From contig NZ_BMGM01000003.1 of assembly GCF_014640195.1 (NCBI RefSeq), forward strand, positions 124,001 through 188,000: a stretch of DNA of 64,000 nucleotides. Reading direction: 5' to 3'. Shown here piece by piece: positions 1-64,000 of this stretch; positions within the stretch are counted from its first letter, which is position 1, and each line of letters begins with the position of its first letter. The DNA comes from Psychroflexus planctonicus (lineage in GTDB: Bacteria; Bacteroidota; Bacteroidia; Flavobacteriales; Flavobacteriaceae). A program made the translations under genes and the position numbers. Below the pieces are notes generated by a model. It did not search any database. It saw only the letters and a program-made list of their open reading frames with translations, and was not told the origin of the DNA.

Positions 1-901
<901 letters not shown>

Positions 902-912
902 TTATAACGATT

Positions 913-920
913 CAAAAATA
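913..920 (-). promoter_or_regulatory. Candidate katG -7 promoter element
   Basis: On the minus strand this reads TATTTTTG, a full match to the Bacteroidota -7 consensus TAnnTTTG, 42 bp upstream of the katG ATG. No TTG lies 17-23 bp further upstream, so the promoter may need an activator. Confidence 0.4.
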
Positions 921-1027
921 ATATATTTAGCAATTATCAGATTTACTTAAGGCTTTCAATTTTATTATTATGGGATAAGATAAAATTATTTCAAACAATA
1001 AGTCATTCGAATTGAGTTAATTATAAC

Positions 1028-1044
1028 TATAAGATAATCTTATA
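1028..1044. promoter_or_regulatory. Perfect 8-1-8 palindrome, candidate Fur/PerR-type operator
   Basis: The sequence TATAAGATAATCTTATA is perfectly self-complementary around one central base. The inner 7-1-7 arrangement has the architecture of Fur-family boxes. The left arm ATAAGAT recurs at 975-981 as part of an imperfect 7-1-7 copy (975-989, right arm 5 of 7). Lying between katG and a divergent gene, it could be a peroxide or metal operator. That function is inference only. Confidence 0.35.
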
Positions 1045-1174
1045 AATATGAAATAATCTCGTCTTTTATCTGTATTTTGATAATTTAAGTTCTTATGTTC
1101 ATTGATTTTGCCCCTTTAAAATAGCGTTAAACTGGATGTGTTTAGTAAAATACTAAATAGATTGCATTAAAAAA

Positions 1175-1603
1175 ATGAAATATTTCCTAATTGCTTTATC
1201 AATTCTGTTTAGTTTGAATTCTTTTTCACAAGATGTAACTGGAAAGTGGATTACTATTGATGAAGAAACTAATGTCGAAAAATCTATTGTTGAAATATTT
1301 AAAAAAGATGGAAAATATTACGGTAAAATAGTTGAATTTCTTGAAGATGATGCTAAGCCAGATGAGCCATGCCAGCATTGCAAAGGCGATATGAAAGGCA
1401 AAAAACTAATGGGATTTGAAGTTTTAAAAAATTTTGAAAAAGATGGAGTTGAATATGTAGACGGAAAAATTATAGACCCAGAAAACGATAAAACTTACGA
1501 CGGTAAAATTTGGGTTGATGAAGATGATTCTTCCATTTTAAATTTGAGAGGTTATATTTCTATTGTTTATAAAACTATTCAATGGAAAAGAGCTGAAGAT
1601 TAA
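1175..1603 (+). CDS. Secreted DUF2147 family protein
   Basis: A 142-residue protein with a Sec signal peptide (about residues 1-18, ending LNSFS before QD) and a DUF2147-type body. The family core is recognisable: a GKW opening after the signal, a segment resembling DGKYYGKIVE, a DPENDKTYDGKIW segment and a closing YKTIQWKR strand. A CQHC pair sits near residue 65. Proteins of this family are small secreted beta-rich proteins of unknown biochemical role. The stop is only 10 bp from the convergent stop of the next gene. Confidence 0.8.
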   Translation: MKYFLIALSILFSLNSFSQDVTGKWITIDEETNVEKSIVEIFKKDGKYYGKIVEFLEDDAKPDEPCQHCKGDMKGKKLMGFEVLKNFEKDGVEYVDGKIIDPENDKTYDGKIWVDEDDSSILNLRGYISIVYKTIQWKRAED

Positions 1604-1613
1604 ATGCTGAAAA

Positions 1614-2387
1614 CTAAGTGATGCTTTCGCCGCCATCTACTTTAATAATACTTCCGTTGACCCAGTTGGCTTCGGGTAAACTCATTAAATAGACCATATT
1701 GGCCACATCTTCTGGCTGAGTTAATCTGCCCATCGGATTTAATTTTTGTTTGACTGCTGCTAATTTTTCGCTATTGGGAATTTGTTTAAAAGCTTCAGTT
1801 AAGGTTAATCCAGCTTGAATACAATTGGATGTTATTCCAAATTGAGCAAATTCTACTGCTATATTTCTACTTACTGCTTCTAAAACACCTTTTGCCGAAG
1901 AAACGGCTGCATATCCTGGCCAAGCTTTTTGATTTCCCTCGCTGGTAAAAGCTAAAATACGACACGGATTATTGAGCAATTTGGCTTCAAATAAAGCATC
2001 GACCCATTGGTACAAACTATAACCCATAGCATGAACACTGATGGAAAAATCGGTTGCTGTTAATTTATTTTCACCATACATATTCTTTAAACTTCCTTTG
2101 GCGATGCTATGTAAAACCAAATCTATTTTTAATGAAGGGATTTCATTTTTTACTTCTTCAATGATTGCTTTGATAACTTCTGTTTTAGTTGCATCTTTAT
2201 TGAAACTGTAACACGCTAAACCTTGTTTTTTGAATTCTTCAATTTCGTTATGAAATTCGTCTAACTGGTTTTTTGGATCACGATGAATCAAGATTAAATT
2301 CCAACCGTGTTTAGCAAGTTTTTTTGCACTAGCCCAACCTAAACCTTTACTTCCTCCGAGAATTAATGCAAATTTTTTAGATTTCAT
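1614..2387 (-). CDS. SDR oxidoreductase of the enoyl-ACP reductase (FabL-like) type
   Basis: A 257-residue short-chain dehydrogenase. The nucleotide-binding motif is GGSKGLG near residue 11. The catalytic pair is spaced Tyr-x6-Lys in GYAAVSSAKG, as in enoyl-ACP reductases FabI and FabL, rather than the Tyr-x3-Lys of classical SDRs. The C-terminal part (SRNIAVEFAQ, then NGSIIKVDGG) also resembles FabL. A bona fide FabI is encoded at 58006-58815, so this may be a second enoyl reductase or a related reductase with another substrate. The substrate is not evident from the sequence. Confidence 0.7.
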   Translation of the reverse strand: MKSKKFALILGGSKGLGWASAKKLAKHGWNLILIHRDPKNQLDEFHNEIEEFKKQGLACYSFNKDATKTEVIKAIIEEVKNEIPSLKIDLVLHSIAKGSLKNMYGENKLTATDFSISVHAMGYSLYQWVDALFEAKLLNNPCRILAFTSEGNQKAWPGYAAVSSAKGVLEAVSRNIAVEFAQFGITSNCIQAGLTLTEAFKQIPNSEKLAAVKQKLNPMGRLTQPEDVANMVYLMSLPEANWVNGSIIKVDGGESIT

Positions 2388-2420
2388 ATTTACAACTTTG
2401 GAATTTCAATTACAAATGTT

Positions 2421-4208
2421 TTAAAAATACAATAACGGAATTAAAATACTAGCCGCAACCCAAAAAAGTAAGTTTAACCCTACTCCTACTTTAAAGAAAT
2501 CTCTAAATGTATACTTTCCTGCGCTAAATACCATGGCGTTGGTTTGGTAGCCTACAGGCGTCATGAATGTTGCAGAAGCAGCAAACATGATGGTAATTAA
2601 AAATGGCAGTGTTTCCATTTCCATTCCATGAGCAGTTGCAATAGCAATAGGTGCCATTAATGCAGCAGAAGCGTTATTAGACATGATTTCGGTTAAAAGT
2701 GAAGTAGTTAAATACAAACCTGAAATAACAGCAACTGGACCAAAACCACCCAATTGATTAGTTATAAAATAAGCAATGTACAAGTCTAAGCCAGTATTTA
2801 CCATGGCGGTACCTAAGCTTAAAGTTCCGGCTAAAAGAAAAATAATTTTCCAATTTACGGCTTGATACATTTCTTTCATATCCAATACTTTGAGTAATAC
2901 CAAAGCAACAACACAAGAAATTACACCTACCATGATATCTAAGATATTGAATGCAGCCAAACCAACCATCACTAAAATTAAACTCAATACTTTAATAAAT
3001 TTAGGCTTATCAAAATCAGTGATCATATCTTCGCTGAGAAGAACAAATGGAGCTTTTTGATCACTTTCAATGCGTTTTAATTCTTTTACGTAATGGGTTT
3101 TTACTTCTGCAAGAATAATGTCTCCAGAACGCAGTCTTACATCGTAAATACCATCATTAGAAATGGATTCTCGGTGCTGAATTGCCAATGGAATGGCTCT
3201 AAATCTTCTTCTGAAGTCTAATTCCTTCAAAGTTTTATTATGCAATTCAGATTCAGCTGAAATAACCATTTCCACCAAAGTAGATTGCGTTCCTTTTAAA
3301 TCGTCATCACCAATTTTTATAGGAGTTGATACCAGAATTTTGGCTTGATCTTTTAAAGATTTTATTTTATCTACATTGCATCTCACTTTTAAGATATCGC
3401 CCGCTTTTAAAATAAAATCTCCTGCCGGTTGTACATATTGATTGGTGCTTCTTCTCACCTCCATTACATCCAACTCTAGATCTTTTACCAGCTCCGAATC
3501 CATGATGGCTGTATTCACTGAAGAAGAATCGCTTAATAATTCTATTTCAGTTACATAAGATCTTAAATTAAACTTTTGCTTTAAATTCTGATTTGCTCTG
3601 TTGGGAAGTAATTTTCGACCAAAAAGAATCATGTACAAAATGCCAATCACCAATAAAATTACTCCCATTTTGGTCATAGCAAACAAATCGATAGCCGCTT
3701 CGCCTTCTTTTTCGGCAATACCGCTCACTAAAATATTTGTGGAAGTACCGATTAGTGTACACATTCCTCCAAAAATAGAAGCAAAAGACAAAGGAATGAG
3801 CATTTTAGCAGGACTTAGACCCGCACGATGTGCAATTTGAATAACCACAGGAATAAAAACAGCAACAACAGGTGTGTTGTTAATAAAAGCGGAAATGAAT
3901 GCAATAAGCAGCATCATTAATAACAATCCCAAATTGAAATTTCTTTTAAAAAGCTTAGACAATCGCTGTGCTAAAACTTGTAGCGCTCCAGTTTTTAGAA
4001 GTGCTTCACTTAAAACAAACATAAAAACAACCGTAATAGTTGCTTTGTTGCTAAAACCAGCAACGCCTTCTTCGGCAGAAATACTACCAGTTAGAATTAA
4101 AGCAAGCATGATAAGTATTGCTACTAAGTCTATAGGCAACAAATCGGTTGCGAATAAAAATACGGCAACTCCTATGATAACCAATGTGATAATTGCTGCT
4201 GTAGCCAT
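2421..4208 (-). CDS. SLC13/DASS family permease with two TrkA-C (RCK_C) domains
   Basis: A 595-residue inner-membrane transporter of the divalent anion:sodium symporter superfamily. The N-terminal half (about 1-200) and C-terminal half (about 395-595) are hydrophobic and carry the repeated family signatures FINNTPVVAVFIPV and SNNASAALMAPIAIA. A soluble insert at about 205-385 is consistent with two TrkA-C domains, which bind small ligands in other transporters. Proteins of this layout transport dicarboxylates, sulfate or other anions; the substrate cannot be read from the sequence. It lies 33 bp downstream of the FabL-like gene's start on the same strand, so it is not clearly in an operon with it. 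Confidence 0.85.
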   Translation of the reverse strand: MATAAIITLVIIGVAVFLFATDLLPIDLVAILIMLALILTGSISAEEGVAGFSNKATITVVFMFVLSEALLKTGALQVLAQRLSKLFKRNFNLGLLLMMLLIAFISAFINNTPVVAVFIPVVIQIAHRAGLSPAKMLIPLSFASIFGGMCTLIGTSTNILVSGIAEKEGEAAIDLFAMTKMGVILLVIGILYMILFGRKLLPNRANQNLKQKFNLRSYVTEIELLSDSSSVNTAIMDSELVKDLELDVMEVRRSTNQYVQPAGDFILKAGDILKVRCNVDKIKSLKDQAKILVSTPIKIGDDDLKGTQSTLVEMVISAESELHNKTLKELDFRRRFRAIPLAIQHRESISNDGIYDVRLRSGDIILAEVKTHYVKELKRIESDQKAPFVLLSEDMITDFDKPKFIKVLSLILVMVGLAAFNILDIMVGVISCVVALVLLKVLDMKEMYQAVNWKIIFLLAGTLSLGTAMVNTGLDLYIAYFITNQLGGFGPVAVISGLYLTTSLLTEIMSNNASAALMAPIAIATAHGMEMETLPFLITIMFAASATFMTPVGYQTNAMVFSAGKYTFRDFFKVGVGLNLLFWVAASILIPLLYF

Positions 4209-4384
4209 TTTTTCAAATTGAAAGTCGACAAATATAAAGTATCTCTATCAATTTACTAGAGTATTAAAATAAAAAGAATGAAGAATTTGGAAGTTCAATT
4301 ATCTAATATCTCACACCAAACAACATCTAAAATTGCTAAAAATATTAACTTATTTTTTTGTAAATTGCAAAACAATATACTTTG

Positions 4385-5593
4385 ATGAAAACTACACCAC
4401 TATCTACCGCAGAAGCTAAACGTTTAAAGGCTTTGCGAAATTTAGAAATACTAGATACCGAGCCAGAACAGCAATATGACGAAGTTACAGAGCTGGCCTC
4501 TCTAGTTTGTGAAGCACCAATCGCTCTAATTTCATTAATAGATAAAAACAGACAATGGTTTAAGTCTTGTATTGGAATTGGAAAAAAAGAAACCAATCGA
4601 GAAATTTCGTTCTGCCAACACGCAATCGCCAGTAATAAACCGGTTTTTGAAATTACAGACGCCAGAATAGATGCTAGATTTAAAAATAATCCGCTCACTT
4701 TTGGCGAAAATCCAGTTGTGTTTTACGCCGGGGTTACTCTAAAAGATGAAAATGGTTTTGCATTAGGAACCTTGTGTGTGATAGATCACGAACCTAGAAC
4801 CTTAGACGATAGACAACGGAAAGCGTTGATTTACCTTGCCAATCAAGTTGTCCAACTGTTTAATATTCGATTGAAAAACAATGTTTTACGCGAATCTCAA
4901 AAACAACTCAAAGAAAAAAATACTCAACTCAAAAATTTTGCCGGTGTAGTTTCACATGACATGAAAATGCCTTTGGCTAATATGATTGTAACCATTGATA
5001 TTTTAAAAGCAAAATACGCCAATATAATAGACGAAGCCGGTATTGAATACTTGCGAAACTTAAAACGTTCCGCTTTTAAACTGAGCGATTACATCAGCAA
5101 TATTTTAATGCATTATGAATCTGATAACATTACAGATAATAACCAGATAGAAGAGTTTAAACTCAACGATCTGATTGAAGATATTATTGGTATGTTAGAT
5201 ATTACAGAAGACTACCAATTGCATTTTCCTGAAAAAGATTTAACCTTATCTACCAATCGAGTAGCTTTAGAACAAATTCTATTAAACTTAATTGGTAATA
5301 GCTTCAAATACAACGATAAAGACAAAATTATTATTCATATAGAATGTATTGAAGAAGAAGGATTTTACAATTTTGTGGTTACTGACAACGGTATTGGCAT
5401 CCCAAAAGAAAAACAAAAAAGCATATTCGAATTGTTTTCTACAGCAGCCGAGAAAGATAGACGCGGCAGCAAAGGAAATGGCATAGGACTTTCTACCGTA
5501 AAAAAAATAATCAGAAACTTAGGCGGAGACATTAAAGTGGAATCTAAAGTGGGCCTAAAAACCAGTTTTAAATTCTTTATTGAAAAAGAATAA
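4385..5593 (+). CDS. GAF-domain sensor histidine kinase (soluble, orphan)
   Basis: A 402-residue histidine kinase with no predicted membrane segment. An N-terminal GAF domain (about 20-155, starting LRNLEILDTEPE) precedes a short coiled coil, the dimerisation/phosphoacceptor helix (VSHDMKMPLANM, His near 190) and a HATPase domain with N box (NLIGNSFKYND), DNGIGIP and GNGIGLS. An in-frame TTG one codon upstream was rejected in favour of the ATG at 4385. No response regulator gene is adjacent. The GAF domain suggests sensing of a cytoplasmic small molecule or redox state, but the ligand is unknown. Confidence 0.9.
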   Translation: MKTTPLSTAEAKRLKALRNLEILDTEPEQQYDEVTELASLVCEAPIALISLIDKNRQWFKSCIGIGKKETNREISFCQHAIASNKPVFEITDARIDARFKNNPLTFGENPVVFYAGVTLKDENGFALGTLCVIDHEPRTLDDRQRKALIYLANQVVQLFNIRLKNNVLRESQKQLKEKNTQLKNFAGVVSHDMKMPLANMIVTIDILKAKYANIIDEAGIEYLRNLKRSAFKLSDYISNILMHYESDNITDNNQIEEFKLNDLIEDIIGMLDITEDYQLHFPEKDLTLSTNRVALEQILLNLIGNSFKYNDKDKIIIHIECIEEEGFYNFVVTDNGIGIPKEKQKSIFELFSTAAEKDRRGSKGNGIGLSTVKKIIRNLGGDIKVESKVGLKTSFKFFIEKE

Positions 5594-5655
5594 GAAATTA
5601 AAATGAACAACTTTTAAAATCCGTATTTTAGCAGCAAATTTTCGACTTTACCTAA

Positions 5656-7575
5656 ATGATGCAATTTAAAAACCCAGTATATCTTTACTTCCTTTTTTTA
5701 TTGCTCGTTCCCATTATCATTCATTTATTTCAACTTCGGCGTTTCAAAAAAACAGCGTTTACCAATGTAGCATTGTTAAAAGTACTGAGCGTTCAATCTA
5801 GGAAAAGTTCACAAATTAAAAAATGGATTGTGCTGAGTTTACGCATGCTCACCATTGCATCTTTTGTGTTGGCTTTTGCACAACCTTTTATTCCAGCTTC
5901 TACAGAAGCTTCACAAAAAACGGTGTATGCAGTGTATTTAGACAATTCGTTTAGTATGCAAATGCCAAGTAAACGAGGTAATTTGCTTACACAAGCTAAA
6001 CAAGAGTTAGTCGAATTGATTCCTGAAAACGCCACTGTTCATTTTTTTACCAACCAAGACCGTTTTACCAATTTAAATGCAGCTACTTTTAAAAAAGAAG
6101 TCTTAGCTATTGAATTTTCCGATCAAGAATTAAAAATTGAAAACGCAGTAAATAAAGCCAAAAGCTTATTTGGCAACAAAAATGCAAACAACAAAATTGT
6201 TTTGGTATCTGATTTTCAACTGAAAGATGAAACCGATTACGCTGCTTTGTTGAAAGATGAAAGCATTTCGTTACTGCAAGTTCAACCCGAAAACAAAATC
6301 AATTTTAGCATAGCAAATCTGGATTTTAATGAAAATGAACAAACTTTAAAAATTCAACTTTCGGCTTCCGAACAAACCCAAGAACAAGTTGAACTTTCCG
6401 TTTACAATGCTTCAGAATTACTGGCGAAACAAGAAGTAGCTTTTGAAAATTCAGCTTCAACTGAAATTGAAATTTCTTTAAGCGAAGGCGAAATTACCAA
6501 CGGAAATGTGCAAATTGAAGATGAAGCCATTCAGTATGACAACCAGTTTTTTTTCAGCATCAATTCAACTCCAAAAATTAAAGTGTTAGCTATTTATGAA
6601 GAAGAAGCTTCCTTTTTACGGCGCATTTTCAAAAATGAAGAATTTGAATTTGAATCCACTTCTATTGAAAATTTAGACTATGCACAATTGAATGAAAAAA
6701 ATATTATTGTGCTAAACGGTGTAAAAAACATCAGTAATCAACTGAATAACAGCTTGATTAAGTTTTCAGAAGATGCTGGTTCAGTGGTAATTATTCCACA
6801 TCAAGAAGCAAAATTAGAAAATTACAACACCACTTTACTCAACTTGAATTTACCAAAATTCAATGCTGCTATTGACAATGAACAAAAAATCACCAACATC
6901 AATTTTGAGCATCCTTTACTGGAAAATGTGTTTACAGAACAAATTACAAATTTTGAATATCCTTTAACCCGTTCACATTTTCAAATGAAAGCGGGAAACA
7001 ATGCCATTTTACTTTATGCCAATCAAGAAGCTTTTTTAACTTCTGCCGACAAGAATTATGTGTTTGCTGCCAGCTTTTCAACAGAAAATTCCAACTTTAC
7101 CAATTCGCCTTTAATTGTACCGATTTTGTACAATATCGCAAGGGAAAGCGTGCTGAAACAAAATATTTTTGATTTTACGGATGAAATCAATCAGTATTTA
7201 GTAGAAGTGAATCTGGCTAGCGACGAAGTGGTAAAACTAACAAAAGACGAAGATGTCTTGATTCCGCAACAGCGAAGATTTAGCCAAAGTGTGGAAATCA
7301 ATACTCCCGAGTTGCCAATAGAAGCAGGAACGTACCAAGTTGAAGCTGCTGGTGAAACCTTGAAAAACATCAGCTTTAATTATCCCAGAACAGAAAGTAA
7401 ACTTGATTATCTGCAAGCCAATCAGCTTCAAAATCAAGACCGATTAAAGTCTATTGAAGATTTTTTCAATCAAGAATCGCGCTTGCAACAAGTAGATGAA
7501 TATTGGAAAGTCTTGCTTATGTTTGCTATTCTTTTTTTAATTTTAGAAATGTTGGCCTTACGTTACTTAAAATAA
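5656..7575 (+). CDS. BatA-type membrane protein with VWA domain
   Basis: A 639-residue protein opening with the BatA N-terminal signature (FKNPVYLYFLFLLLVPIIIHLFQLRR is represented at residues 3-28) and a second helix near 60-80. A von Willebrand A domain follows with a MIDAS-like DNSFS at about 96-100. A long periplasmic region leads to a single C-terminal membrane segment (about 615-635). Two start codons (ATG ATG) lie in tandem; the first is used here. In Bacteroidota such proteins accompany Bat operons or occur alone, with proposed envelope roles that are not settled. It is 6 bp upstream of the next gene, suggesting co-transcription. Confidence 0.85.
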   Translation: MMQFKNPVYLYFLFLLLVPIIIHLFQLRRFKKTAFTNVALLKVLSVQSRKSSQIKKWIVLSLRMLTIASFVLAFAQPFIPASTEASQKTVYAVYLDNSFSMQMPSKRGNLLTQAKQELVELIPENATVHFFTNQDRFTNLNAATFKKEVLAIEFSDQELKIENAVNKAKSLFGNKNANNKIVLVSDFQLKDETDYAALLKDESISLLQVQPENKINFSIANLDFNENEQTLKIQLSASEQTQEQVELSVYNASELLAKQEVAFENSASTEIEISLSEGEITNGNVQIEDEAIQYDNQFFFSINSTPKIKVLAIYEEEASFLRRIFKNEEFEFESTSIENLDYAQLNEKNIIVLNGVKNISNQLNNSLIKFSEDAGSVVIIPHQEAKLENYNTTLLNLNLPKFNAAIDNEQKITNINFEHPLLENVFTEQITNFEYPLTRSHFQMKAGNNAILLYANQEAFLTSADKNYVFAASFSTENSNFTNSPLIVPILYNIARESVLKQNIFDFTDEINQYLVEVNLASDEVVKLTKDEDVLIPQQRRFSQSVEINTPELPIEAGTYQVEAAGETLKNISFNYPRTESKLDYLQANQLQNQDRLKSIEDFFNQESRLQQVDEYWKVLLMFAILFLILEMLALRYLK

Positions 7576-7581
7576 TGTCCC

Positions 7582-8808
7582 ATGAAAATCCTGCTGAAAT
7601 CTGCTACTATTATTGATGAAAACAGTCCTTACCACCAACAAACAAAGGATATTTTAATTGAAAAAGGAGAAATTCTTCAAATCGAAAATCAACTTTCAGT
7701 TGAAGCAGATCAGGTTTATGATGAAGCCAATTTGCACCTTTCACCAGCTTGGTTTGATGCGGGCGTTTCCTTTGGCGAACCAGGTTTTGAAGAACGCGAA
7801 AGCATTGCCAACGGTTTACTAGTAGCCGAAAAAAGTGGCTTTAGCGATATTGCTTTAGTGTCCAGCAACCAACCTTGTACCGACTCTAAAAATGTACTGG
7901 AAAGTCTGCGCGATAAAGCAAATCATTCACTGACTAAAATTCATCCCACGGCTTGTTTAACCAAAGGGATAAACGGAACAGATTTAGCCGAATTATACGA
8001 TTTGTATCAAGCTGGAGCACGTGTTTTTTCAGATGATTTACAACCCATCGAAAATCCTAATTTGCTAAAATTGGCTTTGCAATACACCCAAAGTTTTGGT
8101 GGCTGTGTGGCATCCTTTCCGTTGGATAGAAAAATTGCCAATCAAGCCCAAGTGCATGAAAGTTCAAACTCCATGAAGTTGGGTTTAAAAGGAATGCCGA
8201 GCTTGGCAGAATCGCTTCAAATACATCGGGATTTGGCTATTTTAGAATATACTGGCGGAAAATTACACATTCCATTGATTAGTACGGAAGAAGGAATCAA
8301 CTTGATTAAAAGTGCTAAAAAGAAAGGTTTGCATGTTTCATGCAGCGTTGCTATTCATCATTTATTTTTTGACGATGAAGTCCTTCAACATTTTGATGCC
8401 GATTACAAAGTATTTCCGCCTTTGCGTTCCAAAAGCGATGTAAAAGCACTTCGAAAAGCCGTAAAAGATGGCGTTGTGGATTTTGTAATTTCCGACCACA
8501 GACCCATGAATTTGGAGCAGAAAGAAGTCGATTTTGTCTTGGCTGCCTTCGGAAGTATTGGTTTAGAAAGTGCTTTTGGTGCTATGAACAAATTATTTGG
8601 AGCGGAGTTGAGCGTAAAAATGTTGACTGCTGGAAGGAAAGTTTATGGTTTGACACAAGATGTAATTCAACAGAAATCTAAAGGAAGATTTACTCTTTTT
8701 ACCACCAATGATAAATATACTTTTGACAAAGAAGATATTTTATCCAAATCGAAAAATGCTATTTTCTTAAACCAAGCATTGCAAGGACGAGTGATTAAAA
8801 TGTTGTAA
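7582..8808 (+). CDS. Dihydroorotase-like amidohydrolase lacking zinc ligands (probable pseudoenzyme)
   Basis: A 408-residue protein with the fold of type I dihydroorotase (PyrC). The zinc-binding DxHxH motif of active enzymes aligns here with DAGVSFGEPG (residues 59-68), so both histidines and the substrate-binding Arg are gone. The usual HVST histidine is replaced (IPLIST), and the motif that normally carries the other metal-site His reads ASFPLD. Asp residues survive in FSDDLQP and SDHRP. It is probably catalytically dead. Non-catalytic dihydroorotase homologues act elsewhere as partners of aspartate transcarbamoylase, but that role is not shown here. It follows the BatA gene after 6 bp and precedes a small membrane protein, suggesting an operon. 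Confidence 0.8.
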   Translation: MKILLKSATIIDENSPYHQQTKDILIEKGEILQIENQLSVEADQVYDEANLHLSPAWFDAGVSFGEPGFEERESIANGLLVAEKSGFSDIALVSSNQPCTDSKNVLESLRDKANHSLTKIHPTACLTKGINGTDLAELYDLYQAGARVFSDDLQPIENPNLLKLALQYTQSFGGCVASFPLDRKIANQAQVHESSNSMKLGLKGMPSLAESLQIHRDLAILEYTGGKLHIPLISTEEGINLIKSAKKKGLHVSCSVAIHHLFFDDEVLQHFDADYKVFPPLRSKSDVKALRKAVKDGVVDFVISDHRPMNLEQKEVDFVLAAFGSIGLESAFGAMNKLFGAELSVKMLTAGRKVYGLTQDVIQQKSKGRFTLFTTNDKYTFDKEDILSKSKNAIFLNQALQGRVIKML

Positions 8809-8834
8809 ATAGCAATAAATAAAGAAAAAACCCG

Positions 8835-9200
8835 ATGAGTGAACAACCTTTAAAAAAACCAGAACGAAAAGGCAAAACTGCTGCAATTGTTGGCTATTTA
8901 ACCATCTTTGGAAGCTTTTTAGCCTTGTTTTTGAACAGTGAAGAAAACAAAACCAAGTTTGGGAGTTTTCATATTCGGCAAGGCTTAGGACTGAATTTAG
9001 TTTTTATTTTATTCGGTGTAATCCTAAACGGAGTGTATGAATATTTAAGTGAATTTCAAAATCTAATGGTTGGTGCTGCATTTTACTTAGCCTACTTTAT
9101 TTTATGGATATATGGTTTTGTTGCGGCCGTTTCTGGAAAGGAAAAAAAAGTGCCTATTCTCGGGGAATTGTTTCAAAAAACATTTAAAAATTTAACCTAA
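8835..9200 (+). CDS. Small Tic20/DUF4870-like membrane protein
   Basis: A 121-residue protein with three or four hydrophobic segments. After a basic N-terminus come GKTAAIVGYLTIFGSFLALF and then FHIRQGLGLNLVF, the typical DUF4870/Tic20-like motif. Such proteins are often annotated as import components by similarity to chloroplast Tic20, but no bacterial import role is established. Its stop codon ends immediately before the ATG of the esterase gene, so the two are translationally adjacent. Confidence 0.65.
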   Translation: MSEQPLKKPERKGKTAAIVGYLTIFGSFLALFLNSEENKTKFGSFHIRQGLGLNLVFILFGVILNGVYEYLSEFQNLMVGAAFYLAYFILWIYGFVAAVSGKEKKVPILGELFQKTFKNLT

Positions 9201-9851
9201 ATGACCACAAAAGATTTAAGCTTAACCCACAACATAAGACCTTCATCTTTAACTGAAAAAGCACCGCTTTTGCTACTGCTTCACGGTTACGGAAGCGATG
9301 AAAACGACTTGTTTTCTTTCGCAAGTGAATTGCCTAAAGAATATATTGTAGTTTCAGCTAAAGCACCACACAGCCTACAACCATATGGAAATGCGTGGTA
9401 TGCTATTAACTTTGATGCCGCTGGCGATAAATTTTCAGATACGGAGCAAGCGATCAAATCCCGTGAACGCATCATGCAATTTATTGATGAATTGATTGAT
9501 GCTTATCCGATAGACGAAAAAGACATCAATTTATTGGGTTTCAGCCAAGGTACTATTTTGAGTTTTGCAGCCGCTCTATCCTACCCTGAAAAATTCAACA
9601 AAATTATCGGGTTGAGTGGCTACATCGATAAAAACATGTTGGTAAATGGATTTGATATCAAGGACTTTTCACATTTAAAAGTGTACAATTCGCATGGAAG
9701 CCAAGACCAAGTAATTCCTGTTGATTGGGCACGAAATAACCAAGAAATTCTAAATGAACTAAACATCGAATTCAAATATGAAGAATTTCCCGTAGGTCAT
9801 GGAGTTGCACCACAAAATTTTGCAAGTTTAATGAAATGGTTGGTGATGTAA
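9201..9851 (+). CDS. Phospholipase/carboxylesterase family alpha/beta hydrolase
   Basis: A 216-residue serine hydrolase. LLLLLHGYGSDENDLF provides the oxyanion region, GFSQGTILS the nucleophile elbow with its Ser, SHGSQDQVIPV the acid residue and PVGHGV the catalytic His. Length and motifs fit the YpfH/acyl-protein thioesterase-like family that cleaves short-chain esters. There is no signal peptide, so it is likely cytoplasmic. It is the last gene of the run starting at 5656. Confidence 0.88.
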   Translation: MTTKDLSLTHNIRPSSLTEKAPLLLLLHGYGSDENDLFSFASELPKEYIVVSAKAPHSLQPYGNAWYAINFDAAGDKFSDTEQAIKSRERIMQFIDELIDAYPIDEKDINLLGFSQGTILSFAAALSYPEKFNKIIGLSGYIDKNMLVNGFDIKDFSHLKVYNSHGSQDQVIPVDWARNNQEILNELNIEFKYEEFPVGHGVAPQNFASLMKWLVM

Positions 9852-9923
9852 ATTTTAGGTAAAAATTTAGATTTAAACATTGTACTACCTCCTGCATTTC
9901 GGCTTGTCTCAATGATTATCCGC

Positions 9924-9957
9924 AAAGGGAAGCTTTATATGTGCTATTGATCCCTTT
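9924..9957. other. Imperfect hairpin between convergent genes
   Basis: AAAGGGA (9924-9930) pairs with TCCCTTT (9951-9957), and AGC/GCT pairs inside it. There is no good T-tract on either side, so it is at best a weak terminator between the esterase gene and the convergent Fic gene. Confidence 0.3.
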
Positions 9958-9964
9958 AATTGTA

Positions 9965-10687
9965 TTATTTCTCAATCTCAAAATATTTCATTAATTCCGT
10001 ATAATTGTCTTGTGCAGATAGGCAGGTATCAACCAAATAGTCTTTTATTTTTGGGTATTCAGTCAAGCCTCTGTAATAGAAAAACTTAAATTCATCTTCA
10101 ATAATAAATGGGACAATATTATTTTTTAAGCATTCTTTAAACATGATTAGTCTTCCTACTCTTCCATTTCCGTCTTGAAATGGGTGAATCGTCTCAAATT
10201 CGTAATGAAAATCAATAATATCGTTAATTTCAATAGTATTCTTGTTATTATAAGTTTCCAACAACTCAAAAATGTGTTTTTCTACTTCATTGGGTTTAGA
10301 TGTTTCAATTCCACCAACAACATTAGGCTTTGACTTATAAGTTCCAACTCTGAACCATTCTTTTTTTGAGTCAGAAGTGTTTAATTTTAAGATTTTATGA
10401 AATTTTTTAATGTGTTTTTCTGATAAAGGTTCATTGACTATTTTAAGCATATAATCAAAACACTGAAAATGATTCACTGTTTCAATAATATCATCAATGT
10501 TTGTAGCAGTTGTTCCTTTTTCAGTAAATAAGGTATTGGTTTCGTAAATGTATCTTGTTTGTTCTTCAGACAATTTACTGCCTTCTATTCTGTTGGTATT
10601 GTAGGTTAGCCTTATTTGAGTTTTATGATAAATTCCACCTTTTAGATTGCTCGATTTTTCTTCTTGTAATGTTTCTAAAAGTTTCAT
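9965..10687 (-). CDS. Fic family protein with N-terminal inhibitory motif
   Basis: A 240-residue Fic protein. Residues 168-179 read HPFQDGNGRVGR, an intact match to the active-site motif HPFx(D/E)GNGRxxR that supports AMP transfer to target hydroxyls. Residues 31-36 (TNRIEG) match the (S/T)xxxE(G/N) inhibitory motif located N-terminal to the Fic core, which defines class II, intramolecularly inhibited Fic proteins. No separate antitoxin gene is adjacent, consistent with self-inhibition. The target cannot be predicted. It stands alone between the convergent esterase gene and an unrelated minus-strand gene. Confidence 0.88.
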   Translation of the reverse strand: MKLLETLQEEKSSNLKGGIYHKTQIRLTYNTNRIEGSKLSEEQTRYIYETNTLFTEKGTTATNIDDIIETVNHFQCFDYMLKIVNEPLSEKHIKKFHKILKLNTSDSKKEWFRVGTYKSKPNVVGGIETSKPNEVEKHIFELLETYNNKNTIEINDIIDFHYEFETIHPFQDGNGRVGRLIMFKECLKNNIVPFIIEDEFKFFYYRGLTEYPKIKDYLVDTCLSAQDNYTELMKYFEIEK

Positions 10688-10824
10688 TGTAAATAAATTT
10701 GAATAACGAAGGTAATTTTTTCTTCTTAAAGTTTTTCGGTTTGTTACTTTTAAATTAGGGCTTGACTAAACAGCTTTTGTAAATTGAAAAACTTGTGAAC
10801 TCACTTCAAAACAAAAAACGCAAA

Positions 10825-11715
10825 TTACTTCACTTCAATATGAATATGGTCGTCATGTCTAACGGTCCCGCAACCATGATACACCAATTTATCATTTTCT
10901 AAACCCAAACGGGTAACTAAATGGGGTTCAATGAAAATGGTATTTACATCTTCTTCCAAAATCAAATCGGATAAAAGTTTATGGTTTACCGATTCTGAAA
11001 ATTGAAGCTGTGGATTAATGCAACCAAAGGTTACAAATTTGGTAAAATCGTATTGACTATAACCCGTATCTAAACAGGCATTGATTTGATTCCATTCGTT
11101 TACCAAAGGATTTACATAAATACCATAACCACTAAATGAAGGTTTTTTATTGGTGATTTGTTGCCCGTCTTTATAAACAAAACTAACATCAATTTTTTTA
11201 CCATCATTATGATAGCGATGTGGTAACAGTGGAAAACCGTCTATAAAAGGAAAATTGGCATCTAGGTAAACCAATTTAATTCCTGAGTTTTCTTTGCTCA
11301 ATTGTTTACCCATATTCTGCAGTACTTGATGCAGTTCTGCAGTAACGTAATTCCGATTGGTCCAACTGTAAAAAGATGAATGTGCTTGGACAAATTCAGT
11401 AGATGAAATTTTTTCACGTCCAAAATACGGGGCTAATTTTGGTGTAACAATATAAGTAGCCACTATATACAGGCTGATAAAAATTAAACTTCTAAAAAGA
11501 AAAGTATGCTTCTTTAAATTGTATGTAATGGCAAGCGTAATTAAATAAATCACCCCTCCAATTTGAGTAATTGCAGTTAATGCTAAAAAAATAATTGCCC
11601 TTACTATAAATAGTAGTTTGGTGTTTTTCTTGGAATAAGTTTTTGATTTTGCCTTCGCAAAACTACTATTCCGAATACCCAACAATTTAAACGACATTAG
11701 CTTAAATAAATACAT
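10825..11715 (-). CDS. Membrane-anchored LAS-type metallopeptidase (MepA/M15-like), putative
   Basis: A 296-residue protein with two or three N-terminal membrane segments (about 33-63 and 73-93) and an extracytoplasmic domain. That domain has HNDGKKID (His169 and Asp176, an H-x6-D spacing) and a C-terminal HDDHIHIE (residues 287-294). These are the metal-ligand signatures of the LAS group that includes penicillin-insensitive murein endopeptidase MepA and D,D-carboxypeptidases. Cysteines near 214, 232 and 282 could form disulfides. Cleavage of peptidoglycan cross-links is inferred, not shown. MepA itself is a soluble periplasmic protein, so the membrane anchor is unusual. Confidence 0.65.
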   Translation of the reverse strand: MYLFKLMSFKLLGIRNSSFAKAKSKTYSKKNTKLLFIVRAIIFLALTAITQIGGVIYLITLAITYNLKKHTFLFRSLIFISLYIVATYIVTPKLAPYFGREKISSTEFVQAHSSFYSWTNRNYVTAELHQVLQNMGKQLSKENSGIKLVYLDANFPFIDGFPLLPHRYHNDGKKIDVSFVYKDGQQITNKKPSFSGYGIYVNPLVNEWNQINACLDTGYSQYDFTKFVTFGCINPQLQFSESVNHKLLSDLILEEDVNTIFIEPHLVTRLGLENDKLVYHGCGTVRHDDHIHIEVK

Positions 11716-11742
11716 AAAACAAAAGTAACATTCACAAAAGTA

Positions 11743-12090
11743 TCAGGCTATTAAATCTAGGATTTTCTCTGGTGGGCGTCCAACAACTGCTTTGCTATTA
11801 TGAACAAGAATCGGACGTTCAATCAATTTAGGATATTCATGCATCGCTTTAATTACATCAGCATCGCTTAAGGTTTTTCCTTTGTAACTTTCTTTCCAAA
11901 TTTTTTCGTTCTTTCTAACTAATTCTATGGGCTGTAAATTCAGCATTTTAAGCAAAGCTTTTAATTCTAGCTCACTAGGAACTTCATCTAAGTATTTAAT
12001 GATTTCAAAATCAATATTGTTTTCTTCCAATAATTTTAAAGCTTCTCTAGATTTTCTACACCTTGGATTGTGATAAATTTGTGTACTCAT
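11743..12090 (-). CDS. arsC: ArsC family arsenate reductase-like protein
   Basis: A 115-residue protein of the glutaredoxin-dependent ArsC family. IYHNPRCRKSREAL near the N-terminus carries the catalytic cysteine and the basic residues of the anion pocket. ERPILVHNSKAVVGRPPEKIL at the C-terminus carries the second arginine-containing motif. The family includes true arsenate reductases and uncharacterised Spx/ArsC-like proteins. No other ars genes are nearby, so a role in arsenic resistance is uncertain. It starts 12 bp downstream of the prfB stop codon and is probably co-transcribed with it. Confidence 0.8.
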   Translation of the reverse strand: MSTQIYHNPRCRKSREALKLLEENNIDFEIIKYLDEVPSELELKALLKMLNLQPIELVRKNEKIWKESYKGKTLSDADVIKAMHEYPKLIERPILVHNSKAVVGRPPEKILDLIA

Positions 12091-12101
12091 GTAATTTCAA
12101 T

Positions 12102-13203
12102 TTAATCGGTTTCTTGTTTTTGGCCTGTCATCATTAAATAGGCTTTTAAAAAAGCATTGATATCGCCATTCATAACCGCTTCAACATTTCCGGTTTCATG
12201 TGCGGTTCGTACATCTTTTACCAATTTGTAAGGATGCATAACATAATTTCTAATTTGTGAACCCCATTCAATACTTTTCTTATTGGCTTCAATTTCTTTA
12301 CGGGCAGCTTGCTGTTTTTCCAATTCAATTTGATACAACTGCGATTTTAGCATTTGCATAGCTTTTTGCCGATTCTCTAATTGCGAACGTGTTTCAGAAT
12401 TATGAATTACAATTCCTGAAGGTTCGTGGGTAAGAATTACTTTGGTTTCTACTTTGTTTACGTTTTGCCCACCAGCTCCACTAGAGCGGGCAAAATCCCA
12501 ACTGATATCAGCTGGATTGATATCAATTTCAATTGAGTCATCAGCTAGCGGATAAACGTAAACTGAAGCAAATGAAGTATGCCGCTTAGCATTGCTATCA
12601 AATGGAGAAATACGTACTAAACGATGAACACCATTTTCTCCTTTTAACCAACCAAAGGCAAATTCGCCTTCAATTTCTAAGGTAACCGTTTTAATTCCTG
12701 CAACATCTCCAGCCTGATGATTCAGTTCTTTGATTTTGTATTTTCGTTTTTCGGCCCACATCATGTACATGCGCATGAGCATTTCTGCCCAATCACAACT
12801 TTCTGTTCCGCCAGCACCTGCTGTAATTTGCAAAACCGCAGAAAGTTGATCGCCTTCTTCAGAAAGCATGTTTTTAAACTCTAATTCTTCAATTGCATGA
12901 AGTGCTTTTTCAAATCTGGATGCTACATCTGCTTCTTCAGCATCGCCTTCTTTGAAAAAATCGAATAAAACTTCTACATCTTCAGTAAAATTAGCAGCTT
13001 CTTCATAATCTTTAACCCATTGCTTTTTAGCATTGATTTCCTGCATTAGCAATTGTGCTTCTTGGGGTTTATTCCAAAAATCAGGTGCAAAAGTTTTTTC
13101 TTCTTCGTTAGCTATTTCAATTTTTTTGGCTTCTAAGTCAAAGATATTGTTTTAAGGCAGTAAGACGTTTTTTAAGCTCTTGGATATGTTCTGAATTGAT
13201 CAT
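12102..13203 (-). CDS. prfB: Peptide chain release factor 2, expressed by programmed +1 frameshift
   Basis: RF2 releases the peptide at UGA and UAA stops. The main frame (12102 to about 13137) carries RSSGAGGQNVNKVETKV with the catalytic GGQ, and an SPFDS-like tripeptide region. No good start exists in that frame. An upstream frame from ATG 13201-13203 encodes MINSEHIQELKKRLTALKQYL and reaches an in-frame TGA at 13138-13140 in the context TATCTTTGAC. Slipping +1 on CTT joins the two frames and gives a 366-residue protein, the normal RF2 length. This is the autoregulatory frameshift known from many bacteria. The Shine-Dalgarno-like stimulator found upstream in E. coli is absent. A TACATTTG -7 box lies at 13228-13235 (minus). 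Confidence 0.95.
13134..13146 (-). promoter_or_regulatory. prfB: prfB programmed +1 frameshift site
   Basis: On the minus strand the core reads TATCTTTGAC: Leu codon CTT (13141-13143), stop TGA (13138-13140), then C. When RF2 is scarce the ribosome slips +1 at CTT and continues in the GAC frame. The bases before it are TTAAAACAA, without a purine-rich SD-like element. Confidence 0.92.
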
Positions 13204-13227
13204 GATGTGTTTTAATATTTTGAAAAA

Positions 13228-13235
13228 CAAATGTA
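13228..13235 (-). promoter_or_regulatory. Candidate prfB -7 promoter element
   Basis: TACATTTG on the minus strand matches TAnnTTTG and is 25 bp upstream of the prfB start codon. Confidence 0.4.
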
Positions 13236-13298
13236 ATTTATTAGTGGAAAAATTGTTCTAAATTCTAAATATTTTTATAGTTTTCCGATAAAAAGAAA

Positions 13299-14327
13299 AT
13301 GAAGATAGACTTACGAAGCGATACGGTTACCATACCCACTCCTGCTATGCTCAATGCTATTTATAACGCAAAAGTTGGTGACGATGTGTATAAAGAAGAC
13401 CCGAGTGTAAACGCACTAGAAGACTATGTAGCTAATTTATTTGGAAAAAAATCTGCTTTATATTTCCCGACAGGAAGCATGGCTAATCAAGCCGCAATTA
13501 AATTGCATACCAATCCAGGAGAACAGCTTATTTGCGATAAATGGGGACATGTTTACAATTATGAAGGCGGTGGAGTTTCTTTTAATTCTGGCGTTTCTTG
13601 TAAATTAGTAGATGGTTCACGCGGAAAAATTACAGCTGATTTAGCTGAAAAAGCAATCAATCCACCAGATTTTTATCACAGTCCTAAAACTTCTTTAGTT
13701 TGTGTTGAAAATACAACCAACAAAGGTGGTGGTGCTTGTTATGAATTGGACGAATTAAAAGCCATACATCAAGTTTGTAAACAACACGGATTGGGCTATC
13801 ATTTAGATGGAGCCCGAATTGCTAACGCCATCATTGCTAAAAAACAAGATCCTAAAGAATTCGGTAAATTGTTTGATACCATTACCATTTGTTTATCTAA
13901 AGGTTTGGGCGCACCCATGGGAACCGTTTTAGTAGGTGATGAAGCTATCATGCAAAATGCTATGCGCGTTCGGAAAGTATTAGGTGGCGGAATGCGGCAA
14001 GTTGGATTTATGGCAGCTGCTGGACTGTTTGCCTTACAAAATCAGTTTGAACGATTGGAAGAAGACCACAAAAAAGCTAATGAATTAGGTGAAATGTTAG
14101 CCTCGTTAAATTTTGTAGAAAAAGTTGAATCCGTTGAAACCAACATTGTGATCTTTTATTTAGATGAAAAAGTAGATGCAGAAAAATTCATGCATAAATT
14201 AGATGAACTCGGTATAAGAATTAGCGATATGGGCGAAGGAAAAATGCGGATGGTTACGCATTTAGATTACACTGAAATAATGCACGATTTTATGTTGGAA
14301 AACTTTAGAAAAGCTTATATAGATTAA
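13299..14327 (+). CDS. ltaE: Low-specificity L-threonine aldolase family PLP enzyme
   Basis: A 342-residue fold-type I PLP enzyme. It opens with DLRSDTVTIPTPAML, the threonine aldolase signature, and has YFPTGSMANQAA, HLDGARIANA and the cofactor lysine in CLSKGLGAPMG. Such enzymes cleave L-threonine or allo-threonine to glycine and acetaldehyde. The length fits the family. Its stop codon is 2 bp from the convergent stop of blh, inside a short tandem duplication. No metabolic partner is adjacent. Confidence 0.9.
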   Translation: MKIDLRSDTVTIPTPAMLNAIYNAKVGDDVYKEDPSVNALEDYVANLFGKKSALYFPTGSMANQAAIKLHTNPGEQLICDKWGHVYNYEGGGVSFNSGVSCKLVDGSRGKITADLAEKAINPPDFYHSPKTSLVCVENTTNKGGGACYELDELKAIHQVCKQHGLGYHLDGARIANAIIAKKQDPKEFGKLFDTITICLSKGLGAPMGTVLVGDEAIMQNAMRVRKVLGGGMRQVGFMAAAGLFALQNQFERLEEDHKKANELGEMLASLNFVEKVESVETNIVIFYLDEKVDAEKFMHKLDELGIRISDMGEGKMRMVTHLDYTEIMHDFMLENFRKAYID

Positions 14328-14340
14328 GCTTATACAGATT
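14311..14340. repeat. Tandem 15-bp duplication spanning two convergent stop codons
   Basis: 14311-14325 (AAGCTTATATAGATT) and 14326-14340 (AAGCTTATACAGATT) are adjacent copies with 14 of 15 bases identical. The threonine aldolase stop (14325-14327) and the blh stop (14330-14332) both fall on the junction. Confidence 0.85.
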
Positions 14341-15229
14341 TTTGTTTTTTTAGATAACTAAACATTTTTCCCATAACTATTACATGTGGGAATGTAATGG
14401 CTGCAATAAATGCAAAAAGAAAACTGTAAAATAGTTTCGTCTCGTAAAAAAAGAATAAAAAGGCTGCAAAACCTACAACCGAAACCAACCAATAAATACC
14501 TGCATCTTTGATATAGGATTTAATTCCAGGAACAAGTTTTCCACCGTAGATAAATTTTATTTGATCGTTTAAAGAAGGTAAGCTATGCCAAAAAGCAAAA
14601 TAAATAGCAAAACCTAATATTAAAGGTGTAAAGTAAAATACAAGCGTATATAAAATCAATAAAGAAAATTCAAAACTAAATTTTGTAAGAATTAGTTCTT
14701 TTTTTATCAAAAGCAATACGCTAAAAATTAAACTCATAGTTAGTGAGCAAGCAGATAAATAAGTAAACCAATTAAAAGGTACTGAAAAGTTAGCTAAATC
14801 TTCTATTACTTGATTTGTTGTCTCGGGCTTCAACAGAAAGAGTAAACTTAAAATAAGGAGACCAAATGTAAATTGAAAGACTTTCTTCAAAAAGCCGTAT
14901 TGATTTGTACTAAATTTTTGACTCCAATGTTGTTCACCAAAATGATATGCGCTAAACAATATAAAAATAATCAGTGCATAAAAGGGAACGAAGTAAAATA
15001 AGATTACAGCTAACAAAACAATAAACACGTATGTTAATTTAATGTACCATTTGTTTTTGTTTACTACAAATTTAGATTTTTCGATAAGCAAAATATCGTT
15101 TGCTCCATGTAAAATTCCGATGCTAATAATTAGAAATAAAGCTAAATAGACCGAAAATATTTCAGCAAATGATAGTGAGATAGCTATCCCTAAGAAACTA
15201 GACAATATTGAGACTTTCTTAATATTCAA
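14330..15229 (-). CDS. blh: Beta-carotene 15,15'-dioxygenase, Brp/Blh family
   Basis: Blh is an integral membrane, iron-dependent enzyme that cleaves beta-carotene into two retinal molecules. The 299-residue protein has about eight membrane segments and the conserved histidine motifs LHGANDILLIE, YHFGEQHW, FWHSLPS and FPHVIVMGK. It is divergent from proteorhodopsin and supplies its chromophore. The frame has no ATG before the first histidine motif, so the TTG at 15227-15229 is the likely start; a weak start could limit expression. Minus-strand -7 candidates TAATTTTG (15251-15258) and TATTTTTG (15261-15268) lie just upstream. The first has a TTG 23 bp further upstream. Confidence 0.93.
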   Translation of the reverse strand: MNIKKVSILSSFLGIAISLSFAEIFSVYLALFLIISIGILHGANDILLIEKSKFVVNKNKWYIKLTYVFIVLLAVILFYFVPFYALIIFILFSAYHFGEQHWSQKFSTNQYGFLKKVFQFTFGLLILSLLFLLKPETTNQVIEDLANFSVPFNWFTYLSACSLTMSLIFSVLLLIKKELILTKFSFEFSLLILYTLVFYFTPLILGFAIYFAFWHSLPSLNDQIKFIYGGKLVPGIKSYIKDAGIYWLVSVVGFAAFLFFFYETKLFYSFLFAFIAAITFPHVIVMGKMFSYLKKQKSV

Positions 15230-15250
15230 TTTATAAAATTATTGTGTTGA

Positions 15251-15258
15251 CAAAATTA
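15251..15258 (-). promoter_or_regulatory. Candidate blh -7 promoter element
   Basis: TAATTTTG on the minus strand matches TAnnTTTG. A TTG (minus strand, 15282-15284) lies 23 bp upstream, within the range seen in Flavobacterium promoters. The nearby TATTTTTG at 15261-15268 is an alternative. Confidence 0.4.
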
Positions 15259-15304
15259 ATCAAAAATATTTCTTAAAATTACAATTAAGTGTTTAATCTT
15301 TAAT

Positions 15305-15312
15305 TATGTTTG
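15305..15312 (+). promoter_or_regulatory. Candidate proteorhodopsin -7 promoter element
   Basis: TATGTTTG is a perfect TAnnTTTG match 28 bp upstream of the proteorhodopsin ATG. No TTG occurs 17-23 bp upstream, so the promoter may be weak or activator-dependent. Confidence 0.45.
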
Positions 15313-15340
15313 TTTGAACAAATCAAAAATTTATAACGCT

Positions 15341-16078
15341 ATGAGTAATTTTATGTATTTATTAGCTGACGTCTCAAAAATCGCAAATGACGATTACGTT
15401 GGTTTTACTTTTTTTGTAGGTAGTATGGCTATGATGGCTGCTTCTGCCTTTTTCTTTTTATCGCTGAACCAATTCGACTCGAAATGGAGAACATCTGTGT
15501 TGGTTTCAGGTTTAATTACATTTATTGCCGCTGTACACTACTTCTACATGCGTGATTATTGGGATGCTGTTGGAGAGTCTCCAACATTTTTCCGTTACGT
15601 AGACTGGGTATTAACAGTGCCATTAATGTGTGTTGAGTTCTTCTTAATTTTAAGAGCCGCTGGAGCTAAAAAATCATTGATGTGGAAATTAATTTTCTGG
15701 TCAGTTGTTATGTTAGTTACAGGTTACTTTGGTGAAGCTGTTCAGCCAGACTGGTCTTGGCAGTGGGGTCTTCTATCAGGTATTGCTTACTTTATCATTG
15801 TTTACATGATCTGGTTTGGTGAAGCGAAAAAACTTGCAGAAAAAGCAGGTGGTAATGTTTTAGCTGCACACAAAGTTTTATGTTGGTTTGTGTTAGTAGG
15901 TTGGGCAATTTACCCAGTTGGATACATTTTAGGAACTCCAGGCGGATTGTTTGGATATGACTTTGGTGTAGATGCAAGCTTCATGGATGTAGTTTACAAC
16001 ATTGGTGATGCAGTAAACAAAATTGGTTTTGGATTGGTAGTTTATTCATTAGCTGTTAAATCTACAGCAAAAGCATAA
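15341..16078 (+). CDS. Proteorhodopsin, light-driven proton pump, predicted green-absorbing
   Basis: A 245-residue, seven-helix retinal protein of the inner membrane. The proton-pump triad is present: Asp88 (acceptor), Thr92 and Glu99 (donor) in DWVLTVPLMCVE. His66 matches the His75 of proteorhodopsin, and the retinal Schiff-base lysine is Lys227 in DAVNKIGFG. The spectral-tuning site (position 105 in the reference) is Met96, which in flavobacterial rhodopsins goes with green absorption. The ATG at 15341 was chosen; an in-frame TTG at 15314 would add a 9-residue polar extension and lies inside the likely promoter or leader. A strong terminator follows at 16104-16131. Confidence 0.97.
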   Translation: MSNFMYLLADVSKIANDDYVGFTFFVGSMAMMAASAFFFLSLNQFDSKWRTSVLVSGLITFIAAVHYFYMRDYWDAVGESPTFFRYVDWVLTVPLMCVEFFLILRAAGAKKSLMWKLIFWSVVMLVTGYFGEAVQPDWSWQWGLLSGIAYFIIVYMIWFGEAKKLAEKAGGNVLAAHKVLCWFVLVGWAIYPVGYILGTPGGLFGYDFGVDASFMDVVYNIGDAVNKIGFGLVVYSLAVKSTAKA

Positions 16079-16103
16079 ACACTGATTTAAGTATTACAAA
16101 AAA

Positions 16104-16131
16104 GCCGTTTCGAATAGAAACGGCTTTTTTT
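16104..16131 (+). terminator. Rho-independent terminator after proteorhodopsin
   Basis: GCCGTTTC (16104-16111) pairs with GAAACGGC (16117-16124) around a 5-base loop, followed by a run of seven T. Confidence 0.92.
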
Positions 16132-16190
16132 ATGTCCTAACTTTTTAATCCTAAAGAATATCAATTCAATTTGAAAACAGTTAGTAGAAC

Positions 16191-16204
16191 ATGACAATTG
16201 TCAT
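16191..16204 (+). promoter_or_regulatory. Perfect 5-N4-5 palindrome, candidate Crp/Fnr-type activator site
   Basis: ATGACAATTGTCAT is a perfect 14-bp palindrome (ATGAC-N4-GTCAT), the geometry of Fnr/Crp-family sites. Its centre (16197.5) is exactly 33 bp upstream of the centre of the TATTTTTG box at 16227-16234, close to position -41 of the inferred transcript. No -33 TTG is present. Confidence 0.6.
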
Positions 16205-16226
16205 TTAAAAAATGGGACTTAGCTAT

Positions 16227-16234
16227 TATTTTTG
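16227..16234 (+). promoter_or_regulatory. -7 promoter element of the 44-residue protein gene
   Basis: TATTTTTG matches TAnnTTTG and lies 24 bp upstream of the ATG at 16259. The palindrome at 16191-16204 sits where the -33 element would be. Confidence 0.6.
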
Positions 16235-16258
16235 GAGTAGAATTTTAAATCAACCTAA

Positions 16259-16393
16259 ATGAACATGCTAGACTTAATATTTGTAAATTGGACAAATGGA
16301 GCAATAATAATGACTGTTGTTTTTGGATTGGTAATCGCTGCTTTGGTGGGCGCGGTTTATTATATGTCTAAAAAAGACAAAGGGTTGAAATAA
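16259..16393 (+). CDS. 44-residue single-pass membrane protein, unrecognised
   Basis: A small ORF starting at ATG 16259 encodes a short polar N-terminus with an NWTNGA segment, one hydrophobic helix (about residues 16-35, IIMTVVFGLVIAALVGAVYY) and a basic tail (MSKKDKGLK). It has its own promoter with a palindromic activator-like site and its own terminator (16422-16459), which supports it being a real gene. I do not recognise the family. Small proteins of this type are often accessory subunits of respiratory or transport complexes, but nothing in the sequence proves that. It lies downstream of proteorhodopsin but is separated from it by a strong terminator. Confidence 0.65.
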   Translation: MNMLDLIFVNWTNGAIIMTVVFGLVIAALVGAVYYMSKKDKGLK

Positions 16394-16421
16394 AATTTTT
16401 CATAGCAAATAGTTTTTTTTT

Positions 16422-16459
16422 ACTCCCTAGCGATTTTCAATTTTGGCTAGGGAGTTTTT
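16422..16459 (+). terminator. Rho-independent terminator after the 44-residue protein gene
   Basis: ACTCCCTAGC (16422-16431) pairs perfectly with GCTAGGGAGT (16446-16455) over a 14-base loop, followed by T-rich sequence. It abuts the convergent cdaA stop codon. Confidence 0.85.
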
Positions 16460-17237
16460 ATTGCATGTCGTTTTGAAGCTTTTCAACTAAATCTTCATCA
16501 TTATCAAAAATTCTAAATTCACCATCTTTTATATAGGAAATTTGCCCTGTTTCTTCACTAACTACCAAAGCCAAAGCATCTGTTTTTTCAGTAATACCAA
16601 TTGCTGCTCTATGGCGCAAGCCAAAACGTAAGGGAATATTTCTATCGTTTGAAACGGGTAAAATTACTCGTGTTGCGGTAATATATCCATCTTCAATTAC
16701 AGCAGCTCCATCGTGTAAGGGAGAATTTTTATAAAAAATAGATTCTAAAATAGGAATATTAAATTCTATTTGCATTTGGTCTCCAGAATTTTTCACAAAA
16801 TCCAACTTCGTGTTTCGTTGTAAAACAATAAGTGCTCCAGTTTGTGTACTCCCCATTTTTTGGCAAGCTTCAACTAAATCTTCTAAATAAGCAACACTTT
16901 CAACCGACTTTGTCGAAAAATTAATCTTTTGCAAAAGTCCTTTTTTTGATGAGAAATTGGTAGAACCAATCATCAATAAAAATTTTCGGATTTCTTGTTG
17001 AAAAACCACAATTAAAGCAAACATTCCTACACCTATAAATTGCCCTAAAACGCTGCTGAACATTTCCATATTTAGCAACAAAGTAAGCTGCCAGAGTAAG
17101 TAAATAATTACAATACCAATAAAAATATTGATAGCTGCACTACCTTTTACCAAACGATAAACGTAAAACAATAAAAAAGCTACAAGTAGGATATCTAAAA
17201 TATCAAAAAAGCCAATTTCTAAAAAATCTAATCCCAT
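16458..17237 (-). CDS. cdaA: Diadenylate cyclase CdaA
   Basis: CdaA makes cyclic di-AMP from two ATP. The 259-residue protein has three N-terminal membrane helices (about 10-85) and a DisA_N catalytic domain. That domain carries SPLHDGAAVIEDG (DGA motif) and FGLRHRAAIG (RHR motif), both required for nucleotide binding and cyclisation. It follows folP, an arrangement I associate with Bacteroidota; in Firmicutes cdaA is instead next to a YbbR-domain regulator. Here the only YbbR-like gene in view is at 45392-46354. Confidence 0.93.
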   Translation of the reverse strand: MGLDFLEIGFFDILDILLVAFLLFYVYRLVKGSAAINIFIGIVIIYLLWQLTLLLNMEMFSSVLGQFIGVGMFALIVVFQQEIRKFLLMIGSTNFSSKKGLLQKINFSTKSVESVAYLEDLVEACQKMGSTQTGALIVLQRNTKLDFVKNSGDQMQIEFNIPILESIFYKNSPLHDGAAVIEDGYITATRVILPVSNDRNIPLRFGLRHRAAIGITEKTDALALVVSEETGQISYIKDGEFRIFDNDEDLVEKLQNDMQ

Positions 17238-17255
17238 GGCTTAAAAGTAAGGATA

Positions 17256-18077
17256 TTAATTGAACTGCGCTAAAAGCTGAATTACTTCTGTTGCTTCTTT
17301 TACGTCATGCACACGTAAAATTTTAGCCTTTTTCTGAATGGCTATCGTATTTAAAACACTAGTTCCGTTCAAGGCTTGTTGTGGAGTAGTTTCCAGCAAT
17401 TTATAAATTAAAGATTTTCTGGAAAGACCTACTAAAACGGGAACTTTATGAAACTGAAGCGCTTCAAGATGTTGGAGTAATACATAGTTTTGTTCTACGT
17501 TTTTTGCAAAACCAAATCCAGGGTCAATGATGCAATCGTTTATTCCGTGTGCTCTGGCTTGACTTATTTTTTCGGAAAAATAAAAATTGACTTCTTCTAC
17601 AACATCAGAATATTTTGCATGCTGCTTCATGGTTTGTGGAGTTCCTTTCATGTGCATCATAATGTAAGGAACTTGTAATTTTGCGAGAGTTGAAAACATA
17701 TCTTGATCAAGGTTTCCAGCAGAAATATCGTTTACCATACTTGCGCCTGCTTCAACTGCTAGTTTAGCCACATTTGCTCTAAACGTATCAACCGAAATTA
17801 AAATTTCTGGAAATGCTTTAATCAATTCATTTAGAACAGGAATCAATCGCTTTTTTTCTTCTGTTTCTGAAATATGATCAGCACCAGGACGAGAACTGTA
17901 GGCACCCAAATCTATAAAAGTAGCTCCATCATTGAGCATTTTTTCTGCTTGTTTGAGCGCTTTGGGCAAATCTTTGTATTTCCCGCCGTCGTAAAATGAA
18001 TCTGGCGTAAGATTAAGCACGCCCATTACTTTTGGAGTTGATAAATCTATTAAATTCCCTTTGCAATTGATTTGCAT
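17256..18077 (-). CDS. folP: Dihydropteroate synthase
   Basis: FolP condenses p-aminobenzoate with hydroxymethyl-dihydropterin diphosphate in folate synthesis. The 273-residue protein carries MGVLNLTPDSFYDGG, the DLGAYSSRPGA loop, ISVDTFRANVA, DPGFGFAKN and GLSRKS, all family signatures. The ATG at 18075-18077 is preferred over an upstream in-frame TTG at 18104, which would overlap the glutathione peroxidase gene. Spacing to cdaA is 18 bp and to the upstream peroxidase gene 11 bp, so the three are probably one transcript. Confidence 0.95.
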   Translation of the reverse strand: MQINCKGNLIDLSTPKVMGVLNLTPDSFYDGGKYKDLPKALKQAEKMLNDGATFIDLGAYSSRPGADHISETEEKKRLIPVLNELIKAFPEILISVDTFRANVAKLAVEAGASMVNDISAGNLDQDMFSTLAKLQVPYIMMHMKGTPQTMKQHAKYSDVVEEVNFYFSEKISQARAHGINDCIIDPGFGFAKNVEQNYVLLQHLEALQFHKVPVLVGLSRKSLIYKLLETTPQQALNGTSVLNTIAIQKKAKILRVHDVKEATEVIQLLAQFN

Positions 18078-18088
18078 AAAACTGAAAT

Positions 18089-18643
18089 TTAAGCTTTTAT
18101 CCAATCAAGAATTTCACCATCCATCGGACTGGTTCTTGGAGAGATTACCTTTTCTAATTCTCCATCTTCATTCAGCAAGTACTTTTGAAAATTCCATTCT
18201 ACTTCAGAATCTTGTTTCGCGTTCTGCGCTTTATTTGTCAAAAATTGATAAATAGGATGCATGTCTTTTCCTTTTACCGAAATTTTTTGCATCATAGGAA
18301 AACTAACTCCATAATTTCGTTCACAAAATTGAGCAATCTCTTCATTACTGCCTGGCTCCTGCCCCATAAAATTATTAGCAGGAAAACCTACAATTACAAA
18401 ATTTTGGTTTTTGTATTGTTCGTACAAAGCCTGTAAATCTTTGTACTGTGGCGTTAATCCACATTTTGAAGCCGTGTTAACTACCATTACTTTTTTTCCT
18501 TTTAAAGAAGAAAAGTCAAAGTCTTCGCCTTCAAGCGTAGTAGTAGAAAATTGATGTATGCTATTGCTCATGCTATTGGATTTTGTTTGTGAATACGAAC
18601 TAAAGAAAAAGAATAAACTGAATATGAAAACAACTTTCTTCAT
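18089..18643 (-). CDS. Glutathione peroxidase family thiol peroxidase with signal peptide
   Basis: A 184-residue Cys-type peroxidase of the GPx family. The N-terminus (MKKVVFIFSLFFFFSSYSQ) is a Sec signal, so the enzyme is likely periplasmic. The catalytic Cys is in NTASKCGLTPQY, followed by the family Gln in NNFMGQEPGS and the Trp/Asn pair in VEWNFQKYL. Such bacterial enzymes usually use thioredoxin-like reductants despite the family name. Together with the apparently exported KatG it suggests peroxide defence in the envelope. It is the first gene of the cluster with folP and cdaA. Confidence 0.88.
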   Translation of the reverse strand: MKKVVFIFSLFFFFSSYSQTKSNSMSNSIHQFSTTTLEGEDFDFSSLKGKKVMVVNTASKCGLTPQYKDLQALYEQYKNQNFVIVGFPANNFMGQEPGSNEEIAQFCERNYGVSFPMMQKISVKGKDMHPIYQFLTNKAQNAKQDSEVEWNFQKYLLNEDGELEKVISPRTSPMDGEILDWIKA

Positions 18644-18815
18644 GATTTTTTATTTCAAATGTAATTAAGCATTTTGGCTATTAGCAAAGTTTGTACTAAT
18701 ATTTAGCTATTTTTTGGGAAATGCAATAATGCATGAATTTTTCTTAGACTTCAATTGAAATATTCACCTTTCCTGCTTTTAGTTTCCGTTTAAGGAATCT
18801 GCTTAAATTGAAAGT

Positions 18816-19910
18816 TTACACATTAAACCTGAAATTCATAATATCGCCATCTTGAACAATGTATTCCTTTCCTTCTACTTTTAACAAACCTGCTTCTTTT
18901 ATTTTTGCTTCACTTCCTAAACGGATAAAGTCTTCATATTTAATTACTTCAGCTCGAATAAATCCTTTTTCAAAATCGGTATGAATTACGCCAGCTGCTT
19001 GCGGAGCACTTGCTCCCACGGGAACAGTCCAAGCTCTAACTTCTTTTTCACCAGCGGTAAAGTAGGTTTGTTGGTTGAGTAATTGGTAAGCAGAACGTAT
19101 TAATTTGGCAACACCAGCTTCGTCTAAACCAATGTCTTCTAAAAATAATTTTCGTTCTTCGTAATCTTCTAATTCGGCTATATCAGCTTCAATACCAACT
19201 GCCAAGACAAGTACTTCTGCACCTTCATCTGCCACTAATTTTTTAATTTCTTCTACGTAAGCATTTCCGTTTACAGCAGATTTTTCGTCTACATTACATA
19301 CATACAAAACAGGCTTATCGGTAATGAGCTGCATGGGTTTTACAAAATCTTCTCGCTCTTCTTCACCAATTTCAATAGCTCTAACCGATTTTCCTTCTTC
19401 AAGTCCTTTTTGTAATTTTTCTAAAACTGAAAATTCTTTTATAGCTTCTTTATTGCCTGTTTTGGCAGCACGTTTTGTTTTTTCTAAGCGTTTTTCTACA
19501 CTTTCTAAATCTTTTAACTGGAGCTCAATATCGATGGTTTCTTTATCTCTAATAGGATTGATGTTGCCATCAACATGAACAATATTGTCATCATCAAAAC
19601 AGCGTAGCACGTGTAAGATAGCATCGGTTTCACGAATATTTCCTAAAAACTGATTTCCAAGACCTTCGCCTTTGCTTGCTCCTTTTACTAATCCAGCAAT
19701 GTCTACAATCTCTACAGTTGCCGGCAAAACACGTTGCGGATTTACTAAATCTGCTAGTTTGTGTAAACGCGGATCGGGAACATTAATTACACCTATATTA
19801 GGTTCTATGGTACAAAATGGAAAATTTGCACTCTGTGCTTTAGCATTAGAGAGTGAATTAAAAAGAGTTGATTTACCAACGTTGGGAAGTCCTACAATTC
19901 CTGCTTTCAT
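18816..19910 (-). CDS. ychF: Redox-regulated ATPase/GTPase YchF (Obg family)
   Basis: A 364-residue P-loop protein, the usual length of YchF. The Walker A motif GLPNVGKSTLF is near the N-terminus, DIAGLVKGAS is the G3 region, and the G4 position reads CNVDE in place of NKxD, the feature that gives YchF its ATP preference. The C-terminal TGS/DUF933 region follows. YchF binds ribosomes and affects stress responses. The ATG at 19908-19910 gives MKAGIVG, the conserved start; an 18-residue longer frame begins at a non-ATG codon and was rejected. It stands alone, divergent from queA. Confidence 0.95.
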   Translation of the reverse strand: MKAGIVGLPNVGKSTLFNSLSNAKAQSANFPFCTIEPNIGVINVPDPRLHKLADLVNPQRVLPATVEIVDIAGLVKGASKGEGLGNQFLGNIRETDAILHVLRCFDDDNIVHVDGNINPIRDKETIDIELQLKDLESVEKRLEKTKRAAKTGNKEAIKEFSVLEKLQKGLEEGKSVRAIEIGEEEREDFVKPMQLITDKPVLYVCNVDEKSAVNGNAYVEEIKKLVADEGAEVLVLAVGIEADIAELEDYEERKLFLEDIGLDEAGVAKLIRSAYQLLNQQTYFTAGEKEVRAWTVPVGASAPQAAGVIHTDFEKGFIRAEVIKYEDFIRLGSEAKIKEAGLLKVEGKEYIVQDGDIMNFRFNV

Positions 19911-20065
19911 ATATATAAATTTCGCAATACGTTTTTTGCCATTAAAAGTTGGCAAAGGTAGCATTTTAAACCCTATTTATAAAGTTAGAACTTCTTACAA
20001 TCCTAAAGAATTTGCCTGAATATGAATGAATTTTGTCTTATTACAGAATTAATCCAGCAAAACAC

Positions 20066-20097
20066 TTGACAAGGCCTATGTGCAAGTTGTATATTTG
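20066..20097 (+). promoter_or_regulatory. queA promoter (TTG plus TAnnTTTG)
   Basis: TTG at 20066-20068 and TATATTTG at 20090-20097 are separated by 21 bp, a full match to the Flavobacterium promoter pattern. The ATG follows 26 bp downstream of the -7 box. Confidence 0.7.
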
Positions 20098-20123
20098 CAG
20101 CTTCTTAAATAAAACACCTACAG

Positions 20124-21173
20124 ATGAAATTATCTCAATTTGATTACGATTTACCCGAAGAATTACTAGCTGAACGTCCTGCTGAAAACAGAGATGAGTC
20201 TAGATTAATGGTTGTAAATCGTAAAGATGAAAGTATAGAACACAAACAGTTTAAAGACTTGATTCATTATTTTGATGAAAAAGATGTTATGGTGTTTAAT
20301 AACACTAAAGTTTTTCCTGCTCGTTTATATGGAAACAAAGAAAAAACTGGCGCACGTATTGAAGTATTCTTACTTAGAGAACTTAACCCAGAAACACGCC
20401 TTTGGGATGTACTTGTAGATCCGGCTAGAAAAATTAGAATTGGAAACAAATTATACTTTGGTGACGATGAAAGTCTAGTTGCTGAAGTAATTGATAACAC
20501 CACTTCCCGTGGAAGAACACTTCGCTTTTTATATGATGGTTCTTACACCGAATTTAGAAAAAAATTAACCGAACTTGGTGAAACACCTTTACCAAAATAC
20601 ATTTCTAGACCTGTAGAACCAGAAGACGAAATACGTTACCAAACCATTTATGCTAAAAATGAAGGAGCCGTTGCCGCACCTACCGCGGGACTTCACTTTT
20701 CTAAACATTTAATGAAGCGCCTTGAAATAAAAGGAGTTGATTTTGCTGAAGTAACCTTACATATTGGCCTAGGTACGTTTAACCCCGTTGAAGTGGAAGA
20801 TTTATCGAAACACAAAATGGATAGCGAGCAAATTTCTATAACCAAAGATGCAACTCAAATTGTAAATAAAGCGCTAAAAGAGAAACGAAAAATTTGTGCA
20901 GTTGGCACCACAGTTATGCGTACTTTAGAAAGTGCTGTAAATGCAAACAACACTTTACAAGAATACGAAGGTTGGACAAACAAGTTTATATTTCCTCCTT
21001 ACGATTTTAGTATGGCAAACTGTATGGTAACCAACTTCCACATGCCAAAATCTACTTTATTGATGATGATTTCAGCTTTTGCTGGACATGATTTAATGGA
21101 GAAAGCTTACAAAGAAGCCATTAAAGAAAAATATCGCTTTTATAGCTATGGAGATGCCATGTTGATTATTTAA
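20124..21173 (+). CDS. queA: S-adenosylmethionine:tRNA ribosyltransferase-isomerase QueA
   Basis: QueA transfers and isomerises the ribosyl group of SAM onto preQ1 in tRNA, making epoxyqueuosine. The 349-residue protein begins [19 protein letters not shown], the conserved QueA start, and has [34 protein letters not shown] and a C-terminal [11 protein letters not shown]. Length and motifs are canonical. It is monocistronic, with a clear promoter upstream and a terminator at 21197-21230. Confidence 0.96.
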
Positions 21174-21196
21174 TTAGCTCATCTTAAAATCGATTT

Positions 21197-21230
21197 AAAA
21201 CTGTTTCTGTAAAAAGAAACAGTTTTTTTA
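21197..21230 (+). terminator. Rho-independent terminator after queA
   Basis: AAAACTGTTTCT (21197-21208) pairs with AGAAACAGTTTT (21215-21226), with a 6-base loop and a run of T. Confidence 0.92.
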
Positions 21231-21576
21231 TGGTTTCATACAAAAACAAATTAGTATAATTTTTTGCAGAAAGAATTACTAACAAAAATGAGCCACAATA
21301 AAGCACCTAAAAGCCTGAGTTCGATTTATAGTCTTCTGTAATTCAATACTACATTTCCATTATATATGAAAAAAAACACCCCTAAATCTCATCAAGGTGA
21401 TTATCATCTCTTTCTTCTACTGACTTAAATTGAACTTAAGTTGTAAACATCAATATGATTTGTAGCGTAAAAACAGATTTTTTAAATCAGTTGTTTTTAT
21501 CATTAGCTTGAAGAATCAGCTTTCATATTTTTTTATTGAATAGAACAAAATTAAAAACTTCAACTATATTTGAAAT
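21231..21576. other. AT-rich intergenic region with no recognisable gene
   Basis: About 346 bp between the queA terminator and the flippase gene. It contains only very short ORFs (for example 17 codons from 21288) and no RNA gene that I can recognise. A TATATTTG box at 21565-21572 abuts the flippase start. Confidence 0.5.
21565..21572 (+). promoter_or_regulatory. Candidate -7 element of the flippase gene, leaderless arrangement
   Basis: TATATTTG matches TAnnTTTG and ends only 4 bp before the ATG at 21577. The expected transcription start coincides with the A of the start codon, implying a leaderless mRNA. Confidence 0.45.
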
Positions 21577-22878
21577 ATGCTAAAGCGATTGAAAAAAGTG
21601 GTACAGAGTTCTCCCCTTTTAAAGGTTACTTCCTTTAATTCGCTTAGTGTGATTATAAAAATGATTACCGGTTTAGGTGTTTCTAAACTTTCAGCCTATT
21701 TCTTAGGTCCACAAGGTTTTGCATTAATCGGAAATTTTAGAAACTTTTTAAACATTGCACATAACTTTTCAGCAGGTGGTTTAGAACGTGCTGTTGTTAA
21801 ATACGGAGCTGAAAGTGAAAACGAACAAGAGAAACAAAAAGCCTTTATTTCTAGCTTGCTTGGAATGGGCTTGTTGGTTTGCCTAATAGTAGGAATACTT
21901 ATTTTTAGCTTTTCAACATACATTAATCGTATTCTTTTTTATGAAAGAAATTTTACTCAAGTAATACAAATACTTGCTTTCATATTACCGCTACATGTAT
22001 TAAACATATACATTATTGCTTTGCTTAAAGCTTTTGAAGAATTCCAAAAAATAATTCGGGTTCACATTATTGGTCATGTATTAAATCTTGTTGTTTTTGC
22101 ACTGCTAGTCTATAATTTTGACTTAAAAGGCGCTTTAATTACACTTATAATTATTCCATCAGCACTTGTGTTTTTTAGCCTGTATTATTTTAAAGCTTAT
22201 TGGTCGATATTTAGCCTTTTTGACTGGAAAGCTTTTGATAGTAAAATGCTGAAAAATTTTGGTCACTATGCATTAATGACATTGATATCGAGTGTTAGTT
22301 TTCCATTGGTTTTTTTAGGTATTCGAAATTCAATTATCACAGAATTATCTGAAGAAGCAGCAGGGTTCTGGGAAGCTGTAAATAGAATTGCTACTTATTA
22401 TTTGATGTTTGTGTTATCTATGCTTAACTTATTCATTTTACCTAAATTGGTAAAAGCAAAAAATAACATCGAATTCAAATCTATTGTATTTGCTTTTTAC
22501 AAACAAATTATCCCGTTGTATGTAATTGGATTGATATTGGTTTATTTTATTCGGGAACCATTATTACTTTTGGTTTATACAGATGAATTCTTGCCCGCTG
22601 AAAACTTATTTTTATATCAGATTTTAGGTGACTTTTTTAGAATTATCACCTTGGTTATGGTGTATCAATTTCATGCTAAAAGAATGACAATTTCATTTAT
22701 TCTTACCGATTTATTTTTAGCTGTAAGCTTATACTTTAGCGCCACCATGCTTATAGGAAAGTTTGGTCTTGAAGGTGCTGTAATTGGCCATTTTATAACC
22801 TACGTTGCTTACTTTTTATTGATTTTAATTTATTTTAGAAAAGTATTTATTTATCCATATTTCAAGTTGAATAAATAA
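21577..22878 (+). CDS. Wzx-type polysaccharide flippase (MOP superfamily)
   Basis: A 433-residue integral membrane protein with about 12-14 hydrophobic segments. It resembles O-antigen and enterobacterial common antigen translocases, with GLGVSKLSAYFLGPQGFALIG near the N-terminus and a polysaccharide biosynthesis C-terminal region. Such proteins flip lipid-linked oligosaccharides across the inner membrane. No glycosyltransferase gene is adjacent, so the substrate is unknown. It may be co-transcribed with the small membrane protein that follows. Confidence 0.82.
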   Translation: MLKRLKKVVQSSPLLKVTSFNSLSVIIKMITGLGVSKLSAYFLGPQGFALIGNFRNFLNIAHNFSAGGLERAVVKYGAESENEQEKQKAFISSLLGMGLLVCLIVGILIFSFSTYINRILFYERNFTQVIQILAFILPLHVLNIYIIALLKAFEEFQKIIRVHIIGHVLNLVVFALLVYNFDLKGALITLIIIPSALVFFSLYYFKAYWSIFSLFDWKAFDSKMLKNFGHYALMTLISSVSFPLVFLGIRNSIITELSEEAAGFWEAVNRIATYYLMFVLSMLNLFILPKLVKAKNNIEFKSIVFAFYKQIIPLYVIGLILVYFIREPLLLLVYTDEFLPAENLFLYQILGDFFRIITLVMVYQFHAKRMTISFILTDLFLAVSLYFSATMLIGKFGLEGAVIGHFITYVAYFLLILIYFRKVFIYPYFKLNK

Positions 22879-22903
22879 ACACTAACATGCCTAACTATTC
22901 ATT

Positions 22904-22927
22904 AAAATGCTTGTAATTTGCATTTTT
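22904..22927 (+). terminator. Weak terminator-like hairpin
   Basis: AAAATGC (22904-22910) pairs with GCATTTT (22920-22926), with a short T run. Being AT-rich, it may only attenuate transcription between the flippase and the small gene. Confidence 0.35.
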
Positions 22928-22934
22928 GAAATTG

Positions 22935-23177
22935 ATGTATATGAAAGAGTTTAGCAATTTATGGCAAGCCATTGGTTTTCGATATGTAGTGATTTTAATA
23001 TTTGCAGGAATATTGTGGTTAATCTTTCAATTTGTTTTTGAAGAAATTACCAAAATACACATGGGAATTGCGGCTATTATTGCCATTATTTTATCACCTA
23101 GAATGAAGACCATCAAAAATCAAGATGAAACTGTTTACCAAATGAAATGGTGGGGATTTAAATTTCTTAAAATTTAA
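22935..23177 (+). CDS. Small membrane protein, hypothetical
   Basis: An 80-residue protein with two hydrophobic helices (about 15-35 and 45-60) and a polar tail containing YQMKWWGFKFLKI. The start is uncertain between ATG 22935 and ATG 22941; an upstream TTG was rejected. I do not recognise a family with confidence. Its 3' end overlaps the convergent TPR gene by 11 bp. Confidence 0.6.
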   Translation: MYMKEFSNLWQAIGFRYVVILIFAGILWLIFQFVFEEITKIHMGIAAIIAIILSPRMKTIKNQDETVYQMKWWGFKFLKI

Positions 23178-26100
23178 TTACACGATCTACTTCAGACTTT
23201 TTCTCTTCTGTTTCTTCATCGTCTGTTTCTTTATCTAATTCTACAGATGAGTTTTTCTCTGCAATTTTACGTTTCATTTTAGCCAATTCTTCACGCGCTT
23301 CATCTACAATTTCTGGGTATTTTGCTGCACTTTTTTCAAGGCTTTCTAAAATGTAAGTAGCGTTGAAAGCATCGTCTAAAGCAAAGAAATTTTTCGCCAT
23401 AATTATCAATCCTTTGAAACCAAATTCTTGATACCTTGAATAGTTTTTAGTTAGTTCTTTTACTACTTCTGTAGATGCTTCAAAATTGCCTTGTTGATGT
23501 TTAAAATAAGCTGAATAATACAAAGCTTCAGCAGCTAATTTACCGCTTGCACTTTCTTCTACCACAGCATAAGCCTTTTCAGCATCGGTTTCATTATCCA
23601 ATTTCATATTGGCCCTAGCAGAAAATAAATATGCATCGTTAATAGCACGTTCTTCAACAGATTTTAATTGTTTTACCTTGTCTGCATAAGCAATGGTTTC
23701 TTCAAAATTATCTGTTCGGTAATAGGCTTTCATTAAATTAGAAACAGCAAAAATTACATTTTGGGTAAATTGAGCCTTTTCTTCTAATTGCTTAAGCAAC
23801 GGAATGGCATTGGTATAGTCTTCATTTTCTAAATACACTTGAGCAGATCTTGACAATGCGGTTTCCGTAAACTCTGATGTAGAAGATTGTATTACTTCTT
23901 CAAAATAAACTAAACTTTCTTCTTTTTCGCCTTTGTTGTAAAGCAACTGGCCTAAGTAGAAATTTGCTTTTAAAGCATGAATTCCTTTTGGAAATTGAGC
24001 TAAATATTTTTGAAAACCTGCAATGGCTTTTTCATTAACGCCATCTAAAAATGGTTTTTCAGCAGCTTCATAAGTAGCATTATCTATATCGGCATCGGCA
24101 ACGTCCATAAAATCTAAATCGCTTACCCAAGCTGCGTACATTTCTGTTTTGCCTTGGTCAATATAAATTAATCTAACTGTATTTACCGCTTGAGCAGCTT
24201 GTTCTGAGTTAGGATAATCTGAAACCAACTTTTTAAAAGTAACTAATGCCTCTTCGCTTTTATTTGTATTGTAAAAAATCAAACCTTTTTTAGACAAAGC
24301 TCGTGGCATTAATGCAGAGTTTGGATGTTGGTCTATAATTTTTTGATAAGCAGTCAAAGCTTTATTTTGCTCGTTTTCTGCTACGTGTGTATTTCCTAAT
24401 TCGTATAAGGCATTATCTAGATATGCTGAGCTCTTAAACTCGCTTAAAAAGCGCTGTAGTTCTTCAATTTTTCGCTGGTTTCTATCTACAAAACCATAGC
24501 TTAAGGATTTTTGAAAGAAAGCATAATCGTTATTAAAATTAGGCATTCCTAAAGCTTTGTTATAAGCTTCCATGGCGGGCCAATAAGTCCCAGAAGCAAA
24601 ATAAGCGTCTCCTAATCGAACAAAAGCATCGTGTTGTAATGCGGCATCTTTTGCTATTGGAGCAAATTTTTCAAAGTAGATTTGAGCTTGCTCGTAGTTT
24701 TTATTTTTAAAATAAGCATATCCTAAATTGTAGTTCAAATCCTGAAACTCCTTCGTATTCTTGGCAGATGTTGAACCTTCAAATTGCTTGAAACCCACAA
24801 TGGCATCGGTATAATTACCTAACAAATAATCTACCTCAGCATTCCAAAATTGTGTTTTAGCGACAATTTTTTTGTCGATTGCTTGTTTCAAAGCTTTATT
24901 AAAATAGGTTTTAGCAGCTGAATAGTCCCGTTCTTTAAAGAGTTCTATTGCGTATGCATAAGCTATTTGTTGGTATTGCTTCTTGTCTTCGTAATTTCTG
25001 CTTCCTTCTAATAAATAAAGCGCTTTTTCGTAATTTTTTTCTGCTAAATAGGCACCAACAAGTAAACTCCCAATTTGATTTGCTTCTTGTGAATTGGGGT
25101 ATTTTTCTAGAAACTGTGTCAACACTTCTGGAACACTAGTGTATGCATTTCCTATCTCGTAGCTCAATTTTGCGTAGTTTAAAAATGCATCTTGCTGTAT
25201 TTCTTTATCAAAATCTAGTTCCGATACATTCTTAAAAGCATTTAAAGCTTCAGATTTGGCATCGCTTTTTAAATAAGATTGAGCTAAGTGGTAATACGCA
25301 TTTTGAGCAACCTTGTCTTTACCTCCAATAATTTTATTGAACTCTGATACGGCTTTGGGATAGTTTTTTTGCATGAAATAAGCGTAACCCAATTGGTAAT
25401 GGTCGGTGTTATTCCATTTACAGCGATCTCCTTCGTAGGCTTCTAAATACGGAATCGCTTCTTCGTACTCTTCTAAATTAAAATAACTCTCCCCGATTAT
25501 TTTATTGAGTTGTGAGCGTTCTTGATAGTTGGCTTTTTGTAATTTCTCTTTCGCTGCTGCAATGGCAGATTCAAAATTACCCGATTTAAAATTCATATCG
25601 CTTTTAAAATAAGCCATATCTTGATTAAAATTTGGGTCGGCTTCCACTTCATCAAATAATTCTTTTGCTTTGCGGTAGTCATTTTCTGCATAAGCGATGT
25701 AACCTAAATAATATTTTGCTTGCGAACCGTATTCTTTATGATTTTTTACTCTATTGAAATACGTATTTGCTCTTTTAAAATCATCGCTTTTAAATGAAGC
25801 ATAAGCAAATTTAAAATAGTATTCAGACTGAAGTTCTTTGTTTAAATTATACACATCAACTTGATTGAACCATCTTCTCGCTTGGTTATGATTATTTACA
25901 CCAAAATAGTAATTCCCGATTTCGAAAACAGCTTCATTTTTTTTATTACTTGTTGGGTGACTTCTAATAAAATCTTCCATAGCTATGGCAGCATTGGCTT
26001 CATTTAATTTTAAAGCCGAGCTAACTTCATAAAATTTAGCATTGGATTTAAGTTGTCTTTTTTCACTGGATTCAGCAACCCGTGCGAATAAAATTTTTGC

Positions 26101-26241
26101 TGAAGCAAATTGTTTCTTCTGAAATAAATCTAAAGCTTGTTGAAAAGTTGAAATATCGCTGTAATGTTCTTCAGATTGCTGAGCAAATCCGTTAGTAAAT
26201 GCGAAAAAGGAAAGAAAAATTACAACTGCAAAAGATTTCAT
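23167..26241 (-). CDS. Large secreted tetratricopeptide-repeat protein
   Basis: A 1,024-residue protein with a Sec signal peptide (about 1-20, ending NGFAQ) followed by TPR units almost end to end. Many have the pattern A-Y-Y-x-G...A...F, for example YFGVNNHNQARRWFNQV and YYLGYIAYAENDYRKAKELF. It ends in an acidic tail (ELDKETDDEETEEKK). Many TPR blocks resemble YbgF/BamD-type repeats. A role as an envelope scaffold is inferred; partners are unknown. A minus-strand TATCTTTG box at 26263-26270 supports its own promoter. Confidence 0.88.
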   Translation of the reverse strand: MKSFAVVIFLSFFAFTNGFAQQSEEHYSDISTFQQALDLFQKKQFASAKILFARVAESSEKRQLKSNAKFYEVSSALKLNEANAAIAMEDFIRSHPTSNKKNEAVFEIGNYYFGVNNHNQARRWFNQVDVYNLNKELQSEYYFKFAYASFKSDDFKRANTYFNRVKNHKEYGSQAKYYLGYIAYAENDYRKAKELFDEVEADPNFNQDMAYFKSDMNFKSGNFESAIAAAKEKLQKANYQERSQLNKIIGESYFNLEEYEEAIPYLEAYEGDRCKWNNTDHYQLGYAYFMQKNYPKAVSEFNKIIGGKDKVAQNAYYHLAQSYLKSDAKSEALNAFKNVSELDFDKEIQQDAFLNYAKLSYEIGNAYTSVPEVLTQFLEKYPNSQEANQIGSLLVGAYLAEKNYEKALYLLEGSRNYEDKKQYQQIAYAYAIELFKERDYSAAKTYFNKALKQAIDKKIVAKTQFWNAEVDYLLGNYTDAIVGFKQFEGSTSAKNTKEFQDLNYNLGYAYFKNKNYEQAQIYFEKFAPIAKDAALQHDAFVRLGDAYFASGTYWPAMEAYNKALGMPNFNNDYAFFQKSLSYGFVDRNQRKIEELQRFLSEFKSSAYLDNALYELGNTHVAENEQNKALTAYQKIIDQHPNSALMPRALSKKGLIFYNTNKSEEALVTFKKLVSDYPNSEQAAQAVNTVRLIYIDQGKTEMYAAWVSDLDFMDVADADIDNATYEAAEKPFLDGVNEKAIAGFQKYLAQFPKGIHALKANFYLGQLLYNKGEKEESLVYFEEVIQSSTSEFTETALSRSAQVYLENEDYTNAIPLLKQLEEKAQFTQNVIFAVSNLMKAYYRTDNFEETIAYADKVKQLKSVEERAINDAYLFSARANMKLDNETDAEKAYAVVEESASGKLAAEALYYSAYFKHQQGNFEASTEVVKELTKNYSRYQEFGFKGLIIMAKNFFALDDAFNATYILESLEKSAAKYPEIVDEAREELAKMKRKIAEKNSSVELDKETDDEETEEKKSEVDRVIKF

Positions 26242-26262
26242 ACGTCAATATTTAAAACTAGT

Positions 26263-26270
26263 CAAAGATA
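26263..26270 (-). promoter_or_regulatory. Candidate -7 element of the TPR gene
   Basis: TATCTTTG on the minus strand matches TAnnTTTG and lies 22 bp upstream of the TPR gene's ATG. Confidence 0.45.
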
Positions 26271-26530
26271 GAAATATATCTATAGATGTAAACGTAATTT
26301 ATTCCAATAATTGTGTGCGAAGAATAGGATTTATCTCAATTTGACTATTTCGACTTAAATACGAAAAACATAAATAGTGAATCCAAATTAAAATTAAACT
26401 GAAAACAGAAAACGGCTATTGCTTTTTTATAGTACAATAGGCTTGTAAGCTACTAATGAAGAAGTGGTAATAACAAATTAAATAATATTGATTCTATTGT
26501 AATATTTTGCTTTATGAATATTCAACTTAG

Positions 26531-27097
26531 CTATTTGTTGTACTTCTGTTGAAACTTTTGAAAAAGAAAAAACCCAAGGTTTCCTAATATGAAACCAACA
26601 CTAAAACCAACCAAAATGTCTCCAGGATAGTGTACACCAATATAAATCCTACTATAAGTTATTATAAAAGACCAAAGCAATAACCAGATTAAAATTTTTG
26701 GAAAAATTGGTCTTAAAATACGACCGATGAAAATTGCAATCGCCATACTGCTTGAAGCGTGTGCAGAATAAAAACCAAATTTACCACATCGTTTGGCCGA
26801 AAACCGAGCAAACTCCATAAAATCTTCGTTGCAAGGTCTGGGTCTTTCAAAAAAGTATTTAAAAAATCCTGCTAGTTGATCGTTTATCGTAACTAAAATC
26901 AAAGCGATTAATAATGTTATTCCTAAGGTTTTAAGATTGAATTTCTTGTAAATAAAATACAACAAGAAAATATACAATGGAATAGACGTCCATTTTTCTG
27001 TAATAATAATCCACAACCAATCCCATTCTCTACTACCTAAATTGTTTAAGTATAAAAAAAGTTGTGTATCCCATTCAAGAATTTTGTCTAAAACCAT
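26531..27097 (-). CDS. PAP2 family membrane phosphatase
   Basis: A 188-residue membrane protein with about five helices and the three PAP2 phosphatase motifs: KYFFERPRP, YSAHASSSMA and SRIYIGVHYPGD. Such enzymes dephosphorylate lipid phosphates such as phosphatidate or undecaprenyl diphosphate, with the active site facing the periplasm. The substrate is not determined. Its start is 5 bp downstream of the stop of the next minus-strand membrane gene, indicating an operon. Confidence 0.92.
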   Translation of the reverse strand: MVLDKILEWDTQLFLYLNNLGSREWDWLWIIITEKWTSIPLYIFLLYFIYKKFNLKTLGITLLIALILVTINDQLAGFFKYFFERPRPCNEDFMEFARFSAKRCGKFGFYSAHASSSMAIAIFIGRILRPIFPKILIWLLLWSFIITYSRIYIGVHYPGDILVGFSVGFILGNLGFFLFQKFQQKYNK

Positions 27098-27102
27098 CTA
27101 GA

Positions 27103-27705
27103 TTAGTTAATTGAATTTTGTTTTTTACTAAGGTAAAAAAGTTCACCGATAGAAATAAGTATAATGGTATATCCTAAAAGTTCAATACTTTCTTCAGATG
27201 CATCTTTTATGGTTCTAAAGTAACCATCTCCCATCAAATTTTCCCAGTTGGTTCCTTTTCCATACAACCGAGAAAAGACATGTAAAGTGAGTAATCCAAC
27301 TGTAAAAATTCCAAAAGCAAATTGGTGTTGTATTTCTGCTACTTGTTTCCAAAATAACTTTCCGTGCTTAATTAAAATTACAATGGCAATACCAACAACA
27401 CTAAAAGCAAGAATTTGCCAAAGTCCATCGAAAACACTGTCTAAAATTGAATCTAATTCTCTAATAAGATGCGTTAAAAAGAATAAACTTAAAATACTAT
27501 TGAAGTATCGAAAAGCTTCAAATTTAATGCTGCTTATTACTAAAATTATAATTCCGATAAGTAAAAATGTTTCTTGTGCACGTTCAGTAAGCGAATCTTC
27601 CTTAAATTCTCCAGCCATAAAATCGAATTTAATCATAAGCGTGCTAAAAAATAAAAGCAAAGCGTAAAGTGGAAATCTAACAAAGGAAGGAAGTAGTGAA
27701 CGCAT
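27103..27705 (-). CDS. Multi-pass membrane protein, hypothetical
   Basis: A 200-residue protein with six or seven hydrophobic segments and acidic loops (TERAQE, LMGDGYFRTIKDASEESIE). I do not recognise a family with confidence. It is co-directional with, and 5 bp upstream of, the PAP2 phosphatase gene, so a function in membrane lipid metabolism is possible but unproven. Confidence 0.7.
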   Translation of the reverse strand: MRSLLPSFVRFPLYALLLFFSTLMIKFDFMAGEFKEDSLTERAQETFLLIGIIILVISSIKFEAFRYFNSILSLFFLTHLIRELDSILDSVFDGLWQILAFSVVGIAIVILIKHGKLFWKQVAEIQHQFAFGIFTVGLLTLHVFSRLYGKGTNWENLMGDGYFRTIKDASEESIELLGYTIILISIGELFYLSKKQNSIN

Positions 27706-27786
27706 ATCTTCAAGGTATTTTATCTAATGAATACTAAAACAAAGCACAAAGAAACAAAAATTTTTCAAGTAAAGTATAAAAACTAA

Positions 27787-27812
27787 AAAAGCCCCAAAAA
27801 TGGGGCTTTTTA
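27787..27812 (-). terminator. Terminator of the TonB-dependent receptor gene (bidirectional-type hairpin)
   Basis: AAAAGCCCCA (27787-27796) pairs with TGGGGCTTTT (27801-27810) around four A. It lies 17 bp beyond the receptor's stop codon and is flanked by A and T runs, so it can work in both directions. Confidence 0.9.
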
Positions 27813-27828
27813 GCTAATTCAATATGTA

Positions 27829-30800
27829 TTAGTTGAAATTATAGCGCACTCCTAATTGAAGTCTCCACGTATCGCCAATACTATTGGTATTTCTGAAAGT
27901 TTCTGTGGGTAATTCGCTAGTTCCTGAAACCGTGTTCATTCTGTAAATGGGCTCACCTTGATCGTTTCTTCCACGGTAGTTTAACAAAGTGGTTTGGTTT
28001 GCAAATTCGGGTACACCCCAATCAGAATTTAATAAATTTCCGAAGTTTAAGAAGTCTAATGAAAATTGCAATTTATTTTTATCAGCTAAAATAACATCTT
28101 GAGTCAAACGCAAGTCAAAACGATGTAACCACGGACGCAATACACCATTTCTTTCAGCAATGCTGCCTCTGTTTTCGCTTAAATAATCGTCTTGATTAAT
28201 GTATGCATCTAAAGCAGCTCTTTGTTCTGCCACCGTAATTGTTCTATCTCCAGCAGAGTAAATTTCAAAATTAAGCTCTGATGCAGAGTTTGGAATGTAC
28301 ATTAAACGGTTTGATGAATCTCCAAAATTTCCAGAATAGGTATAACTAAATCTACCTGCATTACTCCCTTGATAAAAAACAGAAATGGTTGTGTTTTTTG
28401 TTGAATATGCTAAATTACCAATAACACGATGTGGAATATCGAAAGCTGAATAACTTAACTCTGGATTGTTTCTATCTTCTTTTACCGTACTTGCCCATAA
28501 AGATTGTGCTTGACTTCCTCCTGCTGCATCTAAGTCTCTTGAACGAGAATGTGTATATGCTGCAAAAGTAGAAAACCCATTATCAAACTCTTTTGAAAAT
28601 TGAGCGGTTACTGAATAGTAGTCTGCTTTTTTGTTAGCATTAGTCAATAAAAATACATTTCTAAACTGTTCGTCGTTAGAATAGTTTCCTTCCCAATACG
28701 GACGTTCATCTGGACCGTTTAATATACCATCAGGCTCTCTTAAAACAGCGTTGTAAGCAATAGGCGTAGTAACATCTTGAGAATACATTAATTCTAGTGT
28801 TCCTACAATACCGTAGGGCAATTGTTGATCTACCGCTAAATTAGAACGCCAAACTTGTGGTAATTTGAAGTTTTTATCGGTTAAATTTAATTCGTTAGAA
28901 AGTGTTTGTTCTGGGTTTTCTGGATTACCAAAAGTAACATCAGGATTAAATTGCCAGCCTGGCCCAAAAAGTCCAGAGTTAGCTACTTCATCTCCTTCGA
29001 AACCTAAACCTCCACGTACTACACCAGAACCGTTCACTTGATTAGATAACCAAACAAATGGAAGTCTACCTGAAAATATTCCGGTTCCACCACGTACTTG
29101 TGTAGTTCCGTCTCCATTTACATCCCAGTTGAAACCTACTCTTGGTGACCACAATGGGTTAACATCTGGGAATTGACTTACATCTGGGGTAAATGTATTT
29201 CCATTATTATCTTGGAAGCCCCAATTTTCAGAAATAAATTCGCTATTTCCAGAAGTTCTTCTTGCTTCAACTAGATTATCTAAAAGTTGATTTCTAGGAA
29301 TTGGCGTTTCATAGAAAGGTAAATCTACACGTAAACCAGCTGTTAATTTCAAATTGTCCGTAACTTGCCATTCATCTTGAAAGTAAACCCCAAATTGATT
29401 AAAGATAGTTTGATCTGTAGGTGGCGTAGTCGAGCCGTCTAATGCATAGCTTGTTGCAAAGGCATCTGGCAAAGCTCCTGGAACTCTATTAATAATAGCA
29501 TCTTCAAATGCTTGATAAGTGTTGAAACGATAGAAACCATTAAACACTGGATTAAATGCATTGTCAAATGTCATTCTTTCAAAATTTACCCCTGCAGTAA
29601 ATTTATGCTCTTTGTAGAAGTAAGAAAAATCGTTGGTGATATTAAAAATTTGATTTTCTAATAAATTTCCAACGGTATACAATTCATTACCTAATGAAAA
29701 GTAATACAATGGATCACCTGCTGGTCCAGGTTCTAGTACTTCAATAAATGGAAAAGCCTGCCCGCCTGGAATGCCACGCTTTGGATCTTGAATAGACGTG
29801 TAACCAATATTTAATTGGTTAGACATGTTCTTACCTATTACTGAGGTTAACTCACCTACCAAAGAAGAAACTTCTCTATCATTAGTATAGTTTGTATTTC
29901 TAAAATTCATGGCTTCAATGCCTGTTCTTGAAGTGTTTCTGTATCTTGTATCTATAAATCGAATAGAGTTTCCATTCGTGGGAACATCGTTAAAGCCTGT
30001 GTAGCGATTGTATCTAACCATAAATTTATGGTCTTTGTTGATGTTCCAATCTAAACGCGCATTGAATCGGGTTTGCTCTGAACCAAAGCTGTAGCCTTCA
30101 AACGCTCCTGTTTGGTAATCGTATAAACTCAACATATTGTCTCTAACATTTTGCAACAAATTGGCAGGAACACGAGAAATAGATACATTATTTGGAGTTT
30201 CTCCTGGACGCAAAGCTCTTTTGTTGAAACTGGGTACCAATTCTTCTTCTTCTTCATACGAAACAAAAAAGAACAATTTATCTTTAATGATTGGACCACC
30301 TAAAGTAAAACCTTGAATTTCCGTTTTGGCATCATCCTTATTCAAACGTAAATCGCCTACTAAATCTCCAGTCATTTGGTCATTGCGTAAAAAGTAGTAA
30401 GCTGAACCTGTAAATTCGTTGTCACCTGATTTTGTTACTGCATTTACAGAAGCTCCAGTAAATCCAGCCGTTCTAACATCGTAAGGTGCTAGGTTTACTT
30501 GTACTTCTTCAATTGCATCTAAAGAAACTGGGTTTCCACCTGCAAACTGAGAACTTCCTAAACCAAAGTTGTTGTTATAAATGTTTCCATCTATAGTGTA
30601 ATTATTAAATCGACTAGAAGTACCCGCAAATGAAGTTCCGTTAGATTGCGGTGTTAAACGTGTAAAATCGTTAATACTTCTACTAATGGTTGGTAAAGCA
30701 TCGATTTTTTTTCGAGACAAGTTGGTTGATGCTCCTGTTTTAGAAGGATCAGCAATTCCACGCTTAGAAGATACTACAACTTCATCTAGTAAATCTCCGC

Positions 30801-31128
30801 TCTCCATCACCACTTTTAAGTTGTAACTCTGTCCAAGACCTAAAATTATGTCCGTGTAGGTTCGGTTTTCAAAACCTACATAACTTACCACTACCTTGTA
30901 AGGTCCACCAACTCTAAGATTAGGAAAATAAAATTTTCCATCAAAATTAGTAGTAGTTTGATAATTTGTACCAGAAGGTACGTGTGTGGCAACCACTTCT
31001 GCATCCATTAAAGGAATTCCAGCATCGTCGTTAACCGTTCCTTGCATACTAGAAGAAGTAACTCCTTGTGCAAATACGCCATAGGATAATAGCGTCATAA
31101 AAAACAGTAAAGTTTGTTTCATTTTCAT
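27829..31128 (-). CDS. Oar-like TonB-dependent outer-membrane receptor
   Basis: A 1,099-residue outer-membrane protein. A signal peptide (ending YGVFAQ) leads into a carboxypeptidase-regulatory-like beta domain (about 30-110, MQGTVNDDAGIPLMDAEVV, FDGKFYFPNLRVGG). A plug domain (about 115-240) and a large beta-barrel follow, ending in LQLGVRYNFN with the terminal aromatic typical of outer-membrane barrels. The plug and barrel features (TPQSNGTSFAGTSSRFNNY, EEVQVNLAPYDVR) resemble Oar-type receptors. No SusD-like partner is adjacent, which argues against a classical polysaccharide utilisation locus. The ligand is unknown. Confidence 0.92.
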   Translation of the reverse strand: MKMKQTLLFFMTLLSYGVFAQGVTSSSMQGTVNDDAGIPLMDAEVVATHVPSGTNYQTTTNFDGKFYFPNLRVGGPYKVVVSYVGFENRTYTDIILGLGQSYNLKVVMESGDLLDEVVVSSKRGIADPSKTGASTNLSRKKIDALPTISRSINDFTRLTPQSNGTSFAGTSSRFNNYTIDGNIYNNNFGLGSSQFAGGNPVSLDAIEEVQVNLAPYDVRTAGFTGASVNAVTKSGDNEFTGSAYYFLRNDQMTGDLVGDLRLNKDDAKTEIQGFTLGGPIIKDKLFFFVSYEEEEELVPSFNKRALRPGETPNNVSISRVPANLLQNVRDNMLSLYDYQTGAFEGYSFGSEQTRFNARLDWNINKDHKFMVRYNRYTGFNDVPTNGNSIRFIDTRYRNTSRTGIEAMNFRNTNYTNDREVSSLVGELTSVIGKNMSNQLNIGYTSIQDPKRGIPGGQAFPFIEVLEPGPAGDPLYYFSLGNELYTVGNLLENQIFNITNDFSYFYKEHKFTAGVNFERMTFDNAFNPVFNGFYRFNTYQAFEDAIINRVPGALPDAFATSYALDGSTTPPTDQTIFNQFGVYFQDEWQVTDNLKLTAGLRVDLPFYETPIPRNQLLDNLVEARRTSGNSEFISENWGFQDNNGNTFTPDVSQFPDVNPLWSPRVGFNWDVNGDGTTQVRGGTGIFSGRLPFVWLSNQVNGSGVVRGGLGFEGDEVANSGLFGPGWQFNPDVTFGNPENPEQTLSNELNLTDKNFKLPQVWRSNLAVDQQLPYGIVGTLELMYSQDVTTPIAYNAVLREPDGILNGPDERPYWEGNYSNDEQFRNVFLLTNANKKADYYSVTAQFSKEFDNGFSTFAAYTHSRSRDLDAAGGSQAQSLWASTVKEDRNNPELSYSAFDIPHRVIGNLAYSTKNTTISVFYQGSNAGRFSYTYSGNFGDSSNRLMYIPNSASELNFEIYSAGDRTITVAEQRAALDAYINQDDYLSENRGSIAERNGVLRPWLHRFDLRLTQDVILADKNKLQFSLDFLNFGNLLNSDWGVPEFANQTTLLNYRGRNDQGEPIYRMNTVSGTSELPTETFRNTNSIGDTWRLQLGVRYNFN

Positions 31129-31245
31129 TGTGTTTTTATTGTTATTAATTACGACACAAAAAAAATGAATATTTCTTTTAGGTAGGTATCTTAAAAGTCA
31201 ATGATGCTTTAAATTAGCGTAAGTAAATTATAACCAAATTAAATT

Positions 31246-31710
31246 TTAGGTTAACAATTTAATTCCGGTGTTGGATTTTACTTCATTTATGCTAAAGGCA
31301 CTTTGTGTGTTGGCTATATGCGGAATATCGGTAAGCTTATCAACCATAAAACTCCTGTATTCAGCAATGTTTTTCACCCTGATTTTTAACATATAATCAT
31401 AGGTACCACTAATGTGAAAACATTCTAAAACTTCATCTAAATCTTGGATTTTCTTTTCGAATTCAATTAGATTTTGTTGACTGTGTTTATCCAATTGAAT
31501 CATACAAAAAGATAAGAATTCCTTTTCTACTTTTTCAGCATCAAGCGCTATGGTGTAGTGTTGAATTATTAGATTTCGTTCTAAATTTTTAATGCGTTCG
31601 TAAACTGCAGTTGCCGAAAGATTAACTTGATTAGCTAAAGCTTTTACACTTTGTTTTGCATCCTTTTGAAGCAACTCCAACAACATTTTATCTGTTGTAT
31701 CTAGTTTCAT
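31246..31710 (-). CDS. Lrp/AsnC family transcriptional regulator
   Basis: A 154-residue regulator. An N-terminal helix-turn-helix (about 5-60, MLLELLQKDAKQSVKALANQ and LSATAVYERIKNLE) is followed by an Lrp ligand-binding RAM domain containing FHISGTYDYMLKIRV. Family members sense amino acids and form octamers wrapping DNA. It is divergent from a Cys/Met PLP enzyme gene over an AT-rich region with an inverted repeat and three related repeats. It probably controls itself and that enzyme. Confidence 0.92.
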   Translation of the reverse strand: MKLDTTDKMLLELLQKDAKQSVKALANQVNLSATAVYERIKNLERNLIIQHYTIALDAEKVEKEFLSFCMIQLDKHSQQNLIEFEKKIQDLDEVLECFHISGTYDYMLKIRVKNIAEYRSFMVDKLTDIPHIANTQSAFSINEVKSNTGIKLLT

Positions 31711-31741
31711 TTTGTAAAATTTTCAGTTAAAACAAAATTAC

Positions 31742-31766
31742 TAGATAAATTTAGAATATTTATCTA
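31742..31766. promoter_or_regulatory. 9-7-9 inverted repeat, candidate Lrp-family operator
   Basis: TAGATAAAT (31742-31750) and ATTTATCTA (31758-31766) are perfect inverted copies separated by 7 bp. The site is 32 bp upstream of the Lrp-family start codon, fitting autoregulation. Confidence 0.5.
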
Positions 31767-31778
31767 TAAAATATACTT

Positions 31779-31824
31779 AAATAGATTATTTTACTAAATA
31801 TATTATTTTAAATAGTATTATTTA
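31779..31824. repeat. Three AT-rich 15-bp repeats, candidate Lrp binding array
   Basis: Copies at 31779-31793 (AAATAGATTATTTTA), 31796-31810 (AAATATATTATTTTA) and 31810-31824 (AAATAGTATTATTTA) are close variants spaced 17 and 14 bp apart. Spacing near 1.5 helical turns suits a multimeric DNA-wrapping regulator. Confidence 0.45.
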
Positions 31825-31867
31825 TAGGTATTTATCACTTTTGAACTGAATTTAAAAATTTCACATC

Positions 31868-33094
31868 ATGGCACATCAACCAGCAAATGAGATACAAGAC
31901 TTACAATTTTTTGGCGAATTTGGCGGAGTAAATCCGTCTATATCCGATTCTTCTACTTATACTTTTATGAGTGCAAAAGCTATGATGGATACTTTTGAGG
32001 GAGAACAAGAAGGTTGTTATTTGTATTCAAGACATAGTTCGCCAAGTACACAATATTTAGCAGAAGCACTTGCCCGAATGGAAAATACTGCATCTGCTCA
32101 AGTATTTGCTTCTGGAATGGGCGCCATAAGTACAACACTTATGCAGCTTTGTAAGCAAGGAAATCACATTGTTTCTAGCCGAACTATTTACGGAGGAACC
32201 TATGCTTTTATGAAACACTTTTTACCCCAATTTGGTGTAGAAACTTCATTTGTAGATATAACCAATATCGAAGCCATTGAAGCAGCCATCCAACCACAAA
32301 CCAAAGTAATTTACTGTGAAACACTAAGCAATCCTTTATTAGAAGTTGCAGATATTAAGGCACTTTCTGTACTTGCAAAAAAACACCATCTAACTTTGGT
32401 AGTAGACAATACTTTTACGCCTTTATGTATTACGCCAGCAAATCATGGGGCAGATGTAGTTATTCATAGTTTAACCAAATTTATCAATGGAAATTCAGAC
32501 GCAGTTGGCGGAGCGGTTTGTGCTAGCACAGAATTCATAGAAAGCTTAAAAGATGTAAATCATGGAGCCGGAATGTTGTTGGGTCAAACCATGGATAGTT
32601 TACGAGCAGCATCCATATTAAAAAACCTTAGAACATTACCTATCCGAATGCAAAAACACAGTGCAAATGCATTGTATTTAGCGGAATTCTTTCAAAATTT
32701 AGGAGTGAAATGTGCTTATCCTGGACTGATGAGTCACCAAGGAAATCCTACTTTTAAAAAAATGGCAAATACTGAATTTGGGTGTAGCGGTTTATTCACT
32801 TTAGATTTAGGAACTTTAGAAAAAGCTACTGAACTAATGGAGCTTATGCAACATGAAAATGTGGGCTATTTAGCAGTGAGTTTGGGTTTTTATAAAACTT
32901 TATTTACAGCATCAGGAAGTTCTACTTCTTCCGAAATACCCGAAGATGAACAAAAAGAAATGGGACTTTCTTCTGGACTTGTTCGCTTTTCCATCGGACT
33001 AGATCACGATATACAACGCACTGCAATGCAAATTGAAAAATGCTTACTAGCTTGTGGTGTAATTGGTGTACCTAAAAGTTTAGATCTTTGTTAG
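31868..33094 (+). CDS. Cys/Met metabolism PLP-dependent enzyme (methionine gamma-lyase / cystathionine gamma-synthase type)
   Basis: A 408-residue fold-type I PLP enzyme of the Cys/Met family. It has YLYSRHSSPST, ASGMGAISTT, VVDNTFTPLCITP and the cofactor lysine in VIHSLTKFINGNSDAVGG. Closest in overall features to methionine gamma-lyases and cystathionine gamma-synthases; the substrate cannot be separated by eye. Its divergence from an Lrp/AsnC regulator suggests amino-acid-responsive control. A gamma-lyase would release thiol or sulfide, and a persulfide-detoxification operon lies just downstream under separate control. A terminator follows at 33127-33154. Confidence 0.88.
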   Translation: MAHQPANEIQDLQFFGEFGGVNPSISDSSTYTFMSAKAMMDTFEGEQEGCYLYSRHSSPSTQYLAEALARMENTASAQVFASGMGAISTTLMQLCKQGNHIVSSRTIYGGTYAFMKHFLPQFGVETSFVDITNIEAIEAAIQPQTKVIYCETLSNPLLEVADIKALSVLAKKHHLTLVVDNTFTPLCITPANHGADVVIHSLTKFINGNSDAVGGAVCASTEFIESLKDVNHGAGMLLGQTMDSLRAASILKNLRTLPIRMQKHSANALYLAEFFQNLGVKCAYPGLMSHQGNPTFKKMANTEFGCSGLFTLDLGTLEKATELMELMQHENVGYLAVSLGFYKTLFTASGSSTSSEIPEDEQKEMGLSSGLVRFSIGLDHDIQRTAMQIEKCLLACGVIGVPKSLDLC

Positions 33095-33126
33095 GCTAAT
33101 TTTTCTACTTAGCTTAATTATTCGCT

Positions 33127-33154
33127 AAGCGAAGTCTAAGACTTCGCTTTTTTT
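33127..33154 (+). terminator. Terminator after the Cys/Met PLP gene
   Basis: AAGCGAAGTC (33127-33136) pairs with GACTTCGCTT (33140-33149) and is followed by seven or more T. The left arm can alternatively pair with TTCGCT at 33121-33126. Confidence 0.9.
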
Positions 33155-33187
33155 ATGTACTCATTACATAAAACCACAAAGAAAATG

Positions 33188-33204
33188 CGAAGTTTACAAC
33201 TTCG
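33188..33204. repeat. Palindrome related to the preceding terminator hairpin
   Basis: CGAAGTT-TAC-AACTTCG is a perfect 7-3-7 palindrome. It is a variant of the hairpin at 33127-33149, with a C-G pair exchanged for T-A, so the pairing is preserved. It has no T-tract. Confidence 0.6.
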
Positions 33205-33258
33205 AATAGCTTAGTATAGCTGTAGTTTTCGCTTCAAATCAACTTCCATTTTAGAAAC

Positions 33259-33272
33259 GTAACTTTAGTTAC
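33259..33272 (+). promoter_or_regulatory. Perfect 5-N4-5 palindrome, candidate Crp/Fnr-type activator site
   Basis: GTAAC-TTTA-GTTAC has perfect 5-bp arms. Its centre (33265.5) is exactly 33 bp upstream of the centre of the TATTTTTG box at 33295-33302, the same spacing as at 16191-16234. No -33 TTG is present. Confidence 0.6.
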
Positions 33273-33294
33273 ATGTGTTTTTGTGTCTATTCTG

Positions 33295-33302
33295 TATTTT
33301 TG
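33295..33302 (+). promoter_or_regulatory. -7 promoter element of the HMA/CstB-like operon
   Basis: TATTTTTG matches TAnnTTTG and lies 15 bp upstream of the ATG of the HMA gene. Confidence 0.6.
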
Positions 33303-33317
33303 TACAAAATAAATTAC

Positions 33318-33587
33318 ATGGAACTGAATTTTAAAGTACAAAATTTAAAGTGTGGCGGTTGTGCTAACAGCATAACCAAAAAACTTTCAAGCATACAAGA
33401 AGTTAACCAAGTAGAAGTAAATCCAGAAACTTCTATCGTCAGTGTAAAAGTAACTAAAACTGATGTAGAAGCATCTTTAAAGAAAGCTTTGCTTAATTTA
33501 GGTTATCCTGTAGAAGGCGATAAAAATGCCTTTAGTAGTAAAGCAAAATCCTTTGTTAGTTGTGCAACTGGAAGAATGTCTAATTAA
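33318..33587 (+). CDS. Small heavy-metal-associated (HMA) domain protein
   Basis: An 89-residue protein with a ferredoxin-like HMA fold. The metal-binding loop is LKCGGCANS, with a CxxC pair near residues 11-14, in a beta-alpha-beta-beta-alpha-beta pattern that ends near residue 68. A short tail contains another Cys (FVSCATG). HMA proteins bind Cu(I) or similar soft metals. Encoded 11 bp upstream of a persulfide dioxygenase-rhodanese gene, it may serve sulfur or soft-metal handling rather than plain copper export. The upstream frame extension was rejected because it overlaps the promoter. Confidence 0.85.
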   Translation: MELNFKVQNLKCGGCANSITKKLSSIQEVNQVEVNPETSIVSVKVTKTDVEASLKKALLNLGYPVEGDKNAFSSKAKSFVSCATGRMSN

Positions 33588-33598
33588 ATAAAAAAACT

Positions 33599-34942
33599 AT
33601 GAAAATCAAACAATTTGAAGATGCGCCTTTAGCGCATTATTCATACGCTATACTGAGCAAACAAAAAGTAATTGTAATAGATCCAGCCAGAAACCCACTA
33701 CCCTACTATCAATTTGCAGAAGAAAATGATGCTGAAATAATTGCAGTATTAGAAACGCATCCGCATGCTGATTTTGTGAGTAGTCATTTACAAATTCACC
33801 AAGAAACGGGAGCTACAATTTATGTGAGTAAAATGGTTGGTGCTGAATATCCGCACCAAGCTTTTGATGAAGGAAATCAATTTGAATTTGGAAATGCTAC
33901 AGTAAAAGCTATCCATACGCCAGGACATTCGCCTGATGGAATTAGTTTTTATGTTACCGATAAAAACAGCAATTCCAAAGCGCTATTTACTGGAGACACT
34001 TTATTTATTGGCGATGTAGGTAGACCCGATTTACGTGAAAAAGCGGGAAACATGAAAGCCAAACGCCAAGAATTAGCAGAAGCCATGTATAAAACCGTAC
34101 AAGAGAAATTCACTGACTTAGCAGATGATGTCTTGATTTATCCAGCTCATGGAGCAGGAAGTTTATGTGGTAAAAACATGAGTGATGCAGCAAGCTCAAC
34201 ATTAGGAAACGAACGTACTGGAAACTGGGCGTTTCAAGACCAAACTCAAGAAGAGTTTGTCAACGAAATTTTAAAAGATCAACCGTTTATTCCGAGTTAT
34301 TTCGGTTTTAATGTGGATATAAATAAAAAAGGAGCTGCCAATTTTCAACAAAGCACAAACGGAATTCCGTTGAAATTGTACACCAATACTATTGAAAAGC
34401 AGCTGCCAATTGTAGATGTTCGAGATGAAGCCGATTTCAAGAATGGTCATTTTGAAGGAAGTTTCAATATTATGGCTAGAAGCGAAAGCGATAAAATTGA
34501 AACTTGGTTAGGTGCGATTATTCAACCCGAAGAACAGTTTTATGTAGTAGTAAAAAGTGTGAGTGACATTGAAAGTATTTTAAGTAGAATTGCAAAAATT
34601 GGCTACGAAAAACAAATTGAAGCGGTATTAACAATCGGTCGAGAAGCCAAATTAGTTTCTACTGAAGTATTGGATGTTGAAGAGTTTAAAGCCAATAAAG
34701 AACAATACCACATCATTGACATTCGCAGTAAAAGCGAACATCAAAACGAAGTAAAGTTTGAATCTTCTGATAATCACCCATTAAATGATTTACGCAAATC
34801 TGCTGAAGAAATTAAGCCTAATAAACACGTTGTGGTTCATTGTGCAGGCGGTTACCGAAGTGCTGCTGGTGCGAGTATTTTAGAAGCCAAATTAAAAGGC
34901 AGTAAAGTATATGATTTAAGTTCTGCTATTGAAGATTTTTAG
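33599..34942 (+). CDS. CstB-like persulfide dioxygenase-rhodanese fusion
   Basis: A 447-residue protein whose layout matches the sulfide-detoxification enzyme CstB. The N-terminal metallo-beta-lactamase domain (about 1-245) has ETHPHADFVSSH, the HxHADF variant seen in CstB, plus HTPGHSPDG and FTGDTLFIGDVGRPD. A central rhodanese-like domain (about 260-350) lacks a catalytic cysteine. The C-terminal rhodanese (about 360-447) has an intact VVHCAGGYRSAAG with Cys near 415. CstB oxidises persulfides and releases thiosulfate. It shares an operon with the HMA gene, and their promoter has a palindromic activator-like site. Confidence 0.88.
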   Translation: MKIKQFEDAPLAHYSYAILSKQKVIVIDPARNPLPYYQFAEENDAEIIAVLETHPHADFVSSHLQIHQETGATIYVSKMVGAEYPHQAFDEGNQFEFGNATVKAIHTPGHSPDGISFYVTDKNSNSKALFTGDTLFIGDVGRPDLREKAGNMKAKRQELAEAMYKTVQEKFTDLADDVLIYPAHGAGSLCGKNMSDAASSTLGNERTGNWAFQDQTQEEFVNEILKDQPFIPSYFGFNVDINKKGAANFQQSTNGIPLKLYTNTIEKQLPIVDVRDEADFKNGHFEGSFNIMARSESDKIETWLGAIIQPEEQFYVVVKSVSDIESILSRIAKIGYEKQIEAVLTIGREAKLVSTEVLDVEEFKANKEQYHIIDIRSKSEHQNEVKFESSDNHPLNDLRKSAEEIKPNKHVVVHCAGGYRSAAGASILEAKLKGSKVYDLSSAIEDF

Positions 34943-34976
34943 TTTAAAAGCTTCATTTAAAGCTATTTTATATTTT

Positions 34977-35025
34977 AGAAAACCCTAAATTAACTGAACA
35001 ATGTTCTGCTAATTTAGGGTTTTCT
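34977..35025 (+). terminator. Long terminator hairpin after the CstB-like gene
   Basis: AGAAAACCCTAAATTA (34977-34992) pairs with TAATTTAGGGTTTTCT (35010-35025), and GAACA/TGTTC pairs inside the loop. The stem is perfect over 16 bp and symmetrical, so it may also work on the opposite strand. Confidence 0.88.
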
Positions 35026-35063
35026 ATTTTGTAAGTATGGGTAAATTGAAATTGTATTCCAAT

Positions 35064-35195
35064 TCAATAAGCTTCACTACTGCTAACTTCTACAATCCAA
35101 CTTTTATTATCTAACTTTTTAAAACTTCTACCATTTAAACTACCTAAAAAGGTCACACAGACAGGCTCTTCATATCTAATATCAAATTTTTGCAT
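35064..35195 (-). CDS. Possible 43-residue hypothetical protein
   Basis: From ATG 35193-35195 the minus strand encodes a 43-residue peptide beginning MQKFDIRYEEPV and ending WIVEVSSSEAY. Codon usage (GAA, AAA, AGT, GTA) looks like that of neighbouring genes, and the peptide is not hydrophobic. I recognise no family and see no clear promoter, so it could be spurious. Confidence 0.3.
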   Translation of the reverse strand: MQKFDIRYEEPVCVTFLGSLNGRSFKKLDNKSWIVEVSSSEAY

Positions 35196-35258
35196 TCCTT
35201 CAAATCCTAAGCAATCTTTAAAAAACACAAGCTTTTTATGGAAACTAAAAAAGAATGC

Positions 35259-35266
35259 TACCTTTG
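35259..35266 (+). promoter_or_regulatory. Candidate -7 element of the Gfo/Idh gene
   Basis: TACCTTTG is a perfect TAnnTTTG match 17 bp upstream of the ATG at 35284. Confidence 0.45.
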
Positions 35267-35283
35267 TAGGAAATGCAAAACTT

Positions 35284-36249
35284 ATGCTTAAAATTGGCGT
35301 CTTAGGCGCGGGACATCTAGGAAAAATCCACCTGCGTTTACTCAACGAATCTCCCAAATATAAATTAGTTGGTTTTTACGATGTAAACCCTGATTATGCG
35401 AAAGAAATTGAAAAAGATTTCGGTTACTCCTTTTATTCAGATTATAATAAATTACTCGAAGAAGTAGATGTTATTGACATTGTAACGCCTACGCTCTCTC
35501 ATTTTGAAATGGCTAAAATGGCTATTGAAAAAGGAAAACATGTGTTTTTAGAAAAACCCATCACCAATACCGTTGAAGAAGCAGAACAATTGATTACACT
35601 GGCTAAAAAACACAAAGTTTTAGGTCAGGTTGGACATGTAGAACGTTTCAATCCAGCATTTCGAGCAGCGATTTCTAAAATTGGAAACCCGATGTTTATT
35701 GAAACGCACCGCTTAGCAGAATTCAACCCGCGTGGAACCGATGTGCCCGTTGTTTTGGATTTAATGATTCATGATATCGATGCGATTTTAAGCGTGGTAA
35801 AATCAGATGTAAAACAGGTCAATGCTTCAGGAGTTTCGGTAATTTCAGAAACACCCGATATTGCTAATGCACGAATTCAATTTGAAAATGGATGTGTCGC
35901 GAATTTAACCGCAAGCCGAATTTCATTAAAAAATATGCGAAAGTCTAGGTTTTTTCAAAAGGACGCCTACATTTCTGTCGATTTCTTAGAAAAGCAAATT
36001 GAAGTAGTTAAAATGAAAGATGCTCCAGAAAATCCAGGCGATTTCGATATGATTTTGCAAAATGCAGAAGGTGTGAAAAAACAAATTTATTTCGATAATC
36101 CAGATGTAGGAAGCAACAACGCCATTTTAGACGAATTGGAAACCTTTGCCGATGCCATTACAAATAAAACAAGACCCATCGTCAATTTAGAAGATGGTAC
36201 CAAAGCTTTAAAAGTGGCCATGCAAGTGATTGAAGCCTTTGGGAAATAG
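35284..36249 (+). CDS. Gfo/Idh/MocA family NAD(P)-dependent oxidoreductase
   Basis: A 321-residue dehydrogenase. The Rossmann motif GVLGAGHLGKIH is at the N-terminus, and EKPITNT, the conserved EKP lysine of the family, is near residue 97. The GHVERFNPAF and DLMIHDIDAI segments contribute catalytic residues. Family members oxidise or reduce sugars and related alcohols. The substrate cannot be assigned. It is separated from the following dehydrogenase by 185 bp containing palindromic repeats. Confidence 0.9.
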   Translation: MLKIGVLGAGHLGKIHLRLLNESPKYKLVGFYDVNPDYAKEIEKDFGYSFYSDYNKLLEEVDVIDIVTPTLSHFEMAKMAIEKGKHVFLEKPITNTVEEAEQLITLAKKHKVLGQVGHVERFNPAFRAAISKIGNPMFIETHRLAEFNPRGTDVPVVLDLMIHDIDAILSVVKSDVKQVNASGVSVISETPDIANARIQFENGCVANLTASRISLKNMRKSRFFQKDAYISVDFLEKQIEVVKMKDAPENPGDFDMILQNAEGVKKQIYFDNPDVGSNNAILDELETFADAITNKTRPIVNLEDGTKALKVAMQVIEAFGK

Positions 36250-36328
36250 CCGTTAGCTTTTAGCTGGTAGCTACTAGTTAGAAGTTAGAAGGATAATTAT
36301 TCAATTAATACTTTGAAAAAATATAATT

Positions 36329-36418
36329 CTCTTTCTTTTGGAAAGAGTTACAGATAGGAAAAAGTTAGAGAAAGGAAAAAAGTCCCCTTTCCTTTGGAAA
36401 GGGCTAGGGATAGGAAAA
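36329..36418. repeat. Two copies of a 34-bp intergenic palindromic element
   Basis: Copies at 36329-36362 and 36385-36418 are in direct orientation and identical at 28 of 34 bases. Each starts with a 7-5-7 palindrome: CTCTTTC/GAAAGAG in the first, CCCTTTC/GAAAGGG in the second. The T/A and C/G difference is compensatory, which preserves the hairpin. Each ends in an ATAGGAAAA segment. The sequence just upstream (36250-36292) is itself rich in TTAGCT/TAGCT near-repeats. Confidence 0.75.
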
Positions 36419-36434
36419 TTAAAACAAACATAAC

Positions 36435-37325
36435 ATGAAAAATATAACCGTAATCGGCGCAGGAACCATGGGAAATGGAATTGCCCACACCTTCGCACAA
36501 TTTGGATACCAAGTAAGTTTAGTAGACCTAAGTCAAGAAAATTTAGACCGTGGTCTAGCTACCATCACTAAAAACTTAGACCGCATGCTGGCTAAGGAAA
36601 AAATTAGTGAAGAAGAAAAAACTTCCACCTTAAAAAATATTTCAACCTTTACGAAATTAGAAGATGGAGCAAAGCAAGCCGACTTAGTAGTTGAAGCAGC
36701 TTCAGAAAATGAAAAAATCAAGTTGGATATTTTTAGAAGTTTAGATAAAATATGTCCAGAAAACTGCATTTTATCAACCAACACATCATCGATTCCCATT
36801 ACTAAAATTGCAGCGGTAACTTCTAGACCAGATCAAGTAATTGGCATGCATTTTATGAATCCGGTACCGATCATGAAATTGGTTGAAATCATTCGTGGTT
36901 ACAATACTTCAGACGAAACCAACGACAAAGTGGTGGAAATGGCTAAAAACTTGAAAAAAGTTCCAACCGAAGTAAACGATTATCCTGGTTTTGTTGCCAA
37001 CCGAATTTTAATGCCGATGATCAATGAAGCCATTGAAACATTGTATACTGGAGTTGCTGGCGTTCAAGAAATTGATACCGTAATGAAATTAGGCATGGCG
37101 CATCCGATGGGACCGCTACAATTAGCTGACTTTATTGGATTGGATGTGTGTCATTCTATTTTGGAAGTAATGTATGACGGATTCAAAAATCCAAAATACG
37201 CACCTTGCCCGTTGTTAGTAAATATGGTAAGAGCAGGAAAAATGGGTGTAAAATCAGGTGAAGGTTTTTACGATTACAGCGAAAGCAGAAAAGCGGAAGT
37301 TGTTTCTAGTCAATTTACCCACTAA
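36435..37325 (+). CDS. 3-hydroxybutyryl-CoA dehydrogenase family protein
   Basis: A 296-residue NAD(P)-dependent L-3-hydroxyacyl-CoA dehydrogenase. It has the Rossmann motif GAGTMGNGIAHTFA, SSIPITKIA, GMHFMNPVPIMKLVE with the catalytic His, and PGFVANRILMPMINEA. Such enzymes interconvert acetoacetyl-CoA and 3-hydroxybutyryl-CoA or act in fatty-acid oxidation. It starts a tightly spaced plus-strand cluster (DUF1015, YggS, DnaQ-GIY-YIG, channel, miaA); the first gap is 1 bp, indicating co-transcription with the DUF1015 gene. Confidence 0.92.
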   Translation: MKNITVIGAGTMGNGIAHTFAQFGYQVSLVDLSQENLDRGLATITKNLDRMLAKEKISEEEKTSTLKNISTFTKLEDGAKQADLVVEAASENEKIKLDIFRSLDKICPENCILSTNTSSIPITKIAAVTSRPDQVIGMHFMNPVPIMKLVEIIRGYNTSDETNDKVVEMAKNLKKVPTEVNDYPGFVANRILMPMINEAIETLYTGVAGVQEIDTVMKLGMAHPMGPLQLADFIGLDVCHSILEVMYDGFKNPKYAPCPLLVNMVRAGKMGVKSGEGFYDYSESRKAEVVSSQFTH

Positions 37326-37326
37326 A

Positions 37327-38565
37327 ATGCCTAAATTCTGTGCATTTCAAGCTACAAGACCCACCCGAACCAAAGTGAGTTTGGTGGCTTCGCGTCCGTA
37401 TGAAAGTTATACTAAAAAAGAGCGCGAAGCTCGATTGGAACACAATCCGTTTTCTTTTTTGCACATTGTAAATCCGGGTTACAAATACAAAAAAGAAATT
37501 GCAGGAAAACAACGCTTTAGTTTGGTAAAAAATCGCTTCTTAGAATTTAAAGAAGATGAAATTTTCAAAACCGAAGAACAGCCCGTTTTTTTGTTGCACC
37601 AAATTCATTACCGAAATGGTGATGTGTTTTCAGGTTTTGTAGGTTGCTGTCATGCAGAAGATTACAATCAAAATAAAATCAAACTCCACGAAGAAACTTT
37701 ATCGAAGCGGGTTTCACTTTTTACAGATTATTTGAAAACGGTTCGTTTCAACACCGATCCTGTTTTGTTGACGTATCCTAAGCAAAATCAATTAGATGAA
37801 ATTACTGCTGAAGTTATTCAAAATCGAGCGGAATACGAATTTACCACGACTTCTAGAGAAACGCATTATGTTTGGGTTATAAAAGATTCGGCTCAAATTG
37901 AAGCAATTGAAACTGCCATAGATAAAATTTCGCATTTGTATATTGCTGATGGACATCATCGTATTTCATCTTCGGTTATGCTTGCTAATGAAATGGCACT
38001 TGAAAATGAAGAACATACTGGAGATGAAGCTTATAACTTCATTTTAAGCTATTTAATTCCAGAGAATCAATTGAAAATTCGGGAGTTTAACAGATTAGTT
38101 ACCGACTTGAATGGATTAAGCAAAGAAGAATTTTTAATCCAATTGGACGAATATTTCAGAATAGAAAACCGAAAGCAAGAATATTACAAGCCAACCTATA
38201 AACATCATTTTAGTATGTATTTGGATGGTGAATTTTATTCTTTATATCTTCGGAAAAATCACCAAACATTCAACAATGCTTTAGATGAATTGGATGCGCA
38301 AATTTTGAATAACTTCATTTTAAAACCCATATTAGGAATTCAAAATTTCAAAAATAGCAAGCGTGTAACTTACGTTCCAGCTCAAAAAGACATGGCTTAT
38401 GTAAAAGGAAAAGTAGACGCTAATAAATATGCGGTTGGTTTTGGTATGTTGCCAATTCAGATGCAAGAAGTGAAGCAAATAGCCGACCAAGGTTTAAGCA
38501 TGCCGCCCAAAAGTACTTACATCGATCCCAAATTACGAAGTGGGATTTGTATTCACGAATTTTAA
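37327..38565 (+). CDS. DUF1015 family protein
   Basis: A 412-residue protein of the DUF1015 family. It starts KFCAFQATRPTR, typical of the family N-terminus, and has SFLHIVNPG, YIADGHHRISSS near residue 225 and a C-terminal PPKSTYIDPKLRSG. The biochemical role of DUF1015 is not established to my knowledge; it often occurs near hydroxyacid or acyl-CoA metabolism genes. The ATG at 37327 begins 1 bp after the previous stop. A longer frame starting inside the previous gene was rejected. Confidence 0.9.
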   Translation: MPKFCAFQATRPTRTKVSLVASRPYESYTKKEREARLEHNPFSFLHIVNPGYKYKKEIAGKQRFSLVKNRFLEFKEDEIFKTEEQPVFLLHQIHYRNGDVFSGFVGCCHAEDYNQNKIKLHEETLSKRVSLFTDYLKTVRFNTDPVLLTYPKQNQLDEITAEVIQNRAEYEFTTTSRETHYVWVIKDSAQIEAIETAIDKISHLYIADGHHRISSSVMLANEMALENEEHTGDEAYNFILSYLIPENQLKIREFNRLVTDLNGLSKEEFLIQLDEYFRIENRKQEYYKPTYKHHFSMYLDGEFYSLYLRKNHQTFNNALDELDAQILNNFILKPILGIQNFKNSKRVTYVPAQKDMAYVKGKVDANKYAVGFGMLPIQMQEVKQIADQGLSMPPKSTYIDPKLRSGICIHEF

Positions 38566-38577
38566 GAATTGAAAATT

Positions 38578-39237
38578 ATGTCAGTAAATATTTCAAAAAA
38601 CATCAAAACCTTTTTAGCTAAAATTCCTGAGGACGTAGCTTTGGTTGCGGTTTCCAAAACCAAACCCAATGCCGATGTAATGGAAGCTTATGAAGCTGGA
38701 CAGCGCATTTTTGGAGAAAACAAAATCCAAGAAATGACGGACAAATGGGAAGCGCTTCCCAAGGATATTGAATGGCACATGATTGGGCATGTACAAACCA
38801 ATAAGGTGAAATACATGGCACCGTATGTAAGTTTGATTCATGCGGTTGATAAGCTGAAATTACTGAAGGAAATCAACAAAAGAGCCAAGCAAAACGAACG
38901 AGAAATTCGGTGTTTACTTCAATTGAAAATCGCTGAAGAAGATTCAAAATTTGGAATGAGTAAGGATGATTTAAAGGCTTTACTTTTGAATGAACAACTC
39001 AGTAAATTTGAAAATATAAAGATTGTAGGTTTAATGGGAATGGCAACCTTCACGGACGATGAAGCTCAAATTGAAAGGGAATTTTCCTTTTTGAAAAAAA
39101 CATATGACGAATTGAAAACTACGCATCCACAGCTTCAAATTTTATCCATGGGAATGAGTGGAGATTACAAATTAGGGATTCAACACGGTAGCAACATGAT
39201 TCGGATTGGAAGTGCTATCTTTGGCAAACGAAACTAA
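38578..39237 (+). CDS. YggS/PLPBP family pyridoxal-phosphate homeostasis protein
   Basis: A 219-residue single-domain PLP-binding protein (fold-type III). It has VAVSKTKPNADV with the PLP lysine, GENKIQE, WHMIGHVQTNK and LSMGMSGDYKLGIQHGSNMIRIGSAIFG, all characteristic. The family buffers free PLP and affects amino-acid balance; no enzymatic activity is known. ATG at 38578 was preferred to TTG at 38569. It sits 12 bp after the DUF1015 gene. Confidence 0.93.
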   Translation: MSVNISKNIKTFLAKIPEDVALVAVSKTKPNADVMEAYEAGQRIFGENKIQEMTDKWEALPKDIEWHMIGHVQTNKVKYMAPYVSLIHAVDKLKLLKEINKRAKQNEREIRCLLQLKIAEEDSKFGMSKDDLKALLLNEQLSKFENIKIVGLMGMATFTDDEAQIEREFSFLKKTYDELKTTHPQLQILSMGMSGDYKLGIQHGSNMIRIGSAIFGKRN

Positions 39238-39247
39238 AAAATAGCCT

Positions 39248-40615
39248 TTGTTTGCCATATTAGACATAGAATCTACCGGAGGAAAGTACAACGAAGAAGG
39301 CATCACCGAAATTGCTATCTATAAATTTGATGGCGAAAAGATTGTAGACCAATTTATTAGCTTAATCAATCCTGAGCGTAAAATACAATCCTTTGTAGTT
39401 GGTCTCACGGGAATTAATAATGAAATGCTTCGCAATGCGCCTAAGTTTTACGAAGTAGCGAAACGCATTGTTGAAATTACAGATGAATGTATTTTAGTGG
39501 CACACAATGCTAAATTCGATTACCGAATTTTACGCACTGAATTTAGTAGATTGGGATTTGAGTTTGAACGTAAATCCATTTGCACTGTAGATTTATCCCA
39601 AAAATTGATGCCTGATTTGCCTTCGTATTCATTAGGAAAGTTAGTGAAAAATTTAGGCATCCCAATTACCAACCGGCATCGCGCTTCTGGAGATGCCTTA
39701 GCTACAGTAGAATTGTTTAAATTGCTGTTACAAAAAGATACTTCAAAAGAAGTTATCTCAGAGAGTATTCAGGTGAAACCGAAGAAGCGAAAAGACCAAA
39801 AATTAATCCGTTTAATTGAAGAATTGCCTGCACGAACGGGCGTGTATTATTTTCATAACGCTGATGGAAAAATTATTTACATCGGGAAGAGTAAGAATAT
39901 AAGAAAGCGAGCTAATCAACATTTCACCAACGATAGTCCTAAGTCTAGGCAAATTCAACAAGAAGTTGAGCAGATTAACATAGAAGTTACTGGCAGCGAA
40001 CTTATTGCTTTGCTGAAAGAGAATCAGGAAATTAAAAAAATTCAACCCAAATACAATCGGGCTTTAAAAAAGAAACTTTTTACACACGCATTGTATAGCA
40101 AGGTAAATTCGGATGGCTATATTGAATTTAAAATAGGTTCGGCCAACCAAAAAGCTGAACCTATAACTACTTTCACCAATAGTATGCAAGCCAAGTCTGT
40201 GCTGAATTTTATTGTGGAAGAATACAATTTGTGCCAGCGTTTATGTGGCTTACACAAAACCAAAGGAGCCTGTTTTAATTATACCATTAAAGTTTGTCAA
40301 GGCGCTTGCGTGGGAGATGAATCGGTTGAAAGTTACAATAGTAGAGCACAGCAAGTTTTAGACCGCTACAGCTTCGACAGAAAGAATATGTTGGTGGTTG
40401 ATCGAGGTAGAAACAGGTCTGAAAAATCGGTGGTTTGGGTAGCTGATGGTGAATTGAAAGGCATGGGCTTTTTCAATTTAAATTACCAAATTCAAAACCC
40501 TGAAATTCTTCAACAAGTGATTACTCCTTTAGATGATAACCGAGATGCAAGACATATTGTGCAAGCCTATATTCGAAAAAATGAAAAACGTATTAAGTTA
40601 ATTCATTTAAAATGA
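39248..40615 (+). CDS. DnaQ-like 3'-5' exonuclease fused to a GIY-YIG (UvrC-type) nuclease domain
   Basis: A 455-residue two-domain protein. Residues 1-165 form a DEDDh exonuclease with FAILDIEST (Asp6, Glu8), VAHNAKFDYRIL and HRASGD (His144, Asp149). Residues about 195-275 are a GIY-YIG nuclease (TGVYYFHNADGKIIYIGKS), the fold used for the 3' incision by UvrC. The C-terminal part contains several cysteines (LCQRLCGLHKTKGAC, CQGAC) resembling the Cys-rich segment of UvrC. The frame begins with TTG at 39248; no ATG is available. A role in DNA repair is inferred from the domains. Confidence 0.9.
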   Translation: MFAILDIESTGGKYNEEGITEIAIYKFDGEKIVDQFISLINPERKIQSFVVGLTGINNEMLRNAPKFYEVAKRIVEITDECILVAHNAKFDYRILRTEFSRLGFEFERKSICTVDLSQKLMPDLPSYSLGKLVKNLGIPITNRHRASGDALATVELFKLLLQKDTSKEVISESIQVKPKKRKDQKLIRLIEELPARTGVYYFHNADGKIIYIGKSKNIRKRANQHFTNDSPKSRQIQQEVEQINIEVTGSELIALLKENQEIKKIQPKYNRALKKKLFTHALYSKVNSDGYIEFKIGSANQKAEPITTFTNSMQAKSVLNFIVEEYNLCQRLCGLHKTKGACFNYTIKVCQGACVGDESVESYNSRAQQVLDRYSFDRKNMLVVDRGRNRSEKSVVWVADGELKGMGFFNLNYQIQNPEILQQVITPLDDNRDARHIVQAYIRKNEKRIKLIHLK

Positions 40616-40634
40616 TTTCAGTAATTTTGAACTC

Positions 40635-41465
40635 ATGACTTGGAAGGAAAAACTCCACGAGGTAATTTATGAAGCAGACACCAAAGCAGGAAAGCTTTTT
40701 GATGTAATCCTGCTCATTGTAATCATCATCAGCCTTGTATTGGTGATGTTAGATTCGGTAGATTATTTGTACGAGGCTTACCATGATTGGTTTGTAATTG
40801 CAGAATGGGTCATCACTATCTTTTTCACTATTGAATATGCTTTGCGAATCATCAGCATCAAAAAACCCAGCAAGTATATTTTTAGTTTTTATGGCATCAT
40901 TGATTTTTTAAGCACCATCCCATTGTATATTTCTTTAGTTTTTGCTGGTTCGGGAGCTTTGCTCACTTTACGTGCATTGCGATTATTGCGAGTATTTCGA
41001 GTTTTAAAACTGGCGAAATTCACTGGAGCAGGTGCAAAAATTAGTGTGGCAATTAATAATTCTTTGCCCAAAATATTGACTTTTTTGTATAGTGTAATTA
41101 TTGTTTCATTTATTGCAGGCGCAATTATGTATATGGTGGAAGGTCCTGAACATGGGTTTACATCCATACCGCGAAGTATTTATTGGACAATTGTTACTTT
41201 AACTACGGTAGGTTATGGCGATATTCATCCCGTAACTCCTATTGGTCAATTTGTGGCTTCTATTATTATGATGATGGGTTATGGTGTAATTGCTGTTCCT
41301 ACGGGAATTGTTTCAGCAGAAATGGTAAAGGAAGAACGCTTACACAACAATACGCAAGATTGCTTTAATTGTGGGGAAAACAAACATCAAAACCATGCAG
41401 AATATTGCCACGCTTGTGGATATTCTTTGAACAAGAAAAAGGACAAGAAGAAAAAAACGAAGTAA
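40635..41465 (+). CDS. Voltage-gated-type potassium channel subunit with C-terminal zinc ribbon
   Basis: A 276-residue protein with six membrane segments. S4 is arginine-rich (LRALRLLRVFRVLK, about 115-130) and the pore loop has the K+ filter TTVGYGDIHP. After S6 a cytosolic tail carries a two-CxxC zinc ribbon (CFNCGENKHQNHAEYCHACG), then a Lys-rich end. Ion transport by K+ selectivity is well supported. The role of the zinc ribbon is unknown. It lies 19 bp after the nuclease gene and its stop codon abuts the miaA start codon. Confidence 0.9.
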   Translation: MTWKEKLHEVIYEADTKAGKLFDVILLIVIIISLVLVMLDSVDYLYEAYHDWFVIAEWVITIFFTIEYALRIISIKKPSKYIFSFYGIIDFLSTIPLYISLVFAGSGALLTLRALRLLRVFRVLKLAKFTGAGAKISVAINNSLPKILTFLYSVIIVSFIAGAIMYMVEGPEHGFTSIPRSIYWTIVTLTTVGYGDIHPVTPIGQFVASIIMMMGYGVIAVPTGIVSAEMVKEERLHNNTQDCFNCGENKHQNHAEYCHACGYSLNKKKDKKKKTK

Positions 41466-42392
41466 ATGCGCCCTATAAAAAATCAACTCATTTGCATTTT
41501 AGGACCTACCGCTATAGGTAAAACGGCTTTGGCTATTCAGTTAGCAAAGCATTTTGAAACTGAAATTATTTCTGCAGATTCCAGGCAATTTTTCAAAGAA
41601 ATGAATATCGGTACAGCGGTTCCTTCAACTGAAGAATTAGCGGCTGCCCAACATCATTTTATTCAGCATATTTCTATTGAAGAACAGTATAGCGTCGGAA
41701 AATTTGAACAAGATGCTGATAAAAAACTGAAGTTGCTTTTTAAACAACAGGATAAAGTATTTTTAGTGGGCGGTAGCGGTTTGTATGTAAAAGCGGTTAC
41801 TGAGGGTTTAGATGAATTTCCTAAAGTAAATGAAGAAATTCGAGAAAAATTAAATCAAGAATTGAAAGAAAAAGGCTTAGCTCACTTGCAAGTTGAACTG
41901 AAAAAAGTAGATTTACAAACTTATAACTCCATTGCTGTTGACAACCCAAAACGAGTGATTCGTGCCTTGTCGGTCTATCGTGCTTCGGGTAAGGCATATT
42001 CTTCTTTTTTAGGACAAAAGAAGAAGGATAAAAACTTCACTACCTTAAAAATTGGCTTAAGCGCTCAAAGAGAAATTATTTACAGCAGGATTGAACAACG
42101 CGTAGATATCATGATGGAAAATGGCTTGCTTGATGAAGCCAAAAAACTTTTCCCGCACCGAAACTTAAATGCACTCAATACGGTTGGATACAAAGAACTA
42201 TTTAACTATTTAGAAGGAAATTGCACCTTAGTTGAAGCTGTTTCAGAAATCAAAAAAAACACAAGGCGCTTTGCCAAGCGACAATTGACTTGGTTTAAAA
42301 ATCAAGAAGAAGATGTAATTTGGTTTGATTACCAAACTCCACTTGAAACTATTATTCAACAAATTGAAGTTAAGAATACACAGGCAAATTAA
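41466..42392 (+). CDS. miaA: tRNA dimethylallyltransferase MiaA
   Basis: MiaA adds a dimethylallyl group to A37 of tRNAs that read UNN codons. The 308-residue protein has the P-loop LGPTAIGKTALAIQLA, SADSRQFFKEMNIGTA, VGGSGLYVKA and a C-terminal KKNTRRFAKRQLTWFK. Length and motifs are canonical. The ATG directly follows the ion-channel stop codon. The gene's 3' end forms half of a perfect 26-bp palindrome (42378-42403). Confidence 0.96.
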   Translation: MRPIKNQLICILGPTAIGKTALAIQLAKHFETEIISADSRQFFKEMNIGTAVPSTEELAAAQHHFIQHISIEEQYSVGKFEQDADKKLKLLFKQQDKVFLVGGSGLYVKAVTEGLDEFPKVNEEIREKLNQELKEKGLAHLQVELKKVDLQTYNSIAVDNPKRVIRALSVYRASGKAYSSFLGQKKKDKNFTTLKIGLSAQREIIYSRIEQRVDIMMENGLLDEAKKLFPHRNLNALNTVGYKELFNYLEGNCTLVEAVSEIKKNTRRFAKRQLTWFKNQEEDVIWFDYQTPLETIIQQIEVKNTQAN

Positions 42393-42403
42393 TTTGCCTG
42401 TGT
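42378..42403. repeat. Perfect 26-bp palindrome at the miaA stop codon
   Basis: The 13-base arm ACACAGGCAAATT (42378-42390) is followed directly by its exact reverse complement (42391-42403). The miaA stop (42390-42392) lies at the centre. No T-tract follows, so it is not a standard terminator. Short hairpins AAACTG/CAGTTT (42410-42426) and GCAATTGC (42427-42434) follow before the convergent gene. Confidence 0.9.
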
Positions 42404-42434
42404 AACTTGAAACTGAAAAGCAGTTTGCAATTGC

Positions 42435-43157
42435 TTATGCTGTTTTTCCGTCAGATCCTTTAACCACCAAACGGAAACCTTCACCGTGGATGTTTAAAAT
42501 TTCAACAGAATCGTCTACTTTTAAGTATTTTCTCAATTTGGCGATATACACATCCATACTTCTAGATGTAAAGTAATTATCGTCTCTCCAAATTTTAGTA
42601 AGCGCCAATTCACGTGGCATTAAATCGTTTTCATGTAAAGCCAACAAACGTAAAAGCTCATTTTCTTTTGGAGATAATTTAATAGGCTCATCATCTTTAA
42701 AGGTTAAGAAACGAAGTTTAGAATTCAAATGGAAATTTCCAATATTGAACTCAAATTGCTTGCTATCGGCAATGCTATCGCTAGCTTTACGTTGCATGAT
42801 GGCTTTTATTTTCATCAACAATACCTCGCTATCAAAAGGTTTATTTAAGTAATCGTCTGCTCCTACTTTATAACCTTTTAATACGTCTTCTTTCATGGAT
42901 TTTGCTGTAAGAAAGATAATTGGAATGTCTTCGTTTTTCTCTCTAATTTCTTTAGCTAAAGTAAATCCATCTTTGTAAGGCATCATTACGTCTAAAATAC
43001 ATAAATCGTAATCTCCTTTTTTGAATTTTTCAAATCCTTCCATTCCATTTTTGGCGTGGGTCACGTCATAATCATTCATGGTAAGGTAATCTTTCAATAC
43101 AATTCCGAAATTCGGATCGTCTTCTACTAGTAAGATTTTTTTGTTCTCAGTTTCCAT
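42435..43157 (-). CDS. OmpR-family response regulator (RprY-like)
   Basis: A 240-residue response regulator. The receiver domain (about 5-120) has the acidic pocket LVEDD, phosphoacceptor Asp56 in CILDVMMP, FLTAK and the conserved Lys in YLNKPF. A winged-helix DNA-binding domain (about 135-235, LSPKENELLRLL) follows. The sequence resembles the Bacteroidota regulator RprY. It is encoded 4 bp downstream of its cognate histidine kinase gene in one operon. Targets are unknown. Confidence 0.93.
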   Translation of the reverse strand: METENKKILLVEDDPNFGIVLKDYLTMNDYDVTHAKNGMEGFEKFKKGDYDLCILDVMMPYKDGFTLAKEIREKNEDIPIIFLTAKSMKEDVLKGYKVGADDYLNKPFDSEVLLMKIKAIMQRKASDSIADSKQFEFNIGNFHLNSKLRFLTFKDDEPIKLSPKENELLRLLALHENDLMPRELALTKIWRDDNYFTSRSMDVYIAKLRKYLKVDDSVEILNIHGEGFRLVVKGSDGKTA

Positions 43158-43161
43158 ATGT

Positions 43162-44727
43162 TTAAGATATTAAGGGTAATTTAATAATGAAGGAGCTTCC
43201 GACTCCTTTTTCACTTTCTACGGATATTTCACCGTGGTGGTCTTCTACAATACGTTTAACGTACGCCAAACCAAGGCCATGGCCTTTTACGTTGTGCACG
43301 TCTCCGGTATGTTCTCTATAAAATTTATCGAATATTTTCTTTTGAACTGCTTTGCTCATTCCTGAACCTTGATCGGTAATTTTTAGAATGATGTAATTTT
43401 TTACGTTTTCAGTAAAAATGTCAATTTTTGGTTCTTCTGGTGAATATTTAATAGCATTATCCAGCACATTTACAATAACGTTGGTAAAATGCGACTCGTT
43501 GGCTAGAATTGAAGATTTGTTTGCTTCTAAGTGCTTTTGAATATAACCATTTCTATTTTTCACAATTAAATCTACATGACCTACTGCCGCATCAATTAAA
43601 TCGTGTAATTTTTGCCTGTCTTTGTCTATATCCAATTCGTTGCGTTCTAATTTAGAAATACGCAAGACATTTTCCACTTGCGCATGCATGCGTTTGTTTT
43701 CATCGCGAATCATTTTCAGATAGCGATTCATCATTTCTTTATTCTCACCAATTTTAGGGTTGTTCATTGAATCTAAAGCCAAATTGATAGTTGCTATTGG
43801 TGTTTTGAATTCATGCGTCATGTTGTTGATAAAATCAGTTTTTATTTCTGAAATCTGACGTTGTTTAAAAAGTTGACTTATAGCTGAAGAAAAGGCCAAC
43901 ACAATAATTATGGTGAAGATGATAGAGATGATTGCCATTTTTGAAACCGATGACAAGATCTCTTTATTTTTATCGGTAAAATTGATAAAAAGTTTATAGT
44001 TGTCTTGTTTGTTTTTAGATTGAAAAATAGGAACTCCGTAGGTTGAAGGAGAATTTAAAACAAAATTTTCAGAACGTACTTTGGTTGGTAAATCGTTACT
44101 GTAAATGCCATATTCAAAGTCTGAAGTTAAGTTTCGCTGTTTTACTTGTTCCTTAATTAAGGCTTTTAAATGGTCTACTTTAATGCGCTGATGTATTGGC
44201 AGCATACTCGCTCCTTCCTGAATAGCGTCACGCATTAAATAGCGTTCTTCCCTATCCATATTTTGGATTTTTTCATACCGATCCATTGCAGAAAGTTGTT
44301 TATCGTCTAAACCTTCTTTTCGAACAACTCGGGTTACTTTTCTATTTACCAACTTTCTAAATTCAATACTATCTTGGTCACCGTAAAGAAATGGAGAAGA
44401 AACTTTGTAATCTTCCTGCAAAATTGAATTTGAATACACATAATATTCGCTGGATTCGTCTTTATCTTTTACATGAAAGAGTTCACTTAATTGTGTATCT
44501 AAAGCGTTGGCTGAATTTGCCATGGCAGCCACTTCAAAATAATATTTGTCAATCTCTTCATTTTCAACGGTTCTAGCCACATTGATTAATACTTGTTTAG
44601 CCGAAATTGAAAATTGTTCTTCGCTGCTTTCAACAGAATTTTTAATCCAATATCCCTGGACAAAGATAATTCCAATCAAGGAAATACTCATCAAAACAAT
44701 TAATAGTCGAAAAAGCTTTTTATTCAT
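43162..44727 (-). CDS. Membrane sensor histidine kinase (RprX-like)
   Basis: A 521-residue kinase. TM1 is at about 5-27, followed by a periplasmic sensor region of roughly 230 residues and TM2 near 265-287. The H box NNMTHEFKTPIATI, the N box VLDNAIKYSPEEP, DQGSGM and GHGLGLAYVK complete the kinase core. With the adjacent RprY-like regulator it forms a complete two-component system. The periplasmic domain has no sequence features that reveal the ligand. Confidence 0.93.
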   Translation of the reverse strand: MNKKLFRLLIVLMSISLIGIIFVQGYWIKNSVESSEEQFSISAKQVLINVARTVENEEIDKYYFEVAAMANSANALDTQLSELFHVKDKDESSEYYVYSNSILQEDYKVSSPFLYGDQDSIEFRKLVNRKVTRVVRKEGLDDKQLSAMDRYEKIQNMDREERYLMRDAIQEGASMLPIHQRIKVDHLKALIKEQVKQRNLTSDFEYGIYSNDLPTKVRSENFVLNSPSTYGVPIFQSKNKQDNYKLFINFTDKNKEILSSVSKMAIISIIFTIIIVLAFSSAISQLFKQRQISEIKTDFINNMTHEFKTPIATINLALDSMNNPKIGENKEMMNRYLKMIRDENKRMHAQVENVLRISKLERNELDIDKDRQKLHDLIDAAVGHVDLIVKNRNGYIQKHLEANKSSILANESHFTNVIVNVLDNAIKYSPEEPKIDIFTENVKNYIILKITDQGSGMSKAVQKKIFDKFYREHTGDVHNVKGHGLGLAYVKRIVEDHHGEISVESEKGVGSSFIIKLPLIS

Positions 44728-44794
44728 ACCCCAAATGTAAAATTTAAGGCTTTTAACATTTGTTGCTTTAAGAAAATATTAACTGCAAAATAAT

Positions 44795-45391
44795 TTAAAT
44801 TTTATGAATATTCTTTAAATATTTATAAATATCCTGCACTTTTTCTTTTGTTTTTATTAATTCTTCATTTTTTATTATAAAATCAGCTAATTTCATTTTG
44901 CGTTCATCTGTCCATTGGTTACTCATTCTTGCTTCAATTTGAGAACGCTTTGCATTGTCTCTATGTTGGATGCGTTGTACCTTAGTTTCTTTAGGAGCAA
45001 CTACCAAAATGGTATAATCGCATATTTCCTGTCTATTTTTTTCAAAAAGAATAGCAGCTTCATAAGCAACTAGTGTTGAATCTTGTTTGTTTTTCCATTC
45101 TAAAAAAGCTTCAGCTACAGCTGGATGAACTACCTTATTTAGCTGTTCTAAAGCTTCTTTATGATTAAAGACTTTGCTGGCTAAATATTCCCGATTCAAT
45201 TGTCCATCTTTATAAGCTTCACTGCCGAAGTTGGCAGTAATTTGTTCCTTCAATTTAATAGATGTACTCATTAAACGTTTTGCTTCTTCATCTGCAATAA
45301 ATACTGGAACTCCTAAATCTTTAAAAAAATTAGCTACAGTGGTTTTACCACTGCCAATTCCGCCAGTAATACCAATAACTATTGTTTTCAT
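44795..45391 (-). CDS. coaE: Dephospho-CoA kinase CoaE
   Basis: CoaE phosphorylates dephospho-CoA, the last step of coenzyme A synthesis. The 198-residue protein has the P-loop GITGGIGSGKTTVANFF, FIADEEAKRLM and VQRIQHRDN, typical of the family. Its ATG directly abuts the stop of the YbbR-like gene, so GT2, ybbR-like and coaE form one transcript. coaBC, an earlier step of the same pathway, is at 61467-62663. Confidence 0.95.
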   Translation of the reverse strand: MKTIVIGITGGIGSGKTTVANFFKDLGVPVFIADEEAKRLMSTSIKLKEQITANFGSEAYKDGQLNREYLASKVFNHKEALEQLNKVVHPAVAEAFLEWKNKQDSTLVAYEAAILFEKNRQEICDYTILVVAPKETKVQRIQHRDNAKRSQIEARMSNQWTDERKMKLADFIIKNEELIKTKEKVQDIYKYLKNIHKI

Positions 45392-46354
45392 TTATTTTCT
45401 GAGTATATATTCAATTCGGTTGGGTGTAAGTTGAATACGGATTGCTTTTTTGGGTTTTTCCGTTAATTTAGGTACTAAAATTGAAGCTTCACTTAAAGCA
45501 GAATTGAAGTTACATTCAATTTGAAAATCCTCTTCATTAATATTTTCTAATTCGTCTAAACTAGATTGAAACTTGATAGTTATGCTATTTGGAATTAATT
45601 CTACTTGATAGTTATCAGGAGCATTTTTTAATTGTATGGGTAAATTAAAACTCTGTTCTGAAAATTTTTCAACTTCAAAAGCATAATCTACTTTATCAAA
45701 TTCAAGGGCAACCGCATCTGTAAAAGGTTTCAACAATGGCAATTCACCGGATGAATTCTTTCTGACATATTTCAAAATAAGTTCTTCTGTCTCTATGCTT
45801 TTTATGCCTTTTATTTCATTTGTTGGTCCAGCAATGTTTACCGAATCACGATTGATCTGAACGCCTTTGTAACTAGCATAAGATTTGGCATAATTGATTT
45901 CTATATTGCTATGTATCGGAACTTTTTTAGTAGCTTTTACATCAAACGGAATAATAACTTCTTTGTTGGTAACACTAAATTCTTCGGTAGATAGTTTGAG
46001 TTTTTTTGCAATTTGAGTAATAAACAAACTGCTTTGAAATACATAAACCGAATCTTTTTTTTGTAATTCGTTTATAGGAAATACAATCTTACCATCAATA
46101 AATTGTTTTTTAAAAAGTGAAAAGCCAGTTTGCTCAATGTTTATAGGCAATTGAATTTCTTGAACAGAAAGTATCTCTTTTACTGGAACATCTGAAAAAG
46201 CAATGCTAATTTCATCATCAACATTATGTGTTTTGGTAAATTGAAGTATAATCCATAACAAAAATGTAAATGTTGTAAAAAACAAAATTGCTTTCCAATT
46301 GGTTTGGCTTAATGATTTTGTAATCTTCTTTTTATTTATATCAATCTTTGTCAT
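45392..46354 (-). CDS. YbbR-like domain protein
   Basis: A 320-residue protein with one N-terminal membrane segment (about 22-40) and an extracytoplasmic beta-rich region consistent with YbbR-like repeats (for example VNIAGPTNEIKGIKSIETEEL). In Firmicutes, YbbR/CdaR partners the diadenylate cyclase CdaA. Here the gene lies between a glycosyltransferase and coaE, far from cdaA. Whether it regulates CdaA is unknown. It overlaps the upstream glycosyltransferase gene by 1 bp. Confidence 0.75.
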   Translation of the reverse strand: MTKIDINKKKITKSLSQTNWKAILFFTTFTFLLWIILQFTKTHNVDDEISIAFSDVPVKEILSVQEIQLPINIEQTGFSLFKKQFIDGKIVFPINELQKKDSVYVFQSSLFITQIAKKLKLSTEEFSVTNKEVIIPFDVKATKKVPIHSNIEINYAKSYASYKGVQINRDSVNIAGPTNEIKGIKSIETEELILKYVRKNSSGELPLLKPFTDAVALEFDKVDYAFEVEKFSEQSFNLPIQLKNAPDNYQVELIPNSITIKFQSSLDELENINEEDFQIECNFNSALSEASILVPKLTEKPKKAIRIQLTPNRIEYILRK

Positions 46355-47373
46355 TAAAAAGTGTTGTTTCCTTTATAAAATAAAAATGGAAATTGTTTTT
46401 GGGGTTTATAATTTAGTAAATGAAAATAAAATATACTTTTTAGAAAACCAAAACCATATCCTACAAATTGTATAGTTACCGCCAAGATAACAAATAGCGA
46501 AATAGTAACGGATTTATACTTCATAAATGAAACTAAAACCAAGCATAACATATACAAAAGAAACAGAAAAAAAAGCGCTGGATAACCTATAAACAACAGT
46601 AAGAAACTACATAATAATCCTATTGAAAAAATGCTTGGAAAAAAATAGCTCAGTTTAAAACTGCTTTTGTGTTTTTTGAATAGAATGGGCCTAACTAAAC
46701 CAAATTTGTAGACTTGTTGAAAGAACTTATACCAAGAAATTCTCCTTTTATGATACACACCTGCATTTGGTAGAAAAACAGTTGGAAAGCCTAATTTTTG
46801 TATACGAATGGATAAGTCTGGGTCTTCTCCTGGATGTATGTTGGTAAAACCATTGGTTAACCGAAATACATTTTGCGAAATTCCCATATTGAAACTTCTC
46901 GGCTCATATTGTTGTATTTGCCTTTTATTTCCCCGAATTCCACCTGTAGTTAAAAATGAAGTCATGGTAAAATCGATAGCTTTCTGCAAATTAGAAAAAT
47001 TTACATGAGCTAAATCTGGACCACCAAAACATTCAATAGTAGTGTTTTTCTTTAAAAAAGAATCTATATTTTGTAAATAATTAGCAGGAAGGATAACATC
47101 TGAATCTAAGATAAGAAAGAAGTTTCCATTGGCATTTTTTATTCCAAAGTTTCTTGAATCGCCAGGTCCAGTATTCTCTTTTTGAAAGTAATGAATTTGA
47201 ATTTTTGAATTGTATTTTTTTATAATGTGGTCGCATGTTTTAGTTGACCCATCTTCTACAATAACCACTTCAAAAGGGATTTGCAAATTTTGATTGATAA
47301 GGCTAGACAAAAGCTCATCAATTTCATCTGGCCTATTGAAAACGGGAATAATAAATGAATACAAATATTCCAT
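46354..47373 (-). CDS. Family 2 glycosyltransferase with C-terminal membrane segments
   Basis: A 339-residue GT-A fold glycosyltransferase. It opens SFIIPVFNRPDEIDELL with the nucleotide-sugar pocket, has IVEDGSTK, the metal-binding LDSDVILPA and GEDPDLSIRIQK. Three or so hydrophobic helices near 235-325 suggest membrane association. The sugar donor and acceptor are not evident. It is the first gene of the three-gene operon with the YbbR-like gene and coaE. Confidence 0.9.
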   Translation of the reverse strand: MEYLYSFIIPVFNRPDEIDELLSSLINQNLQIPFEVVIVEDGSTKTCDHIIKKYNSKIQIHYFQKENTGPGDSRNFGIKNANGNFFLILDSDVILPANYLQNIDSFLKKNTTIECFGGPDLAHVNFSNLQKAIDFTMTSFLTTGGIRGNKRQIQQYEPRSFNMGISQNVFRLTNGFTNIHPGEDPDLSIRIQKLGFPTVFLPNAGVYHKRRISWYKFFQQVYKFGLVRPILFKKHKSSFKLSYFFPSIFSIGLLCSFLLLFIGYPALFFLFLLYMLCLVLVSFMKYKSVTISLFVILAVTIQFVGYGFGFLKSIFYFHLLNYKPQKQFPFLFYKGNNTF

Positions 47374-47394
47374 GCTGTAAATATAAAGTATAAA

Positions 47395-47424
47395 AAAATC
47401 CCAGCACTTTCGTACTGGGATTTT
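47395..47424 (-). terminator. Terminator of the 1,764-residue T9SS cargo gene
   Basis: AAAATCCCAG (47395-47404) pairs with CTGGGATTTT (47415-47424). On the minus strand the hairpin is followed by a T-run and lies 21 bp after the stop codon of the cargo gene. Confidence 0.9.
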
Positions 47425-47444
47425 GATTTGATATTTAAAAGAGT

Positions 47445-50400
47445 TTAGTCTTTTATAATCTGGAATGTTTTGTTAGCACCATTGATGCTTACTTTCATTA
47501 AGTATACTCCAGATTCAAGTGTATTCATATCCAATCTTGGATTGGTTTGGTTTGGACGTTGCGTAATTACACGTTGCCCTAACACATTGAATACTTCTAC
47601 TTGCTCTACATTGTTTTGCGCTTCAATGGTCAAGCTAGTCTTTACAGGGTTTGGATAGTATGTAAAGTTAGCTGAATCGAAGTCTATTGTAGAAATGTTT
47701 GTTTCTGGTAACTCTAATAAAGGACCACCAGCTGCTGTGGCTACCCATAATCCAAAGCCATTGTCTGTATCTGCATCATCTCCAAAGAATCCGCTTGCTA
47801 CAACTGTAATTGCAGCGCCTTCAAAGCCTCCTAAGGTAGCTAATGGTGCTTCATAAGAAAACAATGCTGCTGGATCTCCTGCTGCCGCAATCTCTATGGT
47901 GTAATCTGCAACGGCTAAGTTTAAGTATCCATCAAATTCAGGATAAGCAATATTAGATACCAAGTTTCCAGCATCAGTTTCATTTACATCTACCGCTGGT
48001 GCATCTGGTGAACCGTGGTGCACCAATACATCTACTTGCGTTGGATCTGCAGCTACTGTTTGTGCGCCTGCATAAACAGATAACTCAAATGCATTATCAC
48101 TAATAAATGCATCAGTATCTAAAACTCCATTGGCTACGATGATGTAATTCTCATCTTCCATTAAATTGAAGGTTTCAGTGTGCACACTTTCTGATAAATC
48201 TGCTCCAGCTGGAACCACATCTACTACAAAGTCTACACCTGCAGGAGCTAATAAAAACTCACTAGCAGTTCTAAAATCTACACCTGTTAAAGCAGGTAGC
48301 AATTGTCCGTCTAAATACACATCTACAGATGCAGCGGCTGGATCTGGTGAATTGTGAATTATCTGAACGTTAGCAAATACTGGATCTGGCTGATCTGATA
48401 CAGTTAATGTATAATCAAATGCATCTCCATAAGTAATTGATTCACAAGATCCTGGATCTATATTATTTTGCCAGTAAGCTCTGAATCTTACTCTGTAATC
48501 TCCAGGAGTTACATCACTTGGTACTGTAAAGACAGAAGTTGCTGTATCAGCGTCATTTTCATCTGTAAATATCACTTCATCTTCAGCAAATTCTAAGTCA
48601 TTATTCCAATCAACCCAAGCTTTTGCACCAAAATTATCAAAGCTATATTCAATTTCTACATCAAAAGAAGAATCTACAAATGCTTCTATGGTTTCTGAAG
48701 TTAAGTCTTGATAACCGCTGTTAGGACCTTGTTCAGTTTGAGCAATAGATACATTTTGTACAGCTCCAAGGGTTTCTAAAGAAGCAACATAATCAAAAGT
48801 ACTAGTATGAACTGGACTACAATATCCTGTGAAGAATGAAAAAGCATCACTTAGTTCACTTTCTCCATCAGCTCCACAATCTGCATCCACATAAAATTCA
48901 TAGTTTGTTTCAGCCATTAATCCAGTAACGGTTACGCTTGTGTCATCTGTAACTCCAGAGTCTACAGGAGTATCTACTGCAGGATCATCTCCTTCTGCAA
49001 ATACATACCAAGTATATGCATCTTCAGTAGCCGGGTTAACAACTGCATCCCAAGATAATTCAGCTCCATCTAATGTAATATTAGAAACGTCTAAACCAAG
49101 TGGGGCATCACATGTTGGTGGTACACCTACAAAAACATTATCGATGTAAAATCTTAAATCTGGAGTAGTTCCATCTTGTTCTGCGTAAAATCCTACTTGA
49201 ATTACACCTGAATATCCTGCCAATGAAATTTCTTCTTCAGTATTTGATAAATCATTTGGAATATTATTGTTATCGTAGGTAGCTACACTGTTGGTTGCTA
49301 AATCCCAAGTTAAACCACCGTCTTCCGAAATAACTACTTGTACAGAATGGTTACCCATATCGGTCACGGTTTCATCTCCAGACCAAGGTTTAACAAAAGC
49401 ATCATAAGATAAAATATTATCTGCACTACCAGCGCCTAAATCGATTGTTTGGCTAGCTGCCCAGTCACTACTAGTTGAACTACTATATAGATTAATGTAC
49501 AAAGCAGTTCCATTTGGATTGGCAGCATCATTATTAAAATTCTGGCCACCCCAACCTCCAAAGGTTACGTTATCAAAGATTCCTGTTCCTTCAGCCCAAC
49601 AAGGTGATGAAGTATTGATATTGGTAGTAAATCCTGTGAAATCTTCTTCATAATTCAACGTTGCAGCTGAACATGCTGTGGTAAAGCTTACTGAAATGTA
49701 TTCACTAAACTCTCCCGCATCACATACTGCACGCAAGTAAAAATCATATGAAGTTTCTGAACTTAAACTACTTAAGGAAAGTGTAGTTTCCCCAGCAGCA
49801 GTTGTACCGTTAGCTACATTGTCTCCAAAGTCATCAACAGGGTCTAAACCATCAGGCATTAAAACATATTCATACCCAGCGGTTTCAGAGATTGCTGCAG
49901 TCCACTCAAGATTTACAGAGGTATCATCTATACCATTTGTTGCTAAATCGCTTGGCGTTGGACACAAAACAGTTGTTGTGAAGCTAATTGATGCCCAATC
50001 ACTTAAACCATCCGTATCACAATCTGTTCTTACATATAATACATAATCTGTTTCTGGCGATAATAAAGCTGATGTATCATTTGTTGTATTCACATCAGTA
50101 GAGCCATTATCAATCCAAGTGGTATCATCTGAAATATCACCTGAATCATCAATAATCGCCCATTCATAACCATTTACAGAGCTTGAAGAACCATCCCAGC
50201 TAAAATCTAAACTAGTTCCTGCTACATTAGAAGTTTCTAATGATGTTGGAGCAAAACAACTTGGTGCTTCTATAAAAGAAACATCATCAATTGCAATCTC
50301 ATTGTAGAAATTGTCAGGTGTGTTGTCTACAATAAATCGAACTTGTACATCACCAGTAATGGTAAATGAACCTAAGTCTATAAGTACTTGTTGCCAACCA

Positions 50401-52739
50401 TCTACATTAGCTTGATCATCAAAATACACTTGATTCCATGCAGTTCCATCCCAGAATTCAACTGTAATACTATTATCTGCATCGCCTTGAGATTTATAAT
50501 GATGTACATAAAACTCTAATGCAGGAGTAGTCAAGCCACTCACATCTACAAAAGGACTTGTTAAAGTAATATCGTCTGCGGCTCCATTGAATGTTGAAGC
50601 ATCAACAAATGCAAACGAACCACTTCCAGTAGTGTTATCGGTATAAGTACTTCCAAATGTTGGAGAGTCATCTACTTGCCATTCGCCATCACTACTGCTT
50701 TGAGACCAACAATTTGGTAAATCTGTACCACTATTGTCAAAGTTTTCGGAAAGTGATGTAAACGTAGCACATTCCGTCGTGAAACTTAATGCTGATGACC
50801 ATTCACTTAATGATCCTCCACCACAGTTAGAACGAATAAAAGCTTCATAATCGGTTGCCTCAGTAAGCCCAGTAAGACTTTCAGTATCTACGCCACTACC
50901 TACACTACCTGTTGGAGTTGTAGAGTTGTCAGGAGTTGATCCATCTGTTATTAACACGTAATCATACCCATCAGAAGCATTAACTGATAAATCCCAAGAT
51001 AAATCTGCTGTAGTATCTGTTATATTAGAAACTGATAAATTCTCAGGAGCTAAACAAGAGTCAAGCGTTGTAAAACTATATAAAACAGGATTACCTACAT
51101 CACTCCCACAAACACTACTAATATAAATGTCATAATCTGTTTCTGCTTGTAAACCGGTTACATTTGCAGTTAAAGTTCCAGTAGTAGCATCTCCAGAAGC
51201 TACGGCATTTGAAATTGGATCTCCTGATAGTACAACCGTCCATTCATAACCTGCATCTTCTGAGGCTGAAGTTAACCAAGATACTTCTTCTTCCGTTGGG
51301 CTAACGCCACTACTGCTTGGATTATATGGTGCAGTACAGTTATCACAATCTACAGCACTTGTATAAATTGTAGTATCTGATAAACTTCCTGAACCACTTG
51401 GCAAGTTGAAAATTTCATCACCATTTCCATTAGTTATTGTAAATCCTACTTCACTTTCGAAGCTGCCGTCTACCCAAAAAACTTCAATCTGAGCAGCATC
51501 ATCTACAGTTATGGTTTCTTGTGCAGAAGCACCATCGGTAAACGAAGCTCCGACTGTAGTAGATAAAACACCGTCTAAATAAACTTCCATCGCATTTCCA
51601 TTCCATCCATCACCCCACGTATCTGTTAAATCAAAAACATAGTCACAACCCGTTGAAGCAGGCTCTTGACTGAAATATATATTGTCTAAATAAATATTAA
51701 ATGGGGTGGTATTGGCTGAACCATCTCCATTAAACTGACCGTTAAAAATCAATTGATTTACAGCGTCCCAAGTCATATTTGTAAAATCCGTTTTGTCTAA
51801 GGTTACGCTGTTCCAAGATCCTGGAGTTAAAGGCACTTCAACTTGTACTTCTCCAGCTCCTGTGCCAAAGTTTATTGGTGAAACTCTTACTTGTCGGTCT
51901 GTACCATCTGGCACCCATATATCTACATGGAAATAATCCATGTCAGACAGGTCTAGTGCATTGTTATTATCTGAATCAAATTGTGTACCTTGGTATGTAA
52001 AATCTACATATTCTAAAGCAAAATTAGTTCCATCACCTGTTGGGTCGAAAGTAGTATTTACCTGCGGATCTACTGGCTGACCCCAAAATGGATCGAAATC
52101 TTCAATAGACACATTTGTATACGCATCTGAATAAATAGATACTACATTCGCTGCATCTTCTGTAGGAACAGGTGCTGAAGTTTCAGGTGCAGTTGGTGTT
52201 GAAGCAGATGCAAGTTTGTACAACTGCAAATTATCTCCAAATGATGAAGCGTAACATACAAATCTAGGCGAACCTGTATTGTAACGTAATACTCGGTCTG
52301 TTACTGCTGCATTTGTTGCAGTGAAGTAAGACTCCGTATCGTCATACGCCATAGTCCATCTTTCGTTGTCTCCGGCTACGGTAGCAACAGCTTGAATATT
52401 GTTACTAGATCCAGAGTACGAAGCGTAAATATCGTCAGCTTCATTGTAGATGGTCCATCCTGTACCATCATTTTCAATTAACCAGACATCTGCTACAGAG
52501 ACATCAGTTAACTGATCTCCTGAAGGAGAGATAGCTGTTTCAGGAAATAAACTTCCTGTGTGTGCATTATTCATTGCAAACTCATCTGTTTCATTTGCAA
52601 TTACATAATAACCGTCTTCTAACTCGGCTGTCGAGTTAATTTTGTTAAACTCACCTGTACCACTGTATTGCCCCCAGCTTACGCTGAAAATCAACAAGGA
52701 TAACAAAGTGAACTTTAAACTTAGTAATTTAAATTTCAT
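47445..52739 (-). CDS. Giant T9SS-exported multidomain protein (FN3, MAM-like, GEVED, DUF4397)
   Basis: A 1,764-residue secreted protein. A signal peptide (ending SVSWGQ) precedes an N-terminal region of unclear type (about 25-170), a carbohydrate-binding-like jelly roll (about 205-360) and a TWGDGWNGNAMEV domain. Repeated FN3 modules alternate with MAM-like modules (ENFDNSGTDLPNCW). Near the C-terminus come a GEVED domain (WVDWNNDLEFAEDE), a DUF4397 region (VQIIHNSPDPAAASVDVYLD) and a type A sorting domain (FTYYPNPVKTSLTIEA ... GVYLMKVSINGANKTFQIIKD). The composition is very acidic. It should be exported by T9SS and anchored or released at the surface; adhesion or polymer binding is inferred. 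It is paralogous to the next gene. Confidence 0.9.
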   Translation of the reverse strand: MKFKLLSLKFTLLSLLIFSVSWGQYSGTGEFNKINSTAELEDGYYVIANETDEFAMNNAHTGSLFPETAISPSGDQLTDVSVADVWLIENDGTGWTIYNEADDIYASYSGSSNNIQAVATVAGDNERWTMAYDDTESYFTATNAAVTDRVLRYNTGSPRFVCYASSFGDNLQLYKLASASTPTAPETSAPVPTEDAANVVSIYSDAYTNVSIEDFDPFWGQPVDPQVNTTFDPTGDGTNFALEYVDFTYQGTQFDSDNNNALDLSDMDYFHVDIWVPDGTDRQVRVSPINFGTGAGEVQVEVPLTPGSWNSVTLDKTDFTNMTWDAVNQLIFNGQFNGDGSANTTPFNIYLDNIYFSQEPASTGCDYVFDLTDTWGDGWNGNAMEVYLDGVLSTTVGASFTDGASAQETITVDDAAQIEVFWVDGSFESEVGFTITNGNGDEIFNLPSGSGSLSDTTIYTSAVDCDNCTAPYNPSSSGVSPTEEEVSWLTSASEDAGYEWTVVLSGDPISNAVASGDATTGTLTANVTGLQAETDYDIYISSVCGSDVGNPVLYSFTTLDSCLAPENLSVSNITDTTADLSWDLSVNASDGYDYVLITDGSTPDNSTTPTGSVGSGVDTESLTGLTEATDYEAFIRSNCGGGSLSEWSSALSFTTECATFTSLSENFDNSGTDLPNCWSQSSSDGEWQVDDSPTFGSTYTDNTTGSGSFAFVDASTFNGAADDITLTSPFVDVSGLTTPALEFYVHHYKSQGDADNSITVEFWDGTAWNQVYFDDQANVDGWQQVLIDLGSFTITGDVQVRFIVDNTPDNFYNEIAIDDVSFIEAPSCFAPTSLETSNVAGTSLDFSWDGSSSSVNGYEWAIIDDSGDISDDTTWIDNGSTDVNTTNDTSALLSPETDYVLYVRTDCDTDGLSDWASISFTTTVLCPTPSDLATNGIDDTSVNLEWTAAISETAGYEYVLMPDGLDPVDDFGDNVANGTTAAGETTLSLSSLSSETSYDFYLRAVCDAGEFSEYISVSFTTACSAATLNYEEDFTGFTTNINTSSPCWAEGTGIFDNVTFGGWGGQNFNNDAANPNGTALYINLYSSSTSSDWAASQTIDLGAGSADNILSYDAFVKPWSGDETVTDMGNHSVQVVISEDGGLTWDLATNSVATYDNNNIPNDLSNTEEEISLAGYSGVIQVGFYAEQDGTTPDLRFYIDNVFVGVPPTCDAPLGLDVSNITLDGAELSWDAVVNPATEDAYTWYVFAEGDDPAVDTPVDSGVTDDTSVTVTGLMAETNYEFYVDADCGADGESELSDAFSFFTGYCSPVHTSTFDYVASLETLGAVQNVSIAQTEQGPNSGYQDLTSETIEAFVDSSFDVEIEYSFDNFGAKAWVDWNNDLEFAEDEVIFTDENDADTATSVFTVPSDVTPGDYRVRFRAYWQNNIDPGSCESITYGDAFDYTLTVSDQPDPVFANVQIIHNSPDPAAASVDVYLDGQLLPALTGVDFRTASEFLLAPAGVDFVVDVVPAGADLSESVHTETFNLMEDENYIIVANGVLDTDAFISDNAFELSVYAGAQTVAADPTQVDVLVHHGSPDAPAVDVNETDAGNLVSNIAYPEFDGYLNLAVADYTIEIAAAGDPAALFSYEAPLATLGGFEGAAITVVASGFFGDDADTDNGFGLWVATAAGGPLLELPETNISTIDFDSANFTYYPNPVKTSLTIEAQNNVEQVEVFNVLGQRVITQRPNQTNPRLDMNTLESGVYLMKVSINGANKTFQIIKD

Positions 52740-52853
52740 AATTTATTATATTTATTTTATTTGCCTAAACTTATAAATTTAAATTAAAACAAGCTTGATT
52801 ATTTAAGATTATTTTCAGAAATAAATTTTAAGGTAAACTATTTATTACAAAAA

Positions 52854-52876
52854 AACCCGCTTTAAAAAAGCGGGTT
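52854..52876 (-). terminator. Terminator of the 1,653-residue T9SS cargo gene
   Basis: AACCCGCTTT (52854-52863) pairs with AAAGCGGGTT (52867-52876). On the minus strand the stem is followed by a run of T. Confidence 0.92.
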
Positions 52877-52901
52877 ATTGTAATCAAACTAAGTATATCG
52901 A

Positions 52902-55900
52902 CTATTCCTTGATAATTTGAAAGGTTTCAAACTTCCCTTCTATTGTAACTTTCATTAAGTAAACTCCTGATGGCAAATCTTGCATTTGTATGCTAGGTGT
53001 ATTGCTATTAGGCGTTTCAACTATTAATTTCTGTCCTGAAATGTTAAACAATTCGATAGATTCAACTAGTTTATCTGATTGAATATTTAAACTTGATTGA
53101 ACAGGGTTTGGATAGTAAGAAAAATCTTCTTTTCCAAAACCAGGCGTAGAGAAGGTTTCTGACAAAACATCAAAATCAAACTCTTCAGGTAATTCTCCTT
53201 GTCCACCTTGACAGGATTGAACCAAGTCTGAAGTTAACTTCATATAAAAACCACCCGAAGTGGAAGTTAAAGTTACTCCTGCTAGGACTGCTCCATCTGA
53301 AGACGAATCGTAAATTAAGTTTCCGTTTTCATTAAATCCATCATATATTAATAGAACATCGTTGGAACCTGAAGTATCTTCAATACTTCCAGCGTTAAAT
53401 ATTAAATCTAAAGTTTCATCAGCGGTAGAAACAAATAGCCACTCGGTAGTTTCAAAATTACCATAACAGTAAACTTCATTATGAAATTCACCTTCTCCAA
53501 TTTCAATAGGAACAATTGGACTTCTGAAACTTTCTGGTCCACGCCATTCGCTAAAATCGTCTGTACCACAAATTGATCTAACATAGAATTCGTAATCAGA
53601 CGCAGAAGCTAAGCCGTCTACTATTACACTAGGTGTATCATTTACAATAACAGATTCAGATTCGTCACTATCTAATTCAAAACCTTCTAATCCATATTGC
53701 ACTTCCCATTCATCTTCAACAGCATTCAATTCATTGGTATCCCAAGAAAACTCAACATCTTCTAAACCTACTATTTCAGCTTCAAGGTTAATCGGTGCAA
53801 AACATGTTGGAGACTCAATAACTCTAAAATTATCCATAGAAAACCACAAATCTTCAGAAGCTACTCTATTTACATAGAATCCAATTTTTACAAGACCTGA
53901 ATAACCATCTAATGAAACATAATCTGTTTGATCAGGGCTAGGGATATTTGAATTATCATATGTATAAATAATATCTTGGTCACTCCAAGTATTACCTCCG
54001 TCTGTAGAAACAACAACATCAATTGTGTGCTGTCCCATTGTGGTTACTTGCGGGCTATCGATAGAACCACCACTAAAAGGCACAAGGCTTGCATCATACT
54101 CAATCACCAAATCAGTTGTTCCGTCTCCTAAATCAATTTGTTGTGAAACTAACCAATTTGTACCCGTGCCAAATACATTTAAACGTGCCGATTGGCCATT
54201 CTCTGTATTAGGCGTATTTGCATAGTTACCAGCTCCCCAGGTGCTATTAGCATCTGTAATAGACATTGAAGCTGTTAAGTCTCCTGTACCTTCAGACCAA
54301 CATGGCATTAGATCGTTGTTATTGTAATTAAATGTAGCATTAGAAAAGTCTTCTACCGGTGTTGGAAAAGACTGTGGTAAACAATCTGTTACAAAAGATA
54401 ATTGATCTGAAAGGTTTCCTGTTTCACCTCCACTACATTCGCTAAGCACATAGAAATCATAGGCTGTAGAGCTTGTTAAATCTGTAAGATTTAAAAAAGT
54501 ATCTGATGTAGAACCACTCTCTATTGGAGTGTCTGTATCTGGATCAGCACCAGCATTGAATAATTTCCATTGATAATTAACTGCAGATGGAACAGAATCC
54601 CAACTTAAGTCTACTTCTTCTCCTCCTATAAATGTAGTTTCTAAACCACTTACTGCCCCACATAGTACTTCAGAAATTTCTAGCGTATACCCTGTTGTTT
54701 GTGGAGCTGCAAAAGTTGATATTACAAAGAAATAGTCTTCGCCTCCGGTCAAGGTAACTTCAAACTCTCTTATGTCTGATCCAGAATTTGCTTCACCATT
54801 AAGACATTGAGTACCAATATCTGCACAAGATTCATAAACAAAAATACCAGACCATGTATTAGTTGGATCCATAGTTACAAGAACGACCATGTCTTGATTT
54901 GGTGTAAATGAATACACAACATCATTACCATTTAAATAAGGTGAAGTTGAGCCACATTCTGCACCTGCACTACCATCATAAAAATCAGTGTAATTAGTAG
55001 TGTCGTCTGTAGTATTGTAAGGAACTGAACTAATCTCAATAGCAGCTGAACAATTATCTCCTAAAGCCACAGTAAAGAATTCTAACGTAATCAATTCTCC
55101 AAAACCATCTGTACCGCAATTGGAAATTATAGTAGCAACATAATCTGAATTCTCAGTTAGTCCTGTTGCTTCATAAGTAGTTACATCTTGTGCTAAATCT
55201 TCGGATACAATAGGAGTGTCAACTCCAATTTCATCACCTTCATTGTATACTTCTATAGTATAACCATCTGTAGCAGATTCAATTTCATTCCAATTAAAGG
55301 TTGCCGTATCTAAACCGGCACTAACTGTAAAACCAGTTACATTAAAACAAGTTGGTGCTTCGTCAACTGAAAATTCGTCTATACCTAAGTCATTATAAAA
55401 ATCATTCCCTCGTACTGCTTTAAACCTAATTTGTACAACTTGTCCTTGGTATGCATTTAAGTCAAGAAATAATTGAATCCAGTCATCATCACTAGAAGTT
55501 TGTTGTGAGCCAGAAATAGTAAATATTTCGTCCCATTCTGTAGCAGAAGATTCTTTAACTTCTACTATAAAATCTCCCATTGATTGACCGTACATGTGAT
55601 AATAAAATGAAACGGATGGATCAGTTAAAGGAGTTAAGTCTATAAGTGGTGAAGTTAAATTAGCAACATCACCTTCATTTCCATTAGAACCTTCTGTAAA
55701 AATATAGTTACCACTACCTGAAAAATCTGAACTTGGTCCAGTAGAACCTGAACTTGTTGTTCCTTCTCGAGTTCCCCAGAAAAAACCCAATGCATCTGGG
55801 TCTCTATCCCAACACTGATCTATTTCTGAATCTGTATTACCAAAACCAGTTCCTGAAACCCAAGTAGATCCATCAAAATTTTCGGAATAAGGAGCTGGCA

Positions 55901-57863
55901 CTACATCGCATTCTGTTTGGAAGTTTATTAAAACACCAGGACTGCTCAAACCACTAGCGCCACAATCTGAGCGAACTCTAAATTGATAAACAGTACTGGC
56001 ATCTAAACCAGAAACACTAGCAGAATTGGTGGTAGAAGATCCATCTGCAATAGGAGTGTCTGTAAATGGATCATCACCTTCTTCAAAAACATCCCAAACG
56101 TATCCATCTGTTGCATCTGGATTTTCATCCCATGAAAAAGATGCACCATCTACAACTGTACTTGTTACAGCTAAGTTTGAAACATTAAAACAAGTTGGTG
56201 CTTCGTCAACTAGAAATTCATCTACACCTAAGTCATTATAAAAGTCATTTCCTCGTACTGCTTTAAAACGGAATTGAACTACTTCATCTTGATAAGCATC
56301 AATTTCAATAATTTCTTCTAACCAATCTGCATCGTTTGATGTCTGTTGCTCACCTTCAACAAAGAAAATTTCGTCCCATTCTGAATCACTTACTAACCTT
56401 ACTTCTAAAGAAAAAGATCCCATGCTTTGTCCGTACATGTGGTATTTAAATGTAACCGCAGGAGTTCCAAGAGCAGATAAATCTATGGGTGGAGAAAGTA
56501 ATAAGGCTTCATCTCCTTCTACACCGTTAGATCCTTCAGTATATACATAATTCCCACTACCGGATGCATCTGCACTAGGGCCAGTACTTCCAGATCCTGT
56601 TCCATCTTCTCTAGTTCCCCAGAAAAAAGCTGGAGAAGCAGGATCGGCTGTCCAACAAGGATCGTATTCTGGTAAAGGAGTTGCATTTCCAAAACCGCCA
56701 CCAGATACCCATGATGAACCATCAAAATTTTCAAAATAGGGAGCCGGAAAAGTAGAGCAAAGTGTAGTAAATTGTATTGCAGCGCTCAATAAACTTTGCC
56801 CATCAACACTGCCACAATCTGATGATATGTACGCCTGAAAAGTCTCTCCTGAGTCTAAACCATTAACGGTTACTTGATTTGTTCCAAAATCTACTGTTCC
56901 TGATTGCAAAGCAGTGTCTACTTCTGGGTCGTCACCATCGCTGAACACAAACCATTCATAGCCATCTTCTGCATTAGGAACTTCATCCCAACTAAAAATA
57001 ACAGAATCTTCTGTAATACTATTGGCTTCAAATCCATTTGGAGGAATACACGTTTCTAAAGTTGTGAATGAAATAGGAGAAGTTATATTACTTAATCCGT
57101 TAGTATCACAATCAGACTGTAATGTTACTTTGTAATCTGTTTGACCGGAAAGACCAGTAATTGTAGTAGAAGTTTCATCTGAAGCTAAAGTTTCAGATAT
57201 TACTGGTGCAGCGGTTTCAATATCATCGTCTTGTAAGAACACGTTATAGGTATATCCGTTTACTGCTGCGGAGACTTCGTCAAAACTAAGATCTGCTGTA
57301 ACACCTGTAATATTGCTGATTGAAATACCTGTAGGCATAGGACAATCTGGGGCTGGCGTAATATTTACCGTATAATCTTGTGTTTCTCCCCAAGAAGAGC
57401 CTGGCGTACATGCATCGTTACCATCGACCCATCCACCAAATCTACCCATAACTCTCATTCGCGTAGTTGTTGGTGTTAAATTACTAGGAATAGTTAGTAC
57501 TCCTGAATGTTGAGCAGCTGGATTAGAAGATTCAAACAATAATTCAGATTCATCAAAAACTTCATCTTCGTTAAGGTCAATCCAGATTTTAACACTCTGT
57601 GTAAATTGAGTTCCATAAACTACTTCAAAGTTGTAGGGAACACTAATTTGCATGTCAATTTCTAAATTGCTATCATCAGTAAAATCTCCATATGCATCAG
57701 GAGAACATCCTGTGTCTAAATGACTAAAACCTGCGTCTGGTATGGTAAAGTCTTCTATTAAATCAGAAGAACAACCTGTTGCATAGGTAGGCACACAATA
57801 TTGGGCTTGTGAGAAGCACAAACCAAATACAAATAGTAATCCAGTTAGTAAAAATTTATTCAT
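52902..57863 (-). CDS. Giant T9SS-exported multidomain protein with duplicated MAM-FN3 module
   Basis: A 1,653-residue secreted protein. After the signal peptide (ending CFSQAQ) comes a GEVED domain (about 25-170, WIDLNEDEVFDESE), then FN3 modules. Two closely similar MAM-like modules (about 375-555 and 650-835, each with FFWGTRE, YHMYGQSMG and FRFKAVRGNDFYNDLG or nearly so) are each followed by FN3. A PPC-like region (about 930-1060), another MAM-like module and a CUB-like region (about 1420-1530) follow. The C-terminus is a type A sorting domain (FSYYPNPVQSSLNIQS ... GVYLMKVTIEGKFETFQIIKE). Export by T9SS is well supported. The ligand or partner is unknown. Confidence 0.9.
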   Translation of the reverse strand: MNKFLLTGLLFVFGLCFSQAQYCVPTYATGCSSDLIEDFTIPDAGFSHLDTGCSPDAYGDFTDDSNLEIDMQISVPYNFEVVYGTQFTQSVKIWIDLNEDEVFDESELLFESSNPAAQHSGVLTIPSNLTPTTTRMRVMGRFGGWVDGNDACTPGSSWGETQDYTVNITPAPDCPMPTGISISNITGVTADLSFDEVSAAVNGYTYNVFLQDDDIETAAPVISETLASDETSTTITGLSGQTDYKVTLQSDCDTNGLSNITSPISFTTLETCIPPNGFEANSITEDSVIFSWDEVPNAEDGYEWFVFSDGDDPEVDTALQSGTVDFGTNQVTVNGLDSGETFQAYISSDCGSVDGQSLLSAAIQFTTLCSTFPAPYFENFDGSSWVSGGGFGNATPLPEYDPCWTADPASPAFFWGTREDGTGSGSTGPSADASGSGNYVYTEGSNGVEGDEALLLSPPIDLSALGTPAVTFKYHMYGQSMGSFSLEVRLVSDSEWDEIFFVEGEQQTSNDADWLEEIIEIDAYQDEVVQFRFKAVRGNDFYNDLGVDEFLVDEAPTCFNVSNLAVTSTVVDGASFSWDENPDATDGYVWDVFEEGDDPFTDTPIADGSSTTNSASVSGLDASTVYQFRVRSDCGASGLSSPGVLINFQTECDVVPAPYSENFDGSTWVSGTGFGNTDSEIDQCWDRDPDALGFFWGTREGTTSSGSTGPSSDFSGSGNYIFTEGSNGNEGDVANLTSPLIDLTPLTDPSVSFYYHMYGQSMGDFIVEVKESSATEWDEIFTISGSQQTSSDDDWIQLFLDLNAYQGQVVQIRFKAVRGNDFYNDLGIDEFSVDEAPTCFNVTGFTVSAGLDTATFNWNEIESATDGYTIEVYNEGDEIGVDTPIVSEDLAQDVTTYEATGLTENSDYVATIISNCGTDGFGELITLEFFTVALGDNCSAAIEISSVPYNTTDDTTNYTDFYDGSAGAECGSTSPYLNGNDVVYSFTPNQDMVVLVTMDPTNTWSGIFVYESCADIGTQCLNGEANSGSDIREFEVTLTGGEDYFFVISTFAAPQTTGYTLEISEVLCGAVSGLETTFIGGEEVDLSWDSVPSAVNYQWKLFNAGADPDTDTPIESGSTSDTFLNLTDLTSSTAYDFYVLSECSGGETGNLSDQLSFVTDCLPQSFPTPVEDFSNATFNYNNNDLMPCWSEGTGDLTASMSITDANSTWGAGNYANTPNTENGQSARLNVFGTGTNWLVSQQIDLGDGTTDLVIEYDASLVPFSGGSIDSPQVTTMGQHTIDVVVSTDGGNTWSDQDIIYTYDNSNIPSPDQTDYVSLDGYSGLVKIGFYVNRVASEDLWFSMDNFRVIESPTCFAPINLEAEIVGLEDVEFSWDTNELNAVEDEWEVQYGLEGFELDSDESESVIVNDTPSVIVDGLASASDYEFYVRSICGTDDFSEWRGPESFRSPIVPIEIGEGEFHNEVYCYGNFETTEWLFVSTADETLDLIFNAGSIEDTSGSNDVLLIYDGFNENGNLIYDSSSDGAVLAGVTLTSTSGGFYMKLTSDLVQSCQGGQGELPEEFDFDVLSETFSTPGFGKEDFSYYPNPVQSSLNIQSDKLVESIELFNISGQKLIVETPNSNTPSIQMQDLPSGVYLMKVTIEGKFETFQIIKE
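55339..56211 (-). repeat. Internal direct duplication within the T9SS cargo gene
   Basis: A 30-base identical stretch occurs at 55339-55368 and 56182-56211, offset by 843 bp (281 codons), inside longer near-identical segments that continue to about 55430 and 56275. This matches the duplicated MAM-FN3 module of the protein. Confidence 0.8.
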
Positions 57864-57956
57864 CTTTATGTTTTTTTAATTCGTGGGCGTAAATTAAAAA
57901 AAAGTTAGCATACATGACTTTTAATTCTCTTAAATATTAAATTTTTCTAAACAAAA

Positions 57957-57986
57957 AACCCCAGCAAATTGATTTACTGGGGTTTA
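57957..57986 (-). terminator. Terminator after fabI
   Basis: AAACCCCAG (57957-57965) pairs with CTGGGGTTT (57978-57986) over a 12-base loop. On the minus strand it ends in a T-run. Confidence 0.92.
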
Positions 57987-58005
57987 ACCTATGAAAATTA
58001 TACTG

Positions 58006-58815
58006 TTATTGAAATTGTTCCATTACTTCTTGACTTACACCTACGTTAGAGAAACCTCCGTCATGAAATAAATTTTGCATGGTTACTTTTTTGGTTAAGT
58101 CAGAAAATAAAGTTAGGGTATAATCTGCACATTCGTCTGCAGTTGCGTTACCTAATGGAGACATTTTTTCTGCATAAGCTATAAAACCATCAAAACCTTT
58201 AACACCTTTTCCTGCGGTAGTTGGTGTTGGAGATTGCGAAATGGTATTTACTCTTACCTTTTTATCCTTCCCATAAAAATATCCAAAACTTCTAGCAATA
58301 GATTCTAAAAAAGCTTTATTGTCTGCCATATCATTGTAATCTGGAAAAACACGCTGTGCTGCCATATACGTTAGCGCAACTATACTTCCCCATTCGTTCA
58401 TGGCATCTTTTTTATGCAAGGTTTGCATCAATTTATGAAAAGACATCGCCGAAACATCTAAACCTTTGTGCGTCCAATCGTAGTTTTGGTCGGTATATTT
58501 TCTTCCTTTTCTAACGTTAATAGACATTCCTATAGAATGCAATACAAAATCTAGCTTCCCACCCAAAACTTCTTGAGCTTCATCTATTAATTTTTCTAAG
58601 TCTTCAACATTGGTAGCATCTGCTGGAATTACTTTAGAATTGGTTTTTTCTGCTAATTGATTAATCGAACCCATTCGCATAGCGATGGGCGCGTTGGTTA
58701 ATACAAAACTTCCACCTTCTTCGTGAACTTTCTCTGCTGTTTTCCAAGCAATTGAATTTTCATCTAAAGCGCCAAAAATAATTCCACGTTTTCCTTTTAA
58801 TAAGTTGTATGCCAT
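58006..58815 (-). CDS. fabI: Enoyl-ACP reductase FabI
   Basis: FabI reduces trans-2-enoyl-ACP, the last step of each fatty-acid elongation cycle. The 269-residue protein has the atypical SDR nucleotide motif GALDENSIAW, VLHSIGMSI, the catalytic Tyr-x6-Lys in YNDMADNKAFL, and SPTPTTAGKG in the substrate-binding loop. It lies 35 bp after recN on the same strand and ends in a strong terminator. A FabL-like SDR is encoded at 1614-2387, so two enoyl reductases may coexist. Confidence 0.95.
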   Translation of the reverse strand: MAYNLLKGKRGIIFGALDENSIAWKTAEKVHEEGGSFVLTNAPIAMRMGSINQLAEKTNSKVIPADATNVEDLEKLIDEAQEVLGGKLDFVLHSIGMSINVRKGRKYTDQNYDWTHKGLDVSAMSFHKLMQTLHKKDAMNEWGSIVALTYMAAQRVFPDYNDMADNKAFLESIARSFGYFYGKDKKVRVNTISQSPTPTTAGKGVKGFDGFIAYAEKMSPLGNATADECADYTLTLFSDLTKKVTMQNLFHDGGFSNVGVSQEVMEQFQ

Positions 58816-58850
58816 AATTGTTAAATTTAAGTTGGTAAATATAAGTTGTT

Positions 58851-60503
58851 TTATTGAAATAAGGTTTTTGCATGTGCAATTGCTGAAGTTGATGTAGCAT
58901 CTCCTCCGAGCATTTCTGCAATCTCTGTAATTCGCTCTTCCTTGTTTAGTGCTTTTAGCTGCGTAGTTGTTCTAGCGTTCAATTCTTGTTTGTATACTTT
59001 AAAATGTTGTTCGCCTTTGCTGGCAATTTGTGGTAAATGTGTAATGGAAACCACTTGTAAAAAATTTCCCATTGCCGAAAGCATGTTGCCAATTTTTAAA
59101 GCCACATCGCCAGAAACACCCGTGTCAATTTCATCAAAAATAATGGTTGGAAGTTTTTTGTGTTCTGCTAAAATAAATTTTAAAGCTAAGGTAAGCCGAG
59201 AAAGTTCTCCACCTGATGCAATTTTCCCGATGGGTTTTGGACTGCTTCCTTTGTTTGCTGAAAATTTCCACTCCATTTCATCCATCCCAAAAGCACTTGC
59301 TTTTTCTGTAAAATGAATATGGAAATCAAATTGCACATTAGGCATGGCCAAATCTTGCAAATGCACTTTTGCTTTTTCAATTAGCTTCGGCAACACCGCT
59401 TTTCGTTTTTTATGTAGCGTTTTTCCAAATGCAACTAATTTAATCTGCTCTGCTGAAATCTCCTTTTCTAAACTTGAAATTTGATTTTGAATGTTTTCCG
59501 TCTCAAAAACTTCTTGAGCTAGATTTTCTTCAATTTGAAGCAATTCTTCCAAGCTTTCTACTTGGTGCTTTTTTTGAAGCTTATAAATCAATGCTAATCT
59601 ATCGTTTATTTTTTCTAAAGATTGTGGATCATCTTCTAAAGAAGTATTCAATTTGTCAACTTCAAAAGAAAGGTCTTCTGCTTCAATACGCAAACTGTTG
59701 AAACGTTCTTGTAAAGTTGAATACTGTTCTCCAAAATCGCTTATTTTTTGAAACCGATTATTAATTTCATTTAATTGCTCAGAAATTCCATAGTTTTCTT
59801 CCTGAATAGCGTTGCTAGCAAAAGAGAGTTGTTCTTTGATAGCTTCCACATTACTCAACTGAAGCTGTTCACTTTCCAATTCTTCTAATTGAATTTCACT
59901 CAATTTGGCTTCTTCTAACTCACTTAACAAAAAAGCTTTGTAATCTCTGGCTCTGATTAATTCTGCTTCTTTTTCAATAAGTTGATTTAATTGAGAAGAC
60001 AGTTTTTTAATTTTTTGGTCTTGTTTTTTAAAAGCTTTTAAATCTACTTCAACACCAGCAATACTATCTACAATTTGGTACTGATAAGCACTTTCTGCTA
60101 AAGATCGGGTTTCTTGCTGACTGTGGATATCGATTAATTCGTTACCCAATAGTTGTAGGCTTTGTAATTTTACAGGAGAATCATTTACAAAAGCACGGGA
60201 TTTACCAGAAGCTAAAATCTCTCTCCTTATAATCGTGTTGGTTTCGTAATCTAAATCTAGTTTTTCAAATAAAGGTTTCAAATGAAGGTGAGCAATATTG
60301 AAATTAGCTTCAATAATGCATTTTTTTTGATTGTCTTTTAAGCTGGACAAATCTGCTCTGTTGCCAATAATTAAACCAAGTGCTCCAAGAATAATAGATT
60401 TTCCTGCACCAGTTTCACCTGTAATAATGTTTAAAGATTTTTTTAAATCGATATGAACATCTTCAATTAAGGCGTAATTTTTAATAGATAAGCTTGAAAG
60501 CAC
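58851..60503 (-). CDS. recN: DNA repair protein RecN
   Basis: RecN is an SMC-like ATPase that acts in double-strand break repair. The 550-residue protein has the Walker A GETGAGKSIILGAL near residue 35, a central coiled coil (about 165-370) and a C-terminal signature/Walker B region (IASGGELSRLTLALK, PTIIFDEIDTGVSG). The frame begins with GTG at 60501-60503 (MLSSLSIKNYALI); no ATG is available. A minus-strand TATTTTTG box at 60521-60528 suggests a promoter with a very short leader in front of recN. Confidence 0.95.
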   Translation of the reverse strand: MLSSLSIKNYALIEDVHIDLKKSLNIITGETGAGKSIILGALGLIIGNRADLSSLKDNQKKCIIEANFNIAHLHLKPLFEKLDLDYETNTIIRREILASGKSRAFVNDSPVKLQSLQLLGNELIDIHSQQETRSLAESAYQYQIVDSIAGVEVDLKAFKKQDQKIKKLSSQLNQLIEKEAELIRARDYKAFLLSELEEAKLSEIQLEELESEQLQLSNVEAIKEQLSFASNAIQEENYGISEQLNEINNRFQKISDFGEQYSTLQERFNSLRIEAEDLSFEVDKLNTSLEDDPQSLEKINDRLALIYKLQKKHQVESLEELLQIEENLAQEVFETENIQNQISSLEKEISAEQIKLVAFGKTLHKKRKAVLPKLIEKAKVHLQDLAMPNVQFDFHIHFTEKASAFGMDEMEWKFSANKGSSPKPIGKIASGGELSRLTLALKFILAEHKKLPTIIFDEIDTGVSGDVALKIGNMLSAMGNFLQVVSITHLPQIASKGEQHFKVYKQELNARTTTQLKALNKEERITEIAEMLGGDATSTSAIAHAKTLFQ

Positions 60504-60520
60504 GCAGTTTTATTTTTTTT

Positions 60521-60528
60521 CAAAAATA
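60521..60528 (-). promoter_or_regulatory. Candidate recN -7 promoter element
   Basis: TATTTTTG on the minus strand matches TAnnTTTG and lies 17 bp upstream of the GTG start of recN. Confidence 0.4.
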
Positions 60529-60565
60529 CAAAAGCAAATGCAATACGAAGTGAAAAATAAGTGGT

Positions 60566-61465
60566 TTACTTTATTTCTTTCCAAAGACGGTTGTGAACAG
60601 GTGCCATTTTGTATAAAGCTTCTTTTATAGAAGCAATGTCTTTTTTAGGACCATCTTTTAAAATCATTTGAATTTCACCAGCTTTGGCATCAAAAAAGGT
60701 ACGGATTAAAGCAGAATTAGGTCGGGTTTTGTTTACTTCTTGAATCATATTTAAAGAAGCAATAATTTTTTCTTTGCCTAAATCTATATCTTCATGCATT
60801 ACATCAAGTCCTTCTCTGTGATAAACATAAAGCGCTTCCCGAAATGTACTAAAATTTTGTGCTAGTAAATCTCTGTTTATGTTAAAGCGGTTAAAGTCTC
60901 CGCTACTTCCTCTTCCACCCCAACCAGTTGCATTTGCAGATTGTGCAGCATTGGCAATTTGTTGTGCCTGTTCATAATAAGATGTTCCGCCTAAAGGTTC
61001 AAAAGAATCGGCATCTAAGCCCAAACTTGTATTCAAATAATAAGCAACAACAGACATTAAGTTGGTTTCAAATGAATTTGGATTGAAATTTAAAGGCTGA
61101 AACTCGGTATATCTAAATGAAAAATTTCTATCGTTAACATTTAGAAGCGGTGTAGAATAATCAGAACCAAAAACAGGTCTTGATGCTTGAAATTGAATAC
61201 TTCCTGTAAAGTTATCTGAATCATAACTCGTGATCAAAATAAACATACTACACTTCAATTTTTGGTGATCTTTGTATTGTTTATCTGTCCATTTTTTTTG
61301 ATTTACAAATTCTTGAATAGCCTTTTCTAAATTATCAAAAATGGTAAGTTGAAGTTTTCCAGTTTGTTTAGCATCAACTACTACTTGGCAATCAAATTCC
61401 TGTGCGTTTGCAGAAAAATGCATCAAAAATGAAAAACTTAAAATTAAAAAAACTACTTTTTTCAT
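60566..61465 (-). CDS. porD: Type IX secretion protein PorD (DUF4835 family)
   Basis: A 299-residue protein with a Sec signal (MKKVVFLILSFSFLMHFSANAQ spans residues 1-22) and a DUF4835 body containing FDCQVVVDAKQT, FRYTEFQPLNFNPN and LNTSLGLDADSFEPLGG. DUF4835 corresponds to PorD, a T9SS-associated protein of Porphyromonas and flavobacteria whose exact function is unclear. ATG at 61463-61465 was chosen over an upstream TTG. It overlaps the end region of coaBC by a few bases, an arrangement typical of this conserved cluster. Its T9SS link fits the two cargo genes at 47.4-57.9 kb. Confidence 0.82.
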   Translation of the reverse strand: MKKVVFLILSFSFLMHFSANAQEFDCQVVVDAKQTGKLQLTIFDNLEKAIQEFVNQKKWTDKQYKDHQKLKCSMFILITSYDSDNFTGSIQFQASRPVFGSDYSTPLLNVNDRNFSFRYTEFQPLNFNPNSFETNLMSVVAYYLNTSLGLDADSFEPLGGTSYYEQAQQIANAAQSANATGWGGRGSSGDFNRFNINRDLLAQNFSTFREALYVYHREGLDVMHEDIDLGKEKIIASLNMIQEVNKTRPNSALIRTFFDAKAGEIQMILKDGPKKDIASIKEALYKMAPVHNRLWKEIK

Positions 61466-61466
61466 G

Positions 61467-62663
61467 TTATGCAATGCGTTGAAGGATTTCGGTTAAAATA
61501 TCTGATGCTACTTCAGATTTGGTTTTTAAATCGAACTCCTTTTTATAGTTATCAGCTAAAATAGTTATTTTATTCGTGTTGTGTTGAAATCCAGCGCCAT
61601 CATTATTCATAGAATTAAGAACGATAAAATCTAAGTTTTTATTGCTCAATTTCTGTATTGCATTTTCTTCTTCATTTTGAGTTTCTAAAGCAAAACCAAC
61701 TAATAGCTGATTAGTTTTTTTAGCTCCCAGCGTTTTCAAAATATCTGGATTTTTAATTAATTCTAACGTGAGCGTTTCATCTTTCTTTTTAATTTTTTGA
61801 TCAACTACTTGAGCTGGTCTATAATCTGAAACCGCCGCAGTAGCAATAGCTACATCTACTTGATTAAAAATAGACAAACACGCATCCAGCATTTGTTGCG
61901 CAGTTTGAACTTTTAGGATTTCTAAGTTGGTGTGTTCGTAAAATTCAGCACTTGGTCCTAAAACCAATTTTACTTTTGCTCCTAAATGAAGAGCTGCTTT
62001 AGCAATTTGCATCCCCATTTTTCCGCTAGAATGATTTCCGATAAATCTTACCGGATCAATAGGCTCATAAGTTGGACCTGCCGTAATTAAAAAAGTTTTG
62101 TTATGTAGTGGCGATTGTTCCTGAAAATGATTTTCTATAAAATCAATAATTTCTTCAGGTTCAGCCATTCTGCCTTTACCAGACAAACCACTAGCTAACT
62201 CTCCACTTCCTACTGGAATAACTTTATTTCCATAAGAAGTTAATGTAGTTAAATTATCCTGTGTGCTTTGGTGTTTATACATGTCCAAATCCATTGCTGG
62301 CACTACAAAAACAGGGCACTTAGCTGACAGATAAGTGGTAAGTAAAAAGTTATTAGAATGTCCAGCGACCATTTTAGAAATGGTATTGGCTGTTGCAGGA
62401 GCTATGATCATTAAATCTGCCCACTCGCCTAATTTAACATGATTATACCAAGTTTTTTCTTCGTTATAAAAAGAAGAAATAACCGGATTTTTAGAAAGTG
62501 TTGAAAGACTTAGTGGAGTTACAAACTCTTCTGCATCTGGGGTAAGTATCACTCTTACTTTTGCAGCAGACTTAATACATAAGCGAACTAAAAAAGTGGA
62601 TTTGTAAGCGGCAATTCCGCCGCTTACACCCAATAAGATATTTTTACCTTTTAAAAAAGACAT
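61467..62663 (-). CDS. coaBC: Bifunctional phosphopantothenoylcysteine decarboxylase/ligase CoaBC
   Basis: CoaBC joins cysteine to 4'-phosphopantothenate and decarboxylates the product in CoA synthesis. The 398-residue protein has the N-terminal flavin domain (GVSGGIAAYKS, APATANTISKMVAG, VPAMDLDMY) and the C-terminal ligase domain (TAGPTYEPIDPVRFIGNHSSGKMG, VGFALET). Its ATG overlaps the rpoZ stop by one base. It belongs to the bamD-rpoZ-coaBC-porD cluster. Confidence 0.95.
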   Translation of the reverse strand: MSFLKGKNILLGVSGGIAAYKSTFLVRLCIKSAAKVRVILTPDAEEFVTPLSLSTLSKNPVISSFYNEEKTWYNHVKLGEWADLMIIAPATANTISKMVAGHSNNFLLTTYLSAKCPVFVVPAMDLDMYKHQSTQDNLTTLTSYGNKVIPVGSGELASGLSGKGRMAEPEEIIDFIENHFQEQSPLHNKTFLITAGPTYEPIDPVRFIGNHSSGKMGMQIAKAALHLGAKVKLVLGPSAEFYEHTNLEILKVQTAQQMLDACLSIFNQVDVAIATAAVSDYRPAQVVDQKIKKKDETLTLELIKNPDILKTLGAKKTNQLLVGFALETQNEEENAIQKLSNKNLDFIVLNSMNNDGAGFQHNTNKITILADNYKKEFDLKTKSEVASDILTEILQRIA

Positions 62664-62998
62664 TAAGCATCTAGCTCTTCGTCCGTTTTTCTGAAGTAAA
62701 TTTTTTCATTTAACCATTCGTCCATGGCTAAAGAATGTGGCTTTGGCAAACGCTCGTAAAACTTAGAAACTTCAATTTGTTCTTTGTTTTCAAAAACTTC
62801 ATCTAAGCTATCATTATGTGTAGCAAATTCTTCTAATTTTTCAATTAGTTCTTTCTTCATCTCCGTATTGATCTGAGTAGATCTTTTTGATACTATCGAA
62901 ATAGCTTCGTAGATATTATTGGTTTGCGCATCAACGTGATTTTTATTAATCGTGGTTGTTGAAGTAGGCGCGTTTGATTCTTTAAGGTTTGTATTCAT
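62663..62998 (-). CDS. rpoZ: RNA polymerase omega subunit, Bacteroidota type
   Basis: A 111-residue protein matching the diverged omega subunit of Bacteroidota, with NNIYEAISIVSKRSTQIN as the conserved core and a charged C-terminus (WLNEKIYFRKTDEELDA). Omega helps assemble and stabilise RNA polymerase. It starts 8 bp after the bamD stop codon. The annotation rests partly on the conserved gene order bamD-rpoZ-coaBC. Confidence 0.85.
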   Translation of the reverse strand: MNTNLKESNAPTSTTTINKNHVDAQTNNIYEAISIVSKRSTQINTEMKKELIEKLEEFATHNDSLDEVFENKEQIEVSKFYERLPKPHSLAMDEWLNEKIYFRKTDEELDA

Positions 62999-63006
62999 GA
63001 TTTTCT

Positions 63007-63831
63007 TTATAATTCTAGTTCATCTAAATCTTCGTATAATAATGCCATTTCTGCTTTTAAAGCATTGGCTTTTTCAATAAATTCTCCTTCTGGGTAGCGT
63101 TCTATATAATCTTTGTAGTAAGAGTCAGCTTTTTGTAGACGTTCTCTCATTAAGGTTTTAAAACTTTTTTCAGCATAAATAAATTGGCTTTCGAATTTAT
63201 AGTAATAAGCTGCTTCATTGTATTTAGAACCAGGATTGGCTTCAATAAAGTTGTTTAACGCATGGGCAGCAGATTGCCAATATTCCATGTGGTGATATTT
63301 TTTAGCAATCTCGTAACTTTTCTTCTCTAATTTATCTGTTAATTCTGCTAAATGTGAGTTGGCTTGATCAAAATATTCTCCTTCTGGATAAGCATTTAAA
63401 TAAATCTGAAGCTTTTCAATTGCTGTATAAGTTTCTTTTTGGTCAAGACTGTATCTGGGTGATGCTTGATAATAGCTATCTGCAGATTTGTATGCAGCTT
63501 CTTCTTTTTTATTTGAATCAGGAAAGGATTTAATAAAACGCTCAAACTTGTAACCTGAGACTATATAATCTCCTATTGCGTAATTTCCGTTAGCAATATA
63601 AAAAGAAACAATTTCATTTTGTGGCTTGCCACGCATTCCTGGCTGAATTTGCTCGAACAATCGTAGCGCCTTTAACATTTTACCGCGTTTGCCGTTTTCT
63701 AGGGATGTTTCGTAAAATTCTTTAGCTAAATTAAACTTATCTTCTGTGCTGTTTCCTTTAAGTACTTCATTGTATTCTCCACATGAAATTAAAGTCAAAG
63801 ACAAGATTAATATAAAACAAAGGTTTTTCAT
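63007..63831 (-). CDS. bamD: Outer-membrane assembly lipoprotein BamD
   Basis: BamD is the essential lipoprotein of the BAM complex that inserts beta-barrels. The 274-residue protein has a lipoprotein signal with lipobox LTLISC (Cys near 17), then TPR-like repeats (FNLAKEFYETSLENGKRGK, RYSLDQKETYTAIEKLQIYL, DQANSHLAELTDKLEKKSYEIA). The ATG at 63829-63831 yields the lipobox at the right distance; a longer non-ATG extension was rejected. It precedes rpoZ, coaBC and porD on one strand. Confidence 0.9.
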   Translation of the reverse strand: MKNLCFILILSLTLISCGEYNEVLKGNSTEDKFNLAKEFYETSLENGKRGKMLKALRLFEQIQPGMRGKPQNEIVSFYIANGNYAIGDYIVSGYKFERFIKSFPDSNKKEEAAYKSADSYYQASPRYSLDQKETYTAIEKLQIYLNAYPEGEYFDQANSHLAELTDKLEKKSYEIAKKYHHMEYWQSAAHALNNFIEANPGSKYNEAAYYYKFESQFIYAEKSFKTLMRERLQKADSYYKDYIERYPEGEFIEKANALKAEMALLYEDLDELEL

Positions 63832-63941
63832 TCTCAAATTTTGATTTGCAAAGTTACTGATTCTCACTTGAATTGTAAAATTTAGTTTTCAACTTCTCTT
63901 TCGCCCTAATTTTAACGATAAAACAAGTGCTAAATTGCATT

Positions 63942-64000
63942 TTATTTTAACCGATTTACTAAGTCTAGCAAACGATTGTTCAAGCTTTCATCAACAGGCA
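63942..64000 (-). CDS. C-terminal fragment of a gene running off the window, possibly dapA
   Basis: On the minus strand the last 59 bases encode PVDESLNNRLLDLVNRLK followed by a TAA stop at 63942-63944. The rest is beyond the window. Position upstream of bamD in this conserved flavobacterial order, and a Pro-Val segment resembling DapA C-termini, suggest 4-hydroxy-tetrahydrodipicolinate synthase, but the fragment is too short to be sure. Confidence 0.35.
   Translation of the reverse strand, partial: PVDESLNNRLLDLVNRLK

Follow-up and report, generated by a model that had tools for sequence, protein, structure and literature searches.

The promoter at positions 33259-33302 of the window (i.e. 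the whole 64,000-nucleotide stretch of Psychroflexus planctonicus DNA under analysis) is one member of a family-wide sulfur-stress regulon of Flavobacteriaceae, in which the class II geometry is fixed and for which a 217-aa Crp/Fnr-family protein is a strong candidate as regulator; activation and direct persulfide sensing by this protein are predictions. Three parts of the following mechanism are our inference: that the regulator activates and does not repress, which signal it responds to, and what its cysteines do. A dimer of the 217-aa protein would bind GTAAC-N4-GTTAC centred at -41.5 and would touch sigma region 4 and RNA polymerase in place of the missing -33 TTG contact, so that the promoter, with its TAnnTTTG box at -12 to -5, would be switched on. 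The targets would comprise persulfide dioxygenase (PDO)-rhodanese, SQR, TauE/SafE and YeeE transporters, thioredoxin, peroxiredoxin, cytochrome bd and TolC efflux. The TCxMTxxCC cysteines of the regulator, placed where other Crp proteins hold the cyclic nucleotide, would most likely be modified by persulfides or polysulfides, and this modification would make the protein competent to activate. We assign a probability of roughly 80% to this explanation as a whole (i.e. a Crp/Fnr protein that activates a sulfur-stress regulon from -41.5, its cysteines being most likely persulfide-modified).

The operator GTAACTTTAGTTAC (33259-33272, plus strand) is a 5-N4-5 palindrome to which, judging by its sequence, spacing statistics and orthologous operons, a Crp/Fnr-type activator very probably binds. 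It is followed, after a spacer of 22 bp, by the -7 box TATTTTTG (33295-33302, plus strand; TAnnTTTG, Bacteroidota sigma-A), the centres of the two elements (33265.5 and 33298.5) lying 33.0 bp apart. Since TAnnTTTG occupies -12 to -5 according to transcription start mapping in Flavobacterium psychrophilum (PMC9723704), the palindrome is centred at -41.5 and the start is predicted at 33307 (plus strand); with the F. psychrophilum start as reference, a two-fold symmetric site thus occupies the class II position. The sole TTG between operator and box (33281-33283) is found 11 bp from the box, and therefore a -33 TTG at a spacer of 17-23 bp is absent from this interval. The 33.0-bp distance from GTAAC-N4-GTTAC to the box and the missing -33 TTG had both been claimed in the original prediction, and both were confirmed from the sequence. 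Binding at -41.5 is the classical arrangement of class II activators of the Crp type.

The first gene of the operon (33318-33587, plus strand) encodes an 89-aa heavy-metal-associated (HMA) domain protein with a KCGGC motif (PF00403, 2.7e-13), has genus orthologues in the same place and starts 3' of the promoter, the 104-aa open reading frame from 33273 being a mechanical call. The C-terminal tail of its product, KSFVSCATGRMSN, contains an additional cysteine (the counterpart in locus L127 reads KSFVSCAIGKLSQ) and may have a metal or sulfur-carrier function. The second gene (33599-34942, plus strand) encodes a 447-aa predicted persulfide dioxygenase-rhodanese of the CstB type, in which an MBL fold (PF00753, 8.6e-16) is followed by two rhodanese-like domains (PF00581, 1.5e-17, in two stretches), the last one with the active-site cysteine (HCAGGYRS loop); it matches the PDB entries 3tp9 (9e-58) and 3r2u (1.5e-55). 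Upstream of CstB-like orthologues the promoter (palindrome, spacer of 22 bp and box, with small mismatches in box or site allowed) was recovered at 35 of 41 loci in 40 genomes, and in most cases within the genus an HMA gene is found too, with the promoter in front of it. On the upstream side the operon is adjoined by a gene (31868-33094) for a PLP enzyme of Cys/Met metabolism (best NCBIfam match methionine gamma-lyase, below the cut-off), a predicted product that might supply sulfide or methanethiol. An intrinsic terminator read from the sequence (33129-33154, plus strand; GCGAAGTC-TAA-GACTTCGC and then a run of T) stands between this gene and the operon promoter.

Within the window, two perfect 5-N4-5 palindromes occur at spacer 22 versus 0.24 per other spacing (P about 0.025), which by itself is weak evidence; the genome-wide evidence for a fixed spacing is decisive. 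Pattern searches, together with retrieved stretches, of the P. planctonicus genome (3.11 Mb, 34 contigs) detected nine instances of GTAACN4GTTAC followed by TAnnTTTG within 7-37 bp, six of them at spacer 22 and one at 21 (in a range of 31 spacings), while the reversed-pattern control gave no match in this genome. Of its 15 palindromes, 12 are followed at spacer 21-22 by a -7-like box with no more than one mismatch, and the remaining three are situated inside long open frames. The 147 matches listed for 99 other Flavobacteriaceae genera (18 genera being left out of these statistics) fall at spacer 22 in 111 cases, at 21 in 12 and at 23 in five, with the other 19 scattered over the remaining 28 spacings (fewer than one per spacing outside 21-23). 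In the surroundings of the regulator gene in 80 named genomes, spacer 22 accounts for 96/103 palindrome-box pairs, and when all possible palindromes at this spacer were counted in the same loci, the GTAAC half-site occurred 96 times and the next one twice. A phylum-wide pattern scan placed the on-spacing sites in Bacteroidia; few matches were seen outside this class, most of them with a different spacer. The outcome that had been named beforehand as contrary to the prediction, a random placement of the palindromes relative to TAnnTTTG, is excluded by the counts from the own genome, the listed family matches and the regulator loci alike.

The motif derived from 211 sites is T-GTAAC-N4-GTTAC, with a TTG at spacer 17-23 in 3% of them. 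Directly after the right half-site, T (57%) and G (55%) prevail at -34/-33, and the left outer base is T in 77% of the sites at -49, with no symmetric A on the right-hand side; owing to this asymmetry the TG may be the remnant of a -33 element whose TTG has degenerated and overlaps with the site of the activator. We also observed that TAnnTTTA replaces TAnnTTTG at the exact spacer of 22 bp in loci L083, L094, L096, L097, L100 and L102, as well as at the cydA gene of P. planctonicus (G000:C3:220805); since many spacer-22 sites are of this form, the final G of the box looks dispensable at such promoters.

A Crp-type DNA-binding domain is detectable in exactly two of the proteins that the P. planctonicus genome encodes, and one of them, the 217-aa Crp/Fnr-family protein (G000:C3:67272-67922, on the contig of the operon), co-occurs and is linked with the sites; thus a single Crp/Fnr protein fits the GTAAC-N4-GTTAC class, as judged by comparative genomics. 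Its orthologues (E<1e-50) were found in 84 of 100 genera and, among the matches listed, on-spacing sites are present in 53/66 genera with the regulator versus 1/16 without it (Fisher p=4.9e-8). In 38 of the 80 named loci the regulator stop codon has a site beginning no more than 250 bp away on the same strand, and therefore the next operon begins there; over the 80 loci, 95 of 99 on-spacing sites lie on the regulator's strand. Two findings count against our reading: 13 genera have a regulator orthologue and lack the exact site, and in P. planctonicus itself the regulator gene adjoins no site.

An alignment of 35 sequences revealed that T82-C83, M85 and C89-C90 (TCxMTxxCC), together with the recognition helix S187-R188-V189-V190-x-S192-R193 (SRVVxSR), are constant in all close orthologues, and that both the cysteine loop and the helix are changed in a divergent paralogue (L152). 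This paralogue (G044:C35) lacks all three cysteines, has an SREA helix and is encoded just downstream of a GTAAC site. A persulfide sensor would be expected to carry at least two conserved reactive cysteines, and the candidate has three by conservation (C83, C89 and C90). When the regulator was aligned pairwise with structures of the CRP family, C83-C90 fell in the nucleotide-binding loop, which in CRP binds the cAMP phosphate. The PDB relatives of the regulator are 3dv8 (uncharacterised), NtcA and CRP, and two of its cysteines are found in 3dv8 (as C-x5-C). An AlphaFold2 model combined with a fold search recovered the Crp fold, the model being unreliable in the cysteine loop (pLDDT <50).

The 12 sites of the P. 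planctonicus genome precede trxA, the HMA-PDO operon, a porin gene, cydAB, tolC-MFP, SQR, tauE-PDO2 and a 1-Cys peroxiredoxin gene, and furthermore a Tll0287-type cytochrome c with a carbonic anhydrase, yeeE with a divergently encoded CBS protein, a putative methyltransferase gene and a gene resembling sterol desaturases. The names porin, methyltransferase, CBS, carbonic anhydrase and sterol-desaturase come from reading the sequences and not from a domain scan. Across the family, 129 sites were selected purely by their DNA pattern; the gene that comes first under them encodes a PDO-rhodanese in 34 cases, TauE/SafE in 26, TolC in 20 and a thioredoxin in eight, followed by cytochrome c, SulP and YeeE (four each) and others. 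In loci L024, L030, L042, L154, L166 and L199, the first gene under a GTAAC promoter encodes a protein of about 120 aa that has a signal-like stretch at its N-terminus and matches no Pfam family. On the strength of its predicted products, the regulon is one of sulfur metabolism (PDO-rhodanese, TauE/SafE, YeeE, SulP, SQR, thioredoxins, peroxiredoxin and cytochrome bd). It also includes targets that are not specific to sulfide (cydAB, cytochrome c, porin, TolC efflux and the sterol-desaturase-like gene), which count against our reading. At the level of genome comparison, the site, its spacing, the content of the regulon and the co-occurrence and linkage of sites with the regulator are established.

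The presence of cydAB, cytochrome c and SQR in the regulon would also suit a sensor of oxygen or of general redox state (FNR-like or disulfide-switched), whose sulfur genes would follow since sulfide oxidation needs a terminal oxidase, and disulfide formation or cluster binding by the three conserved cysteines is conceivable. The cluster motif of FNR is, however, N-terminal, whereas the conserved cysteines lie in the cassette loop, and the largest gene classes under the sites are PDO-rhodanese and TauE/SafE; we regard such a sensor as unlikely, while granting it appreciable weight. It is improbable that the palindrome is a repressor operator over the -33 region from which sulfide lifts repression (as with SqrR, BigR and CstR): the site does span -48 to -35, where a repressor could block RNA polymerase, but repression does not require a spacing fixed to one base (111 of the 147 listed matches at 22), and the missing -33 TTG and the classical class II activator position at -41.5 speak against it as well. 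In favour of repression, several of the known persulfide sensors are repressors (review PMC9774590).

The HcpR identity, the natural literature match for the motif, was rejected on two grounds, the lack of hcp in all 100 genomes and a different recognition helix. The published HcpR2 motif (Rodionov 2005, PMC1274295) is identical to GTAACnnnnGTTAC, and HcpR2 and the 217-aa regulator are both Crp/Fnr proteins. Against this likeness, Hcp (PF03063), the companion of HcpR2, was found in 0/100 family genomes (a control search detected it in 5/14 reference genomes), CRP position 181 is Pro in HcpR2 and Val here (34/35 sequences; Glu in the divergent paralogue L152), and no HcpR-named entry appeared among the matches listed in the PDB profile search (best 3dv8, NtcA and CRP). 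Cytochrome bd, a member of the regulon, also protects against NO, as would befit a haem/NO sensor of the HcpR2 type with the operon in a nitrosative-stress regulon, but the regulon content is sulfur metabolism, and we consider such a sensor very unlikely. Hardly any credence is left for a chance palindrome beside an ordinary promoter: the window alone would leave room for it (two such pairs, P about 0.025), but the spacing peaks in the own genome, the family and the regulator loci tell against chance, and it is refuted by the conservation of the promoter upstream of orthologous operons (35/41 loci).

Besides the circuit that we ascribe to the 217-aa activator, the window contains a second promoter (16191-16234), in which ATGACAATTGTCAT (ATGAC-AATT-GTCAT) is followed by N22 and TATTTTTG with a centre distance of 33.0 bp. 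The other Crp protein of the genome is a 346-aa fusion of receiver, cNMP-binding and Crp-HTH domains encoded on contig C1 (L206, G000:C1:230500-236500), in the order histidine kinase-like gene, fusion regulator, WTGAY-N4-RTCAW site and universal-stress-like gene. The site (C1:234069-234112, minus strand; spacer 22) is situated just downstream of the fusion gene, and L206 may be seen as a second Crp circuit of the same geometry. Across the family, FNR-like TTGAY-N4-RTCAA palindromes fall at spacer 22 in 21 of 113 cases (other spacings average 3.1), and the ATGAC site at 16191 fits the fusion paralogue by half-site similarity only. The original prediction had attributed the shared geometry and the different half-sites to two paralogues, which holds, as there are two Crp proteins, each with its own half-site class peaking at spacer 22. 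Its further suggestion of a redox- or sulfide-responsive activator is supported by the regulon content and the three conserved cysteines, with the signal itself being predicted.

Flavobacteriaceae are abundant heterotrophs with genes for sulfide and persulfide oxidation, and in the open-access library searched we found no account of how these are switched; likewise, no published Crp/Fnr sulfur regulon or its regulator in this family was found there. As a candidate regulator, its recognition sequence, a one-base spacing rule, a target list and three cysteines to mutate are now in hand, the question of switching becomes directly testable. Moreover, predicted class II activation at the unusual core promoter of Bacteroidota is clearly exemplified here by comparison, and GTAACN4GTTACN22TAnnTTTG provides a simple pattern for annotating sulfur regulons across many genomes.

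Among known systems, the class II promoters of E. coli-type CRP and FNR share the dimer site at -41.5 that overlaps the sigma region 4 element, but are built on TATAAT and TTGACA, whereas the promoter here is of the Bacteroidota kind, whose core elements are TAnnTTTG at -12 to -5 and a -33 TTG; the regulators differ as well, the 217-aa protein having TCxMTxxCC in its cyclic-nucleotide cassette. The HcpR2 regulons of Bacteroides, Clostridia and Thermotogales (PMC1274295) resemble the present one in the palindrome GTAACnnnnGTTAC, in the Crp/Fnr regulator and in a regulator gene that is often beside its targets, and differ from it in Pro at CRP position 181 and in their hcp targets (here Val, sulfur genes and no hcp in 100 genomes). 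Furthermore, haem binding has been reported for HcpR (PMC13370916), while the 217-aa regulator has a cysteine loop. With the cst operon of Staphylococcus aureus the operon shares a gene of CstB layout (MBL and two rhodanese-like domains; 3r2u, 1.5e-55), but control there is by the CsoR-like CstR, whereas here an HMA gene and a Crp-type site precede the CstB-like gene. In the part of the review PMC9774590 considered here no Crp/Fnr persulfide sensor is named. We lean towards a new class of persulfide sensor, i.e. a Crp/Fnr activator whose cassette would have been turned into a three-cysteine TCxMTxxCC switch, which would control a complete sulfide/persulfide-oxidation regulon across Flavobacteriaceae and fill the -33 role at TAnnTTTG promoters. 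CstR, SqrR/BigR and FisR (PMC9774590) likewise control sulfide/persulfide-oxidation genes and several have conserved cysteines, FisR being, like the proposed 217-aa regulator, an activator with three of them; these proteins are of the CsoR, ArsR and Fis types, whereas the 217-aa regulator belongs to the Crp/Fnr family.
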